Source of the DNA: a virus
Length of the DNA stretch: 64,000 nucleotides
Virus record (IMG/VR): IMGVR_UViG_3300025013_000002
Location: 1-64,000 of that record
Strand: one strand, 5' to 3'
Positions 1-64,000 of this stretch are shown here, piece after piece. The position numbers and the translations under genes were made by a program. The notes beneath the pieces are model-generated. The model was not told where the DNA came from. It saw nothing but the letters and a program-made list of their open reading frames with translations, and searched no databases. Each line of letters opens with the position of its first letter. The first letter of the stretch is position 1.

Positions 1-206
1 AACGCTACCGTGGAGCGCATGTGGTTGATCAGGCCAAGAGGCTGAAGCCTGCTCTGCGGAGGGTGGTATTTTCCTGTAGATGAACTGGCTACCTGAGTCA
101 GGTACGCGGGCGCCTTCATCAGCGTATAGGCCACGAAATCCTGGATCAGCGGATTCTTGATTTGCTTCAGTTCGGCTTCAACTAATTCGATAATTTCTTC
201 GCTCAA
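1..206 (-). CDS. HD-domain protein, N-terminal fragment
   Basis: The gene runs off the left edge, so only about 68 codons are visible. It starts with TTG, which overlaps the stop of the upstream gene as TTGA, about 10 bases after an AAGGAG site. The visible part ends in a stretch resembling the lead-in to an HD phosphohydrolase domain (GKYHPPQSRLQPLGLINHMR), with two histidines placed as in that family. HD proteins are metal-dependent phosphohydrolases acting on nucleotides. The HD assignment is inference from a short fragment. Confidence 0.6.
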   Translation of the reverse strand, partial: MSEEIIELVEAELKQIKNPLIQDFVAYTLMKAPAYLTQVASSSTGKYHPPQSRLQPLGLINHMRSTVA

Positions 207-424
207 TTCTTTTCTGTCTCCTTCACCTCAGCGATCCCGCTGATGAAATCTCGGTTTAGACAAGTGGTTCGCCCGGAGGGAGTTTCGATGGTCACCCACT
301 CGACCGAAATCCCTTTCAGGATTCCTTCGTGTGGGATCTGGGCGCCGTACTTGTCGATCAATTTTACTGTCTTGCCAAACAAGGCTTCGACTCCGGTTGC
401 CTCTGGCTTCTTTCTAGGTGGCAT
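203..424 (-). CDS. Small protein, unknown function
   Basis: About 73 residues. I place the start at the ATG at 424, which overlaps the end of the upstream gene and follows a GAGGACGAGG site; longer readings run through that neighbour's codons and lack a ribosome site. The basic N-terminus is followed by a likely beta-rich fold (residues such as GKTVKLIDKYG, IPHEGILKGI). I do not recognise the family. It overlaps the next gene by TTGA, so the two are probably translationally coupled. Confidence 0.7.
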   Translation of the reverse strand: MPPRKKPEATGVEALFGKTVKLIDKYGAQIPHEGILKGISVEWVTIETPSGRTTCLNRDFISGIAEVKETEKN

Positions 425-641
425 CCTCGTCCTCGTAGTCATCATCCCCTGCATTCTCGTAGGCTTCGTCCTCGAACTGGCGGATGTAGCCCTCAAGTTT
501 TTCTGCGGCAGTTACGAATGCACTCCGGAGGCGGTGAAATTCGGGGTCCTCAATCTCAGACCAATCGCTGTATTCGCGGAGCGCGTAGTCAAAGCCTTCG
601 TAGTCGATCTTGTAAAACAGGTTGGTAAATTCGTTGCTCAT
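414..641 (-). CDS. Small acidic protein, unknown function
   Basis: 75 residues with a strong GAGGAGG site before its ATG. It has aromatic-rich repeats of YDY type and a very acidic tail (GDDDYEDEDAT). Such acidic small proteins are common in phage accessory operons, sometimes as DNA mimics, but nothing here proves that. It overlaps both neighbours. Confidence 0.75.
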   Translation of the reverse strand: MSNEFTNLFYKIDYEGFDYALREYSDWSEIEDPEFHRLRSAFVTAAEKLEGYIRQFEDEAYENAGDDDYEDEDAT

Positions 642-768
642 CCTCTTCCTCCTCAGGTTCCCAGCACCAGGCGTCTTCAGGAATCACCTGGTCCGATTTC
701 AGTTCACACTCGCCCCCGCCGTAATCGACGGGGGCTATTCTTGTGTACGGGCAATGCGAGTAGCACAT
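589..768 (-). CDS. Small cysteine-containing phage protein
   Basis: 59 residues; the ATG directly abuts the TAG of the upstream gene. The N-terminus MCYSHCPYTR followed by GGECEL matches a small cysteine-motif protein seen in phages, probably binding zinc. The C-terminal third overlaps the next gene by about 50 bases in another frame, unusually long for this compact operon, so the functional part is likely the first 40 residues. Function unknown. Confidence 0.6.
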   Translation of the reverse strand: MCYSHCPYTRIAPVDYGGGECELKSDQVIPEDAWCWEPEEEEDEQRIYQPVLQDRLRRL

Positions 769-1056
769 CTACTTCACGGCCCTCCACTCGATTACTTTGA
801 CCTCGACAGGTTCGACTTCGGTGACCTCAACTTCTTCAGGCCACCACTCGCTGTCGTAATCCCAGTCAGTGAAAGCACTCCCTGACCGGGACTCGACGAG
901 GCTGTAGTGCTTGTCTTCGAACTTGAATACGATTTCCCTGCATTGGTACTTGTAGTCTTGAATCCACTCGCCTTCTTCAACGATCTCGAATCCTTCAGGA
1001 GTATCTTCTTCAGTGATGGCGATCATCAGGTCTTTTGCGAATTTTCTAGTTTTCAT
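769..1056 (-). CDS. Paralogue 1 of a three-gene tandem family
   Basis: 95 residues, ATG after GAAGGAG. It shares a layout with the next two upstream genes: basic start (TRKFAKD), a D/N-PEGFEI-type segment near residue 20, then an EIVFKFEDKHYSL-type beta strand pair. Its tail ends with the pattern EVEPVEVKVIEW, a signature I recognise from uncharacterised phage proteins. No catalytic motif is visible. It overlaps the upstream paralogue by 11 bases. Confidence 0.8.
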   Translation of the reverse strand: MKTRKFAKDLMIAITEEDTPEGFEIVEEGEWIQDYKYQCREIVFKFEDKHYSLVESRSGSAFTDWDYDSEWWPEEVEVTEVEPVEVKVIEWRAVK

Positions 1057-1324
1057 CTCTCAACTCCTTCCACTTGAAATTGCCTTCGTCCCAGTAGACT
1101 TCGTAAGCCGGAACATCCCCTTCCCAGTTTGCCAAAAGCCCTTTCGGTCTCCCACCGCCATTCCAACCAGAGAACTGATAAAACCTGCCTCCTACCCGGA
1201 AGACGACGCTGGTGCCCTTACCGTCGTCCCACGACAACTTCAACTCAAGAAGTTCATACCCCTCAGGAACGATCTGACCCGCGAGCGCGATGATGTCGTC
1301 CTTGGGAAAATATTTAGTTGGCAA
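1046..1324 (-). CDS. Paralogue 2 of a three-gene tandem family
   Basis: 92 residues. The start is TTG, chosen because GGGAGG lies nine bases upstream. The head (TKYFPKDDIIAL), the PEGYELLE segment and the VVFRVGGRFYQF strand line up with both neighbours. The tail keeps an EVYWDEG...WKEL version of the family ending. Tandem duplication is the likely origin. Function unknown. Confidence 0.8.
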   Translation of the reverse strand: MPTKYFPKDDIIALAGQIVPEGYELLELKLSWDDGKGTSVVFRVGGRFYQFSGWNGGGRPKGLLANWEGDVPAYEVYWDEGNFKWKELRDEN

Positions 1325-1613
1325 TGGGTAGTACCTCCCAACCAGGCCTACAGAATTCGTGATGAACCACTTCGTGTGCGCTCATCCCTGCGACCCCAAA
1401 ATCCAGTACAGAGACTTTCTCCCAGCCTTCCACCAGGTCGTACATGAATACGTAGTGCTTGCCCTCGAAACCAAAGACGACTTCTTTGAACTGCATTCTG
1501 CCTGCAGCAGGTGTGATCTTGTGGTGGTTAGCCTCCAAGATCTCATAGCCGGTGGGGGCAGCCCCGTTGATCAGAGAAATCAGCGTTTCCTTGTTGAATT
1601 TTCTAGTTCCCAA
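1314..1613 (-). CDS. Paralogue 3 of a three-gene tandem family
   Basis: 99 residues, TTG start six bases after AGGAG. The head TRKFNKETLISL, the PTGYEILE segment and the EVVFGFEGKHYVF strand match the two downstream copies. The tail is diverged (HEVVHHEFCRPGWEV). Three copies in a row suggest selection for dose or for divergence of a small binding protein. Confidence 0.8.
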   Translation of the reverse strand: MGTRKFNKETLISLINGAAPTGYEILEANHHKITPAAGRMQFKEVVFGFEGKHYVFMYDLVEGWEKVSVLDFGVAGMSAHEVVHHEFCRPGWEVLPIAN

Positions 1614-1622
1614 TTTTTTCTC

Positions 1623-2561
1623 CTAATACATCTGCAGGAGTCGCTCTAGCGCGATCTCCTCAACGTCGTAGCGGCCCGGAGCCCAGTGAGTCAGAATAGC
1701 GAGCCCTCTCCAGTAAGCGTTCAGGCCTCCGTAGGCGTAGGCATCAACATGAGAAAAGAACGCCCCTAGCATACTGATTTGGGTGATGGTGTCTGACCCG
1801 TGGCGGTAGTAATTCACGCTCTCGCGACGGTGTGAATGACCGTAGACCACTGATTTAGCCGTTTGCTCAGCAGCCCGGTGAATCGCGTATTTCCCGGTAA
1901 CCGGTTGATTCGCGGCATTCTGGGGTGCGTGCGTAAAGAGAACGCCTTCGATCTCGATGTTCTCTCGGTACTCCACCACGGAAGTAACGCCCAACTCAGG
2001 AAGCCCAAGGTCCTTCACAAGGTCTAGGTGCTCTTTCAGTTCAGGCTTGGTTTCGAGGTAACGGTCTAGCCTGGAACAATGGTTGCCTTTTATGAAGACC
2101 ACTTCCGGGCGGTAACCCGCGATCTTCTTGCTGGGCTCCAGCAAAAGTCGAAGTGCCTCCTTCCCCGCTTCCATGTCCTCTTTGTACCTGCGCCCCTCCA
2201 TGACTCCGGATTTGGTCAGGTCCCAGTTACTCAAGGATTCAAGGCTGACCCAATCCCCCAAGGTGATTACTCGATCCGGCCTGCGTTCAGCCATAAGCTG
2301 ACCCGCCTTCTCGAATCGGGTAAGATCCTGGCCCGGACCCACGTGAGCATCGGGGATGACCAAGGAAGTGCTCCAGCCCTTGTCCGACTTCTTCCCCAAG
2401 TACTCCTCTTTCGCAGCGCTCCACCCGCCGAAGACGCGCATGAAGGGGTCCTCGGTAACTCCGAATTCCGCGCGCATTTCTCTTCGAGTGGGCATCTTGT
2501 CGTGCCTCTCTTCGAACTGACCTAGCAATTCGAGGAGCTGTTCTTTCGTGTAACTACTCAA
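1623..2561 (-). CDS. Calcineurin-like metallophosphoesterase
   Basis: 312 residues, TTG start after GGAG. The N-terminal 55 residues resemble a DNA-associated repeat found with homing nucleases (MRVFGGWSAAKEEYL). The rest carries the metallophosphoesterase signature in order: VIPDAH, TLGDWVS, FIKGNH, FTHAP and VVYGHSH, which supply the His/Asp/Asn ligands of a two-metal centre. The family hydrolyses phosphodiesters of nucleic acids or nucleotides. This protein is separate from the SbcD nuclease at 7.9-8.9 kb. The actual substrate is unknown. Confidence 0.88.
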   Translation of the reverse strand: MSSYTKEQLLELLGQFEERHDKMPTRREMRAEFGVTEDPFMRVFGGWSAAKEEYLGKKSDKGWSTSLVIPDAHVGPGQDLTRFEKAGQLMAERRPDRVITLGDWVSLESLSNWDLTKSGVMEGRRYKEDMEAGKEALRLLLEPSKKIAGYRPEVVFIKGNHCSRLDRYLETKPELKEHLDLVKDLGLPELGVTSVVEYRENIEIEGVLFTHAPQNAANQPVTGKYAIHRAAEQTAKSVVYGHSHRRESVNYYRHGSDTITQISMLGAFFSHVDAYAYGGLNAYWRGLAILTHWAPGRYDVEEIALERLLQMY

Positions 2562-2569
2562 TTTGACTC

Positions 2570-2992
2570 CTATTCAGATGTGAATTCATCTGGGCGAAAT
2601 TCAGAAATAATAAGTTCCGCCCTTGGGTTTTCCTTGTCGATTCCGCCGAACTTGTACTCGATCTGAGGGATGAACGTATAATTGTCGTCCTCCAGGAGTT
2701 TCAGTTCAATCAGCGCGTCGTCTGCGAATTTCTGAACCACCGCCCCGATGTTCGCCAGATCGAACAGCCGCTTCGTCGAGTAGAAAATCGTGTAGGTGAA
2801 TTTGTACGGTGGCTTGCCTAGGTCACCTTCGGCCTTCTCGACTGCCTTAGCTACGATTTCCTTGTACAGGATCTTCAGCGCGTTGCTCTCATGGTGCTGC
2901 CAGTTGCGGTAATTGTTGAGGGTCAAGTAATACTTCGGCCCATCCTTCGTCTTCCTCGGGATGGTCACTGTCAGGGGCAGACTAATCTTCAA
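2570..2992 (-). CDS. RusA-like Holliday junction resolvase
   Basis: 140 residues. It has the RusA-type layout: N-terminal YYLTLNNYRNWQHHESNALK, then a Phe-Asp-Leu-Ala-Asn segment followed by VVQKFADDAL, corresponding to the metal-binding aspartates of RusA. RusA enzymes cut four-way DNA junctions made during recombination and replication restart. The context next to nucleases and helicases agrees. The stop codon lies within an ATTCA-N4-TGAAT palindrome that precedes the next gene. Confidence 0.75.
   Translation of the reverse strand: MKISLPLTVTIPRKTKDGPKYYLTLNNYRNWQHHESNALKILYKEIVAKAVEKAEGDLGKPPYKFTYTIFYSTKRLFDLANIGAVVQKFADDALIELKLLEDDNYTFIPQIEYKFGGIDKENPRAELIISEFRPDEFTSE
2572..2585. repeat. 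ATTCA-N4-TGAAT palindrome
   Basis: Copy ATTCAGATGTGAAT, spanning the stop codon of the resolvase gene and abutting the ribosome site of the phosphoesterase gene. One of about 20 copies in the window. Confidence 0.8.
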
Positions 2993-3194
2993 GGTATGCC
3001 TTCAGTTGGTCTGCGATGTCCCCACAAAGGTTGTCGGTGACACTCCACGTGGTTCCTTGCTTGGTGACGCAGTTACCTTTTCCGATTTCAGTGAAGTCGC
3101 CGTAGATACGCTCCAGTTCTTCCCTGCTCTCAATCACGAAGTTCACCATAATCGGCTTGAACTCCGCTTCCTCCCTCGTCACTTCCACTTTCAT
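2982..3194 (-). CDS. Small protein, unknown function
   Basis: 70 residues. I use the ATG at 3194, which has AAGGAG six bases upstream; longer readings run deep into the upstream gene. The sequence has a VNFVIESREELERIYGDF segment followed by a polar region. The first 65 bases overlap the end of the ligase-like gene in another frame, and the end overlaps the resolvase start by 11 bases. Confidence 0.7.
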   Translation of the reverse strand: MKVEVTREEAEFKPIMVNFVIESREELERIYGDFTEIGKGNCVTKQGTTWSVTDNLCGDIADQLKAYLED

Positions 3195-4716
3195 CTTCAT
3201 CTCCTTTTCCCGTTTCAACTGGCAAAAATCGCCAGCATCCGTCTTCTCTTGCTTCGATCCGGTGCCCCTTATAATGATAAGGGACCATCTCAAGCATCTC
3301 AGGTTCCCACGACGATTTCCGCCGCTTCTTGGTCATCACGCCCTTAGCTACGATCCAGTTCCCAACTCCGTTGTGCGAAAAATAATACCTCATGCTTTTG
3401 TCGCAGATGGAGCAGATCCCCGCGCCGTGCGACGGAGCATTCGTGCCTCCGCAAAGGGTACATTTTTCAACTCGGGTGTGTTTTCCGTGCAGCCTGTATC
3501 TGCGCCAAGGGGCCTTGTCCCAGAGGATTTTCCTGCCAACGCCAATCTTAGTCCCTCCCACTTTCAAGTAGAGGAATTCCAAGAGTTTGCCCTTCACCGG
3601 CTTGATGTTGTTGAGTAGGGCGTTGTCCCTCCCCGCGAAGCTGAAAGCTACCCGGAAGAGATCCCCGTTGAACCAAACTAAAAACCCTTTGGCGTTCCCA
3701 CCTACGTGCCAGAATCGTTCGACGATTCCCACGGTCACCCTGACCTCGACCACATGAGACTCGCCGGTTCTGGCGGTATCCTGGTCGGTCAGAGTGAGGT
3801 ACTCGCAATCCGAGTGCTCCATGACCTTGACGACTTCGCCCAAAACTTCCTCTTCCTGAAATGCGAGGCCCACATAATTGGGCGTGATCTGCGTGAGTAG
3901 GTTGTTATCCTGAAATTTTCGCAGCTTCTCTACTCGCTCGGGAAACGGGGTTGTGGGGTTGCCGTTGAGGGTCAAGGCAAACTCCTTCAGATTGTCGAAG
4001 TAATCAACTGGGTGAAACACGATCCTTCCTGAGGACACCCGCCCCGCGTAGCCCGTCAGGGTAAATCGTGGAGTGCCGATGTACTGAAGATCAACCGGCA
4101 GAAGTGGTTTCACAGGAACCAATTTTCCTGCATCGCACATAAACGACCTACTTGATCTAGGCTCCCTAGAGACCACCCCTAGCCTCATATCATCAGCCAT
4201 GACAGCGGAGATAGCGACCGGGTAGTTCAACGCAGCGAAGCTTGTCTGGAGGGCCTCAGGTGCCTTATAAATTTCGAAGGTGTTAACCACACCAAGGTCG
4301 AGCGAGGTCTGAATCTCCATGACGGGCAATCCTTTGGTAAAACTTTTTGAAACTAGGGCTAAATAAAATTCCCTGTCGATTTTACAGGTCTTCGCTAGAA
4401 ATCGAATTAACTCCGACTCCCTCGTGCAGGTCACAGCTTTCCGGTTGAAGAACCTGACGACTTCCAGAAAACCCTCAAAGCTCGCTTCGGAGATTTCTAG
4501 TTCCGGGACTGAGTGGTACCTGGATTCGTCGATGGCCTTGAACCGAAAATTCGACATACAGAACCAGCAGGCGAACGTGAGGAGCCATTCGGATTCTTCT
4601 GGGAGCTTCAGGACCCCCGCAGCGAATTGCTTTCTCTTTTCCTTGGGTGACCTGAGTTCTACTAGCGAATTCCTGAAGTTCAAAACTTCTTCGATGTTGG
4701 AAAGTTCGATTTTCAT
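3130..4716 (-). CDS. DNA ligase-like protein, catalytic lysine lost, C-terminal zinc ribbon
   Basis: 528 residues. By eye it follows the layout of the phage's own ATP-dependent ligase at 17.3-18.7 kb: a helical N-terminal domain (residues 1-150), then a LNYPVAIS segment leading to MADDMR at residues 173-178 where ligases have KxDGxR. The nucleotide-accepting lysine is methionine. The DGE motif III is also not kept (TLTGYAG), nor the EGxVxK motif IV. A C-terminal OB-like region (residues 320-405) is followed by a four-cysteine zinc ribbon (C419, C422, C435, C438) absent from ordinary ligases. It is probably a non-catalytic DNA-binding or nick-sensing protein. Homology is inferred from my alignment only. 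Confidence 0.55.
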   Translation of the reverse strand: MKIELSNIEEVLNFRNSLVELRSPKEKRKQFAAGVLKLPEESEWLLTFACWFCMSNFRFKAIDESRYHSVPELEISEASFEGFLEVVRFFNRKAVTCTRESELIRFLAKTCKIDREFYLALVSKSFTKGLPVMEIQTSLDLGVVNTFEIYKAPEALQTSFAALNYPVAISAVMADDMRLGVVSREPRSSRSFMCDAGKLVPVKPLLPVDLQYIGTPRFTLTGYAGRVSSGRIVFHPVDYFDNLKEFALTLNGNPTTPFPERVEKLRKFQDNNLLTQITPNYVGLAFQEEEVLGEVVKVMEHSDCEYLTLTDQDTARTGESHVVEVRVTVGIVERFWHVGGNAKGFLVWFNGDLFRVAFSFAGRDNALLNNIKPVKGKLLEFLYLKVGGTKIGVGRKILWDKAPWRRYRLHGKHTRVEKCTLCGGTNAPSHGAGICSICDKSMRYYFSHNGVGNWIVAKGVMTKKRRKSSWEPEMLEMVPYHYKGHRIEAREDGCWRFLPVETGKGDEDESGSDEGGSGVQADYGELRD

Positions 4717-5363
4717 CAGACTCCGATTTTTCCCGTATACCTCTCCATAGGCGAGATCTGCGTTACGTTATCCTTTTTACCATCCTTGTGCTCCTGCGCG
4801 TAATCCAGAAGGTACCGCTGTACCGACTGGTACCAGCCCTTTGCAGTCACTTGATTGAGGTTCATGTGGCCGTGCTTTCCATCTGGCGCAGAACTCCGCA
4901 TATATTCTTTCAGTTCACCAGATGCCCAAGCCCTTGGTAGGTACAACCACCAAGGCTCCAAGGCCACTGCCAACTTATCGGCCATACATAACCTGGAGGG
5001 CTCATCACCGTTTCTTTTAGCTAAGAACCGTGAATGGTTTAAGCAGAAGAAGTACCAACGAGCACCGTCGTAATTACCAGACAAATACCGCAAGAAACGT
5101 AGAGGATTCCAACTCCAGAGATCCTTATGGTGGTAATCAAACAACCAGTGCATAATCTTAGCCCCAGCATAGGGATGAAGTTCTCCTTTAGGACCATCCA
5201 TCTCAGGACAGCCCCAGTAGCCCCAATCATGTACCAGGAACGCCACCCACAGGCGCGGGTCCCACGGGAACCCATAGAGCTTCCACCACGCCAAGGCCAC
5301 AACAAAAGGATGCCACCACCAGAGATGCACTCCGAACAATAAAGATTTAGTTCCTACCTTCAA
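4716..5363 (-). CDS. HD-domain hydrolase-like protein
   Basis: 215 residues, TTG start after GAGGAG. HD hallmarks are visible: WWWHPFVVALAW, then FLVHDWGYWG carrying the paired His-Asp, a later LNHSR, and MADKLAVAL with the distal metal aspartate. The protein is tryptophan-rich. HD enzymes are metal-dependent phosphohydrolases of nucleotides or nucleic acids; substrate unknown. Its ATG neighbour downstream overlaps by one base. Confidence 0.75.
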   Translation of the reverse strand: MKVGTKSLLFGVHLWWWHPFVVALAWWKLYGFPWDPRLWVAFLVHDWGYWGCPEMDGPKGELHPYAGAKIMHWLFDYHHKDLWSWNPLRFLRYLSGNYDGARWYFFCLNHSRFLAKRNGDEPSRLCMADKLAVALEPWWLYLPRAWASGELKEYMRSSAPDGKHGHMNLNQVTAKGWYQSVQRYLLDYAQEHKDGKKDNVTQISPMERYTGKIGV

Positions 5364-5372
5364 ATACTCCTC

Positions 5373-7607
5373 CTATTGCTGAATTGATGTCGTTCCGTCC
5401 TCGTGTTTAGTTGCTCTGATCACGCTGTCGTAGGTCATCGCCAAGGCCAACTCGCTGTGGGCTATGGTGAATAGAGCCTTGTTCTGGCCTCTCAGATGAT
5501 CCAGCACCGCAAAAAGTCCAGCCTTCCCCTCTTCATCCAACGACCCGAAGATTTCATCGAGGCAGAGAACGTTGAAGGAAGAGGAGCCCGTGGCTTCCAA
5601 AATTTCCAACGTAGCGAAGAGGCAGGACATCTTGACTCGCGCCTTCTCGCCCTCCGACCAGTTCGCCCACTTGACCGTCTTGTGGGAATCGGTGACCGTG
5701 AATTGGACCTCGCCGTCTTCATCGAGATAGAATACGCACGCGATTCTGCCCGAGGTGATCATCTCCGAATATTTTCGGATCAGGATGTTGAAACTCCTCA
5801 AGAACCTGTCGATTTTCCTGACTCGGTAGCCTTTCGGCCCGAGGATTCCCAACCAATTCCTGATGTCCTCCAAGGTGCTTTCTGCGTTGGACAACTCATT
5901 TCTTGAGGCGGCTAACCTCAATAAAAGGTCGCGGTTGTTTTCCTCGACTTGGCGGTTGAGTTCCTTCCGGGCTCTTGATAAAGCATTGTGGTCCTTCGCC
6001 TTGGTGACTTCAGTATCAATTTGGGAAACCTCGTTTTTTACTGAAATCAACTGCGAAGCGACTTCGCCCAGCTTCAGGTCAAGCCCAGCCAGAACCAGAG
6101 GATCAGCCTCGACCACAGGACCAACTTCAGCCCTCAACCGGTTCAACTCGTTCTGCTTCTGCTCGAACAGCAGGTGCTCCATCCCGATCCCAACGGCTTC
6201 CTGGAGATTCTCCGAGATTCGCCGTTTGCGATCTGCGAATGTGCTGACATCAAGCTGAGCCTGGTTCCCGTCGATCTTGGTGTCAGGATTGGCTTCGAGC
6301 TTTTCAAGCTCCTGCGTTTTCCTGGTGATTTCCTGCCAAGCCTTTTGAACGGCTCGGTACTTCGAGAGGGAATCGGAGCACTTGTTCAGGATCTCGTAGC
6401 CGGTTTCGATCTGGCTGAAAAGCTCCGCGATTTGTCCTTCGAACTGCGTCGGGTCAACTCCATGACCACAGGTAGGACAGGCGCCAGATTCAGATGATTT
6501 TTGAAGGCTCAGTCGTTCGGTCTCGCGCTGGCTTACGTTCGCCTGGGTCTTCGTCCGGAGATTTTCGATTTTGCTGATCTGCTCCTCAGCGAACTCCAGT
6601 TCAACTTCAGGAGTCTCCAATCCAGCCAGCTCCTCCCTCAAGGGAACCAGCCGGTCAATCTGCGGCTTGGCACTTTGGTACCTAGCCAAGACCCCTTGAG
6701 CCTCTTGCAGCAAAGACTCCGTGGTTCTGAGTTCTTCCTGAAGCTTAGTTGCTCTGCTTTGTGCGTCCTCCTTGGCTAAGGCAGGAACTTGGAAATCCTT
6801 CAGTTCCTTCTCAAGTTCCTGAATCTTGCTCTGGGTTGCTTGGTTCGCCTCGGCTGTTTTCAGCTTCTCCGCAAGTTCCAAGCGGTCCCTGGAAAGTTCC
6901 AATTGCTGCGCTTTCAAACTATCAACTTCAACCCAAAGCAGCTTCAGTTTGGATTCAAGCTCAGCAACCTCGACTTCCTCCAGTTCAGGCTGAGGATGAA
7001 CCACGCCCTGCTCCATCAACTCGATGTTTTTCTGGAGCATCAGAATCTTGCCGTGCTTTCCTGCGAGGCCCTTTTCCTTCTCCTTCATCCGGTCGAATTC
7101 TGCGTCGAGTTCATCCAGGCGATTAACGCGGGAGATGAATTTTTTCCTCTCTCCGTCTGAGGAGGATTCGAGAAGATTCAGGGAGCTTTTAGGGCTCTGG
7201 TAGACGAGGTCCACGAAAGTCGAATAGTCGGTTTCGAGGACCTCTTCGATGAACTTCAGATTGTCCGGGATTCTTTTCAGATGCCGCTTGTGCTTCGCTC
7301 CGTTGACCTCTTCATAAATCTCGATCTCGCCGGTTTTCTTCGAGTTCTTGACGTGCCACTCGGAAGCGCCCTTGGTGAACCAGATTTCAATCTCGTAGGG
7401 CTGGCCCGTGATCTCGTTATTCACGTCAGCGATCTTGGTGCCCTTCGGGTTCTGGTTGAAGAGGCCCTGGATCAACGTCAGGAAAAGGCTCGTCTTGCTG
7501 GCGCCGTTGTTCCCGATGACCGAGTGAATCCCATTCTCGAACCTGAAGTCGAGGTACTTGTAGGCGAAGCAGTCTCTGGCAACGACTCGGGTGAAATTGA
7601 CTACCAC
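5373..7607 (-). CDS. sbcC: SbcC/Rad50/gp46-like recombination ATPase
   Basis: 744 residues, close to phage gp46 and SbcC lengths for a shortened coiled coil. Walker A at residues 32-39 reads GNNGASKT, with serine where most P-loops have the last glycine. Long coiled-coil arms meet at a CPTCGHG zinc hook in the middle. The C-terminus has the ABC signature WSEGEKARV and Walker B NVLCLDEIFGSLDEE. It should pair with the SbcD-like nuclease encoded just upstream to process DNA ends for recombination-dependent replication. The start overlaps the small gene upstream by seven bases. Confidence 0.93.
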   Translation of the reverse strand: MVVNFTRVVARDCFAYKYLDFRFENGIHSVIGNNGASKTSLFLTLIQGLFNQNPKGTKIADVNNEITGQPYEIEIWFTKGASEWHVKNSKKTGEIEIYEEVNGAKHKRHLKRIPDNLKFIEEVLETDYSTFVDLVYQSPKSSLNLLESSSDGERKKFISRVNRLDELDAEFDRMKEKEKGLAGKHGKILMLQKNIELMEQGVVHPQPELEEVEVAELESKLKLLWVEVDSLKAQQLELSRDRLELAEKLKTAEANQATQSKIQELEKELKDFQVPALAKEDAQSRATKLQEELRTTESLLQEAQGVLARYQSAKPQIDRLVPLREELAGLETPEVELEFAEEQISKIENLRTKTQANVSQRETERLSLQKSSESGACPTCGHGVDPTQFEGQIAELFSQIETGYEILNKCSDSLSKYRAVQKAWQEITRKTQELEKLEANPDTKIDGNQAQLDVSTFADRKRRISENLQEAVGIGMEHLLFEQKQNELNRLRAEVGPVVEADPLVLAGLDLKLGEVASQLISVKNEVSQIDTEVTKAKDHNALSRARKELNRQVEENNRDLLLRLAASRNELSNAESTLEDIRNWLGILGPKGYRVRKIDRFLRSFNILIRKYSEMITSGRIACVFYLDEDGEVQFTVTDSHKTVKWANWSEGEKARVKMSCLFATLEILEATGSSSFNVLCLDEIFGSLDEEGKAGLFAVLDHLRGQNKALFTIAHSELALAMTYDSVIRATKHEDGTTSIQQ

Positions 7608-7861
7608 TCCTCTTCCTCCATGCTCCGGCTTGGAGGGTACAATACTTCGTCTTGGTACCTGCCGATGAAGAGGCCGACGAAAAGCGTCTGGAAGGCGAAC
7701 CCTCGGAGCGACGGGAGGAACATGAAGGGGAAAACCATATCATCCAGGTAGCCCATCAGGGAGAACTCAACGTCGATGCCGAAGAGCCTTAAACGGAGTG
7801 AGATCGTTCTGTTGGGCTTGTTGAGTGAGCCGTCGATATCGAATAAATCTTTGAGTTTCAA
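7601..7861 (-). CDS. Small hydrophobic protein between SbcC and SbcD genes
   Basis: 86 residues, TTG start after GGAGG. Middle residues 34-68 (MGYLDDMVFPFMFLPSLRGF and onward) are hydrophobic and aromatic but polar enough that a membrane segment is uncertain. The tail is acidic (MEEEEW). It overlaps both recombination genes, so it may be produced with, and act with, the SbcCD pair. No family recognised. Confidence 0.7.
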   Translation of the reverse strand: MKLKDLFDIDGSLNKPNRTISLRLRLFGIDVEFSLMGYLDDMVFPFMFLPSLRGFAFQTLFVGLFIGRYQDEVLYPPSRSMEEEEW

Positions 7862-8871
7862 GCTGCCTCCTTCCAGACCGTCATCATCCGGTCGATTTTA
7901 TTTTCGTCGTACCCAAGCTCGCCAAGGTACAAAGCCAGTTCCTCGTCGAGCGACCGGTTGGCAATTTCTTCCTGCTCTCCATTTTCCTGAACCAGAACCT
8001 GCAAAGCTTCAGGAACCTTCACCAGCTTGACGTTGGCCTGAGGCGCTGAGATGGTCTTCAACTCAGGAACGGTGCCAGTGACCTCGATCCGGTAGAAGTC
8101 GGTGTCGTTCAGAGCGGGGAATTCTTCATCCGCTCGAATTCGGATCTGAATTAGTGAAGGCAAATTTGTGGCTAGACGCTCGTACTTCGCGGTGCCTTTG
8201 TCAATGGTCAGGAGGAGAACTCCGGTATCGACCGAGGATTGAAACTCCTTGTTGATCGGGTGGTTCGTGTAGACTAGCTTGCCTAGTTCGTACCTGCTGT
8301 GAATGTCCCCTACGACCGCAAGATCGAAAGGCTCCAGCAAATGATCGACATCAATTTCCTCCTTGACGAACTGATTGTAGTTGCAGCGGAAATGCGAGAT
8401 CAGGATGTTTGTGTGCCCTTCTTGAAACTCGAACTGGACTCCTGCGGGTGGAATTTCCTTTGGCAGGTTGCAGTGGTTCATGAAGTGGAGCGAGAAACGG
8501 TCGTCAGGAAAATGAGCACTCCAATCGGTGCTTCTGTAATTAACTTGGATCGTTTTGTCCTTGCCCATGTCTAGGTGCTTGAAGGTATCCTTGCCAGGCC
8601 CAATCGTACAATGATTCCCGGAGACTAAGTAAACTTCGACCCCCGCCTCACGACACATTCTGAAGAAAATTAATGCAAGCTCCTGCTCATCTAGGTCAGG
8701 CTCACATCTCTCAAAAACATCACCTGCGACAATAAGCTCTGCGTGATGGTGAAGGCAGGCTTCAATTAAATAGTCGAAGAGGCAAAAATAGCGTTCGATT
8801 TGCCAGGTTGTAGGAGCCTCTCGCCTGAGCCAGATGTGCCAATCTGCGGTACAGATAAATTTTTTAGGCAA
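7858..8871 (-). CDS. sbcD: SbcD/Mre11/gp47-like nuclease
   Basis: 337 residues, TTG start. Motifs of the Mre11 family appear in order: CTADWHIW, VAGDVFE, LVSGNHC, ILISHFR and VVGDIHSR, giving the metal-binding Asp/His/Asn set. The partner of the SbcC-like ATPase; together they trim and resect DNA ends. The start lies within the end of an HNH endonuclease gene, which appears to have inserted just upstream. Confidence 0.93.
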   Translation of the reverse strand: MPKKFICTADWHIWLRREAPTTWQIERYFCLFDYLIEACLHHHAELIVAGDVFERCEPDLDEQELALIFFRMCREAGVEVYLVSGNHCTIGPGKDTFKHLDMGKDKTIQVNYRSTDWSAHFPDDRFSLHFMNHCNLPKEIPPAGVQFEFQEGHTNILISHFRCNYNQFVKEEIDVDHLLEPFDLAVVGDIHSRYELGKLVYTNHPINKEFQSSVDTGVLLLTIDKGTAKYERLATNLPSLIQIRIRADEEFPALNDTDFYRIEVTGTVPELKTISAPQANVKLVKVPEALQVLVQENGEQEEIANRSLDEELALYLGELGYDENKIDRMMTVWKEAA

Positions 8872-9403
8872 CTAGCGCCTCCTCGCTAAAAGGTTGATGA
8901 ACACTTCTGGCTTTCTTGGCTACAACCTCTGCTTCCGCAATTGTGTCAAATCTTCCGAAGTACATATAAGGGCCTCCTCCTGGCTCCTTGACTCGGACCG
9001 TCCATTTGCCAGATCTAGCACATTGGGACACCCCACGCACCCCTGACTTACTTCTTTTAGTGGCACCTTTTCTGTTCTGTCCATTTTCAGATTTTGTTGC
9101 CAACCTCAAGTTGCTCTTCCTGTTGTCACACGGGTTGTGGTTAATGTGGTCTACGTCGAAGCCTTTTGGTGCGTCTAACAAAAATCTTGACATGACAACA
9201 CGACTACTGGTACCCGACACCTTGCCATACACGACTACATAGCCGCCGCGTACCGTTAAACACCAATGCAGCCCACACTCTTTTAGTCGAGCAACATCTT
9301 CCGTGTCTACCAGAACTACCGCTATATGATTTCGCCCTTTTATCGTTAGTTCCGTAGTTTTGTCATTAATTTCTTCATATTCGTTGGTTACCCTACGACG
9401 CAT
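8864..9403 (-). CDS. HNH homing endonuclease with AP2 DNA-binding domain
   Basis: 179 residues. The central HNH motif is DVDHINHNPCDNRKSNLR, followed by an AP2-type domain (GVRGVSQCARSGKWTVRV ... YFGRFDTIAEAE). This is the standard layout of free-standing phage homing endonucleases, which cut a related DNA site and spread by repair. It lies between the SbcD-like gene and an unknown gene with only short overlaps, so it has not obviously broken either. GGAG lies eight bases before the ATG. Confidence 0.93.
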   Translation of the reverse strand: MRRRVTNEYEEINDKTTELTIKGRNHIAVVLVDTEDVARLKECGLHWCLTVRGGYVVVYGKVSGTSSRVVMSRFLLDAPKGFDVDHINHNPCDNRKSNLRLATKSENGQNRKGATKRSKSGVRGVSQCARSGKWTVRVKEPGGGPYMYFGRFDTIAEAEVVAKKARSVHQPFSEEALVA

Positions 9404-9795
9404 TTCTTGAACTCCATTTCCCTCAAGGGTGTCAGGCTCGAATCGCTAGGCTTGTCGGTGAGGCCGAAGCAGACCAGCTTCACGTCGGTGCTAATAAATC
9501 TACATCCCTTGAACAGGGAATGGCTATTTTCTCGAACCTGATACCCAGGAACCACGTAGCCTTCCGTTCTGGATTTGGGCACGTAAGAGCCAAGGATATC
9601 CCCTTCAATTATCAGCTTGTTATCCACGACCTTCGCGGAGTCCACAAATCCAACATTGAGGTGCTGATTGAAATCCCCAAGAATCGGAATCTCCTTCCCT
9701 TGTATGGCCTCAGCCATCTGGTAGAGAGCTTCGGGCGCGAATCTTTCTTGCCTCAAGTCAACTTCAGTCGAAGCGGCTTCTGCGATGAATCTCAT
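9388..9795 (-). CDS. Unknown protein with beta-barrel-like segment
   Basis: 135 residues. The middle (IPILGDFNQHLNVGFVDSAK, then KLIIEGDIL) weakly recalls the N-terminal barrel of HK97-type head maturation proteases, where a change-tolerant 'GxV' strand precedes the catalytic part, but no protease triad is visible and no capsid genes are near. Left as unknown. Start ATG directly follows the stop of the upstream gene. Confidence 0.7.
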   Translation of the reverse strand: MRFIAEAASTEVDLRQERFAPEALYQMAEAIQGKEIPILGDFNQHLNVGFVDSAKVVDNKLIIEGDILGSYVPKSRTEGYVVPGYQVRENSHSLFKGCRFISTDVKLVCFGLTDKPSDSSLTPLREMEFKKCVVG

Positions 9796-10029
9796 TTAGG
9801 CCACCTCGTCTTCCGGGTCCTTGTCGCATCCGAACAAGGTGTCCATCCCGTACTCCTCGTTGGCTTCACAGGCAATGCCGTGGAGGATCAGATCAATCTC
9901 TTCGAGGGCATCGGTGTCGATCTCGTCGAAATTGCGAAGGCCGCAGAGACGATCAAGCACGTAGGCGCGAGCCTCTTTGAGTCGCTCCGGGTTGATTGCT
10001 AGGTGATAAATTTTGAATTCTTCGTTCAT
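9796..10029 (-). CDS. Small acidic protein, unknown function
   Basis: 77 residues with AAGGAG before the ATG. Helical N-terminal half (INPERLKEARAYVLDRL), acidic C-terminus. It is the first gene transcribed after the tRNA region on this strand. Family not recognised. Confidence 0.75.
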   Translation of the reverse strand: MNEEFKIYHLAINPERLKEARAYVLDRLCGLRNFDEIDTDALEEIDLILHGIACEANEEYGMDTLFGCDKDPEDEVA

Positions 10030-10048
10030 TTTGGATCTCCTTAACTCG

Positions 10049-10124
10049 TGGAGCCACTGACAGGAATCGAACCCGCAACATCTTGGTTACAAGCCAAGCG
10101 TTCTTCCATTTGAACTACAGCGGC
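10049..10124 (-). tRNA. tRNA-Thr(UGU)
   Basis: Reads as a full cloverleaf on the minus strand: acceptor GCCGCTG pairs CAGTGGC, D arm GTTC...GAAC, anticodon stem CTTGG/CCAAG with loop CTTGTAA giving anticodon TGT, and T loop TTCGATT. The CCA end is encoded. Phages carry tRNAs to match their codon use or to replace cleaved host tRNAs. This is the only tRNA found in the window. Confidence 0.95.
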
Positions 10125-10129
10125 TTAAA

Positions 10130-10640
10130 TTAGTGTCCCGTATGAGGCCGGGACCACGCCTACTCCTGACTCACCCAGCACGTCTACCGGCCACCTCTGG
10201 AGTGTGGTGGTTGGCCTCGGACTTTCGCCTGCTAAGACGCTTAAGTTTCCGAGGCGCCATAAGTGTCCCTCACGGGACGTAGATTTCCGGTTCCCTCATT
10301 ACTACTCAACTGCACCGGAAGGTCGTTGAGCTATCCCCATAACCAGCAGGTCTCTGGAGCAGACTTCCACGCGGTCTGCCAGCGCTGCCTGAATAACTAC
10401 CGTAGAGTACAGGCTCCTCCCCTTTCACACGTTTCAGGTCGCTCATGTTAGGCTTGGGTACAACCACCGAGAACACAGGTTTGAGCTTCAAGCGCCTAGC
10501 AACTAGGCACCTCAGAGGCTTGCGCTCCAACTTCGCTGTACCAGCTACCAGCCTTAGCCAAATAAGGCCATGCCCTCAATGACGTGCTACTCGTCCGCGT
10601 CTACACCTCCTGTTCTGAGGGAGAAAAGTGAGCGGGGTTA
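10130..10640 (-). ncRNA. Large structured non-coding RNA candidate next to the tRNA
   Basis: About 500 bases have no convincing gene on either strand but are rich in self-complementary arms. On the minus strand I can pair GCCTTA/TAAGGC, a GTGCCTAG/CTAGGCGC hairpin with a three-base loop, GCAGAC/GTCTGC, a 5-bp stem closed by a GTGA (GNRA) tetraloop, GCCTCGGA/TCCGAGGC, and GTCCCG/CGGGAC. CTCAAC/GTTGAG plus TTCCGGT/ACCGGAA form an H-type pseudoknot. GNRA loops favour the minus strand, the tRNA's strand. Size, position beside a tRNA and complexity recall the ROOL/GOLLD class of large phage RNAs, but I cannot assign a family. Confidence 0.6.
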
Positions 10641-10644
10641 TTTC

Positions 10645-10854
10645 CTACAGAAACGCCTGCTTCATTTTCTCAGCGAGCCTGGTTGCTTCCAGACTTTCAC
10701 CAAGGTGCTTCTCGCGAGCATTCATCAGATCCGAAATCTTGGCTTCGATGCCTTCTGCGGCAGTGTCGTGCTTCGAGGAATGGGCCTCAAGTTCACGGAT
10801 GGCCTTCTGGAAGGTACCCATGATTTGGTCGATGGTTTTACATTTGAGGAACAA
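10645..10854 (-). CDS. Small coiled-coil protein
   Basis: 69 residues, mostly helical with heptad-like spacing (IDQIMGTFQKAIRELEAH, then KISDLMNAREKHLGESLEAT). Clear GGAG-type site upstream of the ATG. It ends five bases before the structured RNA region. Function unknown. Confidence 0.75.
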   Translation of the reverse strand: MFLKCKTIDQIMGTFQKAIRELEAHSSKHDTAAEGIEAKISDLMNAREKHLGESLEATRLAEKMKQAFL

Positions 10855-10879
10855 TTTATTCTCCTTTTAGTTTTTGGTT

Positions 10880-11083
10880 TTAGTCCTTAATCACGTCCAC
10901 GGTCTCCTGCATGAAGAACGTGGTCACTGAGCTGATCCAAATCAGGGCGAACATCGTCCCTACAACTCCCCAGACCCAACCTGCTGCCTGTAGCCGGTCC
11001 AGGAGGAGCCAAGCAACAATAGTCGGTACGGTTGGGATTCGCACAGGGATCTGCTTGTAGCTGATAACTTTTACTGATTTCAT
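10880..11083 (-). CDS. Small membrane protein
   Basis: 67 residues with a basic N-terminus, a hydrophobic stretch around residues 18-30 (PTIVAWLLLDRL) and a clear membrane segment GWVWGVVGTMFALIWISSV. One or two membrane passes are likely. Function unknown; the position downstream of a strongly structured hairpin suggests read-through expression from the binding-protein gene. Confidence 0.75.
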   Translation of the reverse strand: MKSVKVISYKQIPVRIPTVPTIVAWLLLDRLQAAGWVWGVVGTMFALIWISSVTTFFMQETVDVIKD

Positions 11084-11096
11084 TTTGTCTCCAGAA

Positions 11097-11136
11097 CAAC
11101 TCCGCAGGCCAGGGAGGGCCTATACCTGCGGAGTTG
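11097..11136. terminator. 12-bp stem-loop after the binding-protein gene
   Basis: CAACTCCGCAGG pairs with CCTGCGGAGTTG around a 16-base loop that itself contains GGCC/GGCC. It lies nine bases after the stop of the gene at 11,145. There is no U-run on the minus strand (there is one on the plus strand, CTTTTT), so it may instead be an RNA-stability hairpin. Confidence 0.5.
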
Positions 11137-11144
11137 CTCACTTT

Positions 11145-12071
11145 TTAGAATACGATGTTGTCGAAGTCGGCGTCTTGTGCTCCTGCACCCAGGCCACCAG
11201 AATTGCCAGCCCCTTTACCCTCGATGCTCATTCCGGGAGGAAGAGATTTCTGCGCTTCTTCCTTGCGGGTAGCCGAGATCAACTTGCGCTGGGACTCGAA
11301 GCCCCTTACGGACTCGTCAACCGCCTTAACGGTCTCGGTCAGCAGCTTGCGCTCTTCGAGGGGATACGGGCGATCCTTCTGGAGAACCGGAGTGATGATC
11401 CAGTAGACGTTGGTGCCGTTGATCTGCTGCTCGGTGGTCAAGAGGGTCGGGAAGAAGTAGAGGGGAAATTTCCCCGCCGAGTCCAGGTACTGTTTGAAGG
11501 GCAGGAAGCTGGTACCCTTGAAGTACATGATCGCCCCTTTGGTCTCCTCACCTACCTTGACCTGCACGAAAACCTGATATTGACACGTACACTTTTCGTC
11601 CTTGAGCACGTTCTTCGCACGACGCGGGCAGGTTCTGGACATGCACTCGTGGCCCAAGTTGTCACCTACGGCTTTCTCGCCTGGATCGAGCACGAGTTGG
11701 CTCTGGCAGATGTGCTTCTTGGCGTCCTTGACTTTCTCAGAGTCCGGGAAGAACGAGAACTTGGTCCCGAATTTCACGATGGTGATCTCAGGATTGGCTC
11801 CGCAGTCGATGCCGATGTCCTCGATAATCGTGTTCTTGCCTTCTTGCTTCGTGATCTGGTTGTAGACAAAGTTCCCCATCGGGACGGTGTTGCCTTTGGT
11901 GTCCTTGATCGGGTACTTGTTGACTTTGAGAGTCGGGGTCTTATCGAACGAAGTGTTGGTGGCCTGCCCGGTCGCACCAAGAATTTCCCTGATCTCCTCT
12001 GGAGTCATGCCTTCAAAAAGGTCTGCGAGGTTCACTGTTGCTGCGTTAGTTTTTTCAGTTGCTTTTGCCAT
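11145..12071 (-). CDS. Putative single-stranded DNA-binding protein
   Basis: 308 residues from the ATG at 12,071, which follows AAGGA; longer readings cross the leader. A central cysteine/histidine cluster (KHIC, GHECMSRTC, KCTCQY) could bind zinc as in T4 gp32. Flanking beta strands (FVQVKV, GAIMYFKGTSFLPF) fit an OB-like core. The C-terminus is glycine-rich and ends in DADFDNIVF, like the acidic-aromatic tails by which SSB proteins recruit partners. Position at the head of the replication block and its own terminator suit an abundant protein. Homology is not proven. Confidence 0.5.
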   Translation of the reverse strand: MAKATEKTNAATVNLADLFEGMTPEEIREILGATGQATNTSFDKTPTLKVNKYPIKDTKGNTVPMGNFVYNQITKQEGKNTIIEDIGIDCGANPEITIVKFGTKFSFFPDSEKVKDAKKHICQSQLVLDPGEKAVGDNLGHECMSRTCPRRAKNVLKDEKCTCQYQVFVQVKVGEETKGAIMYFKGTSFLPFKQYLDSAGKFPLYFFPTLLTTEQQINGTNVYWIITPVLQKDRPYPLEERKLLTETVKAVDESVRGFESQRKLISATRKEEAQKSLPPGMSIEGKGAGNSGGLGAGAQDADFDNIVF

Positions 12072-12127
12072 TTTGAGATTTTCCTTAAATAATTTGAGAT
12101 AGTTGGGTTCCCTCCCTGATTTTTTAA

Positions 12128-12141
12128 ATTCATTTGTGAAT
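12128..12141. repeat. ATTCA-N4-TGAAT palindrome
   Basis: Copy ATTCATTTGTGAAT upstream of the binding-protein gene, between a terminator and a TTTAAAA stretch that could serve as a -10 region. Confidence 0.65.
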
Positions 12142-12148
12142 TGTTGGT

Positions 12149-12179
12149 GGAAAAGAGGAGCCCTCTTTGGGAGGGCTCC
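12149..12179 (-). terminator. Rho-independent terminator
   Basis: On the minus strand GGAGCCCTC pairs with GAGGGCTCC around CCAAA, followed by TCTTTTCC. It ends the transcript of the gene stopping at 12,188. Confidence 0.85.
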
Positions 12180-12187
12180 GATCAAAA

Positions 12188-12577
12188 CTACAGCGCATCT
12201 ACCATCGCCCTAAGCTGCTCAAGGGATGCACCTAGGAGCTTCTCGTCTTCCTTCTGCGCGATGATCGACATGAGCTTCTGCTTCTTCTCCTTGGACTCCT
12301 TGACCTTCTCTGCAGCCTCGGCCTCGTTCAGTCTGACTTCTATCACGCGCTTGATGACCTCGAACTTGAGTTGGAGCACGGCGTCGAGGTTTTTGCTCTT
12401 GACGACGAAGCTCTCGGTGTCGCTGTCCTTCAGCTTGCGATGCAGGTCCTTGGCGATGTTGTCGAGGCAGGCGCCGTTGTTGACTGCGGTGAGCGGGAGG
12501 TCCCACAGGTCCTCGGTGCTGAGGTTGCCCTTGGGAGACTCGAAACGAATTTTCATCCTGCTGGCTTTTTCGAACAT
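12188..12577 (-). CDS. Conserved phage protein, unknown function
   Basis: 129 residues. The opening MFEKASRMKIRFESPKG and the LSTEDLWDLPL segment are a pattern I recognise from many uncharacterised phage proteins. The remainder is helical and charged, ending in a probable coiled coil. Its neighbour upstream encodes the 670-residue protein with a DUF2135-like part; the pair is probably functionally linked. Confidence 0.8.
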   Translation of the reverse strand: MFEKASRMKIRFESPKGNLSTEDLWDLPLTAVNNGACLDNIAKDLHRKLKDSDTESFVVKSKNLDAVLQLKFEVIKRVIEVRLNEAEAAEKVKESKEKKQKLMSIIAQKEDEKLLGASLEQLRAMVDAL

Positions 12578-12588
12578 TTTTCTTCCTC

Positions 12589-14601
12589 CTAGAAGTTGAT
12601 TTTGAGGGTGCGGGTGAAGCTACCCTTGACTCTGCAAAGTACGCTGCTGCGCTGCGTTGAGGAGAACCCGATTCCACTGAGTTGGTTCTCGGACTCCTCG
12701 ACCTTCATCTTGGAGCCTACGACCTCGAAGACCTTCCGGTGCGCGTTCAGTTCCTCGTTCAGGAACTCGTTGTAGAAGCCCCGCGCCTTGCCTTCGTTCA
12801 CGCACTTGTCGAGCATGAAGAAGAAGTGCTTGTTTCCTACGCCATGCCCGTCCCAGTGGTTCGGGGAGTGCATGAGGACGTTGACCTTGTGGAAGGTCTG
12901 CGTCGGGAGGCCCCATACGACCTTCGATGTCTGCGAAGAAGGCAGCGACTTGACGATCTCGAATCCGTCCTTGTGGCTGTACTTGATCTGGGCGACTTCG
13001 ACATAATCCCTGGGGTGCATCACCTTGGGGTACGCGAAGTTGTAGGTGGTCCCAGCGAACTCGATCTCGACTTCGAAACCGAAGTTGTCGCTGTTGCGCT
13101 GGGAGAACTGGTGGACCATCAGCGTATAAACGCCCTCGCGCATCTGGCGCTTGTCGGAGTAGTAAATATTCTCCGCAGGATCGGTCCTCATCCCGTCTGC
13201 GCCGTTTGCGTCCAGGTCGAGGCACCCACCATTCGGAGATAGCCTGCGGCGGTTCGAGTAGTAGATCTTGTGGCCGTTCGGCTCGATCATGTGGAAGTCG
13301 AGGTCGTCGGTATTGTTCCACGCCAGCCTGCAGCAGAGGTCGCCTTCGACCTTCCCACCAGCCTTCTTGACGCGCTCCTTGATCGAGTCCGTCATGTCGC
13401 CTGTGTACGACCACGAGAAGTTGTTCGGCCACTTGAACATGCCCTTGGCGTCAGAGTCGATGGGAGCGATCAGGCTGACCATGTTCCCGGCGTGCTTGTT
13501 CTCAAGCAGGATCTCCAACGACTCCACCTTCGGTAGAACATTGGAGATAAATTCTGCGATCCCGATTTCTTCAACTCGGTCGAAACTTTTCATGTTCTCG
13601 GGAACAGCCCCAGCCAACTCCTCGAACACATTAGTCATCCGCTGCTTGGATTCCCTGTTGGCGAACAGGATGTTGTTCACGGTGATGTCTTCCATGACCG
13701 CGTACCTGCGCTGGAGGGCAGAGGTTAACCCGAGTTCCTCGATTGTCCTCTGCGCCTTCTCGATCATGCCCTTGGTGATCAGAGCGCTGGGGCGCTTGTA
13801 GTTGCTAGGCGCCACCTTTGCCTCGAACGATCCTACAGACGGCTCCAGGTCCTTGCCTTCGGAGAGATCCACCAGCAAAGTCCCGATGACCGTGCCTCGA
13901 ATTTTGGAGACAGACTGGGGCACGCTCTTCACCCGCGACCAGCAGAAGATGTCGTGCTGCGAAGCCGGAAGCTTGGCGAATTCCTTCTTCAGCTTCAAGA
14001 AGCTCTCCACCGCGAACTTGTGTTCCTCGCCCCGGTACAGCGAATTCTGCGCGATCAGCTCCAGCACTGTGTCGATGGAATCCAGAGAGATTTCCTTGAG
14101 GCTCCTCAGGAAAACGTCCTTGGTGCTCCTGGACTCAGACAGTCTGGCGCCGATGTCGAGCCCTTTGACCACTCGGTCGGTCGGGATCTTGATGTAGAAG
14201 TGCTCCCAGGTAAGCATTTCTCCCGAATCCGTCTGCTGGAAGTTTTTGTCAACCCCGGCTACGGACTCAGGGTGGAGGAAGATGTTGCTGATTTCGCTGG
14301 ATTTAACCAGAGTGGAAAGCGCGTCCGAAACTACCTGATAGAAGCCGCCGGGCTGGGCGTCCCAGATACTGACCACTTTCCCGTCGATGATGGCAACTAC
14401 GTCGCCAACCGCTCTGATAAAGGATCGACAGCAGGTGCAATCGTGCTCCGTGCGTTCTTTGTAGATCGGATCGGTGCCTTCTGGGAAGCTGCTGAGGTAG
14501 GTCTCCCAGAGAAGATCCTTGGAAACCTCGGCGCGAAAAAGCTCGTGCTGCTTCATCACATCGAACTGCTTTTGAACCGCTACCTTGAAATCGTTGAACA
14601 T
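12589..14601 (-). CDS. Large phage protein with DUF2135-like domain
   Basis: 670 residues from the ATG at 14,601 with AGGAGG five bases upstream. Residues 1-400 show no motif I recognise except a CTCC pair near residue 50. Residues about 420-560 (CRLAWNNTDDLDFHMIEPNG, NGGCLDLDANG, VYTLMVHQFSQR) resemble the DUF2135/YfaP-type domain, a beta-rich domain with conserved D and N residues. Biochemical role unknown. It has a double-operator promoter and comes right after a small-RNA terminator, so it is a separately regulated unit with the gene at 12,188. Confidence 0.75.
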   Translation of the reverse strand: MFNDFKVAVQKQFDVMKQHELFRAEVSKDLLWETYLSSFPEGTDPIYKERTEHDCTCCRSFIRAVGDVVAIIDGKVVSIWDAQPGGFYQVVSDALSTLVKSSEISNIFLHPESVAGVDKNFQQTDSGEMLTWEHFYIKIPTDRVVKGLDIGARLSESRSTKDVFLRSLKEISLDSIDTVLELIAQNSLYRGEEHKFAVESFLKLKKEFAKLPASQHDIFCWSRVKSVPQSVSKIRGTVIGTLLVDLSEGKDLEPSVGSFEAKVAPSNYKRPSALITKGMIEKAQRTIEELGLTSALQRRYAVMEDITVNNILFANRESKQRMTNVFEELAGAVPENMKSFDRVEEIGIAEFISNVLPKVESLEILLENKHAGNMVSLIAPIDSDAKGMFKWPNNFSWSYTGDMTDSIKERVKKAGGKVEGDLCCRLAWNNTDDLDFHMIEPNGHKIYYSNRRRLSPNGGCLDLDANGADGMRTDPAENIYYSDKRQMREGVYTLMVHQFSQRNSDNFGFEVEIEFAGTTYNFAYPKVMHPRDYVEVAQIKYSHKDGFEIVKSLPSSQTSKVVWGLPTQTFHKVNVLMHSPNHWDGHGVGNKHFFFMLDKCVNEGKARGFYNEFLNEELNAHRKVFEVVGSKMKVEESENQLSGIGFSSTQRSSVLCRVKGSFTRTLKINF

Positions 14602-14639
14602 CTGATCCTCCTTTTGTTTTGTCTTCAATCCATATTTGA

Positions 14640-14668
14640 ATCCTAATTCATTTCTGAATTATTGTCAA
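14640..14668 (-). promoter_or_regulatory. Promoter with palindrome filling the spacer
   Basis: TTGACA (14,663-14,668) and TAGGAT (14,640-14,645) are 17 bp apart, and the spacer contains ATTCAGAAATGAAT at 14,646-14,659. A second copy, ATTCAGAAGTGAAT, lies at 14,676-14,689 just upstream. A protein bound to the palindrome would sit between the two polymerase contact sites. Confidence 0.8.
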
Positions 14669-14699
14669 GCTAAAAATTCACTTCTGAATACTTTCTGGT

Positions 14700-14803
14700 G
14701 AAAAAGAGGAGCCCCCTCCTAGCCGAGGGGCTCCTCACAACTTCTGCACCTAGTTTGCGGCTATGCACAGCACTACTGTGTAACCGGGGACCACATGGAC
14801 TTG
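14700..14803 (-). ncRNA. Small RNA gene with own promoter and terminator
   Basis: A promoter (feature at 14,810) is followed by about 100 bases without an ORF. They contain a hairpin (GGTTA-CACAG-TAGTG-CTGTG-CA-TAGCC) and end in a GC-rich terminator, GAGGAGCCCCTC/GAGGGGGCTCCTC plus TTTTT. The next gene has its own promoter beyond the terminator, so this unit makes an independent transcript. No known RNA family is recognised. Confidence 0.6.
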
Positions 14804-14809
14804 AAATTC

Positions 14810-14838
14810 ACAATAATCTACTTCGGCCTAAATGTCAA
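14810..14838 (-). promoter_or_regulatory. Promoter of the small RNA gene
   Basis: TTGACA at 14,833-14,838, 17-bp spacer, TATTGT at 14,810-14,815. The palindrome ATTCAGATGTGAAT lies immediately upstream at 14,846-14,859, the same distance from -35 as at the 14.6 and 58.2 kb promoters. Confidence 0.7.
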
Positions 14839-14861
14839 GCAAAAAATTCACATCTGAATAT

Positions 14862-15953
14862 TTATTTGACGATCATCAATTTTTCTGAAGCACGCGTATA
14901 CGCGGTGTAGCGCCAGCGACGGTGCATTTCCTCATCGTTCCCGAACAATTCCTCAAAGACCATAATTTTCGGCGCCTCTGAGCCCTGAAATTTGTGGCAG
15001 GTCAATGCGTAGCCGAAGTCGAACTGCTCGATGCCTCGCTGGTAATATACAGAACCACCAAGGAAAACCTGATCGTCGATATCGAGACATTCGTAGGCAA
15101 CCCCGTCGTCGTTCGTGAAGTCCAGGTAGCGACCAACCGAGTCATAATTAACGCACGTCCCGAGCATCCCGTTGACGAGCCCCATCTCGTTATTATTTTT
15201 CAGACAGATGAGCTTATCGCCGGGTGCAGGGAGATCGCCTTTAAATCCGAGTAATCCCCTGATTTCCTCGTTTAATTTCCTTCTAGTATTGTTGAACCCG
15301 CAGATCACCTGATCAGCGCTCAATAAAAATTCATCAGCCACGCGGAACCACGGGATCACGAAGCACGTATCTCCGTGCCTCCCGTACCCGATGTCCTCCC
15401 CAATCCGGATCGAGTGAGCCAGGCGAATAATCGGGTTGTCCATCGCCTGGCGGTGGATCGTCTCCAGTCGATAATCTGGGTTGAGCATCAGGTTCGCCTG
15501 ATCCTTGGACACAGGAGGAAGCTGAAAGTGATCACCGATGTAAAGTACCGGAATCCCGTAGCTTTCCAGATCCAACTTGATCGTGCTACTCACCATTGAG
15601 GACTCATCGCAGATGATCAGCTTGACCTTTTCTAGTTCCACGAAGGACCTTCGGCAAAACGTGACTTTTCCTTGATCGTCAATTCGGGGCCGGTAAATCA
15701 ACCCGTGGATCGTCGTAGCTGGCAAGCCTTTTTTACGAAGGACCATCGCCGCTTTGCCTGTGTAGGCGACGTGGCGGATGTCGTGCTCTTCTAGCTTGAG
15801 ATCATCGACGATGAAATTTACTAGCGTCGTTTTGCCGGTGCCTGCGTAACCACCAAGGACGAAGGTTTTGGATGTGGAGTCGATGGACTCGAACCAAGTT
15901 TTAATCGCGGTGACAGCGCCAGCTTGCTCGTCGGTTAGGGTTATTTCGGACAA
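14862..15953 (-). CDS. Dda/RecD-like SF1B DNA helicase
   Basis: 363 residues, TTG start. Walker A is VLGGYAGTGKTTL, Walker B ICDESSMV, followed by YIGDHFQLPPV. Late motifs include FGYALTCHKFQGSE and YTAYTRASEK, typical of the UvrD-C2/RecD end. Length fits T4 Dda. These helicases move 5' to 3' and strip proteins or re-anneal forks early in phage replication. It is followed at once by the exonuclease gene in the same operon. Confidence 0.92.
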   Translation of the reverse strand: MSEITLTDEQAGAVTAIKTWFESIDSTSKTFVLGGYAGTGKTTLVNFIVDDLKLEEHDIRHVAYTGKAAMVLRKKGLPATTIHGLIYRPRIDDQGKVTFCRRSFVELEKVKLIICDESSMVSSTIKLDLESYGIPVLYIGDHFQLPPVSKDQANLMLNPDYRLETIHRQAMDNPIIRLAHSIRIGEDIGYGRHGDTCFVIPWFRVADEFLLSADQVICGFNNTRRKLNEEIRGLLGFKGDLPAPGDKLICLKNNNEMGLVNGMLGTCVNYDSVGRYLDFTNDDGVAYECLDIDDQVFLGGSVYYQRGIEQFDFGYALTCHKFQGSEAPKIMVFEELFGNDEEMHRRWRYTAYTRASEKLMIVK

Positions 15954-16937
15954 TTAGAACCTCCCTGAGAAGGGCTGGAGCCAGAAGTCAGCTTTTTCTG
16001 CAGCAGCGACTTTTCCACATTCGAGGAGCCATTCCTTGACTTCGTGAACGTCAGGAGAATTAGGGTTCCCGAAATCCTCCAGATTCTCCTTCAGGTACAC
16101 GATCCCCTCGACTCCAAAAATCTCCATCTCGACTTCAGGCGTGTGGTGAAGGTCAGCCAGCTTCAGGTTCCTGTAGGCCGTCTCGAAATTCTCCTTGAGC
16201 CCTTCCTTCACCTTCGCAGGCATCCTCGAAATTTGAAGCGAGTCCAATTGCTTCTCGACTTCCTGCATGGTCCCACATTGGCGAATCATCTTCAGGGCGA
16301 AGGTTTCCCCGAGGCCTTTCACGGTCCAGTAACCATCGGAGGTGTCACCCGACAAAGATTTTACGTGAGCGAACTGCCAAGGCTCGATCTCGTACTGCTC
16401 CTGGAAGGCCTTCAGGTTCAACCAGAGTTTGGGCGGGATCTTCTCGCCTTGGCTCAAGGGCATAATCATGGGCTTTGCGTAGCCCGCTTGTGCCACTCCG
16501 GGACGGAGGAGTTGTAGCATGTCCGCGTCGGTGCTCAGGACCATCACATCGAATTCTTCGAGGTCAACGTGGCGAACCACGAAGCTGATCACGTCGTCAG
16601 CCTCCACCCCTTTGACCGAGAGGCAGGGAATCCCCATTTTCCTCGCGAGGTCAACGCAGTCGGGCATCTCCTCGTTCCTGAATCGAGCGTAGCGAGCGAG
16701 TTCAGCCGCGTCCCATTTTTTCCTGGTTTCCTCTCGGTTCGCCTTGTAGCCTTCGTAGATGCCCAGGCGGTACTTGGATTTCCCGCCCTCGCACGCGAAC
16801 ACAACTTTGTGGACCTTGAACTGCTCGACGATCTTTTTGATGTCGCTGAGGAAGCTCCAGGCTTTGTCCGGGTTCTTGAAATGGTACTGGCTGAAGAAGG
16901 AGTTGGCGAAGTCCACAAGGAGGATTCGTTTTTTCAA
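15954..16937 (-). CDS. 5'-3' exonuclease (FEN/RNase H type)
   Basis: 327 residues, TTG start after GGAGG. PIN/FEN signatures: ILLVDFANSFF at the start, VFACEG, KANREETRKKWD, VKGVEADDVISF, VLSTDADMLQL and a helix-hairpin-helix region HVKSLSGDTSDGYWTVKGLG. These match the nuclease part of PolI and T5 D15. It removes RNA primers during Okazaki maturation and lies beside ligase and polymerase genes. The polymerase here lacks such a domain, so this is its separate partner. Confidence 0.92.
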   Translation of the reverse strand: MKKRILLVDFANSFFSQYHFKNPDKAWSFLSDIKKIVEQFKVHKVVFACEGGKSKYRLGIYEGYKANREETRKKWDAAELARYARFRNEEMPDCVDLARKMGIPCLSVKGVEADDVISFVVRHVDLEEFDVMVLSTDADMLQLLRPGVAQAGYAKPMIMPLSQGEKIPPKLWLNLKAFQEQYEIEPWQFAHVKSLSGDTSDGYWTVKGLGETFALKMIRQCGTMQEVEKQLDSLQISRMPAKVKEGLKENFETAYRNLKLADLHHTPEVEMEIFGVEGIVYLKENLEDFGNPNSPDVHEVKEWLLECGKVAAAEKADFWLQPFSGRF

Positions 16938-17299
16938 TTGGACCTCCCCAGCATTTCCTCAGCTTTCTTCCTTCTTGCCAATTCAGCCTCCTTTTCCAGC
17001 ACCAATTCGTGGACCTTCGCGATCACCTTTTCTTCCGAGTAATTCTTGTGGGTCTTGCCACAGCGGAGGCAGACTTTGGATTCTGGTGAACTGGGGATCG
17101 CCCGAGACAACCCACCGTGAAACGGTAGGAACTCGAAGAGCACAATTTCGTCGGACTCCCTTTTCCAATAAAACCAACCATCCTTTTTTTGCTGCCCACC
17201 AAAACCCTCGCGGGTCAAGAAATTACCTACCAATTCCCAGAGCAATGGTGCGTCATTCAGAACCTCCCAGTCATGCCAACCAATTTTACAGAGATTCAT
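16934..17299 (-). CDS. Zinc-ribbon protein
   Basis: 121 residues. N-terminal MNLCKIGWHDWE and later VCLRCGKTH form a split zinc-binding unit of the type seen in small phage proteins. The C-terminal 35 residues are helical and charged. It overlaps the exonuclease start by four bases. Exact role unknown. Confidence 0.75.
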   Translation of the reverse strand: MNLCKIGWHDWEVLNDAPLLWELVGNFLTREGFGGQQKKDGWFYWKRESDEIVLFEFLPFHGGLSRAIPSSPESKVCLRCGKTHKNYSEEKVIAKVHELVLEKEAELARRKKAEEMLGRSN

Positions 17300-17302
17300 T
17301 TT

Positions 17303-18700
17303 CTAGCCCTCGATATTCGTGCTTGTTTTGTCATCCCGCAGCCGCAGCCACACAGGGAACCTCAACGAGCCATCAGCCGTAACTTCCTGGCCTGAGACCT
17401 CGCCTATTAAACCTACGAGGCGCCCACACAAATGCTCCACCCACATTTCGTAGCGTTGAGCGTCATCAAATCCAGTTCCGCAGTCAGTCTTGATAGTCCC
17501 GCAGTCCGACGCCATTTTGACGCCGCCGAGCATTCCTTGGTACTTGCCCTCGCCTTCGTAGGCTCCTACGATTCTCAGGTCTAGGGTGAAAAACTCCTTG
17601 ACCTTGAGCCACCGCCTTGACCTTCCGAAGTCGTAAGGCCCTTCCATCTCCTTGACAATTAATCCCTCGCCAGGGCCACACGAATACTCCACCTCCTTCC
17701 CCTTGGAATTCAGAACTGAATACTTCTCGCCGCCTTTCGTCCTAACGCGGTGGAAAAGCTCCTTCAATTCTGCTTCGTTATTCGCGATAGCGTTCGGCAG
17801 CAGGATCAGGTTGTTGAAGGGCTGCTCCTGGCGCTCGAAGAGGGAGGACAGTTCGAGCTTTCTGTCTGAAAGAGGCGCCGACTTCTTCTGCTCAAAGAAG
17901 GTTTCGACGGGCAACAAATCCCAGCAAAAAAATCCAAGGTACTCCCTCACTTCGGCAGCAGTCGTGGCTTCGTTCTTGAGCAGAGCTTTGCCTCCCTCGT
18001 ACACCCAGTTCCCGTCCTTGCACTTCAAGAAAGTTTTGTTGTCCGGATTGAACCTCTTCGCGAGAATTTCCCCGTCGAGAACAAAATCCGTTCCGGGTCT
18101 CAACTTCAGGATCTCCGCAGCGATCACTCCGCGCTCATCGAATTCATGCCCTTCCCTACTAAAAAACGTCACCTTCTCGTCTTTGCAGACCGCGATACAG
18201 CGAAGGCCGTCGAGCTTCTCTTCTACTAAAACGGGATACTTCAACGTAGGCCAGAGATTCTTCGGCGTCTTGCCTCCTTTGTAGATCGGCTGGGCGAGCA
18301 TCACGTCGAACGTCGGAATCAATTTGGGAAACGCGGCATTGATCGTGGATTCATCAATACCCGCTTTCAGATCCCTCGTGACAATCCGCGAAACCCACAT
18401 CGCCCCGGTTTCGGTACATTTTTTCATCAGATTTCTGATCATATTCTTCGCAGCAGTCGATCCGGTTTCATGCTTCGCAAGTAGAAGGAGAAGCTCCTCC
18501 AGATCCTGCGTGATGTCAGGCTGAACCTCGTTGTAGGACGAGGGGAACTCGATCTGCTTGATTCGGTAGGTGATGAACTTATTGTAGGTCAAGCTCAAGA
18601 GCTTCCTGAGATTCGGAGAATCGTTCCTTTTTAAAATCTCAATCTTCTCGTTTCTTGAAGCAGTTTCTTGGATTTGCTGAAAAACTTCGAACTCTTTCAA
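17303..18700 (-). CDS. ATP-dependent DNA ligase
   Basis: 465 residues, TTG start after GGGAGGA. All ligase motifs are present: VEEKLDGLR (motif I, lysine about residue 162 takes the AMP), LDGEIL (III), GEGLIVKEM (IV) and RRWLKVK (V), then an OB domain ending SLRFPVWLRLRDDK. The N-terminal helical domain is of T4 type. It seals nicks in replication and recombination. A degenerate relative lies at 3.1-4.7 kb. Confidence 0.95.
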   Translation of the reverse strand: MKEFEVFQQIQETASRNEKIEILKRNDSPNLRKLLSLTYNKFITYRIKQIEFPSSYNEVQPDITQDLEELLLLLAKHETGSTAAKNMIRNLMKKCTETGAMWVSRIVTRDLKAGIDESTINAAFPKLIPTFDVMLAQPIYKGGKTPKNLWPTLKYPVLVEEKLDGLRCIAVCKDEKVTFFSREGHEFDERGVIAAEILKLRPGTDFVLDGEILAKRFNPDNKTFLKCKDGNWVYEGGKALLKNEATTAAEVREYLGFFCWDLLPVETFFEQKKSAPLSDRKLELSSLFERQEQPFNNLILLPNAIANNEAELKELFHRVRTKGGEKYSVLNSKGKEVEYSCGPGEGLIVKEMEGPYDFGRSRRWLKVKEFFTLDLRIVGAYEGEGKYQGMLGGVKMASDCGTIKTDCGTGFDDAQRYEMWVEHLCGRLVGLIGEVSGQEVTADGSLRFPVWLRLRDDKTSTNIEG

Positions 18701-18897
18701 ATTTGTTCCTCCCTCTTAACCACCGCTACCTGCTCGGGGAATTTATAGAAGATATCCTCTTCGACACTCGACTTGAGCTTGACCTTGTGAGGGGTAATCC
18801 CTAAAATCTCAGCCACACAAAGCGAATACAGGTAGCCATTTACGTTCGTCACCACTTGTTGCCCGACTTTCAATTCGTTTCCAACTACGTCTTTCAT
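18697..18897 (-). CDS. Small SH3-like protein
   Basis: 66 residues from the ATG at 18,897 with GGAGGAGAAC upstream; a longer in-frame reading runs through the preceding small gene. VGNELKVGQQVVTNVNGYLY and the following strands suggest a small beta-barrel of KOW/SH3 type. Unknown role; overlaps the ligase start. Confidence 0.7.
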   Translation of the reverse strand: MKDVVGNELKVGQQVVTNVNGYLYSLCVAEILGITPHKVKLKSSVEEDIFYKFPEQVAVVKREEQI

Positions 18898-18926
18898 TAA
18901 AAGTTCTCCTCCATAAGCTTCCTCCT

Positions 18927-19070
18927 TTAGCATTCCACGATCACATCCATAATCCGCTCCCAGAACACCGCTTGTCCTGTGTAGGGGCAACAGACTGGAA
19001 GCTCGGGATTTTCGTCGTCTACGTCCAGGACGCAGAGGGCATCACAGCAATCACAGATGAACTCAGTCAT
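18927..19070 (-). CDS. 47-residue zinc-ribbon protein
   Basis: Starts at the ATG directly after the polymerase stop (TAAATG). ICDCCDALC and VCCPYTG give two cysteine pairs that would bind zinc. No function can be assigned. Confidence 0.65.
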   Translation of the reverse strand: MTEFICDCCDALCVLDVDDENPELPVCCPYTGQAVFWERIMDVIVEC

Positions 19071-21596
19071 TTACGCTGCGTCCTCCATGTCGTCCTCAGA
19101 TTCCTCCGAGTCTTCCTCTTCGCTCTCAGCCAAAGCGACCCACTCAAGATCGAACTCCTTCAGGTCTGCCCAGGTCTTGCCTACCTCAGCGTCAGCCTTC
19201 ATCGGGAAGTCCGCAGTCAATCCCTTCGGCCACCTGCTGAGGTGCCTGACGATGAATTCGTGCGCTTCGGAGATCATTGAATCCGGGACTTCCATCTCAC
19301 ACGAATCGTGGATGACGTTGATGATTTTGAAGGGCAACCCACGCTCGTCGATCTCGGCCCACATGTTGACCAGGCTCTGGAGCATCCCGTCACTGGCTAC
19401 CGACTGGATGATAAAGTTGTTGGCTTGGCGTTCAGCCCTAGCCCGCAGCCCTTCGTCCTCGGAGTCGATGTGAGGAACCCGCCGTTTCCTTCCAGAGACT
19501 GCTACCGCGTAGCCGTGCTCCCTAGCGAACATCACATTTTCCTGAAGCATCTGGCGGATGCCGTAGTGCTTCGCGAAATATTCCGCGAGATTCTTCTGGG
19601 CCTCTTCAACGGAGATCCCAGCGTTCTTCGCAATCAAGGCAGGAGCGGCTCCATACAAAGCGGCGAATCCTAAAGTCTTGGCGATCTGGCGGTAATTGTT
19701 GTACTTCTCCTTGACCTCATGGACTTCGCAGTCGAGCTTGAAAACTTCCCGTGCCGTATTCGAGTGAGGATCGAGCCCGTTCTTGAAGCCCTCGACCATC
19801 GCAGGGTCCTTGCTGATTGCTGCGGTGATCCGCAACTCAGCGTTGGAGAGGTCGGCTACGACCAGAGAAGTTCCCTCTTCTGAGATGAAGCATTTTTTGA
19901 GCTTCTGTGCTTCCTCGGAGTGCATGGCGATGTTCTGCATGTTAGGGGCTACGCAGCTTATACGTCCGGTCTTTGGTGAGGCTACACGGAACGAGCAGTG
20001 AATCCTGCTGTCCACCGAGCGGTTGATGATTGCCAGCACGTAGGTGCTGAGCATCTTCTTTAGCCCCTCCATCTCCTTTATGACCCGCAAGGCACCAACA
20101 TCAGGGAATTGTTCGGCCCAAGCCAGGAAGCTCTCTTTGTCCGTCGAGTACTCGCCCTTCTTCGTCTTTTTTATCTGCGGGAACTTCAGCACGTCCTTGA
20201 AGAGGAACCGCTTGTGGTTCACACTGTTCACGAGGAAAACCAGAGGTTTCTTCAGTTCAGTGATCGCGTTCTTGCGCTTGGCGTTCTCCTTCTCAAGCTG
20301 GACTCGGGACAGAAGAGCAACCGCCGTCTGGATCTCAGGCAACGTCTTGAGTTCCTCACCAAGAGATTCGATCCTTTCCTCAAGCTCGGCTTTGTATCGC
20401 TCAGCTTCGGGAAGGTCCACCTTCCAGCCACACTGCTCGATCCTCGCCAGGGCGTAAGCGTAGGTGCTCACGTCCTTGAAAACCTCAACTTGCTCCTCGA
20501 TCTCCAACTGCTTGTCGAAGTAGTCCGCAAGTTGGATCGAGGCATCCACGTCCATGCAACTATAAGGGAACAGGACTTCCAGCGGGATCAAGTCGTAGGT
20601 GAAGTCGGTTTTCTTGATCTTGTGCTCTTTGCAGTACCTGGACTTGAAAAGCTCCAGCGGGGCATCGTAATCCCCGAAGCCATCCAGAAGAGTGGCCGCG
20701 CAGTACTTCAGCGAGTGAGATTCCCTGTTCTCGTCGCAGAGGAAGCTCGCAATTAAAACGTCGTAGACGTTGTGCTTGCAGAGCTTGGTCTTGTACTTGT
20801 ACGCGAGGTGCTTGAAGTCGAAGTAGATGTTGGCCCCGATCTTCATTCTGGAATCGTCGTCGATCAGGTCGTTGCACCCAGTTACGATTTCGGCCCACTC
20901 TTGCGCGGTCCAGTTCCCGTGGTAATCCGGAGTCGGAATGCAGTAGCCGTAGTTAGCCTTGTGCGAGAACTGAATCGTAAGCACTTTTCCTTGATTAAAC
21001 TGCAGCGCAGAAGTCTCAATGTCCAGTGCGTACCGGAAAACGTTCTCCTTGTAGAAGGCGTAGAAGGCCCTGAACTTTTCGATGGTGTCCACGAGCGTAT
21101 AAAATCTAGGCTCGCGTTCTTCCTCGATCAGTTCAGGGAACTGCATTTCCCTCTTAGCCAACTCCAAGCACGTCTTGATCGTCCCTACGATGTCCGGGTT
21201 GTGCTTCACCATCGAGTAGGGTGGAATCGTCAGGGCCTTCGTCTGGTACTTCTCGCACTGGATGATCCTGCCGTAGAACTTCGAGGCACCCTTCGAACCC
21301 ATGCAAAGCTCGAAGGCTTTGGCTGTAGCGAAGAGCAGGAGGTTCGGAGCGTAGGACCCAATGAACTCGTCTACGTACTCGGCCTTCTCCTTGAAACCTG
21401 CTGCCTTTCCGTCTGCGTAATCCGACAGGCAGATGACCGAAACATCTTCCAACTCGATCCCAACTTCGGTGAGGCCCTTCAACAGATCCTTCAGCCCATA
21501 CTTGTTGATAACCCCGCTGTCGATCCAGTCCTGGTGCTGTGGCTGGTCGTAGATGACCAGTACTTTATTATTTGGTGCTTTTCTTGGTGTGATCAA
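19071..21596 (-). CDS. polA: Family A DNA polymerase with 3'-5' exonuclease
   Basis: 841 residues. I take the TTG at 21,596, which overlaps the upstream stop as TTGA behind GGGAGG; a start seven codons earlier is possible. Exonuclease motifs: YALDIETSA, GANIYFDFKH and YSCMDVDAS. Polymerase motifs: VVADLSNAELR (A), RQIAKTLGFAALYGA (B) and NVIHDSCEME (C). No 5' nuclease domain; that is the separate gene at 15,954. An acidic tail (EEEDSEESEDDMEDAA) extends beyond the usual end. Replicative enzyme of the phage. Confidence 0.96.
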   Translation of the reverse strand: MITPRKAPNNKVLVIYDQPQHQDWIDSGVINKYGLKDLLKGLTEVGIELEDVSVICLSDYADGKAAGFKEKAEYVDEFIGSYAPNLLLFATAKAFELCMGSKGASKFYGRIIQCEKYQTKALTIPPYSMVKHNPDIVGTIKTCLELAKREMQFPELIEEEREPRFYTLVDTIEKFRAFYAFYKENVFRYALDIETSALQFNQGKVLTIQFSHKANYGYCIPTPDYHGNWTAQEWAEIVTGCNDLIDDDSRMKIGANIYFDFKHLAYKYKTKLCKHNVYDVLIASFLCDENRESHSLKYCAATLLDGFGDYDAPLELFKSRYCKEHKIKKTDFTYDLIPLEVLFPYSCMDVDASIQLADYFDKQLEIEEQVEVFKDVSTYAYALARIEQCGWKVDLPEAERYKAELEERIESLGEELKTLPEIQTAVALLSRVQLEKENAKRKNAITELKKPLVFLVNSVNHKRFLFKDVLKFPQIKKTKKGEYSTDKESFLAWAEQFPDVGALRVIKEMEGLKKMLSTYVLAIINRSVDSRIHCSFRVASPKTGRISCVAPNMQNIAMHSEEAQKLKKCFISEEGTSLVVADLSNAELRITAAISKDPAMVEGFKNGLDPHSNTAREVFKLDCEVHEVKEKYNNYRQIAKTLGFAALYGAAPALIAKNAGISVEEAQKNLAEYFAKHYGIRQMLQENVMFAREHGYAVAVSGRKRRVPHIDSEDEGLRARAERQANNFIIQSVASDGMLQSLVNMWAEIDERGLPFKIINVIHDSCEMEVPDSMISEAHEFIVRHLSRWPKGLTADFPMKADAEVGKTWADLKEFDLEWVALAESEEEDSEESEDDMEDAA

Positions 21597-21808
21597 ACCT
21601 CGCCATCCTCCCAGCAACTTGCGTGAACCAACTCTTTCCGACTACCAACCCGAAACCTAACCGCCACTTTCCCTGAAATAACTTCCCCTGACTTGCTTCG
21701 ATTCGAGCGACCGCCTGTGACGACCACGAGTGCCCTCACCACGGCTTTGTCCTGCTCCTTGAACGGCTGGTTACAAACCGCGCAGATGTTATGAAATCCT
21801 CCTGCCAT
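21593..21808 (-). CDS. Small zinc-finger protein
   Basis: 71 residues. NICAVCNQPF at the start and VHASCWED at the end give CxxC plus HxxC, likely one zinc site. Between them is a basic, serine-rich loop. It sits directly before the polymerase with coupled translation. Confidence 0.7.
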   Translation of the reverse strand: MAGGFHNICAVCNQPFKEQDKAVVRALVVVTGGRSNRSKSGEVISGKVAVRFRVGSRKELVHASCWEDGEV

Positions 21809-21819
21809 TTCTACCTCCC

Positions 21820-21833
21820 ATTCAGATGTGAAT
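21820..21833. repeat. ATTCA-N4-TGAAT palindrome
   Basis: Copy ATTCAGATGTGAAT directly before the GGGAGG ribosome site of the zinc-finger gene upstream of the polymerase. Confidence 0.8.
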
Positions 21834-21837
21834 TTGT

Positions 21838-22134
21838 TTAGTCGCAGATAAACGTGCCGTCTTTGCGGCCCTCATCCAGGCGAGCCTGCCCTTCCACTTT
21901 GGTCTGCAAGCGAGGCCACCACAGCCCGTCCGGTACAGCCAAGCCGGTCATCATCCCAACTGGGAGAGGCACGATGAAAAGGTAATCCTCGGTGCAGTGC
22001 TCAACGGCCTCTTCCTCGGTCTCGAAGAGCCCTTCCAGCATCCAGCCGTTTACCTGCCCATCGTCTGCGATACCAGCCATGTGCTGACCCACCGCGTACA
22101 TTTTCCTGATCTCAGGATTTTCCCACCATTTCAT
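21838..22134 (-). CDS. Unknown small protein
   Basis: 98 residues, tryptophan-rich N-terminus (MKWWENPEIRKMYAVG). A segment EGLFETEEEAVEHCTEDYLF suggests an alpha/beta fold. Good ribosome site. Family not recognised. Confidence 0.75.
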   Translation of the reverse strand: MKWWENPEIRKMYAVGQHMAGIADDGQVNGWMLEGLFETEEEAVEHCTEDYLFIVPLPVGMMTGLAVPDGLWWPRLQTKVEGQARLDEGRKDGTFICD

Positions 22135-22144
22135 TTTCGTCTCC

Positions 22145-22438
22145 TTAGAAATCCCACGCTTTCTCTTCGATCTGAGCGCCCTTGCTCCGCAGGAACGGAA
22201 TCAGCACGTCCTTGAAGCAATTAGGGCAAATGTCTACGTTCAACTCGGTGCCCCAGCCTCCCTCCGGATAACTGGAGCCGTCCTTCTGGCGAACCGTCAC
22301 TTCTACCTCGACTTCGTTCACCTCCCAGGAAGAAGACTCCCAGTTCCCGCGCTTGGCTACCGCACCGCAGAGATCGCAGGTGGTTTCTGCTAGGTAAGTC
22401 TCAACTCCGGTTCTAGGCCGAGTTTCGTACTTCTTCAT
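22145..22438 (-). CDS. Zinc-ribbon protein of the CDLCG/CPNC type
   Basis: 97 residues: TTCDLCGAVAKRGNW near residue 20 and DICPNCFKDVLIPFL near residue 74 form a classic treble-clef or ribbon pair, with a beta-rich insertion between. I recognise this as a widespread small protein of phages and bacteria without a known role. Confidence 0.75.
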   Translation of the reverse strand: MKKYETRPRTGVETYLAETTCDLCGAVAKRGNWESSSWEVNEVEVEVTVRQKDGSSYPEGGWGTELNVDICPNCFKDVLIPFLRSKGAQIEEKAWDF

Positions 22439-22450
22439 TTTTCGTCTCCT

Positions 22451-22780
22451 TTAGGCGTGAGCCAGCGGCTCCCAACCGAACCGGCTCATCCGCTGCAAGT
22501 ACTCCATCTTGCTCTTGTAGATTTCTAGGCTCGCATAGCAAATCGAATCCCCCAGCATTTCATCCCTGACGAACTTCAACTCGATCTTGTCCCACCAGGC
22601 GCAATCAGTTACGTCGTACTCGCAGCAAAAAACCCTCCCATCCTCCAGGAGCACGTCGATGTCCACTTCTTCAGGGCCATACGAGCAACGAAGAATTTCC
22701 ACCCCACCAAGCTCTCGGATAACCTCTTCAAGCACCGAGGAATACCTCGCACCCTCCGTTGCTTCTACGATGTCGAGCAT
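22451..22780 (-). CDS. Unknown protein
   Basis: 109 residues from the ATG at 22,780 behind GGGAGGAAC. Alternating strands (VDIDVLLEDGRVFCCEYDV) and a C-terminal helix. No motif recognised. Overlap-free and evenly spaced in the pre-polymerase operon. Confidence 0.7.
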   Translation of the reverse strand: MLDIVEATEGARYSSVLEEVIRELGGVEILRCSYGPEEVDIDVLLEDGRVFCCEYDVTDCAWWDKIELKFVRDEMLGDSICYASLEIYKSKMEYLQRMSRFGWEPLAHA

Positions 22781-22781
22781 T

Positions 22782-23204
22782 TTAGTTCCTCCCGAGGAAG
22801 ATGAAAGTTTGGTGCGCGTCTTTGCAGAGGGCACGGTAGAAATCTTCTACGCGAATATCCTTAAACACCAGCCAAGGCTCGTCTACGTAGATTCGGTTGA
22901 ATCTTTCAGTCGGGTAAGGAAGATTTCCTGTGGTCCAGTACACCTGTGCGGGAGTTGCTGAGTACTGAAGGGCTTGCTCGTAACCGCCCACCACAATCAG
23001 ATCCCCTGCCTTCGCTCTGTCCTTGATGCACTCGGTCTTGCCTGCACGTCGGTTAGGGTTCACATGAACCGTAGCAATATCCATCGCGTAACCCACAGGC
23101 CCTAGCACACTGAACCACTTTTCGTCCTTGAAGCGCTCCCGAAACTGCTCATTCGCCTCGACCAGCAAATCCACCGCACAACAAAATTTTTCGTAATGAT
23201 CCAA
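22782..23204 (-). CDS. Degenerate P-loop NTPase-like protein
   Basis: 140 residues, TTG start. PNRRAGKTECI resembles a Walker A loop shortened to xRxxGKT, and RIYVDEPWLVF looks like Walker B. Both spacing and order fit a minimal P-loop fold of the kind seen in other phage proteins, where the first glycine is missing. Whether it binds ATP is unclear. Just downstream of the primase gene. Confidence 0.55.
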   Translation of the reverse strand: MDHYEKFCCAVDLLVEANEQFRERFKDEKWFSVLGPVGYAMDIATVHVNPNRRAGKTECIKDRAKAGDLIVVGGYEQALQYSATPAQVYWTTGNLPYPTERFNRIYVDEPWLVFKDIRVEDFYRALCKDAHQTFIFLGRN

Positions 23205-23207
23205 TTT

Positions 23208-24233
23208 TTATCCCTCCGGTTCGTACAACTCGTTTCCACATTTCCCCTTCGCGTTGAAAGGGCATTTCCATTTTTTGCACTCGGCACCGAACTCGATCTT
23301 GAACTCCCAATTTTCGAGGAGACAGGTGGGGAGCTTGATGGTGCCTCTGCCTGCCAGAGCAAGCTCCAGCCTTTCCCTATCGAGATCCCCAAGATCGTCT
23401 CCGGATTCGTAGTACACCGACAAATCAGCCATCGTCACCTTGAACCACGGAGTCAACGCCGCGCAGATCTTCTGAGCCGCTTGGCACCCAGCTTTGTCGG
23501 GATCTGCGACGTAGCAAATCTCCTCAGCGCCAGTAGAGAGCAGCATCATGATTTTGTTAGCGCTGAAGTTATTTACGCCGAAATAACAAATTGCCGGGAA
23601 CCCCATCGAGTTGGGCTTGATCGCGTGGAACAAGCCCTCACCTAGCAGGATCATCTTCGGCTTTTGTTTCTTGACTAAATCAATTGGAAAAAGCCAATTG
23701 TGCCGACAGGTGCTGCCCTTGTTCCTTAAATAGCGAGGCTGCTCATCTCCAAGCGCCCTGGCATCAACCCCGACGAGCTTCCCGTCAACGTAAATTGGAA
23801 CTGCCAGGCGGTTCGAATACCTTCCCCTTAAAACTTTGACCGCCCCGATCTCCTGGTAGAAGGAAGCAGGAATTCCTCGGTAATCTTCGTCCCAAATTTC
23901 CCCACTCGGAAAAAATATTTCAGGAGCCTCCTCGACAACCGGAACTTCCTCAGTCTTGCTCAGCCTCGACAAAATTCCTCGTAGCCCGAGCCCAAGCTCC
24001 TGCATTTCGTCCAGTTCTTCACCGAGGAGCCATCGGTACATCCCAGCCTGATTTAGCTTAAATCCACAAGACCAGCAGTGGCCCACCTGCTTCTCCAAAT
24101 TAATCTGGAATGAGGGCCTCCCGTCGATTCCGCCTGCGTGGAGGTGCTGGTGAGGACAGGTGATTGAAATCTCCATGCCCCCTTTAGCTTCGTAGTCGAT
24201 GCCCCTACTTTCGAGCAGATCAAGGATTTCCAT
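23208..24233 (-). CDS. DnaG-like primase
   Basis: 341 residues, ATG overlapping the upstream stop (TGATG). The N-terminal zinc site reads CPHQHLH ... CWSCGF, as in the CHC2 domain. A TOPRIM domain follows with ILLGEGLFHAI (glutamate) and CYVADPDKAG (DxD-like). It ends in an extra cysteine cluster (CKKWKCPFNAKGKC). It lays down RNA primers for the DnaB-like helicase encoded upstream. No helicase domain is fused. Confidence 0.9.
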   Translation of the reverse strand: MEILDLLESRGIDYEAKGGMEISITCPHQHLHAGGIDGRPSFQINLEKQVGHCWSCGFKLNQAGMYRWLLGEELDEMQELGLGLRGILSRLSKTEEVPVVEEAPEIFFPSGEIWDEDYRGIPASFYQEIGAVKVLRGRYSNRLAVPIYVDGKLVGVDARALGDEQPRYLRNKGSTCRHNWLFPIDLVKKQKPKMILLGEGLFHAIKPNSMGFPAICYFGVNNFSANKIMMLLSTGAEEICYVADPDKAGCQAAQKICAALTPWFKVTMADLSVYYESGDDLGDLDRERLELALAGRGTIKLPTCLLENWEFKIEFGAECKKWKCPFNAKGKCGNELYEPEG

Positions 24234-24424
24234 CACTCAGGCCGATTAAAGAGGACAAAAAGTTCCTCGGCGTCAAGCTTCTCAAGCGCCTGCTTGTCCC
24301 ATTCCCAGTCATCTTCCCCACAGAATTTTGCTAGTTGCTTTTCCTCCAGCATCGCTGCGTCGGTGGTGCTCAGCATCCCCCTTCCGATTACCGCTGCGAC
24401 CAGCATTTCCTTGATGTCGCTCAC
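24233..24424 (-). CDS. Tandem twin, copy 2
   Basis: 63 residues. The pattern I-x-LV-AAV-x-G-x-LS-x-DA-x-LxE-x-K-x-A-F, then W-W-x-KxAL-x-L-x-E-L is shared with the gene immediately upstream of equal length. Probably a small helical protein arisen by tandem duplication. Function unknown. Confidence 0.75.
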   Translation of the reverse strand: MSDIKEMLVAAVIGRGMLSTTDAAMLEEKQLAKFCGEDDWEWDKQALEKLDAEELFVLFNRPE

Positions 24425-24616
24425 CTAAACCTCCCTCATCCACAGCTCCACCAATTGCTCGGTGCTTAGCGCTCCAAGGGCTTCCTTGTTCCACTTCCAG
24501 GAAAATTTGTCGTTGAAAGTAGCGAAGCCCTTATCCTCCATCAGCCTGGCGTCCTCCACACTCAAGAACGCCTTGCCCATCACCGCGTCTAAAACGAGTT
24601 GCTTGATTTGGTTCAT
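24425..24616 (-). CDS. Tandem twin, copy 1
   Basis: 63 residues, same length and frame spacing as the next gene. Shared landmarks: LSVEDARLMEDKGFATF against LSTTDAAMLEEKQLAKF, and WKWNKEALGALSTEQL against WEWDKQALEKLDAEEL. The ribosome site follows an ATTCA-N4-TGAAT palindrome. Confidence 0.78.
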   Translation of the reverse strand: MNQIKQLVLDAVMGKAFLSVEDARLMEDKGFATFNDKFSWKWNKEALGALSTEQLVELWMREV

Positions 24617-24631
24617 GCGGCCTCCTTTTTA

Positions 24632-24645
24632 ATTCACTTCTGAAT
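24632..24645. repeat. ATTCA-N4-TGAAT palindrome
   Basis: Copy ATTCACTTCTGAAT just upstream of the AAGGAGG site of the twin genes. Confidence 0.8.
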
Positions 24646-24659
24646 TTGTTCAGCCAAAC

Positions 24660-25445
24660 CTAAGACTTCAAATACTTAACTAACTCATCGACCGTCGTAA
24701 TCATCCCCGGATCTTCCCATTTCATAGCAACCCCGTTCAATTCGAAGTACCTCTTCTTGAACTCCACAGGGTCCAAATGCGAGCAAACTAAAGTCGGCTT
24801 GCCTTCCGTCCTTCGGTGCTGGATCAGCATCTGCAAGACGGATTGAGAAAAATCGGTGGTGTACTCCGTCCCGACCATGTACAGGCAAAGCAACTCCGCT
24901 TTGTCGGCTGTGGTTGCTACGTAATTATTCTGATCCCACTTTTTGATCTCTTCGAGGAGCTTCCCGAAACTCACCATCTTCGCATCAACTCCGGACTTGA
25001 TAGCCGCTTTGATAATGTTCGAAGCCGCCTGAAGAGCTGCGGATTCAAACCCCGAGTGGAAGTAGAGGACCAGCGGCTTGTTCAGGATCTTGCCGACAGC
25101 ACCCAGAATCAAATCGTAGGCGTTCACGGTCTTGACCCCAGCGACCGGAGTTTCGTCATTCCGGATGTACGGGACTGGCACTCCGGAGGCTTTCAGCTTT
25201 TTCTCGAAAAACTCTAATTCTTGCATGAGGCTCCAAAGGTGCTGGTCGATTTTCTCAATCAAGCCAGGTAATAAAATTGGGACCTCAGTGAGGTCCCTGT
25301 AATTTTTAACTATAACCCTTAGGTAGGGCAGAGGGATTCTGAGGTGGTGCTTGAAGATTGAATGTTGATTCCATCCGAGGTAACCCAGCGGCTCGATTGG
25401 GGATTTGTTGTAGTTAGCCCCTGCCAAAGTAATTCGCCACAGCAT
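24660..25445 (-). CDS. Helicase-loader-like AAA protein without Walker A
   Basis: 261 residues. The C-terminal half follows the DnaC/DnaI layout: a strand LVLYFHSG, a helix AALQAASNIIKAAI, then YMVGTEYTTDFSQSVLQMLI and GKPTLVCSHLDP, which match the Walker B, sensor and 'TS/N-L' regions of loaders. Where GxxGxGKT is expected the sequence reads HSGFESAA at residues 129-136, so ATP binding is probably lost. It may deliver or hold the DnaB-like helicase without ATP. Genes for primase and helicase flank it. Assignment is by pattern only. Confidence 0.55.
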   Translation of the reverse strand: MLWRITLAGANYNKSPIEPLGYLGWNQHSIFKHHLRIPLPYLRVIVKNYRDLTEVPILLPGLIEKIDQHLWSLMQELEFFEKKLKASGVPVPYIRNDETPVAGVKTVNAYDLILGAVGKILNKPLVLYFHSGFESAALQAASNIIKAAIKSGVDAKMVSFGKLLEEIKKWDQNNYVATTADKAELLCLYMVGTEYTTDFSQSVLQMLIQHRRTEGKPTLVCSHLDPVEFKKRYFELNGVAMKWEDPGMITTVDELVKYLKS

Positions 25446-25695
25446 CCTCTCGGGAGATCTCCAGCATCTTGAGGCAGTGCTTCAGGAGCTTCTCGTCAAC
25501 AACATCTTCCTTCCGGCAGAATTTGCAGGAGGATTCTGCATAGGGGTCTTCTTCGTCCTCGTCTGCCCGAACAAAACCATCCTTCTCAGCACACTCATCG
25601 GAGCACCACACGTTCCCGCAGTCGCAGCATTCAAAGTAACCGCAATCCGGGAACGTCTCGCCACACCTGACACAGGAAAAATAATCAACGCCCAT
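25414..25695 (-). CDS. Cysteine-rich zinc protein
   Basis: 93 residues with about ten cysteines: SCVRCGE, CGYFECCDCGNVWCSDEC and SCKFCRKE. At least two zinc sites are likely. The C-terminal helix overlaps the loader-like gene start. Unknown function. Confidence 0.75.
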   Translation of the reverse strand: MGVDYFSCVRCGETFPDCGYFECCDCGNVWCSDECAEKDGFVRADEDEEDPYAESSCKFCRKEDVVDEKLLKHCLKMLEISREDAVANYFGRG

Positions 25696-25697
25696 CC

Positions 25698-25850
25698 CTA
25701 ACCTCCAAAATTTACTCGCATCGAAGCGAGGAAGTAATCCATCCCGAACGCGCCGACCCCGAGGCTGAGCCCCGCGATCCCATAGAGGATGCAGCAGGCG
25801 ACAATCGAAGTCCCGAGGTCGTTCATGACCTTCCCGATCTTAACCAACAT
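25698..25850 (-). CDS. 50-residue membrane protein
   Basis: ATG seven bases after GGAGGGG. Residues 15-38 (IVACCILYGIAGLSLGVGAF) form one membrane helix. Ends four bases before the next ATG. Small phage membrane proteins often affect the envelope or exclusion, but nothing specific is visible. Confidence 0.65.
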   Translation of the reverse strand: MLVKIGKVMNDLGTSIVACCILYGIAGLSLGVGAFGMDYFLASMRVNFGG

Positions 25851-26067
25851 ATCCCCTCCGCGCTTCCAGAATGTGAGCCAATCCAGGACGAGCCACAGTC
25901 CCAGAATCTCCTACAGGAACCAAGATGCACTTCGGCATGACCCGCTTGAAGCCTTGAGCGTCCGTGATGACGCGAGACTTGTGCATCTGCCTCGCCAGCT
26001 TGATCTCGGCTTTGTCGTTGGAAAGTACTGAGAATCCGCAGTTCTTGCAAAAATAACTAAACTTCAT
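25840..26067 (-). CDS. Zinc-ribbon protein
   Basis: 75 residues from the ATG at 26,067, chosen for its GGAGG site and short overlap with the upstream gene. FCKNCGFSVLS at the start is one half of a zinc site; a single cysteine (PKCILVP) follows. Basic middle. Unknown role. Confidence 0.65.
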   Translation of the reverse strand: MKFSYFCKNCGFSVLSNDKAEIKLARQMHKSRVITDAQGFKRVMPKCILVPVGDSGTVARPGLAHILEARRGYVG

Positions 26068-26326
26068 TCGAGATAACCTCCTCGACCATCCAGTCACTGA
26101 AGTAGAATTCACAGGCATCATCTTCAGCCTCAAACCAAGTGTGGACTTGAGAATCCTCGTCTTCTTCGTGTTCCCACACTTTAAACACGGCCAGTTCCAC
26201 CCCACAGAACTCCCGCATCTCATCAACAAACGAAGGTCCTCTGTTAAGGTTATGGAACTCCGAGTTCTCCTCCAGCAGTTTCTTCCAACTCTTGATCCTA
26301 ACTTTGTCTCCAGCTTTAATTTCCAC
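26057..26326 (-). CDS. Small acidic SH3-like protein
   Basis: 89 residues. MEIKAGDKVRIKSW is a KOW/SH3-like opening shared in style with genes at 30.3, 62.2 and 63.0 kb. The rest is acidic (WEHEEDEDSQVH). Probably a small beta barrel; role unknown. Confidence 0.72.
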   Translation of the reverse strand: MEIKAGDKVRIKSWKKLLEENSEFHNLNRGPSFVDEMREFCGVELAVFKVWEHEEDEDSQVHTWFEAEDDACEFYFSDWMVEEVISNEV

Positions 26327-26338
26327 TTCCTGCCTCCT

Positions 26339-26560
26339 TTAAAATAAGAACCACTTTTTCTTGAAGTCCGGGCAATCCAGATTTCGGTTTTTACTCGGGT
26401 AATCCGCGACGCGCCTCAGGATCTCCTTGCCAGTTCTGGGGTCGTATCCGGTGCCTTCGAAGCAAGACAGGTGGGAGCACCTCTCGCCTCCGAAGTCCCA
26501 CTCCCCAGGAGTTACGAAGTGGCTACATCGCTTGCAGACCACCTTCTCCTTAATTTCCAT
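26339..26560 (-). CDS. Zinc protein
   Basis: 73 residues: VCKRCSHF, ERCSHLSCF and a late single cysteine (NLDCPDF) can form one or two metal sites. Recognisable style of small phage proteins with a 'YDPRTG' turn. Unknown role. Confidence 0.7.
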   Translation of the reverse strand: MEIKEKVVCKRCSHFVTPGEWDFGGERCSHLSCFEGTGYDPRTGKEILRRVADYPSKNRNLDCPDFKKKWFLF

Positions 26561-26801
26561 CTCCTGCCTCCTTAAATGGCCTGAATCCTGTCAGATTCAG
26601 GGTTTGCTTGTAGATTCTTCCGGTCGAATTGCAGTCTTTGCATTCGTAGTAGGTGATCTGGTACTCGTGATGATAGTAATCCACCAACTCCCTGTGCTCG
26701 TTCCTCCCTACTCCTGAACACCTCTTACAAAGCGCAAGCTCCTCTTTGATCAAGCCCTCTAACGTCAGGTGCTTGATCGCTTCACGTAAATCCGTGATCA
26801 A
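26550..26801 (-). CDS. DnaJ-type zinc-ribbon protein
   Basis: 83 residues, TTG start. Two CxxCxGxG-like halves, ALCKRCSGVGR and YECKDCNSTGR, resemble the zinc fold of DnaJ. N-terminal helix. No J-domain, so chaperone function should not be assumed. Confidence 0.7.
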   Translation of the reverse strand: MITDLREAIKHLTLEGLIKEELALCKRCSGVGRNEHRELVDYYHHEYQITYYECKDCNSTGRIYKQTLNLTGFRPFKEAGDGN

Positions 26802-27025
26802 ATCCCAACCCTCCTCTTCCTCTTTTTCCTCAGTGATAACGGCACCACCAATTCAGGCGCCCCATACTTCTCCGTGATTTTTTCCTCAGGCTGAAACTTC
26901 AGAAGTTCCTGGTACTTGCGTGAGTACTCCGCACAGCGCGACTTCGTGCCCGTCTTGCACATGTAGACGCATACGGTTGCATCCTTGGTCCCTCCGCATT
27001 TCAGGAGAGGACATCTCATTTGCAT
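26798..27025 (-). CDS. Small cysteine-rich protein
   Basis: 75 residues: RCPLLKCGG, CVYMCKTG and RCAEY give five cysteines near the start; the rest is basic, ending KKRKRRVGI. A small DNA- or RNA-binding protein is plausible but unproven. Overlaps both neighbours. Confidence 0.65.
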   Translation of the reverse strand: MQMRCPLLKCGGTKDATVCVYMCKTGTKSRCAEYSRKYQELLKFQPEEKITEKYGAPELVVPLSLRKKRKRRVGI

Positions 27026-27177
27026 TGGGTCTCCTCCAGATCAGGCAGTGGGCAATCTTCGGGGAACACGTCCCACTTGATACGATCCCCCGTTTCCACG
27101 CAGTACTCAAAGCCTGACCTCACTTCGCAGCTGGGGCAGAAAAGGCAGTTCAAAATTGAGACGGTGTAGATTTTCAT
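27016..27177 (-). CDS. Cysteine peptide, copy 2 of a tandem pair
   Basis: 53 residues starting MKIYTV with AAGGAGG upstream. NCLFCPSCEV and an ending CPLPDLEETQCK match the gene at 27,273 (CCYNCPN ... CPLPDLEET). Likely zinc-binding. Between the two copies lies a helicase remnant. Confidence 0.65.
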   Translation of the reverse strand: MKIYTVSILNCLFCPSCEVRSGFEYCVETGDRIKWDVFPEDCPLPDLEETQCK

Positions 27178-27189
27178 GTGGCCTCCTTT

Positions 27190-27272
27190 TTAAAAACTTA
27201 TGTCCAAGAATTTAGCTCGGTCGAAAGCCCGAAGCTGCTTGAAGTTAGACAGAATCTTATTGGGTAGGGCAT
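27190..27272 (-). pseudogene. Remnant of a second DnaB-like helicase C-terminus
   Basis: One reading frame here ends SNFKQLRAFDRAKFLDISF followed by TAA. The phage's DnaB-like helicase at 28,154 ends SDFKELKAFDKAKFTKISF and stop. Twelve of the last eighteen residues are identical. There is no start codon or upstream domain in this frame, so only the tail of a lost paralogue remains, fused out of frame to the cysteine peptide gene. Confidence 0.7.
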
Positions 27273-27428
27273 CTAGGTCTCCTCCAAGTCCGGCAGTGGG
27301 CAGTGCCAGGCGATCTCGTTCGTGTTGGGAATGCCCTTTCCACTCGCAGAACAATAATCAGAGCCATAACCTTTGCTCAGATTAGGGCAGTTGTAGCAGC
27401 ACCAAACCTCTTCGGTGTAGATTTTCAC
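27273..27428 (-). CDS. Cysteine peptide, copy 1 of a tandem pair
   Basis: 51 residues, GTG start overlapping the methyltransferase stop as GTGA. MKIYTEEVW, CCYNCPN and the ending HCPLPDLEET match the copy at 27,016. Probably one zinc site; function unknown. Confidence 0.65.
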   Translation of the reverse strand: MKIYTEEVWCCYNCPNLSKGYGSDYCSASGKGIPNTNEIAWHCPLPDLEET

Positions 27429-28135
27429 GCAGCCTCCTCAATTCGCCTCTTGGCGATTTCAAAATAATTCTCATCCAACTCCATCCCGATGAAGTCTCGA
27501 CCCAAGCGCTTGCAGGCGACCCCTGTAGTTCCCGAGCCCATACAGTTGTCCAGCACAAGATCACCTTCATCCGTGTAGGTCCTCAAAAAATATTCCACCA
27601 ACTCAACCGGTTTCTGCGTCGGGTGAACCCCGTTCTTCTCAACAGAGAACCTCAGGACGCTTCGTGGGTACCTTTCCACGCTCCCTCCTCCGGAGGAAAT
27701 GGAATCCGCCTCAGCGTAACAACTGCCCGACCGTCGAGTGTAATAGGAGTTGACCGGCTTGTGCCCCGTGGTCATCTGCGGGTGATATTTTGGCAACTTC
27801 TTGTAGAAAATCAGGATGTTCTCGTGAGCCTTCATCGGAGCTTTCTTCGCATTCAGGTGGCCCGTTGCCGTGCCCTTCTCCCAAATCCATTCGTACCTGA
27901 GCAGCTTCAGGTTGCTGGCTCCGAGCACTTTGTCGAAAGGAGTCTGCGCGTGCAGCGCGATCACTCCTCGATCCTTGATTACTCGTTCGTAGTGCTGCCA
28001 GAGCCGGTCCAGCGGGATTATCGTGTCCCATTTGCACTGGGTCGTTCCGTAGGGAAGATCCGCACAAATCATATCAACGCTTTTGTCTGGGACCGACGAA
28101 AGCAGTTCAAGGCAATCGCCTTGTATCAGGTGAAT
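27425..28135 (-). CDS. Site-specific DNA methyltransferase (amino-MTase, adenine type)
   Basis: About 236 residues. Motifs: ICADLPYGTT (catalytic DPPY variant with Leu), VHPTQKPVELVEYF and NCMGSGTTGVACKRLG (SAM binding). The family start HLIQGDCLELL is encoded upstream of the first ATG, yet no ATG, GTG or TTG lies in frame before it; the best candidate after GGGAGGAGG is ATT at 28,135 or ATC at 28,141. It probably methylates adenine to protect phage DNA or regulate it. Orphan: no restriction partner is near. Confidence 0.85.
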   Translation of the reverse strand: MHLIQGDCLELLSSVPDKSVDMICADLPYGTTQCKWDTIIPLDRLWQHYERVIKDRGVIALHAQTPFDKVLGASNLKLLRYEWIWEKGTATGHLNAKKAPMKAHENILIFYKKLPKYHPQMTTGHKPVNSYYTRRSGSCYAEADSISSGGGSVERYPRSVLRFSVEKNGVHPTQKPVELVEYFLRTYTDEGDLVLDNCMGSGTTGVACKRLGRDFIGMELDENYFEIAKRRIEEAA

Positions 28136-28153
28136 CGTGATAGGCCCTCCTCC

Positions 28154-29497
28154 CTAAAAACTAATTTTCGTGAACTTCGCTTTATCAAAAGCTTTCAACT
28201 CCTTGAAGTCGCTCAGAGGCTCCCCCGGAATCGTTTTGTAATTCCTGAATTTCATGAACTGGTTCGTGACCGTGCCTAGTTCCAGGTCCTCCTTGTCGGT
28301 GACCATCGCGATTGCCAAGTCTGCGTCGTTGATGATGTTCTGAGAAAAGCGAATCTTGCCTTCTTTGGAGTCGAACTGCAGCGGCGTGATGACGATGCAG
28401 TTCCCTCTCCTGGCGAACGTCTTCAAGGCCTTGGACATCTCCAGGTACCTCTCCCAGCTCTGAAGTCCTCGGTGCCCTGCACCAGCCGGGATGATCGTGA
28501 TGTAGTCACAAACATAAATCCGGACGCCCTTAGTGCTCCGCAGCAGTTCCATCTCCACCAAGAGGTCATCGAAGTTTGGAGCGTGGTCATAAATATAAAA
28601 CCCCTCCGGTTTCCGCTCGAATCGCAGAGCCGCTTCCTGGATGAACTCTTCTTCTGATAAACCCGCTTCAAGGCTCTCCTCCACAAAATTCACATCTGAA
28701 TTGATGAAGAGAAATTTCAACTTAGCTGCCCTTAATTTCCCCCGCTCCTCCTTTGTCAATTCATCAGAAATAATGTTGCCGAGATCCACGTCCGATTCAT
28801 GGGACCAGATCCTTGCCATGATCTCTTTCTTGCCCTGCTCCCAGCTCCAGTAGGCGACTCCCTCGCGGTACTTGTTGTACTGGTGGATGCCGATGGAGTG
28901 GGCTCGGGTCGATTTCCCCGTCCCGGTGTCGCCGCAGATCAGAACCAGCGAGCCAAGGGAAATCCCATTTCTTCGGTCGATGTCCGGAACGCCGGTTGTG
29001 CGCCACTCGAAGCTAACATCTGCACCCGCAAGGGTGAGCATGTCGGAATTCAAAATCTCGTTATCGCCCGTCAGTAGGATCTGCTCATGCAACCCGCTAA
29101 AAAGAGCGAAGGCCTTCTCCGTGTCCCTTGCTTCAGCGGCGTGGGCGATATCTTGGAGTCCCAATAAAAGATGACGCATCTTCACCTGGTCCGTCAGCTC
29201 GGTCATTAGCATGTCGTCGGTCAAGCCGTTGATGTCCCGTTCCTGGATCTGATCCAGCAAAGCCATCAGGTATCGCTGCTTGTCCACCGTCGAGCACTTG
29301 GAAGCTACGTTGCTCCTGAGAACGTCCCAGCCGATGAATTGGCCTGTGTCCACGAAGAATCTCTTGACCAAGGTGAAAAGTTTAGCAAGCTCCTCGTTGC
29401 CGAAGTGCCTTGGAGAGAGCCTTACTAGAAGCTCAGGATTTTTGTCTTGAAGCACCTTCTTGAGCGCGTTGAGTTCCAGTTGAACCGAGGCGCTCAA
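28154..29497 (-). CDS. dnaB: DnaB-like replicative helicase
   Basis: 447 residues from TTG at 29,497 (TTGA overlap); a GTG four codons earlier is also possible. An N-terminal helical region is followed by a RecA-type core: Walker A LICGDTGTGKST, an AYWSWEQGKKE segment like the DnaB H1a motif, Walker B IYVCDYITII and VITPLQFDS. It unwinds DNA at the fork, with the primase at 23.2 kb. It ends SDFKELKAFDKAKFTKISF, which recurs in a downstream remnant. An ATTCA-N4-TGAAT match at 28,688 is coding sequence. Confidence 0.93.
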   Translation of the reverse strand: MSASVQLELNALKKVLQDKNPELLVRLSPRHFGNEELAKLFTLVKRFFVDTGQFIGWDVLRSNVASKCSTVDKQRYLMALLDQIQERDINGLTDDMLMTELTDQVKMRHLLLGLQDIAHAAEARDTEKAFALFSGLHEQILLTGDNEILNSDMLTLAGADVSFEWRTTGVPDIDRRNGISLGSLVLICGDTGTGKSTRAHSIGIHQYNKYREGVAYWSWEQGKKEIMARIWSHESDVDLGNIISDELTKEERGKLRAAKLKFLFINSDVNFVEESLEAGLSEEEFIQEAALRFERKPEGFYIYDHAPNFDDLLVEMELLRSTKGVRIYVCDYITIIPAGAGHRGLQSWERYLEMSKALKTFARRGNCIVITPLQFDSKEGKIRFSQNIINDADLAIAMVTDKEDLELGTVTNQFMKFRNYKTIPGEPLSDFKELKAFDKAKFTKISF

Positions 29498-30285
29498 ATT
29501 CGTACCCACCCAGTCGCAGGCGGGACATCAATAGTGTCCTCTGCGAGCTTTTTGAGACCAGTCATAATCGAATCTCCGGTCGTGTGCCTAATCAGAGGCT
29601 CGTCGTAGACGTCTTCGTCTGGCCGGGAACCGAATTTATCTCTGTCGAACCAACCAAGATCGTCCTTGACAGGCTCGTCGTAGGCGTCTTCGAGCCACTT
29701 CTTGGTCAAGGGAAAAACCACTTCCTTCTCGATGTCTTCCACGAGATTTTTAGGCTTGAAATGCTCCCGGATGTAGGCAGGGCAGAGGCTCTCCGGAATC
29801 TCAGCCTTGTCCTCCACAGGTTTCAAGCGGTTGGTTGCACCGAGGTCCAGTTTTTCCTCAGAATCTTGCGTAGTAAGTATCGGGGGAGTAGACTTACTAT
29901 GCTGGTTAAAGTCGGAGCAGTAGACGATATGAGCGTCGCATCCTCCATACTCCCCAAAGAACGGGGGATTTTTGAGGGGAGGAAGTAGCCCTCCAGTCGC
30001 TGGAACATGACTGGTCGATTTGTCTAGCATCTCCTTCATGCAAGCCAAAAAAGCATCTGACTTCTCCACAGCCTCCAAGTTGCTGATCTCCCTCTGCAAA
30101 TACCACAAAGCCTTGCGAAGATCCTCCAGCGTTTTCCCTGAATCCTTCTTCCCCGCTCTCGAAATGTACTTCACGACGTTGCCGAGGCAGAAGCCAAGGT
30201 TCCAATTTTCAATAACTTTAATCGCTTCGTAGGTGTTGTCCTCGCCACCGTAGTGGCTCGGGTGGTTCACTTGCTCTTGGCTCAT
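29494..30285 (-). CDS. DUF3310-type protein with long unique tail
   Basis: 263 residues. The first 90 contain the DUF3310 pattern NHPSHYGG ... AIKVIENWNLGFCLGNVVKY ... EDLRKALWYLQREI, known from many phages and often loosely called nucleotide-kinase-like, though without a P-loop. The following 170 residues are not part of that family and are acidic with two DEP-type repeats (YDEPVKDD, YDEPLIRH). The start overlaps the upstream stop as TAATG. Confidence 0.8.
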   Translation of the reverse strand: MSQEQVNHPSHYGGEDNTYEAIKVIENWNLGFCLGNVVKYISRAGKKDSGKTLEDLRKALWYLQREISNLEAVEKSDAFLACMKEMLDKSTSHVPATGGLLPPLKNPPFFGEYGGCDAHIVYCSDFNQHSKSTPPILTTQDSEEKLDLGATNRLKPVEDKAEIPESLCPAYIREHFKPKNLVEDIEKEVVFPLTKKWLEDAYDEPVKDDLGWFDRDKFGSRPDEDVYDEPLIRHTTGDSIMTGLKKLAEDTIDVPPATGWVRI

Positions 30286-30479
30286 TAGTCCTCCACAAAT
30301 TCGATTTCGTCTTCCGCTACATTGTCCCCGTACAGCTTGAGGCTCAAGACATTGCGAAGCTCGTAGGGGTACTTCACGGCATCCCAGCCCTCGACTACCT
30401 CGCAAACCGTCCCTTCCGGAATTCCGTGATCTTCCGAGCCCTTCACCACAACTACCCGATCTCCTACTTTAAATTTCAT
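30285..30479 (-). CDS. KOW/SH3-like small protein
   Basis: 64 residues. MKFKVGDRVVVVKGSEDHGIPEGTV-type opening fits a small SH3-like barrel with a glycine turn; the end is acidic. It is the first gene behind the promoter at 30,525. Confidence 0.72.
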   Translation of the reverse strand: MKFKVGDRVVVVKGSEDHGIPEGTVCEVVEGWDAVKYPYELRNVLSLKLYGDNVAEDEIEFVED

Positions 30480-30508
30480 CCTGCCTCCAATTCACTTCTT
30501 GATTTTTA

Positions 30509-30522
30509 ATTCACATCTGAAT
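30509..30522. repeat. ATTCA-N4-TGAAT palindrome
   Basis: Copy ATTCACATCTGAAT three bases downstream of the -10 of the 30.5 kb promoter, so it would overlap the transcription start. Confidence 0.8.
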
Positions 30523-30524
30523 TC

Positions 30525-30553
30525 AACTTAGCACGAGCCATGTGGCGTGTCAA
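30525..30553 (-). promoter_or_regulatory. Promoter inside the end of the SF2 helicase gene
   Basis: TTGACA (30,548-30,553), 17-bp spacer, TAAGTT (30,525-30,530). It drives the DUF3310, DnaB and downstream genes and is immediately followed by a palindrome at the expected start point. Confidence 0.7.
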
Positions 30554-31877
30554 GAGAAAAATCAGGGTTGCCAATAATTTTGTATCCAAGTCCTCGGTAC
30601 CACCTCAGCCGATTGCCTGCGAACCTCCAGGCCAAATTGCCTCGGTCGTAGAGGTCGTAGACGATTGGCGTTGGTTTGCCTTCTAGCGCCCTGACGATTC
30701 TGCCTACGAGTTGCGTGACGGTCGCTTCGTTGTTTGTAGGTTTCGAGAGGATCAGGACGTCCAACGAAGGAATGTCTGTGCCTTTGTCCAGCTTCTTGTC
30801 AGCAAAAACCGCCTGCACATTTCCCGAGGCAACCTCGTCCTTCAACGCCTGGTCCTGCTTCAGAGTGGTCGAGCCTACGTAAAGAGTAGCCGAGCAAAAT
30901 TCACTCACCTTCGCATGAAGGTAGGTCAGCGACTCAATCCGGGCGCCCACGAAGAGCACTCGCCTTCCCCGCAGGACCTCCTTTTTTATTAGCTCGATGA
31001 TAAACTCGTTCCGCTTATCGTTCTGCGAAAGCTCGGTCAGGATCTTCGAGAAGTCGTCCGGGTTGTTCGAGCACCAGGCAACGTCCGTGGGTAAAAAATG
31101 GATCTCCGGGATCATCGTGTTGGAGTCCTTCATCTCCACTGAAATGTCCGCGATCAAGTCAGTCAAAACTTCGTTCGAAAATCCCTTCTTCATCAGCGTA
31201 GCTGTGGTCCCAATCCGGTACTTGTTGTTGAGGGACATCAGGACTTTTTTGTAGGTGGTCGCCGCTGAAATCTGCATCTCGTCGCAGACGCAGCAGCCGA
31301 AGAGGTCCTTCATCTTTTTCAGGATCTCGGGGTTTCGATTCAAAAATTGAAATGTAGAAATTACAACATCCGCTTCGAGATCCTTCTCCGACTTCAGGAT
31401 GGCTGCGTCCTTGTTCCAGACCATCTTGAAAGCCTCCTGCCATTGACCGGCGAGGTTGCCTTGGTCCACGAGGATCAGCGTCTTTTTCTGGAGGTGGCCT
31501 GCGACCCAGGTGTTGACACAACTTTTTCCTGCTCCGCATTGTGCCTTGAGCACTCCGTAGAAATTTCTTTGGATGAACCTCAGGAACTCCCCGGAGGGGG
31601 AGGCTTGATGTTCTCGCAGCGTGAAGCCCGCATTCAAAACAAAAGGCTCCTTCAGCCCAGCCCCTTTACTTCTCTCATCAACCAGTTCCTGCCCAGTCAA
31701 CACCGAGACCATCTTCAGCTTGGTTGAATTCAGAGGCAGGAAAGCAACTCCGTCCCGATAAATATAATTTTGGATCACCTCCCCGTTTCGATTTTCGTGG
31801 CTGTACATCTTCAGGACTTCTAATTTTGTTGAGTCCTGAAGTTCAACTCGGGCCAAATTTCTTATCAGGATGGGCAT
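30528..31877 (-). CDS. UvsW-like SF2 helicase
   Basis: 449 residues from the ATG at 31,877 (TGATG overlap). An N-terminal 95-residue domain precedes the helicase core: LKAQCGAGKSC (motif I), ISTFQFL (Ia/Ib), VCDEMQ (II), IGTTATLM (III), then RVLFVGAR, KLDKGTDIPSLDVLIL and QLVGRIVRAL (V-VI). These match T4 UvsW and relatives, which migrate branched DNA and remove R-loops. It would support recombination-dependent replication with the SbcCD and RusA-like genes. Confidence 0.88.
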   Translation of the reverse strand: MPILIRNLARVELQDSTKLEVLKMYSHENRNGEVIQNYIYRDGVAFLPLNSTKLKMVSVLTGQELVDERSKGAGLKEPFVLNAGFTLREHQASPSGEFLRFIQRNFYGVLKAQCGAGKSCVNTWVAGHLQKKTLILVDQGNLAGQWQEAFKMVWNKDAAILKSEKDLEADVVISTFQFLNRNPEILKKMKDLFGCCVCDEMQISAATTYKKVLMSLNNKYRIGTTATLMKKGFSNEVLTDLIADISVEMKDSNTMIPEIHFLPTDVAWCSNNPDDFSKILTELSQNDKRNEFIIELIKKEVLRGRRVLFVGARIESLTYLHAKVSEFCSATLYVGSTTLKQDQALKDEVASGNVQAVFADKKLDKGTDIPSLDVLILSKPTNNEATVTQLVGRIVRALEGKPTPIVYDLYDRGNLAWRFAGNRLRWYRGLGYKIIGNPDFSLDTPHGSC

Positions 31878-32059
31878 CAGTAGGTGGTCACCTTGGTGAG
31901 GGAACTTACTACCAAGGAATCTAACTCTGAACAGGCAAATCCCCTGCCCCACACCTCAATTTTCACTTGCAGCCCAAGCTCCTTGGCCTTCTCCAGCTTC
32001 TGGTTCAACACGAAAATGGCATCTCGGATTTCTTCAGCGAGCTTTTCTTCTTCGTTCAT
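31877..32059 (-). CDS. Small helical protein
   Basis: 60 residues, helical (EEEKLAEEIRDAIFVLNQKL). Translationally coupled to the SF2 helicase by TGATG. Unknown role. Confidence 0.7.
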   Translation of the reverse strand: MNEEEKLAEEIRDAIFVLNQKLEKAKELGLQVKIEVWGRGFACSELDSLVVSSLTKVTTY

Positions 32060-32334
32060 TTTCCCAACTCCTCCCTTTCCTTGTAAGCAGCGACCGAGAC
32101 TTCCAGTGGCACCACCGGGGTGAGCATCTGTGGCGAAAATGGGTAGCCGAAAGTAAGCTGCCCGACCCAGATCTTCCGGTGCTTCATGAGGTCCGCGAGA
32201 TCAGTGTCGTCCAGTTCCCAGCAGGTCCAGACTAACCCCGTTGTGTCCTTGCAAATCAGCGCAGGAAGATCCAGGTACTCGGGCTGATCCTTGCCTAAAA
32301 TTACGTTCTGCCCTTTAAAACTCGTGGGTTTCAC
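32056..32334 (-). CDS. Conserved small phage protein
   Basis: 92 residues. FKGQNVILGKDQPEYLDLPA, TCWEL and VGQLTFGYPFSPQMLTP follow a pattern I recognise across many phages and plasmids; no function is known. Overlaps both neighbours. Confidence 0.8.
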   Translation of the reverse strand: MKPTSFKGQNVILGKDQPEYLDLPALICKDTTGLVWTCWELDDTDLADLMKHRKIWVGQLTFGYPFSPQMLTPVVPLEVSVAAYKEREELGK

Positions 32335-32513
32335 TCCTCAAACTCCTTCGCGATAAAGCTCGCTCTGTAATGTAACTCCAAAAAATTGTTGTCTTCCGGG
32401 TGGTTGAGTACGTGGTCCATCAGCCTGTTTAAAATCTGGCTGAAGATTGGGCCTGGCTTCAGGCCCATCTCAATGAGGTCCGATTCCTTCAAGGCTAAGT
32501 CAGCGAAGTTCAT
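32331..32513 (-). CDS. Small protein like the CCA-enzyme C-terminal motif
   Basis: 60 residues. LIEMGLKPGPIFSQILNRLM and VLNHPEDN resemble the G-x-KPGPxxGxIL helix at the end of tRNA nucleotidyltransferases, but the catalytic nucleotidyltransferase part is absent. Such free-standing modules occur in phages. It might bind tRNA ends; that is inference. Confidence 0.6.
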   Translation of the reverse strand: MNFADLALKESDLIEMGLKPGPIFSQILNRLMDHVLNHPEDNNFLELHYRASFIAKEFEE

Positions 32514-32521
32514 TTCCTCTC

Positions 32522-32680
32522 CTATCCCAAATACCTGTTAGGTGCAGCACCTCTACCCAAATTCATCTGCCATTTCAGGTGGCCTCTGGCCCACCAGTCC
32601 TTCAACTCTTGGAGGGTAAAATTTCCGGCGAAGCACCCAACGCCCTTCTCCCTCAACCACTTGACTCGCTTGCCTCTCAT
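32522..32680 (-). CDS. 52-residue basic protein
   Basis: ATG start with a modest ribosome site. Basic N-terminus (MRGKRVKWLREKG) and tryptophans (ELKDWWARGHLKWQ). Could bind nucleic acid. Fills the only gap between two well-supported genes. Confidence 0.55.
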   Translation of the reverse strand: MRGKRVKWLREKGVGCFAGNFTLQELKDWWARGHLKWQMNLGRGAAPNRYLG

Positions 32681-32684
32681 TTTT

Positions 32685-33077
32685 CTACCTCATGCTCTGC
32701 ACCAAGTTGTGGCTGCAGTAGCCGTTTTTGGCTACGCTGATCGCCTCGCCTGTTGAAATAAAATACCCGCCCAAATCCCAGTCCTTAACCAGGTCTCGCA
32801 AATAACCGTAACTGATTCCTAAAATGTAGGCAGCGTCTTTCCGCGTGTAGCCTTCCGACGCCACTTGAATAACGTCCTCTTTCGAGACGCAGCGGGAGCT
32901 GGCTCTGGTGTGAGGGTACAAGTGGGTCATGCCATTTTTACGAATCACCTCCCCGAAATTCCTTAAGCTAAGCCCCAACCTCTTAGCAGCAGCACGCTGG
33001 TTCAATCCAGCGACTCCAACGCAGTCGGCGTAGGTGATGCCACATTGAGGGAAGAGGATTTTGTTGGTGTTGGTCAA
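32685..33077 (-). CDS. Helix-turn-helix DNA-binding protein
   Basis: 130 residues. I choose TTG at 33,077 because ATGGAGGAAATT just upstream provides GGAGG at the right spacing, whereas the ATG at 33,089 lacks a site. Two helix-turn-helix-like units are visible: NQRAAAKRLGLSLRNFGEVI and YTRKDAAYILGISYGYLRDL. A regulator for one of the palindrome families is an obvious but unproven possibility. An ATTCA-N4-TGAAT palindrome lies directly upstream. Confidence 0.75.
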   Translation of the reverse strand: MTNTNKILFPQCGITYADCVGVAGLNQRAAAKRLGLSLRNFGEVIRKNGMTHLYPHTRASSRCVSKEDVIQVASEGYTRKDAAYILGISYGYLRDLVKDWDLGGYFISTGEAISVAKNGYCSHNLVQSMR

Positions 33078-33093
33078 AATTTCCTCCATTTCT

Positions 33094-33107
33094 ATTCAGA
33101 TGTGAAT
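33094..33107. repeat. ATTCA-N4-TGAAT palindrome
   Basis: Copy ATTCAGATGTGAAT immediately before the helix-turn-helix gene. Confidence 0.8.
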
Positions 33108-33110
33108 TTG

Positions 33111-33380
33111 TTAGGGCAAAAGGATTTCCATGTCGTCATCAGGGTGCAGAGGAGTCACCTTCAAGGCTCCTCTTCCTCCCAAGGTGTCGAGCAAATCCTC
33201 GCACCAGAGCCAACTCCTACGACGGCTTCTATACTCCTTCTCGTACCACGCCACCTCCCTCTCCAACCCTTGGTACGGGTTTTGAATTTTATCGTAGGGA
33301 AGTGGAGGGCGCTGAGCGTGAACATCAGCGACTGCTCTTTCCGCCACCTGTTTTCTTAGCAACCTACCTGCTTTGCCCAT
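33111..33380 (-). CDS. Small basic protein
   Basis: 89 residues, arginine-rich (MGKAGRLLRKQVAERAVAD, YRSRRRSWLWCEDLL). No family recognised. Confidence 0.65.
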   Translation of the reverse strand: MGKAGRLLRKQVAERAVADVHAQRPPLPYDKIQNPYQGLEREVAWYEKEYRSRRRSWLWCEDLLDTLGGRGALKVTPLHPDDDMEILLP

Positions 33381-33394
33381 TTTTTTTTACTCCT

Positions 33395-33700
33395 TTATTT
33401 ATACCTCACGACGGGCTCTGCGGCGTCCTCTTGGCACTTCATTGGCTGACTGGGTTGATCAGGATAACCTCCTTTTTGGTTAACCTGAATCACGGTCACG
33501 TTGTCCTCGAACCCGTAGTTGCCGTTGTCAGAGGTACTCGTGACCGCCAGAAATTGTAAGCCGAATTTGCAGAACGGCCTCACAAAAATTGTGGCTTGTG
33601 TTCCTCCCTTTTCGGTAGGCACGCGTCGAACCTCGGTCCCTGCCTGGGCTGCTCCAGCGCCGAGACACCAAACTATAAAAGCTGCTGCGAAAATTCTCAT
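33395..33700 (-). CDS. Exported protein with signal peptide
   Basis: 101 residues. MRIFAAAFIVWCLGAGAAQA is a typical signal peptide with an AQA cleavage site. The mature part is beta-rich with two cysteines (FCKFG, MKCQED) that could form a disulfide. Exported phage proteins may act in the periplasm in lysis or exclusion. Confidence 0.75.
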   Translation of the reverse strand: MRIFAAAFIVWCLGAGAAQAGTEVRRVPTEKGGTQATIFVRPFCKFGLQFLAVTSTSDNGNYGFEDNVTVIQVNQKGGYPDQPSQPMKCQEDAAEPVVRYK

Positions 33701-33711
33701 TTTTATTTCTC

Positions 33712-34803
33712 CTATTCCGCCGCCTTCACGTTCAATAAAGGCTTGATATGGTCAATCACCCTCACGGTGACTCCCTCCTGCTTTGCCAGCACGTAATTGA
33801 TGTCCTTGTAGGCGGCGGGTGCCTCATCTAGGATCGAACGGTCGGTCGAGCAGATGATCCCGCGCATCCCGTCCTTGAACTCCTGATAATCCAGCGTCTT
33901 CTTCGCCTGATTCCTGCCCATGACCCTACCGCAGCCGTGAGACGCCGAGGAGAGATAATGAGTCTCGCCCAAGCCCTCCGTGATATAAACCCCGTCCCGC
34001 ATGTTGGCGGGGATTACGCCGAGCTGCCCAAGGTCCGCTGGAGTCGCACCTTTGCGGTGCAGGACTCCTTCAGCAGTTACAACGGCGTGATTGTGGTTCT
34101 CGTTGATGAGGTTCTTCATCAGGAGCTTGGAGACCTGAGAAATCCCAAGCACACCCAGAACCGCCTTCATCATCCTCAATCGGTTCTCCAGTGCCCACTC
34201 AAGAGCGAAATTCATGTCCTGAAGGTACGCCTGTCCAAGCTCAGATTCAAGCTGGAACATCCGGCCCTGCTTCATATACCAGCCGCCGATTGTGTGACCT
34301 ACGTTTCTGGAGCCTGAGTGGATCGTGATGCAGAGACTACCGGCTTGGTTCTCGCCCAACTCGATGAAATGATTTCCACCACCTAGCGTTCCGAGTTGAG
34401 TGCCTACTTTAGCCTGGACCTTCTGGAGTGTATTTTTGTCCAGCGCTTCGGACTTGAATTTTCTTGAGTAACTTTTCTCCGAAGCATGTGAGGAGAACCC
34501 CGTAGGGATTACCTTCAGGATGTCGTTGTAGATGCCACGCAGCGTTGTGACCTCAGCAGCGACCATCTGCGTGTCCAAGCAGCACATGCCACACCCGATG
34601 TCGTATCCGACGAAACTCGGAGATATCATCCCATCCAGGAGAGCTACCCCTCCAATCGGCAGGTCGTAACCTGCGTGGACATCAGGCATGATCGCCAGCT
34701 TCTTCAGGCAATCCAATTCCAGTACATCAAAAATCTGCTGCTGAGCGGACTGCTCAATTTCCTCCAGCGGAACCATCGAGAACAACTTGTCGAGCTTACT
34801 CAT
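33712..34803 (-). CDS. rtcB: RtcB-type RNA ligase
   Basis: 363 residues. RtcB motifs in order: MPDVHAGYDLPIG, GYDIGCGM (metal cysteine), GTLGGGNHFIEL, IHSGSRNVG, ENHNHA and SASHGCGRVMGR with the histidine that accepts GMP. RtcB joins 2',3'-cyclic phosphate and 5'-OH RNA ends. In phages it can repair tRNAs cleaved by host defence nucleases, which suits a phage that also carries a tRNA. Shorter than E. coli RtcB (about 408 residues). Confidence 0.95.
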   Translation of the reverse strand: MSKLDKLFSMVPLEEIEQSAQQQIFDVLELDCLKKLAIMPDVHAGYDLPIGGVALLDGMISPSFVGYDIGCGMCCLDTQMVAAEVTTLRGIYNDILKVIPTGFSSHASEKSYSRKFKSEALDKNTLQKVQAKVGTQLGTLGGGNHFIELGENQAGSLCITIHSGSRNVGHTIGGWYMKQGRMFQLESELGQAYLQDMNFALEWALENRLRMMKAVLGVLGISQVSKLLMKNLINENHNHAVVTAEGVLHRKGATPADLGQLGVIPANMRDGVYITEGLGETHYLSSASHGCGRVMGRNQAKKTLDYQEFKDGMRGIICSTDRSILDEAPAAYKDINYVLAKQEGVTVRVIDHIKPLLNVKAAE

Positions 34804-34816
34804 CTCTCCCTCCTAA

Positions 34817-34830
34817 ATTCACTTCCGAAT
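34817..34830. repeat. ATTCA-N4-TGAAT palindrome, one mismatch
   Basis: Copy ATTCACTTCCGAAT just upstream of the GGAGGG site of the rtcB gene. Confidence 0.7.
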
Positions 34831-34839
34831 TCCTACTCC

Positions 34840-34870
34840 AAAAGGAAGCGGCCTCCAAGAAACCGCCTCC
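34840..34870 (-). terminator. Rho-independent terminator
   Basis: On the minus strand GGAGGCGG pairs with CCGCTTCC and is followed by TTTTGG, eight bases beyond the stop of the MarR-like gene. It separates the regulator from rtcB. Confidence 0.75.
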
Positions 34871-34877
34871 CTCCAAA

Positions 34878-35234
34878 TCAACCCTCAATAATATCCGAGA
34901 TCTCCTTCAGCACTTTCTTCCCCTTCGCCGTCAGATAAACCGCGTTCGCCTTTCGGTCATCTACGTCGGGGCGCTGTGCAACCAACTCGTAACCAGCTTT
35001 CGTTTTATTCCCATTGTCGGATTCTACCAGGTAGACCGAAAGTTTTTTGACGTTTCGAGAAACGGTACCTTGGGGCCACCCAAGTTTCTCCGCTATTTTC
35101 GGTTGCGTGATCCCATCCTGCTCAGCGATTGCCAGTAAAAGCATGACGTGCTGCAGGGGAAGTTCTGCGAATATTTTTTCCAGCACATGCTGCGCCTTCT
35201 TGAACTTCACGAGACCACTTGTTAATCCAGCCAT
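34878..35234 (-). CDS. MarR-like winged-helix regulator, copy 2
   Basis: 118 residues. ITQPKIAEKLGWPQGTVSRN is the recognition helix-turn-helix and the wing is followed by VYLTAKGKKVLKEISDI, the usual MarR C-terminal strand and helix. Its neighbour at 35,327 is a diverged paralogue. Between them lies an imperfect palindrome (ATTCACAATCGAAT near 35,290), so self-regulation is likely. Confidence 0.8.
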   Translation of the reverse strand: MAGLTSGLVKFKKAQHVLEKIFAELPLQHVMLLLAIAEQDGITQPKIAEKLGWPQGTVSRNVKKLSVYLVESDNGNKTKAGYELVAQRPDVDDRKANAVYLTAKGKKVLKEISDIIEG

Positions 35235-35326
35235 TTTGTTTTCCTCCTTGTTTTGGTTTTATTTTCTAAGCCAGCAATTCAAATTAGAATTTACATTCGA
35301 TTGTGAATTGCCTAACTCAAAAATTT

Positions 35327-35683
35327 TTAAGCTGAGGATTCCACGATGGACCTCAACTCCTTGAAAATCTGCCTTCCTCTAATCGACAGGACCACTTCTC
35401 GTTCACGGCGGTTCTCCAAGCTGATTCTCAAATTGATCAGCCCGTAGCCCATTTTCACCGTCCTCTTGGAATCTATAGCGACCAAATAAGATGGACCCAG
35501 CAGCCTCAACATATTTGTTAAGGTGGCTCTGCCCAGCTTAGAAAGGTCCTTCAAATCCGAGATTGTGATTCCTTCTTGCTCAGCTACCAGCAAGAATAGG
35601 TTTATCAACGAGGACGAAATGCCTTTAAATCTCTCTCCGTACAACTCCTGGAATCGCTCAGCGTAAGCAGGGTCGAGAGGCAT
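35327..35683 (-). CDS. MarR-like winged-helix regulator, copy 1
   Basis: 118 residues from the ATG at 35,683 with TGGAG upstream. ITISDLKDLSKLGRATLTNM is the helix-turn-helix; VVLSIRGRQIFKELRSIV matches the end of its twin. The segment FKGISSSLINLFLLVAEQEG aligns with LPLQHVMLLLAIAEQDG in copy 2. A strong promoter sits upstream. Confidence 0.78.
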   Translation of the reverse strand: MPLDPAYAERFQELYGERFKGISSSLINLFLLVAEQEGITISDLKDLSKLGRATLTNMLRLLGPSYLVAIDSKRTVKMGYGLINLRISLENRREREVVLSIRGRQIFKELRSIVESSA

Positions 35684-35714
35684 GTCGTCTCCAGTTGGTA
35701 TCCATTTGTGATTA

Positions 35715-35743
35715 AGAATACACATCTGATCCGAGAGTGTCAA
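35715..35743 (-). promoter_or_regulatory. Promoter of the MarR-like pair
   Basis: TTGACA (35,738-35,743), 17-bp spacer, TATTCT (35,715-35,720). The spacer contains ATCAGATGTGTATT, a weakened form of the ATTCA-N4-TGAAT palindrome. Confidence 0.75.
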
Positions 35744-35786
35744 GCGGTTTGACTCAGATTTTCAAAACAAGGAGGTTTGAATTGTT

Positions 35787-36545
35787 CTACTCGGCCACCT
35801 CGATGTCGTCGAAGCAACCAGGAAACCTCGCTTGCATCAACCTGAGAAGCGGCATTGAAACCTCTCGCATTTGCGGATGTGCTGCTTTCGCCGTCCTGAG
35901 TTTGAAGAACAGGCGCCACTCTCGGAGATTTGCGGTCATTACGAGTTCTGTTTTTAGGCTGTTGGGGAGGACCGAACGGGCTTGCTCGGGACGCTCACCA
36001 AGGTGGCGTTGGCGCAAGTAGTTGTCCTCAGCCAGTTGCATTGAATAAAGCCAGCCGGTCATCGGGTCGCCTAATTCTTCCAGCGTGGCTCTTGCTGCGT
36101 CGTCAGTCGCGATGCTTGCTTCGCCCGGCAGCAACTGAGGATACCAAGGCGGTATCATGAACCCCAAGCTCTGAGGTAGCCACTCCGCATCACAAGCAGG
36201 GCAAGTAACCTCCGCGTACCTAGCCTCCATAGACCCACCACAAGCGCCACATACCACTCGTGCGGCGTAATCACAATAGCGAGTCGATTCCTGACTGAAG
36301 CTCGCGATCCGGTGTCGCACAAGCTCGTGCGAGACACCCCGGGCACACACAAACCTAACCGAAGCTGCAGCATGTTCTAAAACAGACTCGTGGCCGCGCT
36401 TCAGGATCATCGCTACGAACTTCTCTGCGGAGTCCTCGGTGATCTTGTCCTCTGACTTGTAGCAGGTCCTGCCTGCGAGTTCGATCAGCTTCAGGGCGTC
36501 CGGGGTGGAGGATATGATTTCTACTGAGGGTTTTATAAGTCTCAC
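35787..36545 (-). CDS. thyX: Flavin-dependent thymidylate synthase ThyX with zinc-ribbon insert
   Basis: 252 residues from GTG at 36,545 (GTGA overlap with the upstream gene). ThyX signature RHRIASFSQESTRY is complete, with later LPNSLKTELVMTANLREW. It makes dTMP from dUMP with folate and FAD. Unusual is an insert right after the signature: VVCGACGGSMEARY and VTCPACDAEW give four cysteines, a zinc ribbon not part of typical ThyX. Confidence 0.93.
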   Translation of the reverse strand: MRLIKPSVEIISSTPDALKLIELAGRTCYKSEDKITEDSAEKFVAMILKRGHESVLEHAAASVRFVCARGVSHELVRHRIASFSQESTRYCDYAARVVCGACGGSMEARYAEVTCPACDAEWLPQSLGFMIPPWYPQLLPGEASIATDDAARATLEELGDPMTGWLYSMQLAEDNYLRQRHLGERPEQARSVLPNSLKTELVMTANLREWRLFFKLRTAKAAHPQMREVSMPLLRLMQARFPGCFDDIEVAE

Positions 36546-36829
36546 GCGGCCATCTCCTCTTCGATCCCCACAGGACTCACCGACCACTCGCGATCATCAG
36601 AGCCGATTTCGTAATTCAGGTCAATCCACTTTTTGAATCTTGCTGCCAAGACTTCTCCAAAGTGGTGCATCAGAATCCGCTGTCCGGTCAGGATCACCGA
36701 ACTGTGGCTGAAGGATCGTCTGATTTCATCCAGCATCCCTGGGGCGTACATCTTTATCTCCCAGTGACAGTTTCCCGCAGCCAAAACTTCCTCGATCTCC
36801 ACAGCGAACTTTTTGATGTCGATAAGCAT
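36542..36829 (-). CDS. Unknown small protein
   Basis: 95 residues, preceding and coupled to thyX. NCHWEIKMYAPGMLDEIRRS and GEVLAARFKKWIDLNYEIG suggest an alpha/beta fold. No motif recognised. Confidence 0.72.
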   Translation of the reverse strand: MLIDIKKFAVEIEEVLAAGNCHWEIKMYAPGMLDEIRRSFSHSSVILTGQRILMHHFGEVLAARFKKWIDLNYEIGSDDREWSVSPVGIEEEMAA

Positions 36830-36843
36830 TTACTTCCTCCTAG

Positions 36844-36857
36844 ATTCAGATGTGAAT
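36844..36857. repeat. ATTCA-N4-TGAAT palindrome
   Basis: Copy ATTCAGATGTGAAT directly before the AGGAGG site of the gene at 36,542. Confidence 0.8.
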
Positions 36858-36865
36858 TCATTGAA

Positions 36866-37471
36866 TTAAAAATGTCGATATTCCCTAGCCAATTTTAAAA
36901 CTTTCCTCACGTATTTCGGATTCCTCTTGCCTCTGCTGAAAGCCCCAGTGCCTAAATTATAAACCTGAAGCCCGTTCCGGACCCCATACTTCGTCACGTA
37001 CTCCTTCAGGATTTCAGCAGAGCACCTGATGTTAACCTCGGGATCGTACTTTTCAGACTCCTTCGTAATTAAGGGGAACCGGTCGGCGTGGGCTTTGAAG
37101 TCCACCTGCCCAGAGCCCTTCGCACCGGTCCTACTTCTAGCGAAGGGGTAGCCCTCGGACTCAGCAGTGATGACCCCGACTAAAAGGCTCAGGTCCAGGC
37201 GTTGCTCTTTCGCCGCAGCAATGGTAGCTGCTGCCTGGTACTCAGCCAGCTCAGGCCAAAGCCGCTCGTTCTTCTCCATGTACCACAGCGTCAGCCGCTG
37301 GGTTGCTGCGTTGACTTCCTGCTTTTTACCTTCGACCAAAACTTGGGCTTTCTGATCCACCTTCTGGACTTCCAAGAGCGCCTTGGTTGCGACCGCAGTT
37401 GCCGCTGCTGTTAAAATCACCAGCACAACTCCGATCTGGGCCAGGTGAGCCACCCGGATTTTAAGCCTCAT
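36866..37471 (-). CDS. Membrane-anchored lytic transglycosylase
   Basis: 201 residues. One membrane segment at residues 12-32 (IGVVLVILTAAATAVATKAL), then a coiled region, then an SLT domain: VGVITAESEGYPFARS with the catalytic glutamate, GAKGSGQVDF and VYNLGTGAFSRGK. It cuts peptidoglycan, for lysis or for local wall opening. The start overlaps the small ribbon-helix-helix gene by 11 bases. Confidence 0.88.
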   Translation of the reverse strand: MRLKIRVAHLAQIGVVLVILTAAATAVATKALLEVQKVDQKAQVLVEGKKQEVNAATQRLTLWYMEKNERLWPELAEYQAAATIAAAKEQRLDLSLLVGVITAESEGYPFARSRTGAKGSGQVDFKAHADRFPLITKESEKYDPEVNIRCSAEILKEYVTKYGVRNGLQVYNLGTGAFSRGKRNPKYVRKVLKLAREYRHF

Positions 37472-37616
37472 TTGCTGCTCCTTTTCTCAAAACGTACTCC
37501 TTGTCGATCAACTCTCTGAGGATCAGGGATTTGTTGGATTTCCCTGTTCCTAATCTGACGAGTTCCTCTAGTTTTTTAGTAGTGTCCTCGTCGAGTGCGA
37601 TGCAGTGCTTGACCAT
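37461..37616 (-). CDS. Ribbon-helix-helix (CopG-like) protein
   Basis: 51 residues from ATG at 37,616 (a GTG sits one codon before) behind AAAAGGAGGTGA. KHCIALDEDTTKKLEELVRL, then KSNKSLILRELIDKEY, is the strand plus two helices of the Arc/MetJ/CopG family. Such dimers bind palindromic operators, so this is a candidate reader of the repeats in this genome; no direct proof. Confidence 0.75.
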   Translation of the reverse strand: MVKHCIALDEDTTKKLEELVRLGTGKSNKSLILRELIDKEYVLRKGAANEA

Positions 37617-37637
37617 CACTTTTTAAATCACCTCCTT

Positions 37638-37817
37638 TTATTTGATATCCTGAGCGGTTCCTACAATTTTTACCCTCGATGTGTCGCCCCACCTAGCGAT
37701 GGCAGATCCGCTTTGCTGAAGGCTCAGTTTAATTTGGTATGCCTCCCAACGCATCCCCAACATAAAAATAATCCCCATCAACGCGGACGATACCACCAAC
37801 ACAAACAAAATTTTCAT
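37638..37817 (-). CDS. 59-residue membrane or exported protein
   Basis: ATG behind GGAGGTGG. MKILFVLVVSSALMGIIFML is a membrane segment or uncleaved signal, followed by a polar domain of 35 residues. It is the first gene behind the 37.85 kb promoter and lies in front of the transglycosylase, so a lysis accessory such as an anti-holin or spanin is conceivable but not shown. Confidence 0.7.
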   Translation of the reverse strand: MKILFVLVVSSALMGIIFMLGMRWEAYQIKLSLQQSGSAIARWGDTSRVKIVGTAQDIK

Positions 37818-37851
37818 TTCAATCCACCTCCTTTATTTAAATTCAGATCTG

Positions 37852-37880
37852 AGTATATACCATCTCACCTACCAAGTCAA
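37852..37880 (-). promoter_or_regulatory. Promoter flanked by palindromes
   Basis: TTGACT (37,875-37,880), 17-bp spacer, TATACT (37,852-37,857). The exact palindrome TCAGATCTGA lies at 37,843-37,852, partly over the -10, and ATTCACTTGTGAAT lies upstream at 37,888-37,901. Confidence 0.8.
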
Positions 37881-37916
37881 GATAAAAATTCACTTGTGAA
37901 TTCCAACCGGAATAGC

Positions 37917-37939
37917 AAGGGCCTCATTAAGAGGCCCTT
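37917..37939 (-). terminator. Stem-loop, possible terminator
   Basis: AAGGGCCTC pairs with GAGGCCCTT around a five-base loop, upstream of the 37.85 kb promoter and downstream of the gene ending at 37,988. No U-run follows on the minus strand. Confidence 0.55.
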
Positions 37940-37987
37940 CAGGAAGCTTGGATATTTAATTGTGGCCCTACTTCAAACAAATGCTAC

Positions 37988-38143
37988 TCACTCCAGGGGA
38001 TCGTTAGGACAGGCGCCGTCTTCGTGATCGTCACACAAGGCAGCTTGCAGCGCGTCCCGGTGATCTTCCGTGAGCATTTCTGCTACGGCTTGGAGTTGGT
38101 TGAGGTGACGAGGGCAATTTTCGCAGTTAGGCAAGTGGGGCAT
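37988..38143 (-). CDS. 51-residue zinc protein
   Basis: ATG with AGGAGAG upstream. NCENCPRHL, LCDDHEDGAC provide three to four metal ligands. A possible promoter, TTGACC-16-TAATTT, lies at 38,193-38,220. Single-gene unit between two stem-loop/AT-rich spacers. Confidence 0.65.
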   Translation of the reverse strand: MPHLPNCENCPRHLNQLQAVAEMLTEDHRDALQAALCDDHEDGACPNDPLE

Positions 38144-38159
38144 TAAATCTCTCCTGTGT

Positions 38160-38459
38160 TCCATGGAATTTGTGGTTGAAAGACCACAACGTAAATTACT
38201 AAAAATAAATGAAAGGTCAATCGGTTTTGCTTTGTTTTTACCTATTCAGAAGCGTATTACTTTTCAGGTGAAAAGGCAAGGGAAAACTTGGGTTCGGAGC
38301 AACTTTTCTTAGCGCTAACTTAAAGATCTAATGATTACTTGGCCTTGCAACAAGACCAGATTAGTGATGTTGAATCTGGATTGTATAGTTGACTAATTTA
38401 CTAAACAACACTCAAATTAAAACCACATCTGAGCGATACAGTATACTCAAACCCACTAA
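38160..38459. other. AT-rich 300-bp spacer beside the serine recombinase
   Basis: No gene. AT-rich compared with neighbours, with one half-degenerate palindrome (ATTCAGAAGCGTAT near 38,250), an AGTATACT palindrome near 38,440, and a TTGACT sequence on the plus strand near 38,395. It lies directly behind the recombinase stop. A recombination site or an origin is possible; nothing decisive is seen. Confidence 0.5.
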
Positions 38460-39143
38460 TTAAACAGGACCAATCCTCACCAAGAGATTCTTGACGCCCT
38501 GCGAGGTCCAAACCTTTTTCTTCCTGGGAGTCTGGATTCCTGCTTCGGTCAATTGCTGAGCCAGCGCCGTTAAAGATGTGATGCCCTGACTCTGAAATTT
38601 GAGGATCTCGGGCTTCAACTTCTCGGCTCTGAGATCCGCCTTTGTTCGGTTTTTCAGGGAGCCTTGGATTCTGCCATCACTGAACTTCTCGGAATCTCTA
38701 TTCAAGTGGCAGGCCTTGCCCAACTGAACTCCCTTCGCCTTAGCCGCTTTCAGGCCGTTCTTGGTCCTCTCCCTGATCCTCTCCAGCTCGTACTCAGCTA
38801 CGCACCCGAGCACGTTCAGGACGAATCTGGAAGCGTTGGGGAAATCGCAGATGATGATCTCGACTCCGGAATCCAGGATCGCCCCGAGAAACGAGAGGCT
38901 TCTGGAGAGACGATCAAGTCTTGCTGTGATCAGCCTGCAGCCGGTCAACTCGCAGTAGTTCAGGGCCTCCTTCAAGACCGGTCTTGAAGGAGGCCCGCCG
39001 GATTCGACTTCTACAAATTCCTTGATGACTACGAGATTGTTCCTAGCAGCATATTCCGCCCGAATAGTCCTCTGCGCGTCAAGGCCATGCCTTTCCGACT
39101 GAGATTTAGTGCTCACCCTATCGTAGCTGACCACGCGCTCCAT
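38460..39143 (-). CDS. Small serine recombinase (resolvase/invertase family)
   Basis: 227 residues from the ATG at 39,143 behind AAGGAGG. SYDRVSTKSQ holds the nucleophilic serine (residue 11), followed by LITARLDRLSRS with the catalytic arginines and a C-terminal recognition region with LTALAQQLTEAGIQTPRKK. Members invert, resolve or integrate DNA. It lacks the large domain of phage integrases, so resolution, inversion or transposition is likelier than phage integration. Confidence 0.9.
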   Translation of the reverse strand: MERVVSYDRVSTKSQSERHGLDAQRTIRAEYAARNNLVVIKEFVEVESGGPPSRPVLKEALNYCELTGCRLITARLDRLSRSLSFLGAILDSGVEIIICDFPNASRFVLNVLGCVAEYELERIRERTKNGLKAAKAKGVQLGKACHLNRDSEKFSDGRIQGSLKNRTKADLRAEKLKPEILKFQSQGITSLTALAQQLTEAGIQTPRKKKVWTSQGVKNLLVRIGPV

Positions 39144-39144
39144 T

Positions 39145-39432
39145 TCAGACCTCCTTGAACTCGCCTTCCTTGGTTCTTGAAATGAATCCATTCTCCAGCA
39201 CAGTGAAGCGCACCTTGGCTCCACTTACAAATTTCAGTACGATGTCGCAGTCATATATCTCAGCATCTCCTAGCGAAAAAGCCGCAGCAAAGTCCCTTTC
39301 AATATCCTCCCGACCCCTTGGGGTATGATCGCTTTCCCAAGTAACCACCCACGCATCCTGCACCAATCCTCCGAAAATTTCATTGGCGGCTTCGAGCAGA
39401 TTCTTGTCCCTTCTGATCAAGTCAAACGACAT
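39145..39432 (-). CDS. Unknown small protein
   Basis: 95 residues from the ATG at 39,432, placed by GGAGGAG. Strands such as AEIYDCDIVLKFVSGAKVRFTV suggest a beta sandwich. No family recognised. Confidence 0.7.
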   Translation of the reverse strand: MSFDLIRRDKNLLEAANEIFGGLVQDAWVVTWESDHTPRGREDIERDFAAAFSLGDAEIYDCDIVLKFVSGAKVRFTVLENGFISRTKEGEFKEV

Positions 39433-39434
39433 TT

Positions 39435-39638
39435 TCACTCCTCCCTGATAAATTTCTGCAGGAGCAACACGATCTGCCCCGCTTGCTCCTTGGTGATCTC
39501 GATGCTGGTTTCAGTGTCGCTATGCCAGTGGTCCGCGCTGTGCTCCGTGTACTCCAGCAAGAGGTGCATAGGGAATACCTCGTATTCATGCAAGACGAAC
39601 GCGCAGGTTGGTATTAATTCAAGCTTGGTTTCTCTCAT
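39435..39638 (-). CDS. Unknown small protein
   Basis: 67 residues, ATG at 39,638 behind GGGAGAAGG. Ends EITKEQAGQIVLLLQKFIREE, an amphipathic helix. Histidine-rich centre (EHSADHWHSD). No function assigned. Confidence 0.7.
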   Translation of the reverse strand: MRETKLELIPTCAFVLHEYEVFPMHLLLEYTEHSADHWHSDTETSIEITKEQAGQIVLLLQKFIREE

Positions 39639-39640
39639 TT

Positions 39641-39832
39641 TTAGGCCCTTCTCCCGTTGAAATAAAGAATCCTGTCTCGGCAACATGGGCACACGATGGT
39701 CGGTACGTAGTCCCTAGCAACCCAAGCGGCGATCTCTGTGTTGATATTTCCGTCTTCGTCCACAATATCTGGCTTCTCGATTCTGCTAAGATCCAGGACC
39801 ACTCCGCAATTCTCGCACGAAATTAGGTTCAT
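39641..39832 (-). CDS. Zinc-ribbon protein
   Basis: 63 residues, start overlapping the upstream stop as ATGA. SCENCGVVLDL and IVCPCCRDRIL form a ribbon. One of a cluster of such genes. Confidence 0.7.
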   Translation of the reverse strand: MNLISCENCGVVLDLSRIEKPDIVDEDGNINTEIAAWVARDYVPTIVCPCCRDRILYFNGRRA

Positions 39833-39993
39833 GATTTGGTTTCCTTGTTCTGGACCGCGCTGACCGTTGGGTACTTCCCATACTCGGCACGCCAATCCTT
39901 AGCAGCTTTATTGATCGCGGCTTCTCTGCCGGATGCCTTCACTTCGTACATCGTTCGGTTGACCTGCTCGAAAAACACCTCATAAGTTTTCAC
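39829..39993 (-). CDS. Small protein, GTG start
   Basis: 54 residues from GTG at 39,993 (GTGA overlap, GGAGGGAGG upstream). KTYEVFFEQVNRTMYEVKAS and an amphipathic helix suggest a ferredoxin-like or ribbon fold. Unknown. Confidence 0.65.
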   Translation of the reverse strand: MKTYEVFFEQVNRTMYEVKASGREAAINKAAKDWRAEYGKYPTVSAVQNKETKS

Positions 39994-40385
39994 TTCTCCT
40001 CCCTCCGTTTCTCCCACCACTCATCAAAGGCTTCGCTCATACTACCTGCAGGGTTGTTGCAGCACCAGCGGAAGAACTCGCAGGCGACTTGTTTGTGGGT
40101 CAATTTGTCAGCGGAGGCAAGTTGATCGGGGTTGGTTATGGCTTCGCGGATATCTTCTTCAATAAGTGTGGCCGTTCTGTCACATGCGTCATCGTAGTGG
40201 CTCTCGCACCGCGCAATCTTGTACCCCGCTGCGATCCGTGCAGCACACTCCATCCCTATTGCCTCTCCGAGGGCAAGGGCCTTGTCCCACGCAGCCCTAG
40301 CTACTTCTTTATGGCTGATTCGCTCGCTGACTGCGAAATCATACTGGTAATTAAAAGCTGCGTACCACTTCTCAAAGTCGTCCAT
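39990..40385 (-). CDS. Helical protein, unknown function
   Basis: 131 residues, mainly helical with aromatic N-terminus (DDFEKWYAAFNYQYDF) and ...FDEWWEKRREEK at the end; both ends contain a D/E-x-W-W/Y motif found in phage 'FExWY' proteins that recur as short tags. No enzyme motif seen. Confidence 0.72.
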   Translation of the reverse strand: MDDFEKWYAAFNYQYDFAVSERISHKEVARAAWDKALALGEAIGMECAARIAAGYKIARCESHYDDACDRTATLIEEDIREAITNPDQLASADKLTHKQVACEFFRWCCNNPAGSMSEAFDEWWEKRREEK

Positions 40386-40386
40386 T

Positions 40387-40560
40387 TTATTTCTCCCTCC
40401 CGCAGTTCAAGCATTCGTATTCAGGTTCCCTCACTCCAGACCCTTCACCGATCACAGCAAACGAGATCAAGGAAGCGGCTACTTGGGTGAAGAACCCGGT
40501 TTTCGGTAATTTTCTGTGGATTGTAGCAGTCTTGCATACGGGGCAGAATTGGGTGGTCAT
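40387..40560 (-). CDS. Zinc-ribbon membrane-type small protein
   Basis: 57 residues: QFCPVCKTATIHRK and YECLNCGREK flank a hydrophobic stretch GFFTQVAASLISFAVIG. The two zinc halves would come together around a hairpin or short membrane segment. Start overlaps upstream stop as ATGA. Confidence 0.68.
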   Translation of the reverse strand: MTTQFCPVCKTATIHRKLPKTGFFTQVAASLISFAVIGEGSGVREPEYECLNCGREK

Positions 40561-41117
40561 TTGGTAGCCCCTCTGAGTTCTTTGCAGTCGTGGCAATTCA
40601 TATCTTGCCTACCGCAGCCTGCTGCTCCACAATCTGGAAACCGAATCATCTCGCGAAGCCTGTTCGTCTCACTGTTGAGCCGGTCCCGTTCAACCTCCAG
40701 CTTCCTGTACTCCTCCGCGTTCGCAGCCAAAGCCCGATCTTTTTGCTCCAGGTGAATCTTGAATCTCACAGCTTCGGCTTTGAGTTCATCTCGCTCGGCC
40801 TCCATAGCGTAGTAGGCGTTCGACCAGTATTTGCGGGTTGCCTCTTCGTCGCGCTCCAGCTCCTTAATCCGCTCCTGCAGTTCACCCCTCTCCTTAACCA
40901 GCCCCTCTACAACTTCAACTAGCCGGTCAACCTGGCACCCTGCTATTTTCTGGATCAGGGCGATGGTAGACTGAGCGGCGGCGAGGTCGGCACGGAGGGT
41001 TGTGAGTTCACTGGTTGACTCGCCAGGGAACTTTGCGTTACATCCCGTACACCAATCTTCGTCAGCGTTAAACATGACAACGCTTGTGCTCCCACACTCA
41101 GGACAATTTCGTCTCAT
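40557..41117 (-). CDS. Coiled-coil protein with zinc sites at both ends
   Basis: 186 residues from the ATG at 41,117 behind GGAGGTGG. N-terminal ribbon (RRNCPECGST ... WCTGCNAKF), then a long coiled coil (residues 50-155), then CGAAGCGRQDMNCHDC. May bridge or tether DNA or proteins; unknown. Confidence 0.72.
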   Translation of the reverse strand: MRRNCPECGSTSVVMFNADEDWCTGCNAKFPGESTSELTTLRADLAAAQSTIALIQKIAGCQVDRLVEVVEGLVKERGELQERIKELERDEEATRKYWSNAYYAMEAERDELKAEAVRFKIHLEQKDRALAANAEEYRKLEVERDRLNSETNRLREMIRFPDCGAAGCGRQDMNCHDCKELRGATK

Positions 41118-41275
41118 TCTCCACCTCCTGCCGCTCTTGCTTTGAGCGCGTAACGCTTGAACCACTGCCATTGAAGGCACAGCCACCCGCCATGTTGCAT
41201 GTACCGGAAGGGTTGCCAGTTGCCTATCGCAAAGTAAACCCAGCCACCTTGCTTTGTGTGAAAAAAGACCTTCAC
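41114..41275 (-). CDS. Tryptophan-rich small protein
   Basis: 53 residues from GTG at 41,275 (GTGA overlap). MKVFFHTKQGGWVYFAIGNW and HGGWLCLQWQWFKR: many aromatic residues in a likely small beta sheet. Unknown. Confidence 0.6.
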   Translation of the reverse strand: MKVFFHTKQGGWVYFAIGNWQPFRYMQHGGWLCLQWQWFKRYALKARAAGGGE

Positions 41276-41415
41276 TCCCCCACCTCCGATGCCGCAGCCC
41301 TTGGCTCCCACCGGCAGGTTGTCTCGCAGCCTCTACACTCCTCAGATTCGCCTTCATCGTGGGCGCAATCATCGCACCCATGCTCATCACAGTTTTTCTT
41401 GTAGCACTCTGTCAT
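41272..41415 (-). CDS. Cysteine-rich protein, relative of the gene at 60,162
   Basis: 47 residues, TAATG overlap with the upstream gene. NCDEHGCDDCAHDEGESEEC ... CETTCRW closely matches the motif order NC-x2-HGC-x-DC-x-HD ... C-x2-C-x4-C-x-W at 60,162 on the other strand. Eight metal ligands suggest two zinc sites. Confidence 0.68.
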   Translation of the reverse strand: MTECYKKNCDEHGCDDCAHDEGESEECRGCETTCRWEPRAAASEVGE

Positions 41416-42002
41416 TACAGCACCTCCGATGCCACAGCGAGGGCGGCTTTTGTCTCGACAAGGGCGCATGAGCATTCGCGGCCCACAAATTCCCCGGTAT
41501 AGCAGGCACAGGATTTCAGATGCCATGCGTAGAACTCCATAGCCTCTAGTGCTCTCTCCCTCAACCCCTTCTCGCGCTGCTCGGATTCTTTAAGAAGATC
41601 CTGTAATTCACCGCACCTTATATCAGTTTCCTGCCAGTGGGCGTAGGCTTCCTTCTCGCGCTGCTCGGCGGATTCAGCGCGGGCTAAGAGTTTCTCCACA
41701 ATCTCCCTCATGTTGGTAACACGATACATTTCACAGCAATGTGCTCGTTGACGCTTCACCTCCTCCCTTGCTTGGGATAGGGCGGATTCGGCTTTCAATC
41801 TCTCCTCGCGTTCATCCTGCCACGCTGTAAACGGAAAGGTCTCTTTCTCCTTGAACAATCTCAGGTCTGCTTTCTCTCTCCCCCGCTCCTCACAGAGTTG
41901 GGTGAGGCGAGTATGTTCTTTTAAGAGTGTCTGCATCATCTTTACCGTGGGTTTGTAATCTTGGGTCATCGCAGCCCTGATATCTTCTATTGATAAATCC
42001 AT
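41415..42002 (-). CDS. Coiled-coil protein
   Basis: 195 residues from the ATG at 42,002 with GGGAGG upstream. Almost wholly charged helix (residues 25-160), ending in a cysteine group (SCACYTGEF, CSCALVETK). Resembles uncharacterised phage coiled-coil proteins with a terminal metal site. Confidence 0.72.
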   Translation of the reverse strand: MDLSIEDIRAAMTQDYKPTVKMMQTLLKEHTRLTQLCEERGREKADLRLFKEKETFPFTAWQDEREERLKAESALSQAREEVKRQRAHCCEMYRVTNMREIVEKLLARAESAEQREKEAYAHWQETDIRCGELQDLLKESEQREKGLRERALEAMEFYAWHLKSCACYTGEFVGRECSCALVETKAALAVASEVL

Positions 42003-42032
42003 CTTCCATCCTCCCTGCGACATTTTAAGTCG

Positions 42033-42719
42033 CTACTTGTTCCAATCCGATAAAACCCCGTGAACAAATCCTTTAAAATAGTCGCCTGAAATCCCACTTC
42101 CAGGTGCCGACATTTCCCTGAGCTTGGACAAAAGTTCCTCGGTGGTCAGGCCAGAGAGTTCAGCAGGAGGAACCTCTTCATCTAAGCCAGCATCACTTTT
42201 GGGCTCCTCAGCCTCAACCACCAAATCCTCCTTCACCGAAACTCCGATGGCTCCCATCTCGCGCATTTTGGTTTCGATGATAGCTAAAAAATCCAGAATA
42301 TCCGACTCCACGACAAACCTCGGATAGAGCGCCTGGAAGACTTTCCAATGAGCAGAACGAGCGCCTCCTCTTTCTTTAAACGGGTCTTTTCCTTTCTTGT
42401 AGGCCACGAGTACACCTTCTCGATAAATGTCCTCTGTAGACCCCTTGAGGGCTTCAGAATCACCTAATGAGAAGATGTAATGGTTGCCTAGAGGATCTCT
42501 GACTTTAGCCAGGATCAATTCCTGGATTGGCTTCGCTTCCATGTCGTACTCCTTCGGGTGCCCAATGTGGTAGCTCCCGCAGATTTCACATTTGTAGGGC
42601 TCAATTCGTTCTCCTGATTTCTCGGAGGATTGCTCCGCTTTCTTCTGAGCAGTCGAGAGCAGTGCGTACTTAATTTTGGGCTTGCACATTCTTAAAGCCC
42701 TTTGTTGGAGTTCGGTCAT
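42033..42719 (-). CDS. Protein with N-terminal zinc finger
   Basis: 228 residues. YKCEICGSYHIGH near residue 43 is a CCHH-like motif. The central part (LGNHYIFSLGDSEALKG) is beta-rich, the C-terminal 60 residues acidic then helical. Family not recognised. Confidence 0.72.
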   Translation of the reverse strand: MTELQQRALRMCKPKIKYALLSTAQKKAEQSSEKSGERIEPYKCEICGSYHIGHPKEYDMEAKPIQELILAKVRDPLGNHYIFSLGDSEALKGSTEDIYREGVLVAYKKGKDPFKERGGARSAHWKVFQALYPRFVVESDILDFLAIIETKMREMGAIGVSVKEDLVVEAEEPKSDAGLDEEVPPAELSGLTTEELLSKLREMSAPGSGISGDYFKGFVHGVLSDWNK

Positions 42720-42907
42720 TTTAGGACTCCTCGTAGGCTGTGCAGGAGAATTATCAGCATGAACATCAGGATTCCGAAGGGGATTCCTAAGAGCCCGTAG
42801 ACACGGTACCCGGAATCAAAGCGAGGAGGCGCCCAATCCTTCTTCGGCTCCTCTTCGAGGCTGCGGTAAATGGCATTAGCTTTTTCGGTCAGTTTAGGGT
42901 TGTTCAT
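42716..42907 (-). CDS. Single-pass membrane protein
   Basis: 63 residues with one membrane helix near the C-terminus (YGLLGIPFGILMFMLIILLH). N-terminus charged, probably cytoplasmic. Unknown. Confidence 0.7.
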   Translation of the reverse strand: MNNPKLTEKANAIYRSLEEEPKKDWAPPRFDSGYRVYGLLGIPFGILMFMLIILLHSLRGVLK

Positions 42908-42908
42908 T

Positions 42909-43208
42909 TTAATTCTCCTTTGGTTCTAAGCCTCGCTCAACCAAGTGAGCGTAGAATGCTAGGTAATCGTCCACTACGTTCGACCTTCCGATCTTCACAA
43001 CCCCGTGATTCTTATGCACTAATATCGCTCCTCCACATGATGCCTTACGCAGGAAGCCTTGCTCGGCAGCGAGTGTTTCAAGTTCCTGAGGATAAACCCC
43101 TGACCTAAAGAACGGATGGGAGCAATTAGGACAGCGCCTAAATGACAGCCTTTCCTGCGGGAGACCTTCCCAGCCACATAAGTAGCAGGTTATTTTAGCT
43201 TCGAACAT
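42909..43208 (-). CDS. Zinc-ribbon protein
   Basis: 99 residues: ITCYLCGWEG and RRCPNCSHPFF form a ribbon. C-terminal part contains GAILVHKNHGVVKIG. Good ribosome site. Unknown role. Confidence 0.73.
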   Translation of the reverse strand: MFEAKITCYLCGWEGLPQERLSFRRCPNCSHPFFRSGVYPQELETLAAEQGFLRKASCGGAILVHKNHGVVKIGRSNVVDDYLAFYAHLVERGLEPKEN

Positions 43209-43220
43209 TTCTTCCTCCTA

Positions 43221-43499
43221 TCAATATTCGCTCGGCCTGAGCACGGTCGTAGAACTCCTGTCCCCTTCCGTCACAATCCACACGACCCCAAACTCCTCCG
43301 ACTTGTAGACCGAGAAGATCCGGTCTCCTCTCCAAAGAGCTGCCTCGTTCATCTCCTTGTCCTCGGCGCAGGTGTCGCCCCAATCTCCGTCGAGGTGCCT
43401 GTGGATGCAAGACTGGACGAAGATTTCAAACTTCGGATTTTCAGTAGATTCCTCAAAGATGCTCCTGGTTTGGACTAGCTGACCCGCTTTGAATTTCAT
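43221..43499 (-). CDS. Conserved phage/plasmid protein
   Basis: 92 residues. HLDGDWGDTCAEDKEMNEAA, GDRIFSVYKS and VWIVTEGDRSSTTVLRPSEY reproduce a pattern widely found on phages and plasmids with no established function. First gene behind the operator-spacer promoter at 43,530. Confidence 0.85.
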   Translation of the reverse strand: MKFKAGQLVQTRSIFEESTENPKFEIFVQSCIHRHLDGDWGDTCAEDKEMNEAALWRGDRIFSVYKSEEFGVVWIVTEGDRSSTTVLRPSEY

Positions 43500-43529
43500 T
43501 TTGAACCCCCATTTCCTAGATTAACGTGG

Positions 43530-43558
43530 ATTTTAATTCACTTCTGAATTTTTGTCAA
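43530..43558 (-). promoter_or_regulatory. Promoter with palindrome filling the spacer
   Basis: TTGACA (43,553-43,558) and TAAAAT (43,530-43,535) are 17 bp apart; ATTCAGAAGTGAAT occupies 43,536-43,549. The -35 lies at the stop codon of the upstream gene. A clear repressor-type layout. Confidence 0.82.
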
Positions 43559-43559
43559 G

Positions 43560-43733
43560 CTAAAAATCCCAGTTCCTACCCTTGTCCTCGTCCAGGACGA
43601 AGAGGATTTCAAGCTCTGCCCCACACTCCGGGCAGTCCTGATCCGCCGAAATGAAGGAGCAATCCGAAGCAAGCTCCAGGTTTATATTAACGTAGTACCA
43701 ATCAATCGCGTGACCGCAGTTAGAGCATTTCAT
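43560..43733 (-). CDS. 57-residue zinc-ribbon protein
   Basis: ATG behind AGGAGG. MKCSNCGHAIDWYYV and DCPECGAELEILFV form a four-cysteine ribbon. Its end carries the -35 of the next operon's promoter. Confidence 0.7.
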   Translation of the reverse strand: MKCSNCGHAIDWYYVNINLELASDCSFISADQDCPECGAELEILFVLDEDKGRNWDF

Positions 43734-43759
43734 ACAACCTCCTGTTTTACTTAGGTTTT

Positions 43760-43777
43760 AAGTGGGATTTCACATTT
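43760..43777. repeat. GTGA-N4-TCAC palindrome, imperfect
   Basis: AAGTGGGATTTCACATTT upstream of the zinc-ribbon gene; the first member of the second palindrome family when moving right. Confidence 0.6.
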
Positions 43778-43809
43778 CACTAAATTAAAGAATTATAATA
43801 AAAAAAGAC

Positions 43810-43930
43810 TTGACAAACTCTTAGAAATCATGGTATCCTAAAACCGGCGCTAGCCGATGAAGTATAGATTAATACCCCAATTAACTAGGTAGGGTTTTAG
43901 GTACCATTTTGGCTGATAATAGTTGACTAG
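43810..43930 (+). ncRNA. Plus-strand small RNA gene A
   Basis: Against the minus-strand operon, TTGACA (43,810) and TATCCT (43,834) form a promoter. The transcript would begin with a CGGC-GCTA-GCCG hairpin and continue into TATAGATTAATACCCC ... CTAGGTAGGGTTT, a core shared with gene B at 45.0 kb. No plus-strand gene follows, so an independent small RNA is likely. The 3' end is not obvious. Confidence 0.55.
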
Positions 43931-43941
43931 AAAGGTAGGGA

Positions 43942-44247
43942 TTAAATCTCAAATTCCTTTCTCGCTGCAGCACCCATCTTGTCCGGATAAACACCCTCCT
44001 CGTCCGATATGACCTCCCAGCCATACTCGAACGATGTTAGGTTTTCGTAATCCTCCCTTGGAGTCTCGGAATTGCCCTCCCAGTCTTCGGTGCCTTCACC
44101 CATTCTGAGACGCCCGATGCAGTCGCTTAGGGTATCTTTGTCAAACTCGAATCCGCTGTGGAAGTAGATGCATTCGCCTGCCTCATTGAAAACTGCCAGA
44201 TGGAGCCCACCGCCATTGTCCTCGATTGCCTGGAACGTCGTTTTCAT
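43942..44247 (-). CDS. Unknown protein
   Basis: 101 residues. The fold seems alpha/beta (GGLHLAVFNEAGECIYFHSG; SCIGRLRM-like helix). This opening is a pattern seen in uncharacterised phage proteins. Unknown function. Confidence 0.75.
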   Translation of the reverse strand: MKTTFQAIEDNGGGLHLAVFNEAGECIYFHSGFEFDKDTLSDCIGRLRMGEGTEDWEGNSETPREDYENLTSFEYGWEVISDEEGVYPDKMGAAARKEFEI

Positions 44248-44265
44248 TTCTTGCCTCCTTTAGTT

Positions 44266-44604
44266 TTAATCCCTCGCTACCGAGTAGCAAACCGATTCCC
44301 AGTTGAAGGTTAATTCGAGTTCCATCGCTCCACTTTCCCAGGTCCAGAACTTGAGCTGGAATCCTCCGACGCCCAGCCGATTGTATGGCAGATGACCCGG
44401 CTCGGCAAGGAGTTCTTTCAGCCTGGAGAACATCGAGCAGCAAGAGGACCTCATCGAGCTGATAGTAGGAACCATGTGCCCCGGACCCTCGTTCGCCCAA
44501 GTCCAACCATTAATCAGCATCAGGGCTCGCACCTTCTCGAAGTCGAATTTCTCCATGATTTCTTGGAAGGTTTCTTCAATATTCTGGAGTTGCGCTGCGT
44601 TCAT
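44266..44604 (-). CDS. Unknown protein
   Basis: 112 residues. FEKVRALMLINGWTWANEGP and GFQLKFWTWE-type segments. I recognise no family; spacing and ribosome site are typical of the operon. Confidence 0.75.
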   Translation of the reverse strand: MNAAQLQNIEETFQEIMEKFDFEKVRALMLINGWTWANEGPGHMVPTISSMRSSCCSMFSRLKELLAEPGHLPYNRLGVGGFQLKFWTWESGAMELELTFNWESVCYSVARD

Positions 44605-44605
44605 G

Positions 44606-44920
44606 CTAGGCCTCCTCAGCTTTTTTGACTGCCTGCTCTGCGATTACCAGCAGGTCCTCGATGGTGTTGGTGCTCATCGGGCCGAAGTGCTTAATACCCG
44701 AAAGCCGGTCGTGAATGTCCTTCAGGGCATCCAAGAGAGCAGGGGCCTGGGAGATCAGCCTGCAATTTGCCTCGTCGATTTCTACTCTCTCCTCTAAGGT
44801 CAGCGTGCATTCCTCGTCCTCAGGGTCCAACTCGATCTGCGCCCCGAGTATTTTGTAGTAGCCGTCTAGGTAGCCAGTCACGTTCCAAGGCCCCTTCGTG
44901 TGCTTCGATTCGATTTTCAT
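44606..44920 (-). CDS. 'HTKGPW' family phage protein, copy 1
   Basis: 104 residues. HTKGPWNVTGYLDGYYKILG near the start and EANCRLISQAPALLDALKDI in the middle define a common phage family of unknown function. Two relatives lie at 46.7 and 47.0 kb; this copy is closest to the latter (DGFYKILGAQIQLDPED). Confidence 0.82.
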   Translation of the reverse strand: MKIESKHTKGPWNVTGYLDGYYKILGAQIELDPEDEECTLTLEERVEIDEANCRLISQAPALLDALKDIHDRLSGIKHFGPMSTNTIEDLLVIAEQAVKKAEEA

Positions 44921-44963
44921 TTCCTACCCCCAATTATTAGAGAAAAATAATTTAATTTACCAC

Positions 44964-45088
44964 TTGACAAATCCCAAAAGTATGGTACACTTAAAATCGC
45001 CGCGAGGCAAAAAGGATTATAGTTAATACCCCTACTATCTAGGTAGGGTTTAGCGAGGATTTGGTTCCTACTAAACCCTACCTTTTTA
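44964..45088 (+). ncRNA. Plus-strand small RNA gene B
   Basis: TTGACA (44,964) and TACACT (44,986) on the plus strand, then a GCC-GCGA-GGC hairpin with a GNRA loop, then TATAGTTAATACCCC ... CTAGGTAGGGTTTAG shared with gene A. It ends in a terminator: GGTAGGGTTTAG pairs CTAAACCCTACC and TTTTT follows. Predicted length about 90 bases. No open frame. Confidence 0.65.
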
Positions 45089-45108
45089 GTGGGACAATTA
45101 TTCCTGGG

Positions 45109-45303
45109 TTAGCCCACCACGTTGAGCCCAATGAAATCCGGCTTAGCCAGCCTCTTTAATTCGTCATACACTTCCTCCGATCCGAACTCATGGGTGAAAA
45201 CAGGCCGACCGAAAAGCTCCTCGGCATAAGCGTGCATGTCTGCGAAGTCTCCGAGCATGAATCCTGTGTAGGCTGAAACGATTGCTGCTTCCCTTTTGGT
45301 CAT
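45109..45303 (-). CDS. Conserved small phage protein
   Basis: 64 residues from the ATG at 45,303 behind AAGGAG. MTKREAAIVSAYTGFMLGDF and LFGRPVFTHEF are a widespread phage pattern without known function. Confidence 0.82.
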   Translation of the reverse strand: MTKREAAIVSAYTGFMLGDFADMHAYAEELFGRPVFTHEFGSEEVYDELKRLAKPDFIGLNVVG

Positions 45304-45366
45304 CTTCAAATCTCCTTTTCCACATCCTCTGTGGATAACTCCTGTTAAATTTGTTAGTAAAGTTAG

Positions 45367-45385
45367 GCGCCCTGTGGTAGGGCGC
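45367..45385 (-). terminator. GC-rich hairpin, possible terminator
   Basis: GCGCCCT/AGGGCGC with a five-base loop, 18 bases after the stop of the gene ending at 45,403. Only a weak T-rich stretch follows on the minus strand. Confidence 0.55.
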
Positions 45386-45402
45386 GGTGAATAGCGGATT
45401 GC

Positions 45403-45771
45403 TTAGGATTTGTGCTTGAGCTTGTCGAGGACCGCCTGAGCCTTATAAACGTGGCAAGTGCAGTAGCGCTCCGGATTAGCGGTACGTTCTCCTCTACACT
45501 TGCAGGCAGGGTGATGAATGGAGGCAGCGGAATGCTCAAGCGCAGCCACCATTTCCTCGTGGTAGTTCAGGGCCAGCGCGATCAACTTGGCTCTCGCTTC
45601 GTCTTGCTCCTCAAGACCGTAGGCCAGCTTGTGCACCGTGGTGTTAGTAGTGGCAACCCAGTCAATCCCGGCTTCCGCAGTCTTGCCAAGCACGGAGTAA
45701 ACGGTGGTCTTATGCGCTGCTACCGGAAACTTGATGTTGGCTTGCTCGATTAATTCGGCGTAGGACTTCAT
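45403..45771 (-). CDS. Unknown protein with zinc-type cysteines
   Basis: 122 residues. Helical first two thirds, then HHPACKCRGER ... RYCTCHVYKAQ, a CxC...CxCH group likely binding metal. Unknown. Confidence 0.75.
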   Translation of the reverse strand: MKSYAELIEQANIKFPVAAHKTTVYSVLGKTAEAGIDWVATTNTTVHKLAYGLEEQDEARAKLIALALNYHEEMVAALEHSAASIHHPACKCRGERTANPERYCTCHVYKAQAVLDKLKHKS

Positions 45772-45772
45772 G

Positions 45773-46069
45773 TTATGCCTCCTTTTTGTTCAGATTCAAA
45801 ACTCCCAGTGTCCGGTCGTAGGTTTTCTGTAGTCCCTCGCCTAGAGGGTGATTCAGCAGGTGGTGGGCGTATTCGTTCAGGAGGCCCAGCAACTCCTCCC
45901 TCTCGTTCACGGCATCGCAGATCGTCTTAGCGATCTCCCTCGTTTCCTCATTCGTCTTGCCCTGGACCTCCGCGATGACTTCCATGTTATCAGTCAGGAT
46001 CTGCGTGGAGTCTACGAGGGTCTCGGCTATCATGACGAAATGAAGCGGCATTGAAATGTGAGATTTCAT
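45773..46069 (-). CDS. Helical protein, unknown function
   Basis: 98 residues from the ATG at 46,069, with AGGAGG 12 bases upstream across an A-run, which is a long spacing. Helical throughout (MEVIAEVQGKTNEETREIAK). A GTGA-N4-TCA(C/T)-type repeat overlaps the start codon (46,054-46,071). Confidence 0.7.
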   Translation of the reverse strand: MKSHISMPLHFVMIAETLVDSTQILTDNMEVIAEVQGKTNEETREIAKTICDAVNEREELLGLLNEYAHHLLNHPLGEGLQKTYDRTLGVLNLNKKEA

Positions 46070-46085
46070 TTTTTTTTTATTCCTC

Positions 46086-46151
46086 CTAGTTGAGCAGGCA
46101 AGCCTGCAAGAGTTCAACCAAAATTCTGAGTTGTTCAGGGTCGAGGTTCAT
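46086..46151 (-). CDS. 21-residue peptide
   Basis: ATG overlaps the upstream stop as ATGA, behind GGGGAG. Encodes MNLDPEQLRILVELLQACLLN. It may be a real micro-protein or a short coupling ORF keeping ribosomes on the message. Confidence 0.4.
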   Translation of the reverse strand: MNLDPEQLRILVELLQACLLN

Positions 46152-46351
46152 TTTTGGATCTCCCCTGTCGAGTAATAAACCTGGCCGTCGATCACGATCT
46201 GGTAGCTTTTGAGACCTTCGGCATCGGCCAGTTGCCTCATGTAAGCCTTAATCTGCTCGGTGCTCGAAATGTTGAACTCTCCACTGAATGGAACCCAGTT
46301 GTACTCACCAGGATCTCCGAGTATTTCGACGTAAGCGTAATGCTTGACCAT
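46148..46351 (-). CDS. Unknown small protein
   Basis: 67 residues from the ATG at 46,351 behind AAAGGAGAG. VKHYAYVEILGDPGEYNWVP is a recognisable phage-type opening; the fold is probably beta-rich. Unknown function. Confidence 0.72.
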   Translation of the reverse strand: MVKHYAYVEILGDPGEYNWVPFSGEFNISSTEQIKAYMRQLADAEGLKSYQIVIDGQVYYSTGEIQK

Positions 46352-46440
46352 TTGGCACTCTCCTTTACCTTGTTCTGAGAGCAAGGCACCCTCTTCCGGG
46401 GCTGTTTATCCACAAGTGAATGGGAATGTATATGTGAATT

Positions 46441-46626
46441 TTAGTTTGGCCTTTGTAGGGCATCCTCGTTCGATTCAGCCCAAATCCTTTGCAGGTCGAA
46501 CCTGCTCCTGTACCAAGCCAGATCCTCGATCCTGGTCATGCTGACTCCGGTGGCTTGGTTCTTCCTCGGTTGATCGTAGACGCAGAGCTTGCCGTCCTCG
46601 ATCTCGTACCAGCGTTGAGCTTTCAT
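46441..46626 (-). CDS. Unknown small protein
   Basis: 61 residues from ATG at 46,626, overlapping the stop of the membrane peptide gene. QRWYEIEDGKLCVYDQPR, then RSRFDLQRIWAES. No family recognised. Confidence 0.68.
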   Translation of the reverse strand: MKAQRWYEIEDGKLCVYDQPRKNQATGVSMTRIEDLAWYRSRFDLQRIWAESNEDALQRPN

Positions 46627-46715
46627 TGATCCTCCCAATCCTGGTACACTTTCCAAAGCGCCCAGAGTGTAGCTGCTACGATGACGAAGAAGATGAGGTG
46701 GATGGTTTGGGTCAT
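46623..46715 (-). CDS. 30-residue membrane peptide
   Basis: Starts by ATGA overlap with the upstream gene and ends by overlap with the next. One membrane helix (IHLIFFVIVAATLWALWKVY). Very short, but both overlaps and AAGGAGG argue for translation. Confidence 0.55.
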   Translation of the reverse strand: MTQTIHLIFFVIVAATLWALWKVYQDWEDQ

Positions 46716-46996
46716 TTCGAGCCCTCCTTGGCTTTTCTGATTGCTTCGCGAGCTTTGCGCCAATCAGATGCTAGAGGCGGGTTGTTCCCGGTGTCCTGCC
46801 AGCGCACCAGATTTTCCAACGCCTCCAGCAATTCCGGAGCAGCCGCCATCAAATCCGCATTTGCCTGATATTCCTCCTCGTAGCGGTTGTAGACCAAGGC
46901 GATGTCGTAATCCCGTTCATCCGAAACGATTCCTTGGCTGTGATCTCCAGCGTGGTTGACTAGGCGCCAAGGACCTGGGGAAAATTTATTTTTCAT
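46712..46996 (-). CDS. 'HTKGPW' family phage protein, copy 3
   Basis: 94 residues. FSPGPWRLVNHAGDHSQGIV at the start and ANADLMAAAPELLEALENLV in the middle fit the family of the genes at 44.6 and 47.0 kb. Most diverged copy. Unknown role. Confidence 0.8.
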   Translation of the reverse strand: MKNKFSPGPWRLVNHAGDHSQGIVSDERDYDIALVYNRYEEEYQANADLMAAAPELLEALENLVRWQDTGNNPPLASDWRKAREAIRKAKEGSK

Positions 46997-47279
46997 TTTG
47001 AACTCCTTTTGCTTTGGCTACGACCCGGCGAGCCTCTTCCCAGGATGCTGTGTCAGGTAAGCCCCAAATCGTGATTAGATCCTCCAGCGCTGCGAGAAGT
47101 TCTGGAGCTGCTGAGATCAAGGCACAATTTGCCTCGTCGATTTCCGTTACCTGCTCACTGGTGAGGTGGGGAAGTACGTCTTCAGGATCGAGTTGAATTT
47201 GGGCTCCAAGAATCTTGTAGAATCCGTCCCTGTAGCCCTCCACGTTCCAGGGCATAGGTGTAAATTTATTGGTGCTCAT
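46986..47279 (-). CDS. 'HTKGPW' family phage protein, copy 2
   Basis: 97 residues from the ATG at 47,279 behind GGGAGG. FTPMPWNVEGYRDGFYKILG and EANCALISAAPELLAALEDL closely match copy 1 at 44.6 kb. Overlaps the 32-residue membrane peptide by ATGA. Confidence 0.82.
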   Translation of the reverse strand: MSTNKFTPMPWNVEGYRDGFYKILGAQIQLDPEDVLPHLTSEQVTEIDEANCALISAAPELLAALEDLITIWGLPDTASWEEARRVVAKAKGVQNEK

Positions 47280-47374
47280 ATCTTCCTCCCAGCCGCTATC
47301 AAAATAAAAGCGGCGAATGCTCCGGTTAATGTTAGAAGCTGCAGGGCTCCGATGGTTTGGTCGAAGAGGGTCAT
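47276..47374 (-). CDS. 32-residue membrane peptide
   Basis: ATG with GGAGG upstream. One membrane helix (LQLLTLTGAFAAFILIAAGR). Like the 30-residue peptide at 46.6 kb it is coupled to a member of the HTKGPW family. Confidence 0.55.
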   Translation of the reverse strand: MTLFDQTIGALQLLTLTGAFAAFILIAAGRKI

Positions 47375-47676
47375 TTTTGGACCTCCAATTCCTTCCTGAT
47401 CCAAGCCGCGAGGTCATCTGGTCTGCAACCAGCGGAAGGCCAATTTTTGACCATCCGGTCGAACTCGCGGATCTTCATTTCTTGGTTTTGCTGGATTACT
47501 TCGCTCGCTTCCAGACCCATCTCCCTATAAATGTGACTGGCGTTGTCGCCAGTGTTCTTGGCACTGACGGATTTGTCTGTGGCCAAATCGGTCCAGGTAA
47601 AGGCCTAATAGCGGTTGCAGTAGGTGTCCGCTTTGGAATTGTAGATGGTGATTTGGGCTTTGATTTGTCGGATCAT
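47371..47676 (-). pseudogene. 101-codon gene interrupted by an amber codon
   Basis: The ATG at 47,676 has a perfect AGGAGG site. Codon 24 is TAG (47,605-47,607), after which the same frame continues for 77 codons to a stop at 47,371 that overlaps the next gene's ATG. The second part alone would need a TTG at 47,586 with no good ribosome site. Either a nonsense mutation, read-through, or an assembly error. Protein unknown. Confidence 0.6.
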
Positions 47677-47692
47677 TTTAGGCCTCCTCTTG

Positions 47693-48337
47693 TTAGTCCC
47701 CGCTCGGAAAGTTCTTGCAAACCTGGATGTGCCTGGTCTTAATCTGTTCGTCTGACATGACTGCTCTTGGTCCGCGACGGTAAATCTGCAGCGCCAAGTT
47801 AAGTGCAGCGCCCCACTGAGATCCAGATAAGCCTAGAGCCTCAATCCGTTTGTTCGCAAATCCTGCAGCTTTAATTTCCTTCTGGTTCCTCTGCCAAGTC
47901 TCTTGGTCCTCCCAGGCTGAATAGTCGTAGCCCCTCTCAAGCAAATGCCTAAGAATCTCAGCGGTTGTAATTTGGATAGCTTGCTCGTACCCAGGACCAA
48001 ACCCTCCCATCGAAATTGACCGGACTGATTTTCCTTTGTCCCATCTGTTCAACCAGTCAGCAGCATCAGTGCCGTAGATCTCGATCTGGCCGTGCTCTTT
48101 GTCCTCTGCTTCGGTGCGATAGAAAACTTTCTTTCCGTCAAGGAACACTCCGCGCACCACAAAGCCTATCCCACGACCGTAGAATCTTATTTCCATACCT
48201 TCCTCTGGAATCACAGGGGAGGAACTAGGGATGAAGAAACCCCACCCGTCATGCTTGGTAATCTCCCATCCATTACCTACGGCGTTAACTTTTTTGATTG
48301 TGGCTACTTCGAACTGCAAGTCATTTTCCGGGAACAT
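47693..48337 (-). CDS. Conserved phage protein
   Basis: 214 residues. TDAADWLNRWDKGKSVRSIS and GGFGPGYEQAIQITTAEILR are a signature I know from many phage proteins of unknown function. The N-terminal half has a beta barrel-like region (EEGMEIRFYGRGIGFVVRGV). Confidence 0.82.
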   Translation of the reverse strand: MFPENDLQFEVATIKKVNAVGNGWEITKHDGWGFFIPSSSPVIPEEGMEIRFYGRGIGFVVRGVFLDGKKVFYRTEAEDKEHGQIEIYGTDAADWLNRWDKGKSVRSISMGGFGPGYEQAIQITTAEILRHLLERGYDYSAWEDQETWQRNQKEIKAAGFANKRIEALGLSGSQWGAALNLALQIYRRGPRAVMSDEQIKTRHIQVCKNFPSGD

Positions 48338-48351
48338 AATTTTTCTCCTTT

Positions 48352-48370
48352 AAATGTGAAATCTCACTTT
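48352..48370. repeat. GTGA-N4-TCAC palindrome
   Basis: AAATGTGAAATCTCACTTT, directly in front of the ribosome site of the gene starting at 48,337, next to a UUCG-loop hairpin (48,374-48,397). Confidence 0.75.
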
Positions 48371-48373
48371 TCT

Positions 48374-48397
48374 GGGAGACTCCCGAAGGAGCCTCCC
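48374..48397 (-). terminator. Hairpin with UUCG loop
   Basis: On the minus strand GGGAGGCTCC pairs GGAGTCTCCC (one mismatch) around TTCG, between the gene ending at 48,409 and the palindrome at 48,352. Possible terminator or stability hairpin; no clear U-run. Confidence 0.55.
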
Positions 48398-48408
48398 TCC
48401 TTCATAAC

Positions 48409-49011
48409 CTACTCCCCGAAGTAGAAGCAGCGGCAGTATTCAAGCACGATCTCTTCCTCCTCGGAAGTCAATTCAAGAGGTTCCCAAGGAGTGAACCAGT
48501 CCTGGTAGAAGATCTCGGCGGACTCGGGCTGGTTCCACTGACCGAGTTCCCCCTCGATCTTAACCGCAGGTCCTCCGGTGCAGAGTAGGATCTGGAACTC
48601 TTCGGCGGAGTGATCCTCCGAGCCGGGGCAATACCAACCCGAGCGGACCTGAACCGAGAGGGGATCTTCGTTGATACGCTGGCGAGCGTCGTCGGCGTCT
48701 TTGCACTCGCCTGCTTCGGCTTCGAGTTCGTCGAGTTCCTCCTGATTTTCTTCTTCCCAATCCGAGAGTGCTTTTTCCGCCTCGTCGTTAGCCTCCTTCA
48801 ATTCGAGGTAGCTGGCAGCCCTGAGGTTGCAGTTGTCCGCGTAATCCTTGAGATCTCTTGCAGCGGTTGTGAGTGTGTCGCGGAGATCCTTCTTCTCCTC
48901 CCTCAACTCCTCCAGCCGATCCCAATCCAAATTCAACGCCGCCACCATTTCCTTAATGGATTCAAACTGCGCTCGGGCCTGGTCTTTCGCTCTTTCGTTG
49001 TCGTTGCTCAT
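48409..49011 (-). CDS. Conserved phage protein with coiled coil
   Basis: 200 residues. An acidic coiled coil (residues 1-100) precedes PLSVQVRSGWYCPGSED, FQILLCTGGPAVKIEGEL and FYQDWFTPWEPL, a signature found in many phage and plasmid proteins of unknown function. The last part is acidic. Confidence 0.82.
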   Translation of the reverse strand: MSNDNERAKDQARAQFESIKEMVAALNLDWDRLEELREEKKDLRDTLTTAARDLKDYADNCNLRAASYLELKEANDEAEKALSDWEEENQEELDELEAEAGECKDADDARQRINEDPLSVQVRSGWYCPGSEDHSAEEFQILLCTGGPAVKIEGELGQWNQPESAEIFYQDWFTPWEPLELTSEEEEIVLEYCRCFYFGE

Positions 49012-49032
49012 TTTGTTGCCTCCTTGTTTAGG

Positions 49033-49051
49033 AAATGTGAAATCTCACTTT
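49033..49051. repeat. GTGA-N4-TCAC palindrome
   Basis: AAATGTGAAATCTCACTTT in front of the gene starting at 49,011. Confidence 0.75.
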
Positions 49052-49094
49052 CCTATTGTTAGAGAAAAATAATGGATATACTCAAAGATTTTAC

Positions 49095-49176
49095 TTGACA
49101 CGGGGCCAGCACTCGTGGTATAATGCGGCTACTTTTCCGAAAGGAAAATAATATATAGTACTTATATAGCCACGAT
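49095..49176 (+). ncRNA. Plus-strand promoter with short hairpin transcript (possible gene C)
   Basis: TTGACA (49,095), 18-bp spacer, a consensus TATAAT (49,119). The transcript begins GCGGCTA, folds TTTTCC-GAAA-GGAAAA, and TAGCC about 40 bases on can pair with the first GGCTA. Genes A and B share the TGGTA before -10 but not the rest. All neighbours are on the other strand. Confidence 0.5.
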
Positions 49177-49293
49177 TTAAGCCTCCCTGATTCCCTCCTC
49201 TTCCTGCTCTAGCAGACACTCCGGACAAATGCAACCTGGATTTTTGGTTGTTTGGTGGAAATGCCTGTCGCATAGGACGCATTCGGTGGTCAT
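49177..49293 (-). CDS. 38-residue zinc protein
   Basis: ATG behind AAGGAGG. ECVLCDRHFH and CICPECLLEQ give four cysteines. Tail acidic. Fits the many zinc ribbons of this region. Confidence 0.6.
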   Translation of the reverse strand: MTTECVLCDRHFHQTTKNPGCICPECLLEQEEEGIREA

Positions 49294-49305
49294 TGGTGGG
49301 CCTCC

Positions 49306-49935
49306 TTATCCCTGATAAATTTTCCCGTCGTCTCCGACGTACAAGTCCACTTCCCCGAATCGCTTAGAAGAAGATGTCAGCCGCTCGCCAGCATCTTTAG
49401 GCCAATCCCCATCCCAGAATCCACAGCCGTGTCCGTTCCGGGTGAGCCAGAAGTCGTGTCCTGCCTTGGTGAAATCCAGGCCGATGTCCTCCCAATTCTC
49501 GTTGATGAAGCGGGCGCAGTCCTCGTCCATTTTTTGAAACGTCTCTGGCGCGAGGTCTGAGATTCCGTAGTTGTAGTCGAGCGGAATGTCCTGGTCGTCT
49601 GTGGAAGACCACAGCGTGGCCTCAATATAAGCCGTTAGAAATTCGTTGATCGAGGGGATCTCCTCCGCATTAGGGAAGATCTCTTTGAATTTCATCCTAG
49701 CCTCATTCCAATCAGCAGCCCTCAAAAATGCCGCCTGCTCCTCGTCGTCTCCATCTCCCCAGGCTACGAAGAGAGGTTCACCACAGCCCCAGTAAGCACC
49801 GCCTGGGTCGTACCCCTCGTGGAGCGGGACCTGCTCGATGTTGATCCGAGTGACGGAATCGGCTTCCTGGAGCGAGTCAGGTCGGCCCATTTGGGCTCCA
49901 GCAGTTGAATATGCTTTCGTGTAGTTGAATTTCAT
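49306..49935 (-). CDS. Conserved phage protein
   Basis: 209 residues. AGHDFWLTRNGHGCGFWDGD and GEVDLYVGDDGKIYQ are a well-known phage/bacterial pattern without established function. The N-terminal half is specific to this phage. GGATGAAATG start overlaps the upstream gene by ATGA. Confidence 0.82.
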   Translation of the reverse strand: MKFNYTKAYSTAGAQMGRPDSLQEADSVTRINIEQVPLHEGYDPGGAYWGCGEPLFVAWGDGDDEEQAAFLRAADWNEARMKFKEIFPNAEEIPSINEFLTAYIEATLWSSTDDQDIPLDYNYGISDLAPETFQKMDEDCARFINENWEDIGLDFTKAGHDFWLTRNGHGCGFWDGDWPKDAGERLTSSSKRFGEVDLYVGDDGKIYQG

Positions 49936-50183
49936 TTCATCCTCCGAAATGTTGTATAGCTTTGTCCGTTCGCATAGCAGCGATGCGAGACAGCGCCGGT
50001 AATGTCATCCCCGCACTTAGGGCAGCAGGCTTTATAGGGAGGCTTCGGTACCTCAACGAAGGAATTTTCGTGGGCGTACCCTGTGTACTCCCGCCCACAG
50101 TAGGAGCAACTTAGTTCTACTGTGACCCCACTGCCCAGGATCACTTTGTCCTCCCGAAGAGGCATTCCGCATTTGCAGGTCAT
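49932..50183 (-). CDS. Zinc-ribbon protein
   Basis: 83 residues with three cysteine pairs: MTCKCGMPL, LSCSYCGREY and CCPKCGDDI. Resembles DksA/rubredoxin-like small metal proteins only in general style. Unknown role. Confidence 0.72.
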   Translation of the reverse strand: MTCKCGMPLREDKVILGSGVTVELSCSYCGREYTGYAHENSFVEVPKPPYKACCPKCGDDITGAVSHRCYANGQSYTTFRRMK

Positions 50184-50187
50184 GGAT

Positions 50188-50649
50188 TTAGTCCTCCCCT
50201 AGTATGGCGAATCGAGTCCTGCTCCCTGCCAAGTAGGTCCCACAGCAGTCGCAGTCACTCGTAGAGAATTCGTCTTCTCCGTGCTCTCTTTCACTGAGTT
50301 CCGCGCTGGAGCAATGAGGGCAACCAGGGACTTCTTCGGGCTCGCTGCAGTCGGAGCACTCCAGCCCTTCCTCTACTTGCCAAGTGCATCCTTCGCAGTC
50401 CGGGTTTTTCACCTTGATCAAGTTGCTCTCCAGCAGGTACTCTCCGCAGTCGTAGCAGGTGAACTCCTTTTCGTCGGTGCAGTCTAAGACTAGGTGAGGG
50501 CCTAGATCCGCCAGTCCTCTGTCGATAGCTTCGATCTTGGCGTCAAGCTCCTTCCCATCCAGGTAATAACCCAAGCCAGAGTAATCGGCGTTGACTGCTA
50601 CCATCGTGCAGTCGGCGCAGAGCCAGATGTCGCGGTGAAGAACTTTCAT
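50188..50649 (-). CDS. Conserved phage zinc protein
   Basis: 153 residues from the ATG at 50,649 with GGAGG upstream. IWLCADCTMVAVNADYSGLG, IEAIDRGLADLGPHLVLD and the final SDCDCCGTYLAGSRTRFAIL match a widespread phage protein family. An insertion with more cysteines (FTCYDCGEYL, CEGC, ECSDC, CPHC) enlarges this member. Confidence 0.82.
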   Translation of the reverse strand: MKVLHRDIWLCADCTMVAVNADYSGLGYYLDGKELDAKIEAIDRGLADLGPHLVLDCTDEKEFTCYDCGEYLLESNLIKVKNPDCEGCTWQVEEGLECSDCSEPEEVPGCPHCSSAELSEREHGEDEFSTSDCDCCGTYLAGSRTRFAILGED

Positions 50650-50664
50650 TTCATCCTCCAAAAA

Positions 50665-50682
50665 AAATGTGAGATTTCACTT
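50665..50682. repeat. GTGA-N4-TCAC palindrome
   Basis: AAATGTGAGATTTCACTT; the TGA stop of the gene ending at 50,681 is inside it, and the ribosome site of the next gene follows. Confidence 0.78.
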
Positions 50683-51214
50683 AGTAGCCAAGCGTCTCTT
50701 CCTCGTCGCCGCCCAAGCACGCTTCTTCGCGCTCGTCCTCTTCCTCCTGGTATTCGCGCTCCTTCTCGGCAGCATCTTCTGCCAACGAATCGGCAGCGTA
50801 GGCCGCGCTAACTTCGTCGTCGTAGATGTGGTCCGTCTCGACGGAAGTAGCCATGCCTTCACCCATCGACCAGCCCACGATAAAACCTCTGTCGTGGTTA
50901 AGCCGGATCACGATTCCTCGGATTTTATCGCTGTCGCCGTACTCGTCGGTGTACCAGCCGGTGTGCCCAATCGAGGCGTCCGCCACCTCATCGCACCATT
51001 TCCAGCGGTGGATAGGATTCGAGAAGTCGCTGTCGAGGTAGCAGGAGAACCCATCGGCGTTAGGCGTCGGCGCCGAGTAATAACCTCCGGTGTGCTTGTA
51101 TCGCTCCTGGCGCTGCTTCTTGGTTCCCTTCGGTAACTCACTCAGGTATTTAGGGAAATTGAATCCGGCGAAGGTGAATTCCGTTTCAAGCTTGCGTTGG
51201 CGTCCTTTTAACAT
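50681..51214 (-). CDS. Conserved phage protein
   Basis: 177 residues from the ATG at 51,214 behind AGGAGG. HTGWYTDEYGDSDKIRGIVI, FIVGWSMGEG and IYDDEVSAAYAADSLAEDAA follow a phage family of unknown function. The tail is acidic. Confidence 0.8.
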   Translation of the reverse strand: MLKGRQRKLETEFTFAGFNFPKYLSELPKGTKKQRQERYKHTGGYYSAPTPNADGFSCYLDSDFSNPIHRWKWCDEVADASIGHTGWYTDEYGDSDKIRGIVIRLNHDRGFIVGWSMGEGMATSVETDHIYDDEVSAAYAADSLAEDAAEKEREYQEEEDEREEACLGGDEEETLGY

Positions 51215-51227
51215 GGGGTGCCTCCTT

Positions 51228-51251
51228 AAATGTGAATATTCACTTCTGAAT
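51228..51251. repeat. Both palindromes fused: GTGA-N4-TCAC overlapping ATTCA-N4-TGAAT
   Basis: AAATGTGAATATTCAC runs into ATTCACTTCTGAAT, sharing ATTCAC. It is the only composite of the two families, placed before the gene starting at 51,214. Confidence 0.7.
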
Positions 51252-51254
51252 TGA

Positions 51255-51431
51255 TTAGCGCCAAACCTGGAGGTCAAATTTTGAATCCTCCGGGAACCTC
51301 TGCTTCATTTTTTGAACTGCCTCTTCCTCCGAAGCGGCGTCGATGTAATACCCTTGTCTTGCTGAAGGATCTTTGTGTCCGGGGCATCCTGGCTCGTAAA
51401 GATCGGGACGGGTTAGGCGGAATTGAGGCAT
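51255..51431 (-). CDS. 58-residue conserved phage protein
   Basis: ATG behind GAAGGAGG. GYYIDAASEEEAVQKMKQRF is a phage-typical strand-helix unit. Starts ten bases after a strong ribosome site. Function unknown. Confidence 0.7.
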   Translation of the reverse strand: MPQFRLTRPDLYEPGCPGHKDPSARQGYYIDAASEEEAVQKMKQRFPEDSKFDLQVWR

Positions 51432-51434
51432 GGT

Positions 51435-51749
51435 TTAGTCCTCCTTCTGGGTGCTCAGTTTGTCAAGTGCTGCACCCCACTTTGTGAGCCTGTCCTCTTC
51501 AACTTTGAGGGATGCCCGCTGCCTTTCGATGCTCTCAGCAGCACTTTTGATTTCTGCCTGAGCCTCAACCAGAGCGGATTCCAGGTCAGGGTGGTACATA
51601 TCAACTCCACAGCGAGCAACCCTACCGTCGCCATATCGAATCTTGAGGGAGGGTAACCTGCATCCCGGCAAAATGCCCTCTTCAAGTACGGTTATCGTTT
51701 CAATCGAGATGGTACCATTGTCGTTAAAATGGATGTCATAGCGTTTCAT
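51435..51749 (-). CDS. Unknown protein
   Basis: 104 residues from the ATG at 51,749 behind GGGAGGAC. N-terminal beta region (RYDIHFNDNGTISIETITV), C-terminal coiled coil. Unknown. Confidence 0.72.
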   Translation of the reverse strand: MKRYDIHFNDNGTISIETITVLEEGILPGCRLPSLKIRYGDGRVARCGVDMYHPDLESALVEAQAEIKSAAESIERQRASLKVEEDRLTKWGAALDKLSTQKED

Positions 51750-51765
51750 CTTGTCCTCCCTCGTA

Positions 51766-51784
51766 AAATGTGATATTTCACTTT
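51766..51784. repeat. GTGA-N4-TCAC palindrome
   Basis: AAATGTGATATTTCACTTT; contains the TGA stop of the gene ending at 51,778. Confidence 0.78.
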
Positions 51785-52161
51785 TTGCTTCGTTCACTCA
51801 ACTCATCGACCGCCAGAATATTGCTGAAGTAATCCCCTTCGTTCCCTGCGGAGGAATACTTCTCGTTCACGAAATCATCCTCCTCAAATCCCTGCTCCAG
51901 AGCGTCCTTCCTGAGTTCCTCGATATAATCCGGATCTGCGAAGTAGCCTTTGTACCCCTTGTCCTTGCAGTAGTCGGCTATGGCGTCGTGGCAGGCGCCT
52001 AGATCCGAGTTCCCGTGAATCAAAAATCCTGCCGAGACATAGCAGCCGGTGTCGAGCCAGATGATGTAGGTATTGGGCCAGAAGTGCTTGTCTGAAGGAT
52101 TCACGTAGTCGATGGATTTGCGGCACTCCCGGAGCCACTTGGCGAATTCAGTTCGTTCCAT
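51778..52161 (-). CDS. Unknown protein
   Basis: 127 residues. TYIIWLDTGCYVSAGFLIHG and CHDAIADYCKDKGYKGYFAD suggest an alpha/beta fold. No motif recognised. Strong ribosome site (AGGAGG). Confidence 0.75.
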   Translation of the reverse strand: MERTEFAKWLRECRKSIDYVNPSDKHFWPNTYIIWLDTGCYVSAGFLIHGNSDLGACHDAIADYCKDKGYKGYFADPDYIEELRKDALEQGFEEDDFVNEKYSSAGNEGDYFSNILAVDELSERSKK

Positions 52162-52176
52162 TTCCTACCTCCTAAA

Positions 52177-52195
52177 AAATGTGAGATTTCACTTT
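52177..52195. repeat. GTGA-N4-TCAC palindrome
   Basis: AAATGTGAGATTTCACTTT before the gene starting at 52,161. Confidence 0.78.
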
Positions 52196-52198
52196 TTA

Positions 52199-52339
52199 CT
52201 ACCTAAACATCCAGCTACACATCACCAAGCCGCAGACAGCAACCAAACAAACCAAGATCCTCCCTACGGCGGCTTCAGTTTCCCTTTTCTGTTCGAATTG
52301 GGCTCTCTGTTTGAGGACGGTGGTGGAGACGTAGTTCAC
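52199..52339 (-). CDS. 46-residue membrane protein
   Basis: GTG start overlapping the upstream stop (GTGA). Polar N-terminus then RILVCLVAVCGLVMCSWMF membrane segment at the end. Tail-anchored topology. Unknown. Confidence 0.6.
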   Translation of the reverse strand: MNYVSTTVLKQRAQFEQKRETEAAVGRILVCLVAVCGLVMCSWMFR

Positions 52340-52476
52340 GAAACCACCTCCACTCTCTCCATCCTGAGATCGACCCAAGCCAATCCATCGTTAAACTGCA
52401 CCAGGACCATATCCGCCAATTCTTCAAGGCAGTGACCAATTCCGGTTCCGATTACGTAAACTTTTTGATTTTTCAT
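52336..52476 (-). CDS. 46-residue protein
   Basis: ATG with GGAGCC upstream. KNQKVYVIGTGIGHCLEELA and WVDLRMERVEVV look like a small beta-alpha-beta unit. Coupled to the membrane protein gene. Confidence 0.6.
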   Translation of the reverse strand: MKNQKVYVIGTGIGHCLEELADMVLVQFNDGLAWVDLRMERVEVVS

Positions 52477-52497
52477 TTTGTGGCTCCTTTTCCCGTA

Positions 52498-52516
52498 AAA
52501 TGTGAGAATTCACTTT
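52498..52516. repeat. GTGA-N4-TCAC palindrome
   Basis: AAATGTGAGAATTCACTTT before the gene starting at 52,476. Confidence 0.78.
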
Positions 52517-52525
52517 TCCATCAAG

Positions 52526-52539
52526 ATTCACTTCTGAAT
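52526..52539. repeat. ATTCA-N4-TGAAT palindrome
   Basis: Copy ATTCACTTCTGAAT ten bases from a GTGA-type palindrome, so both families meet here. Confidence 0.75.
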
Positions 52540-52542
52540 ACC

Positions 52543-52659
52543 TTAAGCCACCAAAATCCTCACCACGTAAGGATGGCCGTAGTTCATGAACCAGTCCCAG
52601 GTCGTTTTGATCCTTCTTGTCTTGCCTGATTTAGTTCTGACTTCGCAGATGATCGTCAT
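52543..52659 (-). CDS. 38-residue basic protein
   Basis: ATG behind AGGAGGAC. CEVRTKSGKTRRIKTTWDWF is basic with a WDWF motif. Function unknown. Confidence 0.58.
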   Translation of the reverse strand: MTIICEVRTKSGKTRRIKTTWDWFMNYGHPYVVRILVA

Positions 52660-52662
52660 GGC

Positions 52663-53079
52663 TTAGTCCTCCTTTTCTGGCGCCGTATTGCGCGCATCGC
52701 AGATTTCCCATTCATTCAAGCTTTCGTCCACCACATGGACCATCTCAGCGACAGCCACCCTTTTCCCGCAGGAGTCGCAGGCTCTCATCGTGGGGTCCTC
52801 TAAATACATCCCTTCCCCACAACAAGGGCAGCGCTCGCCGTTGTCTTCGATTTCCCCTCGCTTAGACTTTTGCTCACAATCGGGGCACTTTATTTCCTCG
52901 CCTCTAGCCTCCCGTTCGATTTCATGCTCGATGTACTCTTCTGCCAGGGTCTCGGAGCGAAATGCGGAAACGTGGCCATACCTACCAAGCAACTCGTTCC
53001 ACCTCTCGACAGCTACCCAGCCAATCCCGGTTTGCCCTGCAGGCACAATTCTGTAAAATGGGATTTTGATGAATTTCAT
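52663..53079 (-). CDS. Zinc protein
   Basis: 138 residues: IKCPDCEQKSK, RCPCCGEGM and RACDSCGKRV make three cysteine pairs after an N-terminal 60-residue domain. Unknown function. Confidence 0.75.
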   Translation of the reverse strand: MKFIKIPFYRIVPAGQTGIGWVAVERWNELLGRYGHVSAFRSETLAEEYIEHEIEREARGEEIKCPDCEQKSKRGEIEDNGERCPCCGEGMYLEDPTMRACDSCGKRVAVAEMVHVVDESLNEWEICDARNTAPEKED

Positions 53080-53097
53080 TTTGTGGCTCCTTTCGTA

Positions 53098-53116
53098 AAA
53101 TGTGAAGTTTCACTTT
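53098..53116. repeat. GTGA-N4-TCAC palindrome
   Basis: AAATGTGAAGTTTCACTTT; includes the TGA stop of the gene ending at 53,110. Confidence 0.78.
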
Positions 53117-53406
53117 TTACCTTTCAGCCATTCCCTAATCCGAATCATCCCCTCGCTGCTAATCTGCCAGACCGGAACTCCACCATCCAGATAAAGGCCC
53201 CTCTCTTGGTCGCCTTCCATTAAAGTGCTTAGGTAGTACCTGGACACGAACTGACCGAAGTCCGTATGATCGTAACGGCAGTCATAGAATTCGACCGTCG
53301 GATCATCTTGGTCGTGCTCCAGGCAGAAATTGAGTCCGTATTTATCACCTTTTTGTACGATCCGGACGAGCCAGATCATTCCTTGGTCGTTGAATATTTT
53401 GATCAT
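53110..53406 (-). CDS. Conserved phage protein
   Basis: 98 residues. VEFYDCRYDHTDFGQFVSRY and LYLDGGVPVWQIS are a phage family signature of unknown function. Confidence 0.82.
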   Translation of the reverse strand: MIKIFNDQGMIWLVRIVQKGDKYGLNFCLEHDQDDPTVEFYDCRYDHTDFGQFVSRYYLSTLMEGDQERGLYLDGGVPVWQISSEGMIRIREWLKGKK

Positions 53407-53542
53407 TTTTGAGCCCTCCTACCGCACCATTTTCGATGAAGAAGTTGTTCGGGTACTTCAGCTCCAGGCAGTAGACGATGGTTTCCAGTGGGAATCCTCT
53501 GTTGACCAGTTGCTGCACGTAGGCTTGCCAAGGCAGTTTCAT
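53345..53542 (-). CDS. Unknown small protein
   Basis: 65 residues from the ATG at 53,542 behind AAGGAGG. KLPWQAYVQQLVNRGFPLET looks helical. Its last third overlaps the next gene by 62 bases, which is unusual here, so the stop region may be non-functional tail. Confidence 0.55.
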   Translation of the reverse strand: MKLPWQAYVQQLVNRGFPLETIVYCLELKYPNNFFIENGAVGGLKNDQNIQRPRNDLARPDRTKR

Positions 53543-53557
53543 TTTTAACCTCCTTCT

Positions 53558-53615
53558 GACCGCAGGTTTCCTCAGGTTGATTGCTTCGCAGGAGAACATG
53601 AGGAAACCTGCGGTC
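53558..53615. repeat. Large stem-loop element, copy 1
   Basis: GACCGCAGGTTTCCTCA pairs its exact complement 24 bases later. The loop (GGTTGATTGCTTCGCAGG ...) is nearly the same as in copy 3. It lies between genes and is not followed by a U-run. Confidence 0.8.
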
Positions 53616-53626
53616 CAACTATCAAG

Positions 53627-53836
53627 CTACTCAGCCCACATTACCAGATCCGAGAAAAGACCCTCGGCCTCTGGGAGTTCCCACAGCCCGTCTTTGTTCC
53701 TGGAGGCTATTATCGTGTCTCCGTCAGGTCCGCTCCTCAGTTCTCCGTAGGTTATTTGCATGTAATCCGAGAAGGGGCCTAAGTCCTCACTCATGGTCGA
53801 GGTAGCAACATTTTCACCGCGTACATAGTAATTCAT
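53627..53836 (-). CDS. Unknown small protein
   Basis: 69 residues from the ATG at 53,836 behind AAAAGGAG; longer readings cross the palindrome and another gene. Acidic, with GPFSDYMQITYGELRSGPDG. Unknown. Confidence 0.68.
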   Translation of the reverse strand: MNYYVRGENVATSTMSEDLGPFSDYMQITYGELRSGPDGDTIIASRNKDGLWELPEAEGLFSDLVMWAE

Positions 53837-53883
53837 TTTATTCTCCTTTTGGTTGATGGTGGTTGAACTCGGTCGATTCAAAT

Positions 53884-53902
53884 AAATGTGAAATTTCACT
53901 TT
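53884..53902. repeat. GTGA-N4-TCAC palindrome
   Basis: AAATGTGAAATTTCACTTT at the stop of the 21-residue peptide gene and upstream of the gene at 53,627. Confidence 0.78.
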
Positions 53903-53967
53903 TACGAAAACCTCAGTAAGATAGCCGTCGCCCAAACAACTCCGAGCCAAACTATAGGTGCCATCAT
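53902..53967 (-). CDS. 21-residue membrane peptide
   Basis: ATG overlaps the upstream stop (ATGATG); GGAGGGAC precedes. Encodes MMAPIVWLGVVWATAILLRFS, a single hydrophobic helix. Real translation is plausible but unproven. Confidence 0.45.
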   Translation of the reverse strand: MMAPIVWLGVVWATAILLRFS

Positions 53968-54260
53968 ATCGTCCCTCCGTGCTTTCGGATAATCTCCCGG
54001 ACAACTTCCAGAGGGACGTATGAATAAACGGGAGAACCTTCGTAGGTATGATAAGGAGCCAAAAGTTCTTCTGGTTTGTTAGGGAACCCAACCTCGACAT
54101 CCGAGTACAAAGCGAGCTTGAAGAAGTCCATTGTCTTAGGACAACAAGCGTGACGATCGCTTGCCTGGACACTCATCATAAACCCGTCTTTGCACACGAT
54201 CTGAGGGAATAAAACTCCCTGGGTCCTTGTGGGAAGTTTGATTTCAATTTTGGTGGACAT
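53964..54260 (-). CDS. Conserved phage protein
   Basis: 98 residues. CKDGFMMSVQASDRHACCPK, VEVGFPNKPEELL and YSYVPLEVVREIIRKHGG fit a phage family with unknown function. First gene behind the promoter at 54,348. Confidence 0.82.
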   Translation of the reverse strand: MSTKIEIKLPTRTQGVLFPQIVCKDGFMMSVQASDRHACCPKTMDFFKLALYSDVEVGFPNKPEELLAPYHTYEGSPVYSYVPLEVVREIIRKHGGTI

Positions 54261-54347
54261 TTGGATCTCCTTTGTAATTACGGGCTATTTCCGAAATGGG
54301 CGGATAGGGATGAGGGGAAAGAACTTTATAAAACCTTTGTCTTGGCG

Positions 54348-54376
54348 TTTATAGCGGGTTTGGATCTTTTCGTCAA
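54348..54376 (-). promoter_or_regulatory. Promoter at the right end of the minus-strand accessory block
   Basis: TTGACG (54,371-54,376), 17-bp spacer, TATAAA (54,348-54,353). Upstream lie AATTCACATGTGTATT and a GTGA-type palindrome (54,408), so both families meet here. Confidence 0.75.
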
Positions 54377-54407
54377 GCATTTTAATTCACATGTGTATTT
54401 AAATTGG

Positions 54408-54425
54408 AATGTGAAACCTCACTTT
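54408..54425. repeat. GTGA-N4-TCAC palindrome
   Basis: AATGTGAAACCTCACTTT, upstream of the 54.35 kb promoter. Confidence 0.7.
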
Positions 54426-54602
54426 TATGGTTTATTTGACGGGCGAATCAGGTAAACTACGCAAACTTTGCATAGCTGGTGTAAAACCTTATTAAATACG
54501 CAGGTTTAGTCAGGTTTCTAGCGGAGCTTGGATATTGAGTTATGCCTGCGGTGGATTAGGGAGGATGCAGGATCAGTCAATTTTCCAGCGAAGCTTTAAT
54601 CA

Positions 54603-54646
54603 TGAGGAAACCTGCGGTTGAATTGGGAGCTTCGCAGGTTTCCTCA
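54603..54646. repeat. Large stem-loop element, copy 2
   Basis: TGAGGAAACCTGCG and CGCAGGTTTCCTCA pair around a 16-base loop, followed by ATTTT on the plus strand. Neighbouring AGCTTCGCA/TGCGAAGCT arms overlap it. Degenerate pieces of the same words occur from 54,490. Could terminate plus-strand transcripts. Confidence 0.75.
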
Positions 54647-54689
54647 ATTTTAATGCGAAGCTGGTTGGCTTGAGGCGGACTGCGAGGTA

Positions 54690-54872
54690 TTAAAGCACTT
54701 CTTTCTCCGTGACGAAGTATTCGCGCTCGAAACCTTCGGGAGCGTTGATCTGCCATTCCTGGCCTTTGGCGTGCGCCTTTTCGCTGGAGGAAAAGAGGAA
54801 GGTTTCAACCCAGCGATCATCCGAGTAGGGCTCAAGGGTGTCTTCAATCTGCGCGAGTTCATAGACGATCAT
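54690..54872 (-). CDS. Unknown small protein
   Basis: 60 residues from the ATG at 54,872 behind AAAGGAG. LAQIEDTLEPYSDDRWVETF and a C-terminal strand pair. Conserved style but unidentified. Confidence 0.7.
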   Translation of the reverse strand: MIVYELAQIEDTLEPYSDDRWVETFLFSSSEKAHAKGQEWQINAPEGFEREYFVTEKEVL

Positions 54873-54976
54873 TTTAATTTCTCCTTTTTCTCGTTTCCCC
54901 AAGTTCCAACGCGTTTCCCTTCCTAGATCAAAAAGGATATACGCGCCGGTCCTGGGGGTTTTTAGGTAGTTCGTTT

Positions 54977-55006
54977 AGGCGCTATGTGAAATTTCACATA
55001 GCGCCT
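54977..55006. repeat. Perfect 30-bp palindrome containing the GTGA-N4-TCAC core
   Basis: The core ATGTGAAATTTCACAT is extended on both sides by AGGCGCT/AGCGCCT, so all 30 bases are symmetric. The longest perfect member of the second family. Confidence 0.85.
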
Positions 55007-55097
55007 CTCAAGGTCGAGCTACGATCCGCGCCCTGGACCTGCAGGGCACCTCTTTTGCTCCATCTAAAGACTGCGAACATCCGTTTGCAGAGTTTAG

Positions 55098-55117
55098 AAA
55101 ATGTGAAATATCACTTT
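55098..55117. repeat. GTGA-N4-TCAC palindrome
   Basis: AAATGTGAAATATCACTTTT in the non-coding region; a weaker relative AAATGTGAATTTTCATATT lies at 55,150. Confidence 0.7.
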
Positions 55118-55178
55118 TATTTGTTCCATTATGTAACACATCCTGGATGAAATGTGAATTTTCATATTTTCTAAATAG

Positions 55179-55214
55179 AGCGGGACCGGCTCGATGCTTT
55201 GGGCCGGTCCCGCT
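55179..55214. terminator. 12-bp GC-rich hairpin
   Basis: AGCGGGACCGGC/GCCGGTCCCGCT with a 12-base loop. Short T-rich tracts follow on both strands (CTTTGTT and CTATTT), so it could act on either. Confidence 0.65.
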
Positions 55215-55227
55215 TTGTTGCCTCAAA

Positions 55228-55246
55228 AATGTGAACTTCACATTTT
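55228..55246. repeat. GTGA-type palindrome, shortened spacer
   Basis: AAATGTGAACTTCACATTT, symmetric around a single central base, next to the 12-bp hairpin. Confidence 0.72.
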
Positions 55247-55679
55247 TAATGAGCTTTTCTTTAACCAGTGAACCGATTGCCTCATGCCTCGCCTTTCTTA
55301 TCAGCGACACAACTATTAGCAGGACGGTCAGTATCTGGCGTTTAAACGGCCCTTCTGTTTAGATGTATGGTAGCACCTCCCCCGCTTCTTATCTCTCGAC
55401 TATAAGGGGATATTCCGCCTTTCCAATCTGTTACCTTGTACCGTCAGGCAGACTCCCATAGTTGGGGCCTCTGTCTGCAGTCATTTGGATTGATACAAGT
55501 CAAGGATCGAACGCGCTAAATCTTGTGCTGATCCTGTCGGCAATAGGTGACAGGTTCTAAGGTTTCGTGCCCTATAGCGGGACACTACTTTCTCCGTTTG
55601 GCATTTTGCTAGAATGCCTGTACAGGTGTCAAGCTGTACACGTCATGCCTCAATAGTCTCAATGAGCGGGGAAATGATA

Positions 55680-55740
55680 CAAGGGTCTTGCTCTGTAGCT
55701 TCTAGATCCTACACCTAGAAGCTACAGAGCAAGACCCTTG
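55680..55740. repeat. Perfect 26-bp inverted repeat
   Basis: Twenty-six bases beginning CAAGGGTCTTGC repeat in inverted form after nine bases. It lies 25 bases beyond the stop of the gene ending at 55,766, so on RNA it would form one of the strongest hairpins in the window. A competing smaller hairpin (AAGGCCCTTGCC/GGCAAGGGTCTT) overlaps its left side on the minus strand. Confidence 0.85.
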
Positions 55741-55765
55741 CCGGTTAGGGCAAGGGCCTTTGGCG

Positions 55766-56200
55766 CTAGGCAGAGGCACCGGCCTTTTTAGCCTCTTTCA
55801 TGGCTTTTTCCAGAGCTGCGAAAAGCCCCTCATTCCCTGCACATTTCGTCATGACGGCCTTAACGTAGCTGTCAACGTTGAACTCTTTGGTGCAGTTGGA
55901 GTTATCACCGCTGTTCCTGATGAAGTCATACAGCCTCTTGAGGAAGCGCCCACACTCGCCTTTGTCCTGAATAGCCTCGGTGTATTTCTCGGGAACGTCG
56001 CGGCCAGCCTGCAGCATGGCGTTGTGTACCGTGTGAACGTAGCCGGTTGCCTTTTCCGGCACGCCGAAGTGCGTTTCGATGGTGGAGATGGTATCCATCA
56101 TGCGGGTCTGTTGCGAGGCGTAGGCTTTGCTCTCTGCGTCAACGGTTTTCAGAATGGCGGTTCTAGCTTTGATACCCATGGACTCGATTTGCTTTTTCAT
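55766..56200 (-). CDS. Unknown helical protein, leftward gene at the switch
   Basis: 144 residues from the ATG at 56,200. Largely helical (IKARTAILKTVDAESKAYAS; ALEKAMKEAKKAGASA). The ribosome site is weak (GGGGTAT) and an 80-base leader with small hairpins separates it from its promoter, so translation may be regulated. Flanking hairpin and sequence style differ from the accessory genes. Function unknown. Confidence 0.7.
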   Translation of the reverse strand: MKKQIESMGIKARTAILKTVDAESKAYASQQTRMMDTISTIETHFGVPEKATGYVHTVHNAMLQAGRDVPEKYTEAIQDKGECGRFLKRLYDFIRNSGDNSNCTKEFNVDSYVKAVMTKCAGNEGLFAALEKAMKEAKKAGASA

Positions 56201-56284
56201 GATATACCCCTTTGGCCTATGGCCGGTTGTGGTGCAAGGCACCGTGTATGCTTCCCAGGTGAGCCGTTCGTTCATGTTGATACA

Positions 56285-56313
56285 GTTATAACAGCTACCT
56301 TGTTTCAAGTCAA
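56285..56313 (-). promoter_or_regulatory. Leftward promoter at the strand switch
   Basis: TTGACT (56,308-56,313), 17-bp spacer, TATAAC (56,285-56,290). No palindrome of either family overlaps it, unlike most other promoters here. Confidence 0.75.
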
Positions 56314-56392
56314 CACTATTTTTCACATTTATTTTAAAATAATTATTCTTGTGTAAAACAAGGTACTTAGGCTGTTAATTCATATTAGGTAG

Positions 56393-56500
56393 CTCCCCTC
56401 GGTCGATCCCTACGACCTCCCCTCGGTCGATCCCTACGACCTCCCCTCGGTCGATCCCTACGACCTCCCCTCGGTCGATCCCTACGACCTCCCCTCGGTC
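56393..56500. repeat. 24-bp tandem repeat, 4.5 copies, at the strand switch
   Basis: The unit CTCCCCTCGGTCGATCCC plus TACGAC is repeated four times without a mismatch and is followed by 12 more bases, then a G-rich tract. It lies between the leftward promoter (56,285) and the rightward promoter (56,596). Identical tandem units of this length are typical of iteron origins or partition sites, but no initiator gene is next to it. Confidence 0.92.
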
Positions 56501-56572
56501 ACTGGGGGCGGGGTGAAAGTTTTAATGAGAGCCAGGCTCCCTTACCCATTCACACACACGCTACGAGTTAAA

Positions 56573-56586
56573 ATTCAGATGTACAT
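56573..56586. repeat. ATTCA-N4-TGAAT half-site
   Basis: ATTCAGATGTACAT, one good half, ten bases before the -35 of the rightward promoter, as at 58.2 kb. Confidence 0.55.
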
Positions 56587-56595
56587 ACTTTTATC

Positions 56596-56624
56596 TTGAC
56601 ACGTAGCGAGTAAAGTGTTAAGGT
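56596..56624 (+). promoter_or_regulatory. Rightward promoter at the strand switch
   Basis: TTGACA (56,596-56,601), 17-bp spacer, TAAGGT (56,619-56,624). Drives the gene at 56,655. Confidence 0.72.
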
Positions 56625-56654
56625 TCAATACAGGCAAAACAAAGGAGAAATAAA

Positions 56655-56981
56655 ATGGAACGAGTAAAAATTGGAGATAAATTTCACGCTTGGACAGTGA
56701 TAGCAGGCCCCATCATGAAGGGCAAAGGTCTCAAGTATTGGACATGCCAATGTGCTTGTGGGACTCAGAAGGAGATCCAGCAGTACTCCCTACTGAATGA
56801 CCGCACCCATAGTTGTGGGTGCCAGAAGGTTTTCTCCGAGGAAACTAGAAAGCTCCTGTCCGAACTCAGGAAACAGCGGCCCGCCCCAAGAGCTAAGGGG
56901 TTCACCCAGACTGAAGAGACGAGGGCGAAGATAAGCCAGGGTGCCAAACAAAGGTGGGAGGAGAGGAAGGCGCAGCCATGA
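56655..56981 (+). CDS. Homing-endonuclease-associated DNA-binding protein
   Basis: 108 residues behind AAAGGAG. VKIGDKFHAWTVIAG and YWTCQCACGTQKE ... SCGCQK form a zinc-type domain that often precedes HNH or AP2 domains in phage proteins. The C-terminus TEETRAKISQGAKQRWEE resembles a NUMOD DNA-binding helix. No nuclease centre is present, so it may be a remnant or a free DNA-binding protein. Confidence 0.7.
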   Translation: MERVKIGDKFHAWTVIAGPIMKGKGLKYWTCQCACGTQKEIQQYSLLNDRTHSCGCQKVFSEETRKLLSELRKQRPAPRAKGFTQTEETRAKISQGAKQRWEERKAQP

Positions 56982-57155
56982 CCCTACCCTACCTGCTTCG
57001 CACTGTTACCAGGGGTTCTACTCAAATTAGCCCACAGGGTTCCTCAATCCAGCCTGCTTCGCACTGATCCTGACCGGTACCTGTGGTCCAACTAGACGAG
57101 CCTGTGGCTGCACCGGGATAAACAAAATACCAGCGCCAACCCAAGAGGAGTTAAA

Positions 57156-57536
57156 ATGAAGACGATCATACGGAATCACCCAGCAACTTCCCAGGAAGCT
57201 ATCCAGTTCACCCAGCACCTCCTCCAGTCCTTCCCCATCACCACCAGAAGGCAGATCACCATCGAGTTCAGGTCTACTAACTCTATTGGGAGGGGGAATT
57301 GGGGCATGGCGCACGATTACAAATTCAACAACACGCTCTTTCTGGAACTGGCCCTTGGGACTTCCAAGGAACGCAGAGATCTCCAGGATCTCCTCCACAC
57401 AATTGCCCACGAGTACTGCCACGCGCTCCAATACGACCAGGAGAAGCCTGCATCCTGCACTGAGGCGGACCTCTTCGGAGACAAAGAGGTGCCCAAGTTT
57501 CTGGAGGAGAACCTGCGGATGAAAAAGGCTGCTTAA
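57156..57536 (+). CDS. Zinc metalloprotease-like protein (HExxH)
   Basis: 126 residues behind AAGAGGAG. LLHTIAHEYCHALQYD carries HExxH and a downstream EADLFGD supplies a likely third ligand. SprT-like or minigluzincin fold; whether it cuts proteins is unknown. The 175 bases upstream hold two copies of CCTGCTTCGCACTG and no gene. Confidence 0.8.
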   Translation: MKTIIRNHPATSQEAIQFTQHLLQSFPITTRRQITIEFRSTNSIGRGNWGMAHDYKFNNTLFLELALGTSKERRDLQDLLHTIAHEYCHALQYDQEKPASCTEADLFGDKEVPKFLEENLRMKKAA

Positions 57537-57555
57537 AATTTAACAGGAGGAACAA

Positions 57556-57735
57556 ATGACCAAAATTTACTACGAGATCGACATCACCAAGGCACCGGTA
57601 GGACCGCCTGTGCGCTTATTTAGGGAAGGCTTCGATACGCGCCGTCTGAATGAAGAGCGCCTGGAGGACTACTACCGGTACATTGAGGAGTTCAAGAGGC
57701 AGCGGGAGTTAGCCCGGTCCAAACCCAGCAGCTAG
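57556..57735 (+). CDS. 59-residue charged protein
   Basis: ATG behind CAGGAGG. EERLEDYYRYIEEFKRQREL is a charged helix. Last gene before a 560-base spacer. Unknown. Confidence 0.65.
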   Translation: MTKIYYEIDITKAPVGPPVRLFREGFDTRRLNEERLEDYYRYIEEFKRQRELARSKPSS

Positions 57736-57770
57736 AGCACCTCTCCCCTATTGTACCTGGGGTAATGCTC

Positions 57771-57829
57771 CATATATGATACGTTAAGCCTAAAAATATG
57801 ACTTAATGATTCATATTTGATACGTTAAG
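57771..57829 (+). repeat. 18-bp direct repeat, two copies
   Basis: CATATATGATACGTTAAG and CATATTTGATACGTTAAG differ at one base and lie 41 bp apart start to start. They may be protein-binding sites. Confidence 0.75.
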
Positions 57830-57980
57830 AGGGCAAAAGTAATGTGGGATTTGAACCGGAGGTTGGATTTTGGGATTGCTAAAATTTTGGGGATGTGGGT
57901 TCAGAAAGGATATACTTTGGGGAAATGCAAAAATGTCAACTAATGGTTTACAAATTTGTGGATTTTCAATTTGTTACCTA

Positions 57981-58044
57981 GCGAACCACAGGTTTCCTCA
58001 GGTGGATCGCTTCGCGGGAGAACATGAGGAAACCTGTGGTTCGC
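57981..58044. repeat. Large stem-loop element, copy 3
   Basis: GCGAACCACAGGTTTCCTCA pairs perfectly over 20 bp. The 24-base loop matches that of copy 1 except at a few positions. Compensating changes in the stem (CCGCAGG here is CCACAGG, and its partner changes too) show the pairing is maintained. Confidence 0.85.
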
Positions 58045-58180
58045 CTAAGCCGTGCTCTTGTGGTCCCAGTAACGTTAAGCAAAATTTACAAAACCTACCT
58101 GAAATGTAAATTTTATTTTACGATAGCCACTTTAAAATTCACGCAGCGAAGCGAAGTGCATTCACATCTGAATTTTTCTC

Positions 58181-58209
58181 TTGACAAATATTCAGAAGTG
58201 AATTACGAT
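58181..58209 (+). promoter_or_regulatory. Rightward promoter with palindrome filling the spacer
   Basis: TTGACA (58,181), 17-bp spacer holding ATTCAGAAGTGAAT (58,190-58,203), TACGAT (58,204). A second palindrome, ATTCACATCTGAAT, is at 58,160-58,173. Same geometry as the 14.6 kb promoter on the other strand. Confidence 0.82.
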
Positions 58210-58222
58210 GCAGTTCAACAAG

Positions 58223-58260
58223 AGGTCTGCCTGCCGCTAACGGGAGAGGCCTTTTGTTTT
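58223..58260 (+). terminator. Leader terminator or attenuator
   Basis: AGGTCT pairs AGGCCT (one G-U) over an inner CCG-CTAA-CGG hairpin, then TTTTGTTTT. It sits just downstream of the 58.2 kb promoter and ahead of the first gene, so transcripts must read through it or be cut short. Confidence 0.75.
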
Positions 58261-58270
58261 AGCAGGACAA

Positions 58271-58284
58271 ATTCAGATGTGAAT
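58271..58284. repeat. ATTCA-N4-TGAAT palindrome
   Basis: Copy ATTCAGATGTGAAT directly before the AAGGAG site of the gene at 58,298; third copy within 125 bases. Confidence 0.8.
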
Positions 58285-58297
58285 TAAGGAGACCATT

Positions 58298-58558
58298 TTG
58301 ACCGTTAAAGAGTTGATCGAGGAACTGAAGGACCTGCCGCAGGACGCTGAGATAATCATGCAGAAAGACACCGAGGGGAATGGCTACAGCCCTTTGTCTG
58401 TAGTTGATCCAGACGCGATTTACGTTCCGGACAGCACCTGGAGCGGAGATGTTTATTCGCTGGATTGGACAGCGGAGGATTGCTGTTTGCAGGAGGACGA
58501 CTGGGAGGAAATGAAGGCCAACCATCCGAGGTGCGTAGTTCTGGCACCAATAAATTAA
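58298..58558 (+). CDS. Conserved small phage protein
   Basis: 86 residues, TTG start behind AAGGAGACC. VKELIEELKDLPQDAEIIMQ, GNGYSPLSVVD, YVPDSTWSGDVY and NHPRCVVLAPIN form a very widespread phage pattern of unknown function. First gene of the rightward accessory operon. Confidence 0.85.
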   Translation: MTVKELIEELKDLPQDAEIIMQKDTEGNGYSPLSVVDPDAIYVPDSTWSGDVYSLDWTAEDCCLQEDDWEEMKANHPRCVVLAPIN

Positions 58559-58568
58559 GGAGAACATT

Positions 58569-59045
58569 TTGACGATCACGATCAAAGAAAGTAAGACAGC
58601 GGATTCCCGGACCTGCGGAGATCCGACGAAGGTGACCAAGGAAATCTTGGTCGCTTCCACAGTGCAGCACATCGAGGACGTAGGGAAGGGCATCGAGTTT
58701 ATTCAGGGAGCCTTAGGCGAGGCCATAAAGTGGCACGACTTCGACAAACTGACCTGCCTCGACCAATTCCACTCCGACTTCCAGACGGGTTTTAGTGAGC
58801 ATAGCTGGTGGGACTCCCACAAGATCTGCTCCAGGCACCATCTTTTAACTGAAGAAGGTGTGCCAGAAGACGTTGACCTGATCGACGTGCTGGAGTTCAT
58901 CGTCGATTGTGTCATGGCGGGGATGGCTCGAAGCGGAGCTGTTTATGACTTGGAGCTTCCAGATGAACTGCTGCAGCGAGCCTTTAGGAACACGGTGGAC
59001 CTTTTAAAGGACGCGGTGGTGGTGGAGGTCTCCGATGAGCCTTAA
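58569..59045 (+). CDS. DUF5662-like phage protein
   Basis: 158 residues, TTG start. A histidine-rich HD-like pattern: KWHDFDKLT, FSEHSWWDSHK and SRHHLL, then LIDVLEFIVDCVMAGMARSG. Similar proteins occur in many phages. Metal-dependent hydrolysis is possible from the histidines but not shown. Confidence 0.8.
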   Translation: MTITIKESKTADSRTCGDPTKVTKEILVASTVQHIEDVGKGIEFIQGALGEAIKWHDFDKLTCLDQFHSDFQTGFSEHSWWDSHKICSRHHLLTEEGVPEDVDLIDVLEFIVDCVMAGMARSGAVYDLELPDELLQRAFRNTVDLLKDAVVVEVSDEP

Positions 59046-59217
59046 GCCCTACTGGGTCAAGCACCCGGTTCAACTTCGTCTAGCAGCATTACTCGCGATC
59101 CTGACTTCACCGCTCGCGGTTTGCTGGTTCGTCTGCGAGAGCATTTGGGAGCAGCGTGGCGGTATTGCTAGAGCCTACAAGGAAGCTTGGGGCTACGTGA
59201 TTAAGGGAGGTGGGTGA
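59035..59217 (+). CDS. Single-pass membrane protein
   Basis: 60 residues; membrane helix at 15-34 (LAALLAILTSPLAVCWFVC). Overlaps the upstream gene by 11 bases. Unknown. Confidence 0.7.
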   Translation: MSLKPYWVKHPVQLRLAALLAILTSPLAVCWFVCESIWEQRGGIARAYKEAWGYVIKGGG

Positions 59218-59349
59218 TGTTTCAATTGGCAGATTTTTTATTTATAACATCGGGCGCCACCATCGTGGGTTTTTGAGACCAACTGGATGCTAGGCATCGC
59301 GACTTGGCTCATAGCAACTGCCTGCAAGTCAGGCAGCAACTACAGATAA
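59217..59349 (+). pseudogene. Small membrane protein gene with apparent frameshift
   Basis: ATG overlaps the upstream stop (TGATG) behind GGGAGG. The first frame ends after 19 residues at TGA, next to a five-T run, but a +1 shift there continues ETNWMLGIATWLIATACKSG to a stop at 59,349, giving a 43-residue protein with two hydrophobic parts. Either a one-base change, a sequencing error, or frameshifting. Confidence 0.45.
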
Positions 59350-59367
59350 AATAAAAGGAGATCAAAA

Positions 59368-59748
59368 ATGGAATGGTATCACGTTTATTTGTTCACGAGG
59401 TTGGATGGTCTGAGTGGTGCGTTTTGTTTTTCTGGGATTTTGTTGGGCGTCATCACGGTGATAGCTTTAGCTTTCCTGCCCATTTTAGCCCACGAGGTGG
59501 AGGACACAGCAATCCTCAAAAAGATTTATGGCGTGCTTGTCGGGACCGCCCTCTTCTTCAGCGCAGGCGCCCTAGCAATCCCAACTCAAAAAGAAGCAGC
59601 CGCGATTTACCTGCTGCCGAAGCTGGCAAAGTCCGAGTTCGCTTCTGAGGCATCGAAGATTCCTACGGACGCTGCTAAGCTTTTGAGGTTGAAGCTGGAG
59701 CAGTACATCGCGGACATCGACCCGGTGAAGGAGGCAGAGAAGAAATGA
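59368..59748 (+). CDS. Two-pass membrane protein
   Basis: 126 residues. Two membrane helices: GAFCFSGILLGVITVIALAF and IYGVLVGTALFFSAGALAI, then a 50-residue polar tail ending PVKEAEKK. This layout recurs in phages without known function. Confidence 0.8.
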   Translation: MEWYHVYLFTRLDGLSGAFCFSGILLGVITVIALAFLPILAHEVEDTAILKKIYGVLVGTALFFSAGALAIPTQKEAAAIYLLPKLAKSEFASEASKIPTDAAKLLRLKLEQYIADIDPVKEAEKK

Positions 59749-59933
59749 TCTGGCTTATAAGATTTGGATTGGGCACGGCTTATTTCGGGTTCGCTTGGTG
59801 CGGAGTAGTTTTTTACCTGGATATGCTCTGCGGCAAATATGGCCTCGCCCTGTCGATGCTTTTGTGCCTCGCAATCAACGCTGTTAATGTCGCGCTGTAC
59901 CACAAGATGTTAGGCGAGGAGGCCCAAAAGTGA
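59745..59933 (+). CDS. Two-pass membrane protein
   Basis: 62 residues with two hydrophobic helices (FGLGTAYFGFAWCGVVFYLD and LALSMLLCLAINAVNVALYH). ATGA overlap with the preceding membrane gene suggests a joint complex. Confidence 0.75.
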   Translation: MIWLIRFGLGTAYFGFAWCGVVFYLDMLCGKYGLALSMLLCLAINAVNVALYHKMLGEEAQK

Positions 59934-60160
59934 CCAAATGTACTTGGGTCGATTGCCTTGCTCAAGGAATCAACCCACAGTTTTCTAAAGATGGCGAAGA
60001 GTGGGCCTGCCTGTGCGACGAGCATCACGAGAAGTTGGAAGGGGTGTTGGAATCGGCGAGGAGAGTAGGTTCGGACGCGGTGCTGCCCACTTGGGCCAAT
60101 ATTTTAGACGTGTGGGCTAAAGCTCAGGGTGGGGCTGCGGAAGCGGCGAGGAGGATTTGA
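59930..60160 (+). CDS. Conserved small zinc protein
   Basis: 76 residues, GTG start (GTGA overlap). KCTWVDCLAQG ... WACLCDEHHEKLE is a CC...CH(H) site seen in a phage family; the ending VWAKAQGGAAEAARRI is also typical. Function unknown. Confidence 0.78.
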   Translation: MTKCTWVDCLAQGINPQFSKDGEEWACLCDEHHEKLEGVLESARRVGSDAVLPTWANILDVWAKAQGGAAEAARRI

Positions 60161-60161
60161 G

Positions 60162-60341
60162 ATGACCCACATCGAAAAAGAAGTAATGGAAAAGATAAAG
60201 GACGAGCCTTGGTTTGAGGGGCGGGATTGTCAGTACGAAAACTGTGCCTCTCACGGGTGTGAAGACTGTACCCACGATAGCAAAGATTACGCAGGCTGCA
60301 CCTACTGCTCTGACGGAATTTGTCAGTGGAAACAAGCATAG
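60162..60341 (+). CDS. Cysteine-rich protein, relative of the gene at 41,272
   Basis: 59 residues from the ATG at 60,162 behind GAGGAGG. NCASHGCEDCTHDSKDYAGC and YCSDGICQW match the ligand order of the minus-strand gene at 41,272. Two zinc sites likely. Confidence 0.72.
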   Translation: MTHIEKEVMEKIKDEPWFEGRDCQYENCASHGCEDCTHDSKDYAGCTYCSDGICQWKQA

Positions 60342-60354
60342 GAGCTAAAAAAAA

Positions 60355-60534
60355 ATGGAACCCCACAATTTCGTCAAGCTCTATCGAAGCATACCTTGGC
60401 TGGTTTGCAGCAAATGTGGGCTCGTAAGACTCAGGAACCCGTTCACCGATTGGTGCGTCCGGAATGGCTGCGATGCAGACGAGAGACCGGACTACAAGAA
60501 AATGCGAGATAAATTAACTCGACAGGAGGTTTAA
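60355..60534 (+). CDS. Conserved phage zinc protein
   Basis: 59 residues. WLVCSKCGLVRLRNPFTDWC ... NGCDADERPDYKK is a known phage pattern with four cysteines. Function unknown. Confidence 0.75.
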   Translation: MEPHNFVKLYRSIPWLVCSKCGLVRLRNPFTDWCVRNGCDADERPDYKKMRDKLTRQEV

Positions 60535-60536
60535 AA

Positions 60537-60836
60537 ATGGAAGTGATTTGTGATCACGGTAAGGAGAGTTGCGGGAGTTGTATACACAGCGCACCGCATG
60601 AAAGGTATATAATTGGTTGCAGTTGCGAGACCTGTGGTAGCACAGGTGAATGGGTCCAATGCATTCCGGTCGAGGCTAAAAAGGACTGCGACAACCTGCT
60701 GGGGAGGCTCAAGGGTCAGATCGAAAAGATAGCCGAGAACACCCCATACAAGAACGAGGTGGATGTAGCGGGGCGCCTGCTGGGGAACCAGATGGTTATC
60801 ATGGAAGCTCTTGTGGCTTTGCTGGAGGCGAGATGA
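60537..60836 (+). CDS. Cysteine-rich protein with helical tail
   Basis: 99 residues: ICDHGKESCGSCIHSAPH and GCSCETCGSTGEWVQC, then a helical region. Metal-binding is likely. Strong CAGGAGG site. Confidence 0.72.
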   Translation: MEVICDHGKESCGSCIHSAPHERYIIGCSCETCGSTGEWVQCIPVEAKKDCDNLLGRLKGQIEKIAENTPYKNEVDVAGRLLGNQMVIMEALVALLEAR

Positions 60837-61099
60837 GTTGGACTGACTGCGTTTGTGTCGAAAACGAGAACCACAACGGTGAATACGCCGAGTGCCTCAT
60901 GTGTGAGATCGAGCGACTAGGTGAATACGCCGAGGACTTGAGTAGTGAGGTCGAGAGGAGTCACGAGGAGAACCGGCTTCTAAGAGACCAGGTTGCTCGG
61001 CTGCAGGCCTCAACAGGTGCATCTGTGATGCGCGGGAAGAACCAGAGGATTGAGGCGTTGGAGGAGCAGATAGAGGAACTCAGGATTCTTGCGTTTTAA
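60833..61099 (+). CDS. Coiled-coil protein with zinc-type start
   Basis: 88 residues. DCVCVENENHNGEYAECLMC is followed by a 60-residue coiled coil. ATGA overlap with the gene before. Confidence 0.7.
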   Translation: MSWTDCVCVENENHNGEYAECLMCEIERLGEYAEDLSSEVERSHEENRLLRDQVARLQASTGASVMRGKNQRIEALEEQIEELRILAF

Positions 61100-61102
61100 C
61101 AA

Positions 61103-61116
61103 ATTCAGATGTGAAT
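61103..61116. repeat. ATTCA-N4-TGAAT palindrome
   Basis: Copy ATTCAGATGTGAAT three bases before the AAAGGAG site of the methyltransferase-like gene; last copy on the right. Confidence 0.8.
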
Positions 61117-61130
61117 TCAAAGGAGATAAT

Positions 61131-61781
61131 TTGAGCAGAGGAGAAAAGCTCCGGGTCTTAGTTGCCTGTGAGTACAGCGGAATTGTTCGCGATGCCTTTA
61201 TCGCAAGAGGACACGACGCAATGAGTTGCGACCTGCTTCCAACTGAGAAGCTCGGTCCACATTACCAAGGAGATGTTCGGGACATTCTCGATCAGGGCTG
61301 GGACCTACTGATCGCCCACCCAGACTGCACGTACATAACCAGCAGCGCGGAGTGGGCCTACGGCGATGGCCCTTACCACCAGAAGGTTAAGCCCGAGACC
61401 TTAGTTGGTGCTGCTAGGAGGGCCGCGAGGGAGGATGCGCTTGATTTCGTCAGGCTGCTTCTCGCTGCGCCGATCTGTATGAAGTGCATCGAGAACCCTG
61501 CACGGGGGGCCATTAATACGAGGGTCAGGAAGCCGGATCAAATCATCCAGCCTTGGCAGTTCGGTCACGACGCGAGCAAGGCGACTGGGCTCTGGCTTGA
61601 GGAGCTTCCTCACTTGTTGCCGACTTGTTTGGTGCTTCCTCGAATGGTAGGGGCGCTCCCGAGGTGGGGCAATCAGACGGACAGTGGGCAGAACAAGCTG
61701 ACTCCGGGAAAAGACAGATGGAAAGAACGAGCCCGCACCTACCAAGGTTGGGCTGACGCTATGGCGGATCAATGGGGATAA
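61131..61781 (+). CDS. Cytosine methyltransferase-like protein
   Basis: 216 residues from TTG at 61,131 behind AAAGGAGATAAT. LRVLVACEYSGIVRDAFIAR resembles SAM motif I of C5 methyltransferases, DLLPTEKLGPHYQGDVRDIL the next strands, and LLIAHPDCTYITSSAEW the PC catalytic loop, here PDC. Members in phages are often annotated as Dcm-like. Catalytic activity is uncertain. Own palindrome in front. Confidence 0.72.
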   Translation: MSRGEKLRVLVACEYSGIVRDAFIARGHDAMSCDLLPTEKLGPHYQGDVRDILDQGWDLLIAHPDCTYITSSAEWAYGDGPYHQKVKPETLVGAARRAAREDALDFVRLLLAAPICMKCIENPARGAINTRVRKPDQIIQPWQFGHDASKATGLWLEELPHLLPTCLVLPRMVGALPRWGNQTDSGQNKLTPGKDRWKERARTYQGWADAMADQWG

Positions 61782-61792
61782 GGAGCTAGAAA

Positions 61793-62185
61793 ATGTCAAG
61801 TTTTACGAAGCAGGGCCTTTCTTTAAACGAAGGTGACAAGGTGAAGTGGGATGGTCTCCCGGCACTGGTTGTAGCGGTAGCTGAGGAGGACACGGAGTGC
61901 CCGTACAGGGTATTCAGCGAAGGACACGAGGTGTCCGGGTGGGTGAGTGGGGAGGTGCTGGAGTTGGTGGAGATGGCTACCTACGAAGAGTTCCTGAACG
62001 AGGAACTTTTAAAGGTCGGGGATTTTGTGCGCACGCGACATGGAAGAGGGGTTTTAATCCAGATAGACCAGGATGACGACAGCATACCCTACTTTGTGGG
62101 CGTGTTTGGCTCAGAAGGGCGCTGGATTGAATATGACGAGGAAATCACCTTCATCTCCCGCCCTGACTACGGGGAGGTGGTTTAG
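61793..62185 (+). CDS. Protein with two small beta-barrel units
   Basis: 130 residues. LNEGDKVKWDGLPALVVAVA and LKVGDFVRTRHGRGVLIQID look like two KOW/SH3-like repeats with acidic linkers. Unknown. Confidence 0.7.
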   Translation: MSSFTKQGLSLNEGDKVKWDGLPALVVAVAEEDTECPYRVFSEGHEVSGWVSGEVLELVEMATYEEFLNEELLKVGDFVRTRHGRGVLIQIDQDDDSIPYFVGVFGSEGRWIEYDEEITFISRPDYGEVV

Positions 62186-62674
62186 ATGAAACCTGAAATT
62201 GGGGATAAGGTTCGGGTAGATGATTGGTCGGGTCAGCACGAAGGGGTCGTGTTCAGGCTCCCGACAGAAACCGTTCCGGAATACTATGTGGGTCGTGAGA
62301 CTGGCTCTGTGATCTATACCAAAGAAGACAAAATCACAGTCCTTTTCAGGCCTCGTTACGAGTACGTCAACCAGAATCCGTTCAAGGTTGGCGACCTGGT
62401 GACTTGGTATGGCGAGAGGTGCTTGGTGGTTGGGCAGGTGGATGAGGGTGAGTGGAACTACCGAGTTTCTCGGCTGAACTACGAAGGGGATTTAACCTCT
62501 GTAAGGGAGCAGGATCTTACGCTGGTTCACGCCGCAGGGCATCCGGAGGAGAAGGTTTCGGTTCAGGACGTTGAGCCTGAAGGTTGGTACGGGTACCCGG
62601 ATGAGGTGCCTGTGGAAGAACCCAGCAAGCCCTTCAATTTTGAGGAGGTGTACGATGAGCCAATCCCATTTTAA
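62186..62674 (+). CDS. Protein with two small beta-barrel units
   Basis: 162 residues. IGDKVRVDDWSGQHEGVVFR and FKVGDLVTWYGERCLVVGQV repeat the same style as the previous gene, suggesting duplication. Acidic, proline-rich tail. Function unknown. Confidence 0.7.
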   Translation: MKPEIGDKVRVDDWSGQHEGVVFRLPTETVPEYYVGRETGSVIYTKEDKITVLFRPRYEYVNQNPFKVGDLVTWYGERCLVVGQVDEGEWNYRVSRLNYEGDLTSVREQDLTLVHAAGHPEEKVSVQDVEPEGWYGYPDEVPVEEPSKPFNFEEVYDEPIPF

Positions 62675-62858
62675 CCTGCTTCCCTGCCCCTTCTGCGGCT
62701 CTCCTGCAGAACTGGATGTGATGGAAGACCACCACGGCGAGTACTTTAACTTGGGTTGCTTGGACAATGGATGCCCCGCTCGCTGGATCTACTACACGAC
62801 CGCCTCTGAGGATATCTCGGTCGAAGAAGCAGTTGCAAAATGGAACGGGAGGGTTTGA
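62655..62858 (+). CDS. Lar-like zinc protein
   Basis: 67 residues from the ATG at 62,655 behind GAGGAGG. LLPCPFCGSPAELDV, GCLDNGCPARW and SVEEAVAKWNGRV fit the Lar restriction-alleviation family (Pfam Lar_restr_allev). Many family members are of unproven function, so anti-restriction is only suggested. Confidence 0.78.
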   Translation: MSQSHFNLLPCPFCGSPAELDVMEDHHGEYFNLGCLDNGCPARWIYYTTASEDISVEEAVAKWNGRV

Positions 62859-63040
62859 TGAGCGGAGACAGATTTTGCAACTGCGACTTCACCATCTCCC
62901 GCCTACAGGCCCAACTGGAGCTGGCTCACAAACGCGAGTCAGAGCTTGAGGAGTTGCTGAGGGAGGCCAAGGAATTAGCAGAAACCTACCGCGTTTTTAC
63001 GCGGAGAACAATTCAGACAAAAGGAGCAGAAAATGTTTAG
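62858..63040 (+). CDS. Small coiled-coil protein
   Basis: 60 residues from the ATG at 62,858 (TGATG overlap). FCNCDFTISRLQAQLELAHK leads into a coiled coil. Unknown. Confidence 0.65.
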   Translation: MSGDRFCNCDFTISRLQAQLELAHKRESELEELLREAKELAETYRVFTRRTIQTKGAENV

Positions 63041-63458
63041 AGATGTGAAAGTAGGAGATCGAGTTTGGGATATCAGATTTGGGTGGGGCACAGTGAGGCA
63101 CGTAAGTCCTCTTGGGTTCTTCCCTCTTCATGTAGAAATGGACCTTCGTGACGAAGGCGAGGCTATTTTTGAGGAGTACACTTGGGAGGGCTACGTGATC
63201 CCGCAGCCACTCAACCCAACCCTCTTCTGGGACGAGATCGTAATCAAGGCGCCTGAGAAGCCTGTGAGGTTGGTCGAGAGAACGTTTGAGGGTTGGGTGA
63301 ATTTGTATGAGGTAGGCGACCCCTGTTTCCATAGTACCAAGAATGGAGCGGACCTTGCTGATTCTGGCAGGCTGGGTGTGTTCAGTGTGTCCTTGGTAAT
63401 CAAAGAAGTGCCTGAATGTGTTGCCCTGTGTCTGGAGGGCTTCAATGAACTCGCGTAA
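63033..63458 (+). CDS. Conserved phage/plasmid protein
   Basis: 141 residues. VKVGDRVWDIRFGWGTVRHV and QPLNPTLFWDEI resemble a common phage and plasmid family with a small barrel, unknown function. The C-terminal half is unrelated. Confidence 0.75.
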   Translation: MFRDVKVGDRVWDIRFGWGTVRHVSPLGFFPLHVEMDLRDEGEAIFEEYTWEGYVIPQPLNPTLFWDEIVIKAPEKPVRLVERTFEGWVNLYEVGDPCFHSTKNGADLADSGRLGVFSVSLVIKEVPECVALCLEGFNELA

Positions 63459-63897
63459 CATCGCAAAATGTGCCATCTGCTGCGACATCATCGAGTCCAC
63501 GTACCGCCACCATTTTATTACCTGCAAGTGTGGCGCGATCAGCCTGGATGGTGGAGATGATTATCAGAGAGGTGTAGGTGAGCCGAAGGATTTCCTTCAG
63601 CTTAGCGAAGAAGAAATCGCTGCGTGGGATTCGGTGCCTACTGGAAGGCTGGAGGATTGGGCTTACGTGGGTGGAGTCATCTACGGGGCCGTCTTCGACG
63701 ACAAGCTGAAGCGTTTTCGTGATGGAACCGAGATCCACACTTCCTCGGTGGCATCACCCGCGAAGGACCGGAAGGAGGGGAAGGTGATCCAGACCAGAGG
63801 TAGCACCTATTTACTAGGCAAAAAGTTCGAGCCGAGGAAGGATTGGACTGCTGAGGTCGTGGAGGTAGCGGCTGAGGTTGGAGTTGGTGCGTTTTAA
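63445..63897 (+). CDS. Conserved phage zinc protein
   Basis: 150 residues from the ATG at 63,445. AKCAICCDIIESTYRHHFIT, CKCGAISLDGGDDYQRGVG is a recognised phage zinc motif (DUF7695-like). The second half (GTEIHTSSVAS, RGSTYLLG) is found in other phage proteins. Last gene of the rightward operon. Confidence 0.78.
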   Translation: MNSRNIAKCAICCDIIESTYRHHFITCKCGAISLDGGDDYQRGVGEPKDFLQLSEEEIAAWDSVPTGRLEDWAYVGGVIYGAVFDDKLKRFRDGTEIHTSSVASPAKDRKEGKVIQTRGSTYLLGKKFEPRKDWTAEVVEVAAEVGVGAF

Positions 63898-63900
63898 ATC

Positions 63901-63930
63901 AAAGCCCTTGGGTCTTCCCAAGGGCTTTTC
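63901..63930. terminator. Bidirectional terminator
   Basis: AAAGCCCTTGGG and CCCAAGGGCTTTT around TCTT, three bases after the last rightward stop. The symmetry (A-run on one side, T-run on the other) suits the convergent genes on both sides. Confidence 0.88.
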
Positions 63931-63932
63931 GT

Positions 63933-64000
63933 TTATTCAAATTGCTCCCCAAATTTATCTGCGTCCTTCCTCTTTTGCTCCCTATCGACGAACGCATATT
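63933..64000 (-). CDS. C-terminal fragment of a leftward gene
   Basis: The minus strand is open from the right edge and ends YAFVDREQKRKDADKFGEQFE at a TAA at 63,933, just before the shared terminator. Only 21 residues are visible; product unknown. Confidence 0.5.
   Translation of the reverse strand, partial: YAFVDREQKRKDADKFGEQFE

Follow-up and report, generated by a model that had tools for sequence, protein, structure and literature searches.

A probably structured non-coding RNA with a conserved 5′ module in a phage replication/recombination operon

Results

Gene setting of the interval

The window analysed here is a stretch of 64,000 nucleotides of viral DNA (IMG/VR record IMGVR_UViG_3300025013_000002, positions 1 to 64,000). 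Its minus strand contains a gap of ~520 nt (10125-10644) between the stop codon of a 69-aa ORF (10645-10854, minus strand; phrog_2380, function unknown) and a tRNA-Thr (TGT) gene (10049-10124, minus strand), and the gap has the same orientation as the surrounding minus-strand replication/recombination genes, which form its operon. The tRNA gene is bracketed by CTTAA repeats at 10040-10044 and 10124-10128 and is followed by a 77-aa ORF that belongs to no family (9796-10029, minus strand). Consistent with the first-pass annotation, which had described ~510 nt devoid of a credible ORF, the longest reading frames lying wholly inside 10125-10644 are a minus-strand frame of 74 aa that begins at TTG and a plus-strand frame of 62 aa. 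Neither a promoter-like site (sigma-70 scan) nor a terminator-like site was found in the interval.

Other features of the window deserve mention. An HNH_3 plus AP2 endonuclease gene (8864-9403) lies between the phrog_16618 gene and an SbcD-like gene, and it is missing from that place in the second lineage described below. Positions 12592-14628 encode a 679-aa phrog_1735 protein of unknown function that has relatives in more than 500 GenBank phage records, the closest being those of phiCbK-like Caulobacter phages (~55%). The GC skew switches sign at ~54000-58000, close to a 449-nt ORF-poor gap (55311-55759) that may represent an origin or a divergent promoter region.

A second lineage divides the interval into two modules

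Relatives were reached by way of a neighbouring protein (11145-12185), which led to four IMG/VR contigs. One of them, 3300025000_000334, carries the window sequence, identical across 1.9 kb. Two others, L002 and L003, come from two assemblies, do not differ from one another in this region and represent a second phage lineage. Comparison of the two lineages resolves the interval into two parts: a 5′ module common to both (10358-10645, minus strand; L002 8005-8301) and a 3′ module restricted to the window lineage (10134-10357, minus strand). The second lineage retains the 5′ module together with its flanking genes and lacks both 10134-10357, which was not found elsewhere in that lineage, and the tRNA-Thr gene, so that the 77-aa ORF directly follows the RNA. 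The adjacency to tRNA-Thr that had been emphasised in the first-pass annotation thus holds in the window and not in L002, where the RNA is present and the tRNA is not. Because the tract CTAATTTAAG (10124-10133) is shared by the window and the second lineage, and because the CTTAA repeats flank the tRNA, gain or loss of the tRNA and gain or loss of the 3′ module appear to be separate events. The RNA of the second lineage also contains two copies of a 19-nt repeat, CCTGTRCTCTACGGTAGTT (L002:8177-8261), of which the first has diverged in the window.

Within the searches made, no further homologues were found in IMG/VR, INPHARED, PLSDB or GTDB contigs. Searches with blastn for distant homologues in phages and plasmids returned tRNA or chance matches only, and a search through neighbouring proteins added no RNA relatives. 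Exact-pattern scans of IMG/VR and GTDB contigs recovered the known contigs plus chance matches; because a scan of this kind recovers a relative only if it contains the selected words, diverged homologues may have escaped detection. A covariance model (R1) built from the core of the 5′ module matched only the two known lineages among 29 related virus records, with a single site in the window. In phages ~63% identical in the phrog_1735 protein, synteny stops after the next gene, and neither phrog_2380 nor phrog_16618 was found.

Conservation and structural constraint of the 5′ module

With the first 60 alignment columns set aside, the window and the second lineage agree in the 5′ module at 217 of 234 positions (93%), and over the last 74 nt of the module at all but one (73/74). 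Four-fold codon sites in eight aligned flanking genes, a comparison that leaves out the SSB gene owing to an out-of-frame alignment, are 59-79% identical between the same lineages. The best-conserved core spans 10358-10585 (minus strand). Single-base indels separate the two lineages inside the module, which makes it unlikely to be coding.

The consensus fold of the module comprises 13 helices and 81 pairs. Nine pairs differ between the lineages: three are changed on both sides, six show one-sided changes of the wobble type, and none is broken. The three double compensatory changes all fall in the helix 9 hairpin, AGGTGCCTAG-TTG-CTAGGCGCTT (10490-10512, minus strand), and helices 6-8, which surround it (10450-10554, minus strand), show wobble-type changes only. 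Helix 13, the hairpin GGCAGAC-CGCGTGGAA-GTCTGCT (10358-10380, minus strand), is the last of the conserved module, and L002 diverges from the window immediately after it.

Since the consensus structure came from the same two sequences, we compared it with nulls in which the substitutions were redistributed afresh and the structure was refolded each time. The alifold energy of the minus strand is −94.6, compared with a null mean of −77.3 (sd 4.0), and none of 300 nulls is as low; the structure conservation index is 0.93, compared with 0.75 (sd 0.035), and again none of 300 nulls reaches it. The same test on the plus strand is not significant, and significance on the minus strand persists when the compensated hairpin is removed. 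Among 30 tests in all, the module gives the most extreme value (z = −4.9); the 28 coding controls, fourteen coding pieces on both strands, extend down to −3.0, and the null is therefore somewhat liberal. Support from a pair-shuffle control of the consensus was weak (64/500). Substitutions across homologues thus preserve structure in the 5′ module on two lineages, and covariation support is thin because these are the only two distinct sequences known. Judged from these alignments, 10358-10645 on the minus strand is very probably a structured RNA.

Folding energy and local motifs

The first-pass annotation had described at least eight stable stems on the minus strand. Compared with shuffled sequences, the folding energy of the whole minus strand is ordinary (z −0.32), with 32 of 100 shuffles equally good, and that of the whole plus strand is slightly better than its shuffles (z −1.10). 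The 3′ part folds somewhat better than shuffles (z −1.72). For the 5′ part, the window sequence folds worse than its shuffles (z +1.11), and the L002 sequence is ordinary (z −0.46). With values this ordinary or weak, we rejected folding energy as evidence of structure.

Two motifs noticed earlier lie in the 3′ module. The hairpin GTCCC-GTGA-GGGAC, with its GNRA loop, is present at 10265-10278. The strings of the reported H-type pseudoknot (10285-10330) also exist, 10325-10330 pairing with 10305-10310 and 10314-10320 with 10285-10291. Nevertheless, when the whole interval was dinucleotide-shuffled, 48 of 200 randomised sequences contained an H-type pseudoknot with an equal or better score, as did 21 of 200 for the 3′ part alone, and we rejected the proposal that the reported one exceeds chance. 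Of the large structured minus-strand RNA envisaged at the outset, the 5′ ~290 nt are well supported; the 3′ part, with its pseudoknot and GNRA loop, is missing from the second lineage. The beyond-chance signal is comparative, consisting of conservation and structure-preserving change, and it lies in the 5′ part, which contains neither pseudoknot nor GNRA loop.

Discussion

What kind of element is encoded at 10358-10645? Searched with Rfam 15, the interval yielded only the neighbouring tRNA at the gathering threshold and nothing credible even at E ≤ 10. ROOL and GOLLD, the classes to which the RNA had been tentatively compared, are frequently found near tRNA islands (PMC12286853), and the phage setting, the neighbouring tRNA and the many helices are features that the present RNA shares with them. 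However, the conserved unit here is ~290 nt, compared with 574 positions in the ROOL model, so the analogy in size fails, and proximity to a tRNA is not kept in the second lineage. Neither the ROOL (RF03087) nor the GOLLD (RF02032) model matched anywhere in the record at E ≤ 10, although for ROOL this is a weak test, since the model was also silent in all 14 control genomes. GOLLD likewise combines one conserved and one variable region, but its conserved region is the 3′ one (PMC12286853), whereas here it is the 5′ half. We consider it most improbable that the RNA is a ROOL or GOLLD member too diverged for its Rfam model. Almost as little credence attaches to structured single-stranded DNA, such as a replication element: the location among replication genes would suit it, and, as single-stranded DNA tolerates G-T pairs, strand asymmetry taken by itself is compatible with it, but the GC skew does not switch at the interval and does so near 54-58 kb. 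A remnant of an intron, ribozyme or other mobile element is brought to mind by the HNH endonuclease gene ~720 nt downstream, which is likewise lineage-specific, and by the portions of the interval that vary between lineages. Against it, models of group I introns, group II introns and ribozymes all failed to match, no interrupted exon was found, the upstream ORF and the tRNA being intact, and the conserved 5′ part is distinct from the part that varies; we regard such an origin as highly unlikely.

The alternative to which we give the most weight, while still thinking it rather unlikely, is a cis-acting leader (a riboswitch, an attenuator or a translational control element) that would regulate the 77-aa gene downstream together with the part of the operon that follows. 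The orientation of the RNA matches that of the operon, and the L002 copy of the module stops just ~10 nt short of the probable ribosome-binding site for the 77-aa gene. In the window, however, 225 nt and a tRNA intervene, and tRNA processing would sever the link; moreover, no credible Rfam riboswitch or leader matches, and the interval contains no terminator-like site. That the module persists despite this changed downstream context, a ribosome-binding site in L002 and an extra domain and tRNA in the window, leads us to favour, as a matter of judgement, action in trans.

We propose, with moderate confidence, that 10358-10645 on the minus strand encodes a structured non-coding RNA of ~260-290 nt that is co-transcribed with its operon and acts in trans. 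Because no promoter-like site was seen within the interval itself, the simplest reading is that the RNA would be transcribed together with the surrounding minus-strand replication/recombination genes and released from the operon transcript by processing. In the window lineage the RNA would bear an extra 3′ domain of ~225 nt, followed by tRNA-Thr, and 5′ processing of the tRNA by RNase P would place the 3′ end of the RNA near 10125. The folded RNA would then probably work in trans.

Finally, no described family matches this RNA, yet it is of a kind already known, that of large structured phage RNAs without an assigned role. It is possible, and we suggest it tentatively, that it represents a previously undescribed class of trans-acting phage RNAs in which a fixed 5′ core is joined to an exchangeable 3′ domain inside a replication/recombination operon; with only two lineages, from related samples, such a class is not yet definable. 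Phages have yielded few large structured RNAs so far, and the roles of those few are open. Here the conserved core can be tested separately from the tRNA and the 3′ domain that are particular to one lineage, so the role of the core is an experimentally clean question.

Follow-up and report, generated by a model that had tools for sequence, protein, structure and literature searches.

Organization of the phage and abundance of the palindrome

At positions 14,640 to 14,689 of the window, the 64,000-nucleotide stretch of viral DNA analyzed here, a leftward sigma-70-like promoter is combined with two copies of the palindrome ATTCA-N4-TGAAT (Table 1). The gene behind this double-site promoter, g021 (12589-14601, minus strand), matched the PHROG family phrog_1735, of unknown function, almost end to end (6e-280). 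The window belongs to a virus record of 82,561 bases (82.6 kb), where a simple gene caller predicted 159 genes. Leftward early and replication genes occupy 0-56 kb and rightward genes 56-64 kb; a leftward integrase block follows, and the rightward packaging and structural genes stand after it. The tyrosine integrase, g137 (record 63933-65171, minus strand), was recognized by Pfam (6e-21) and also by a PHROG match, and because this enzyme is present the phage is probably temperate. Pfam also found a serine recombinase, g068 (window 38460-39143, minus strand), beside the tyrosine integrase in the gene set. Between the divergent leftward and rightward blocks, window positions 56393-56500 hold 4.5 perfect copies of the 24-bp repeat CTCCCCTCGGTCGATCCCTACGAC, possible origin iterons or a partition site.

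The best full-length matches of the large terminase were T5-like phages, at 25-29% identity; the T5-like phages (Demerecviridae), which have this T5-type enzyme in common with our phage, are at most distant relatives. To our knowledge, T5 is strictly lytic and has no integrase. A host search via the portal protein in 84,980 genomes gave no relative, a near-identity DNA search of phage records gave no match, and no other temperate phage with a T5-type terminase was found at the intermediate divergence needed for tracking operator change inside the group.

The earlier note had counted about 20 copies of the palindrome across 2.5-61 kb. Exactly 20 were found in the window, where 100 dinucleotide shuffles gave a mean of 0.08 and a maximum of 1, and in the whole record the count was 26, the reversed control pattern being absent. 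When the gap between the arms was varied from 0 to 12 across the record, N4 accounted for the 26 copies and each other gap for 0-1. No other half-site arranged as a 5-N4-5 palindrome occurred more than twice in the record. The inner four bases, described before as C(A/T)TC or its complement in every case, had this form in only 16 of the 20 window copies, the exceptions being 12128 (TTTG), 14646 (TTTC), 17708 (GAAC), and 37888 (CTTG).

Relatives were found by an exact scan of viral contigs for one version of the site. The related contigs contained 32 (G001), 23 (G004), 10 (each of G003, G005, and G006), and 9 (G002) copies, and the unrelated contigs scanned 1-2 copies each. G001 is a full relative of 102,669 bases, circularly permuted and about 70-90% identical in nucleotide sequence over the aligned segments. 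At the 24 sites that aligned, the arms were unchanged in 237 of 240 positions (98.8%, a figure somewhat favoured by the choice of perfect copies in the window), the centres in 90 of 96 (93.8%), and the flanks in 2282 of 2581 (88.4%). The copies at 33094 and 52526 had no alignment in G001; for the first of them, G001 has a copy upstream of the homologous gene. The comparison also indicated that the record of the window is without a region of about 24 kb that stands at 26-50 kb of G001 (L231 to L230). This region probably holds tail genes, and it contains four further copies, at 32858, 39256, 44004, and 45328.

Table 1. Palindrome copies, promoters, and MarR-like genes in the window (positions are those of the window; G001 is the full relative).
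Feature	Start	End	Strand	Context
ATTCA-N4-TGAAT copy	2572	2585		10 nt before g006 (-) start, abuts ribosome site; conserved in relative
ATTCA-N4-TGAAT copy	12128	12141		56 nt upstream of g019 (-), past terminator-like hairpin
g021 promoter TTGACA-N17-TAGGAT	14640	14668	-	ATTCA-N4-TGAAT in spacer
ATTCA-N4-TGAAT copy	14646	14659		In 17-bp spacer of g021 promoter
ATTCA-N4-TGAAT copy	14676	14689		Just upstream of -35, g021 promoter; 30 bp from spacer copy
ATTCA-N4-TGAAT copy	14846	14859		Just upstream of -35, promoter TTGACA-N17-TATTGT at 14810 (-)
ATTCA-N4-TGAAT copy	17708	17721		Intragenic, g025 (DNA ligase); conserved in relative
ATTCA-N4-TGAAT copy	21820	21833		Between g030 stop codon and g029 ribosome site
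ATTCA-N4-TGAAT copy	24632	24645		15 nt before g036 (-) start
ATTCA-N4-TGAAT copy	28688	28701		Intragenic, g048 (DnaB-like helicase); conserved in relative
ATTCA-N4-TGAAT copy	30509	30522		Predicted start point, g050 (-) promoter TTGACA-N17-TAAGTT
ATTCA-N4-TGAAT copy	33094	33107		16 nt before start of g056 (-), HTH protein gene
g060	34878	35234	-	MarR-family winged-helix protein, 118 aa; candidate repressor
Two degraded copies	35277	35308		g060 leader; 1 mismatch each, 18 bp apart; identical in G001
g061	35327	35683	-	Divergent MarR-like neighbour of g060; phrog_9665 4e-8, weak Pfam MarR
g061 upstream promoter TTGACA-N17-TATTCT	35700	35743	-	Degraded copies only, 2-3 mismatches
ATTCA-N4-TGAAT copy	36844	36857		14 nt before g063 (-) start
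One-mismatch copy	37841	37854		Overlaps -10/start, promoter 37852 (-) of g066 and g065 (ribbon-helix-helix)
ATTCA-N4-TGAAT copy	37888	37901		Just upstream of -35, promoter 37852 (-) of g066/g065
ATTCA-N4-TGAAT copy	43536	43549		17-bp spacer of g082 promoter 43530-43558 (-), TTGACA-17-TAAAAT
ATTCA-N4-TGAAT copy	51238	51251		23 nt before g103 (-)
ATTCA-N4-TGAAT copy	52526	52539		49 nt before g108 (-)
ATTCA-N4-TGAAT copy	58160	58173		Just upstream of -35, 58181 promoter; 30 bp from spacer copy
Rightward promoter TTGACA-N17-TACGAT	58181	58209	+	ATTCA-N4-TGAAT in spacer
ATTCA-N4-TGAAT copy	58190	58203		Spacer of rightward 58181 promoter
ATTCA-N4-TGAAT copy	58271	58284		13 nt before g120 (+) start
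ATTCA-N4-TGAAT copy	61103	61116		14 nt before g130 (+) start, past g129 stop codon

Position of the copies at promoters and gene starts

Ten of the 26 record copies were located at promoters, in a small set of registers. Measured as the position of the site centre relative to the 3' end of the -35 hexamer, these were +10 (within the 17-bp spacer), -20/-21 (immediately upstream of -35), and +27/28 (in the start region, seen with near copies). Paired copies stood 30 bp apart. The three spacer cases described previously, at 14.64, 43.53, and 58.18 kb and on both strands, each proved to be a TTGACA hexamer 17 bp from its -10 with the site in between; the second copies just upstream of -35 were recovered at 14676 and 58160, and the start-point copy at 30.5 kb was placed at 30509. 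Moreover, the integrase promoter TTGACT-17-TATATT (record 65192) contained a spacer copy at record 65198. One regulator acting genome-wide is the reading that best fits these data; the claim that it controls most operons was overstated for promoters, as an exact or near copy accompanied 11 of the 18 strong intergenic promoter-like sites.

Other promoters were recorded in the same survey. A rightward promoter before g116 (TTGACA-N17-TAAGGT, window 56573-56620, plus strand) has a two-mismatch copy just upstream of -35. Strong sigma-70-like promoters without copies were found at window 49095, 43769/43810, and 44964, all on the plus strand inside the leftward operon region, and all except 49095 have counterparts in G001 (97008, 97049, and 98066). 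Antisense or small RNAs, perhaps made in the lysogen, may be the products of these copy-free rightward promoters. The product of the first gene of the structural block (L001:3332-3721, plus strand) has a sigma-70 region 4-like domain; one copy is 10 nt before the start of this gene, and another is upstream of its promoter.

The copies were also tied to gene starts. In the record, 23 of the 26 copies were intergenic, compared with 16.7% of non-coding DNA by gene calls (p = 2e-15), and 8 of the 26 were 8-16 nt before a start codon (p = 8e-6 versus random intergenic positions). Proximity to gene starts in G001 gave p = 6e-10. Inspection of the site contexts agreed with the previous description of copies directly before ribosome sites, the usual place being between the stop codon of the previous gene and the ribosome site. 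No credible promoter was seen upstream of the gene-start copies inspected, e.g., 21820 and 24632. Six more copies were 23-71 nt upstream of genes, some of them followed by a terminator-like hairpin, and the two intragenic ones (17708 and 28688) were both kept in G001. An exact copy was present in 18 of the 65 intergenic gaps of at least 25 bp. The scan of the complete record proposed in the earlier note thus returned copies far above chance and tied to promoters and gene starts; a frequency as expected and no link to transcription starts, which the note had set against its own proposal, were not what was observed.

These positions bear on whether the sites serve a repressor or an activator, a choice that had been left open. 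The presence of sites within 17-bp spacers, the optimal length, and at or downstream of the start point favours a repressor. Activation in a MerR-like or class II manner would agree with the sites just upstream of -35, the usual position of an activator, but it is very unlikely. MerR-type activators located in the spacer need long spacers, whereas the spacers found here are of the optimal length, 17 bp, and separate good -35 and -10 hexamers. Moreover, no upstream promoter can be activated from the copies at the start point (30509) or directly in front of ribosome sites. The activator reading was rejected on the position of the start-point and gene-start copies.

Many copies abut a ribosome site, and they could act as RNA, through a hairpin at this site that controls translation. 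We regard this as exceedingly improbable: promoters with copies in the spacer or upstream of -35 yield transcripts that do not include these copies, the predicted folds were no better than those of shuffles (z -0.05 to -0.50), and no Rfam family was matched. Similarly, it is scarcely credible that the sites serve DNA processing or mosaic exchange, be it with a recombinase, in packaging, or as gene-boundary linkers. Such a function would suit the copies at gene boundaries, the serine recombinase encoded by the phage, and the new genes of G001 that bring their own copies (72719, 73230, and 73558, versus one at window 21820), but it would not explain the fixed registers within promoters, and most copies were in well-aligned DNA and not at homology breakpoints.

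The MarR-like pair and arrays in other phages

Among the phage proteins, the most likely binder of the ATTCA-N4-TGAAT sites is g060. Pfam assigned it to MarR_2 (4e-9, 36.9 bits versus a cutoff of 27) and PHROG to phrog_9665, 'transcriptional regulator' (3e-20). Its AlphaFold2 model (mean pLDDT 84) had MarR topology, and the fold search gave MexR, MarR, MepR, and SlyA as the best PDB matches; a sequence search of solved structures with g060 returned none. The neighbouring g061 had no match when compared with phage records and may be a partner, an antagonist, or a second repressor. The pair is flanked by the RtcB-type RNA ligase g059 and the ThyX thymidylate synthase g062 (window 33712-36545, minus strand). 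The integrase lies at 63.9-65.2 kb of the record, about 29 kb away from g060 at 35.2 kb; the two genes are not neighbours. The degraded copies at the g060/g061 leader and promoter were the same or nearly so in G001, which would be expected of a repressor with weak self-control. A MarR dimer on a palindromic operator is the arrangement suggested by the 5-N4-5 site.

The arms of the site form a perfect palindrome, but the centre does not: it read C-NN-C on one strand in 44 of the 58 copies of the record and G001, with CATC in 27 and CTTC in 13. At gene-start copies, the asymmetric centre followed the orientation of the genome and not that of the gene, and on the plus strand, the CATC-type non-promoter intergenic copies always read GATG, regardless of gene direction. 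This asymmetry is not expected from independent half-sites or a homodimer; possible causes are a g060/g061 heterodimer, the dispersal of duplicated founder sites, and DNA shape. A connection with the number of MarR paralogues was dropped, because phage YIMV22061, where one MarR was recognized, also has C-NN-C centres.

Homologues of g060 are present in integrase-bearing T7-like phages. We searched the non-coding DNA of the phages with g060 homologues for families of 5-Nn-5 palindromes with n from 0 to 12; the p-values that follow are nominal, as many palindrome families were tried per search. The top families, in published T7-like phages, were CACAT-N4-ATGTG in RHph_I20 (L245; 10 sites, p about 1e-15.5), TTRCA-N4-TGYAA in S-CBP2 (L248; 8 sites, 1e-12.8), ATCCA-N4-TGGAT in both TRX32-1 (L259) and RHEph01 (L254) (1e-6), and TCTCG-N4-CGAGA in YIMV22061 (L244; 1e-6). 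Further MarR loci had GCCTA-N4 (L282-L284) and ATCCA-N4 (L274) families. In RHph_I20, sites stand before both MarR genes, the RNA polymerase, and the terminase. In S-CBP2, there were 12 intergenic sites, near or exact, of which 7 were within 20 nt of an annotated start, a gene-start placement common to this array and that of our phage. TRX32-1 was induced from a lysogen.

A strong palindrome family was found in 11 of the 30 tabulated MarR loci, with gap 4 in 9 of them, compared with 10 of 165 viral loci chosen regardless of MarR, where gap 4 appeared in 3 and the rest were spread. The 9 gap-4 MarR loci included related phages and represented 5 distinct half-sites, and gap 4 was also the commonest among a small set of positive controls. 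A strong array was absent in 19 of the 30 tabulated MarR loci, and no array was found in LUZ100, P-SSP7, or the Pelagibacter phages. The comparison of MarR and control loci suggests that the layout of the site accompanies the MarR gene and that its letters vary. As a test of the 5-N4-5 association, it is suggestive rather than conclusive, weakened because related phages were counted repeatedly and two thirds of the MarR loci had no strong array.

Other binders were weighed against g060. Two candidates are the ribbon-helix-helix protein g065 (37461-37619, minus strand), which is 92% identical in the relative, has a weak RHH_1 match, and belongs to an operon whose promoter carries two sites, and the HTH-like g138, which lies beside the integrase in the integration region. 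That one of these, or another phage protein, is the binder is unlikely: g138 had no Pfam or PHROG match, 5-N4-5 arrays are seen again in phages with the MarR homologue, and the degraded sites suggestive of self-regulation are at the MarR genes instead. Both the arrays with other half-sites in the g060-homologue phages and the degraded copies at the MarR genes' own promoter are the reasons why g060/g061 are favoured over the HTH and ribbon-helix-helix proteins that the earlier note had listed beside the MarR-like ones. The sites could also belong to a host regulator exploited by the phage; this is hardly conceivable, as in the contigs tested the array was seen in this phage group only, and in phages of unrelated hosts a phage-encoded MarR gene comes with similar arrays spelled in other letters. 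A protein with HTH and Stoperator domains was not seen among the annotated candidates searched.

Proposed silencing network and its relation to known systems

Collectively, we consider it fairly likely that ATTCA-N4-TGAAT is the operator of a prophage repressor, likely g060, within a stoperator-like silencing network. In a lysogen, a repressor dimer of g060 would occupy about 26-32 dispersed operators, and it would act with, or be countered by, g061. At promoters, the repressor would cover the spacer, the -35 flank, or the start point and block the host sigma-70 RNA polymerase; the geometry of the sites makes such repression well supported. The paired sites 30 bp apart suggest cooperative occupation of strong promoters, and those silenced would include the integrase promoter. 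At gene-start sites with no visible promoter, bound repressor may stop a polymerase already reading the operon, as suggested by analogy with stoperators. The repressor's own promoter, with degraded sites only, would stay on and be weakly self-limited.

The closest precedent is found in Cluster A mycobacteriophages, such as L5 and TipsytheTRex, which have more than 20 dispersed repressor sites (26 in TipsytheTRex) at promoters and in short intergenic gaps, and in L5, those in short intergenic spaces were proposed to halt elongation (PMC9283540). Our phage is alike in its more than 20 dispersed copies, here 26, at promoters and in short intergenic gaps. The L5-type sites are 13-bp, asymmetric, and oriented with transcription, and they are bound by a monomeric repressor with HTH and Stoperator domains (PMC9283540), whereas the sites described here have palindromic arms, an orientation independent of transcription, and a MarR-type candidate repressor. 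Because the site is palindromic, a block in both directions is predicted, unlike in L5.

In temperate T7-like phages, a MarR repressor on sites flanking the RNA polymerase promoter has been proposed (PMC10134795, citing Boeckman et al. 2022). That proposal concerns a switch acting locally, at the RNA polymerase gene beside the integrase, whereas the sites of our phage are genome-wide. The g060 protein is homologous, at about 30% identity, to the MarR-like lysogeny regulators of PHROG 9665 in LUZ100, Pelagibacter, and cyanophage relatives. The T7-like MarR genes adjoin their own integrase, and g060 does not; unlike those phages, ours is large, has a T5-type terminase, and showed no T7-like RNA polymerase. 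The study of Boeckman et al. (2022) on temperate T7-like phages may treat part of the MarR-site idea more fully.

In Helicobacter pylori prophages, two MarR-like genes were hypothesised to hold lysogeny through AT-rich palindromes near promoters; the MarR-like pair is common to both systems, and a dispersed array at gene starts does not feature in the passages considered here (PMC11321410). The 15-bp element SPBRE, located at about ten promoters of SPbeta, is the site of the master repressor MrpR (PMC10516654). As here, this is a repeated element in many prophage promoters, and it is a precedent for such an element being a master-repressor site, although MrpR has a tyrosine-recombinase fold and g060 a winged helix. 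In our phage, the integrase g137 was the one protein of this recombinase type that was recognized. Phage phiC31 has many near-identical conserved inverted repeats (CIRs) genome-wide, which overlap promoters and are recognized by the c repressor; both the letters of these sites and the repressor family are unlike those of our phage.

Genome-wide silencing of the roadblock type is established mainly in actinobacteriophages. The present analysis predicts that phages of Gram-negative-like sigma-70 hosts also have it, and that their repressor comes from a different family. We tentatively put forward, as a possibility, that dispersed gene-start 5-N4-5 MarR operators constitute a separate and widespread form of prophage silencing, independent of the mycobacteriophage stoperators and with lineage-specific half-sites, which would extend from a large temperate phage with a T5-type terminase to the T7-like phages of Rhizobium, Synechococcus, and Limnohabitans. 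The case also gives the proposed MarR lysogeny switch of temperate T7-like phages a testable site code, 5-N4-5 with lineage-specific half-sites, and Rhizobium phage TRX32-1, with its origin in an induced lysogen, would let the idea be tested in culture. Operator arrays may also serve as a shortcut in annotation that flags temperate phages and predicts immunity groups. For the virus described here, the sequence comparisons suggest that g060 probably binds all 26 copies and thereby keeps the virus silent in its host.
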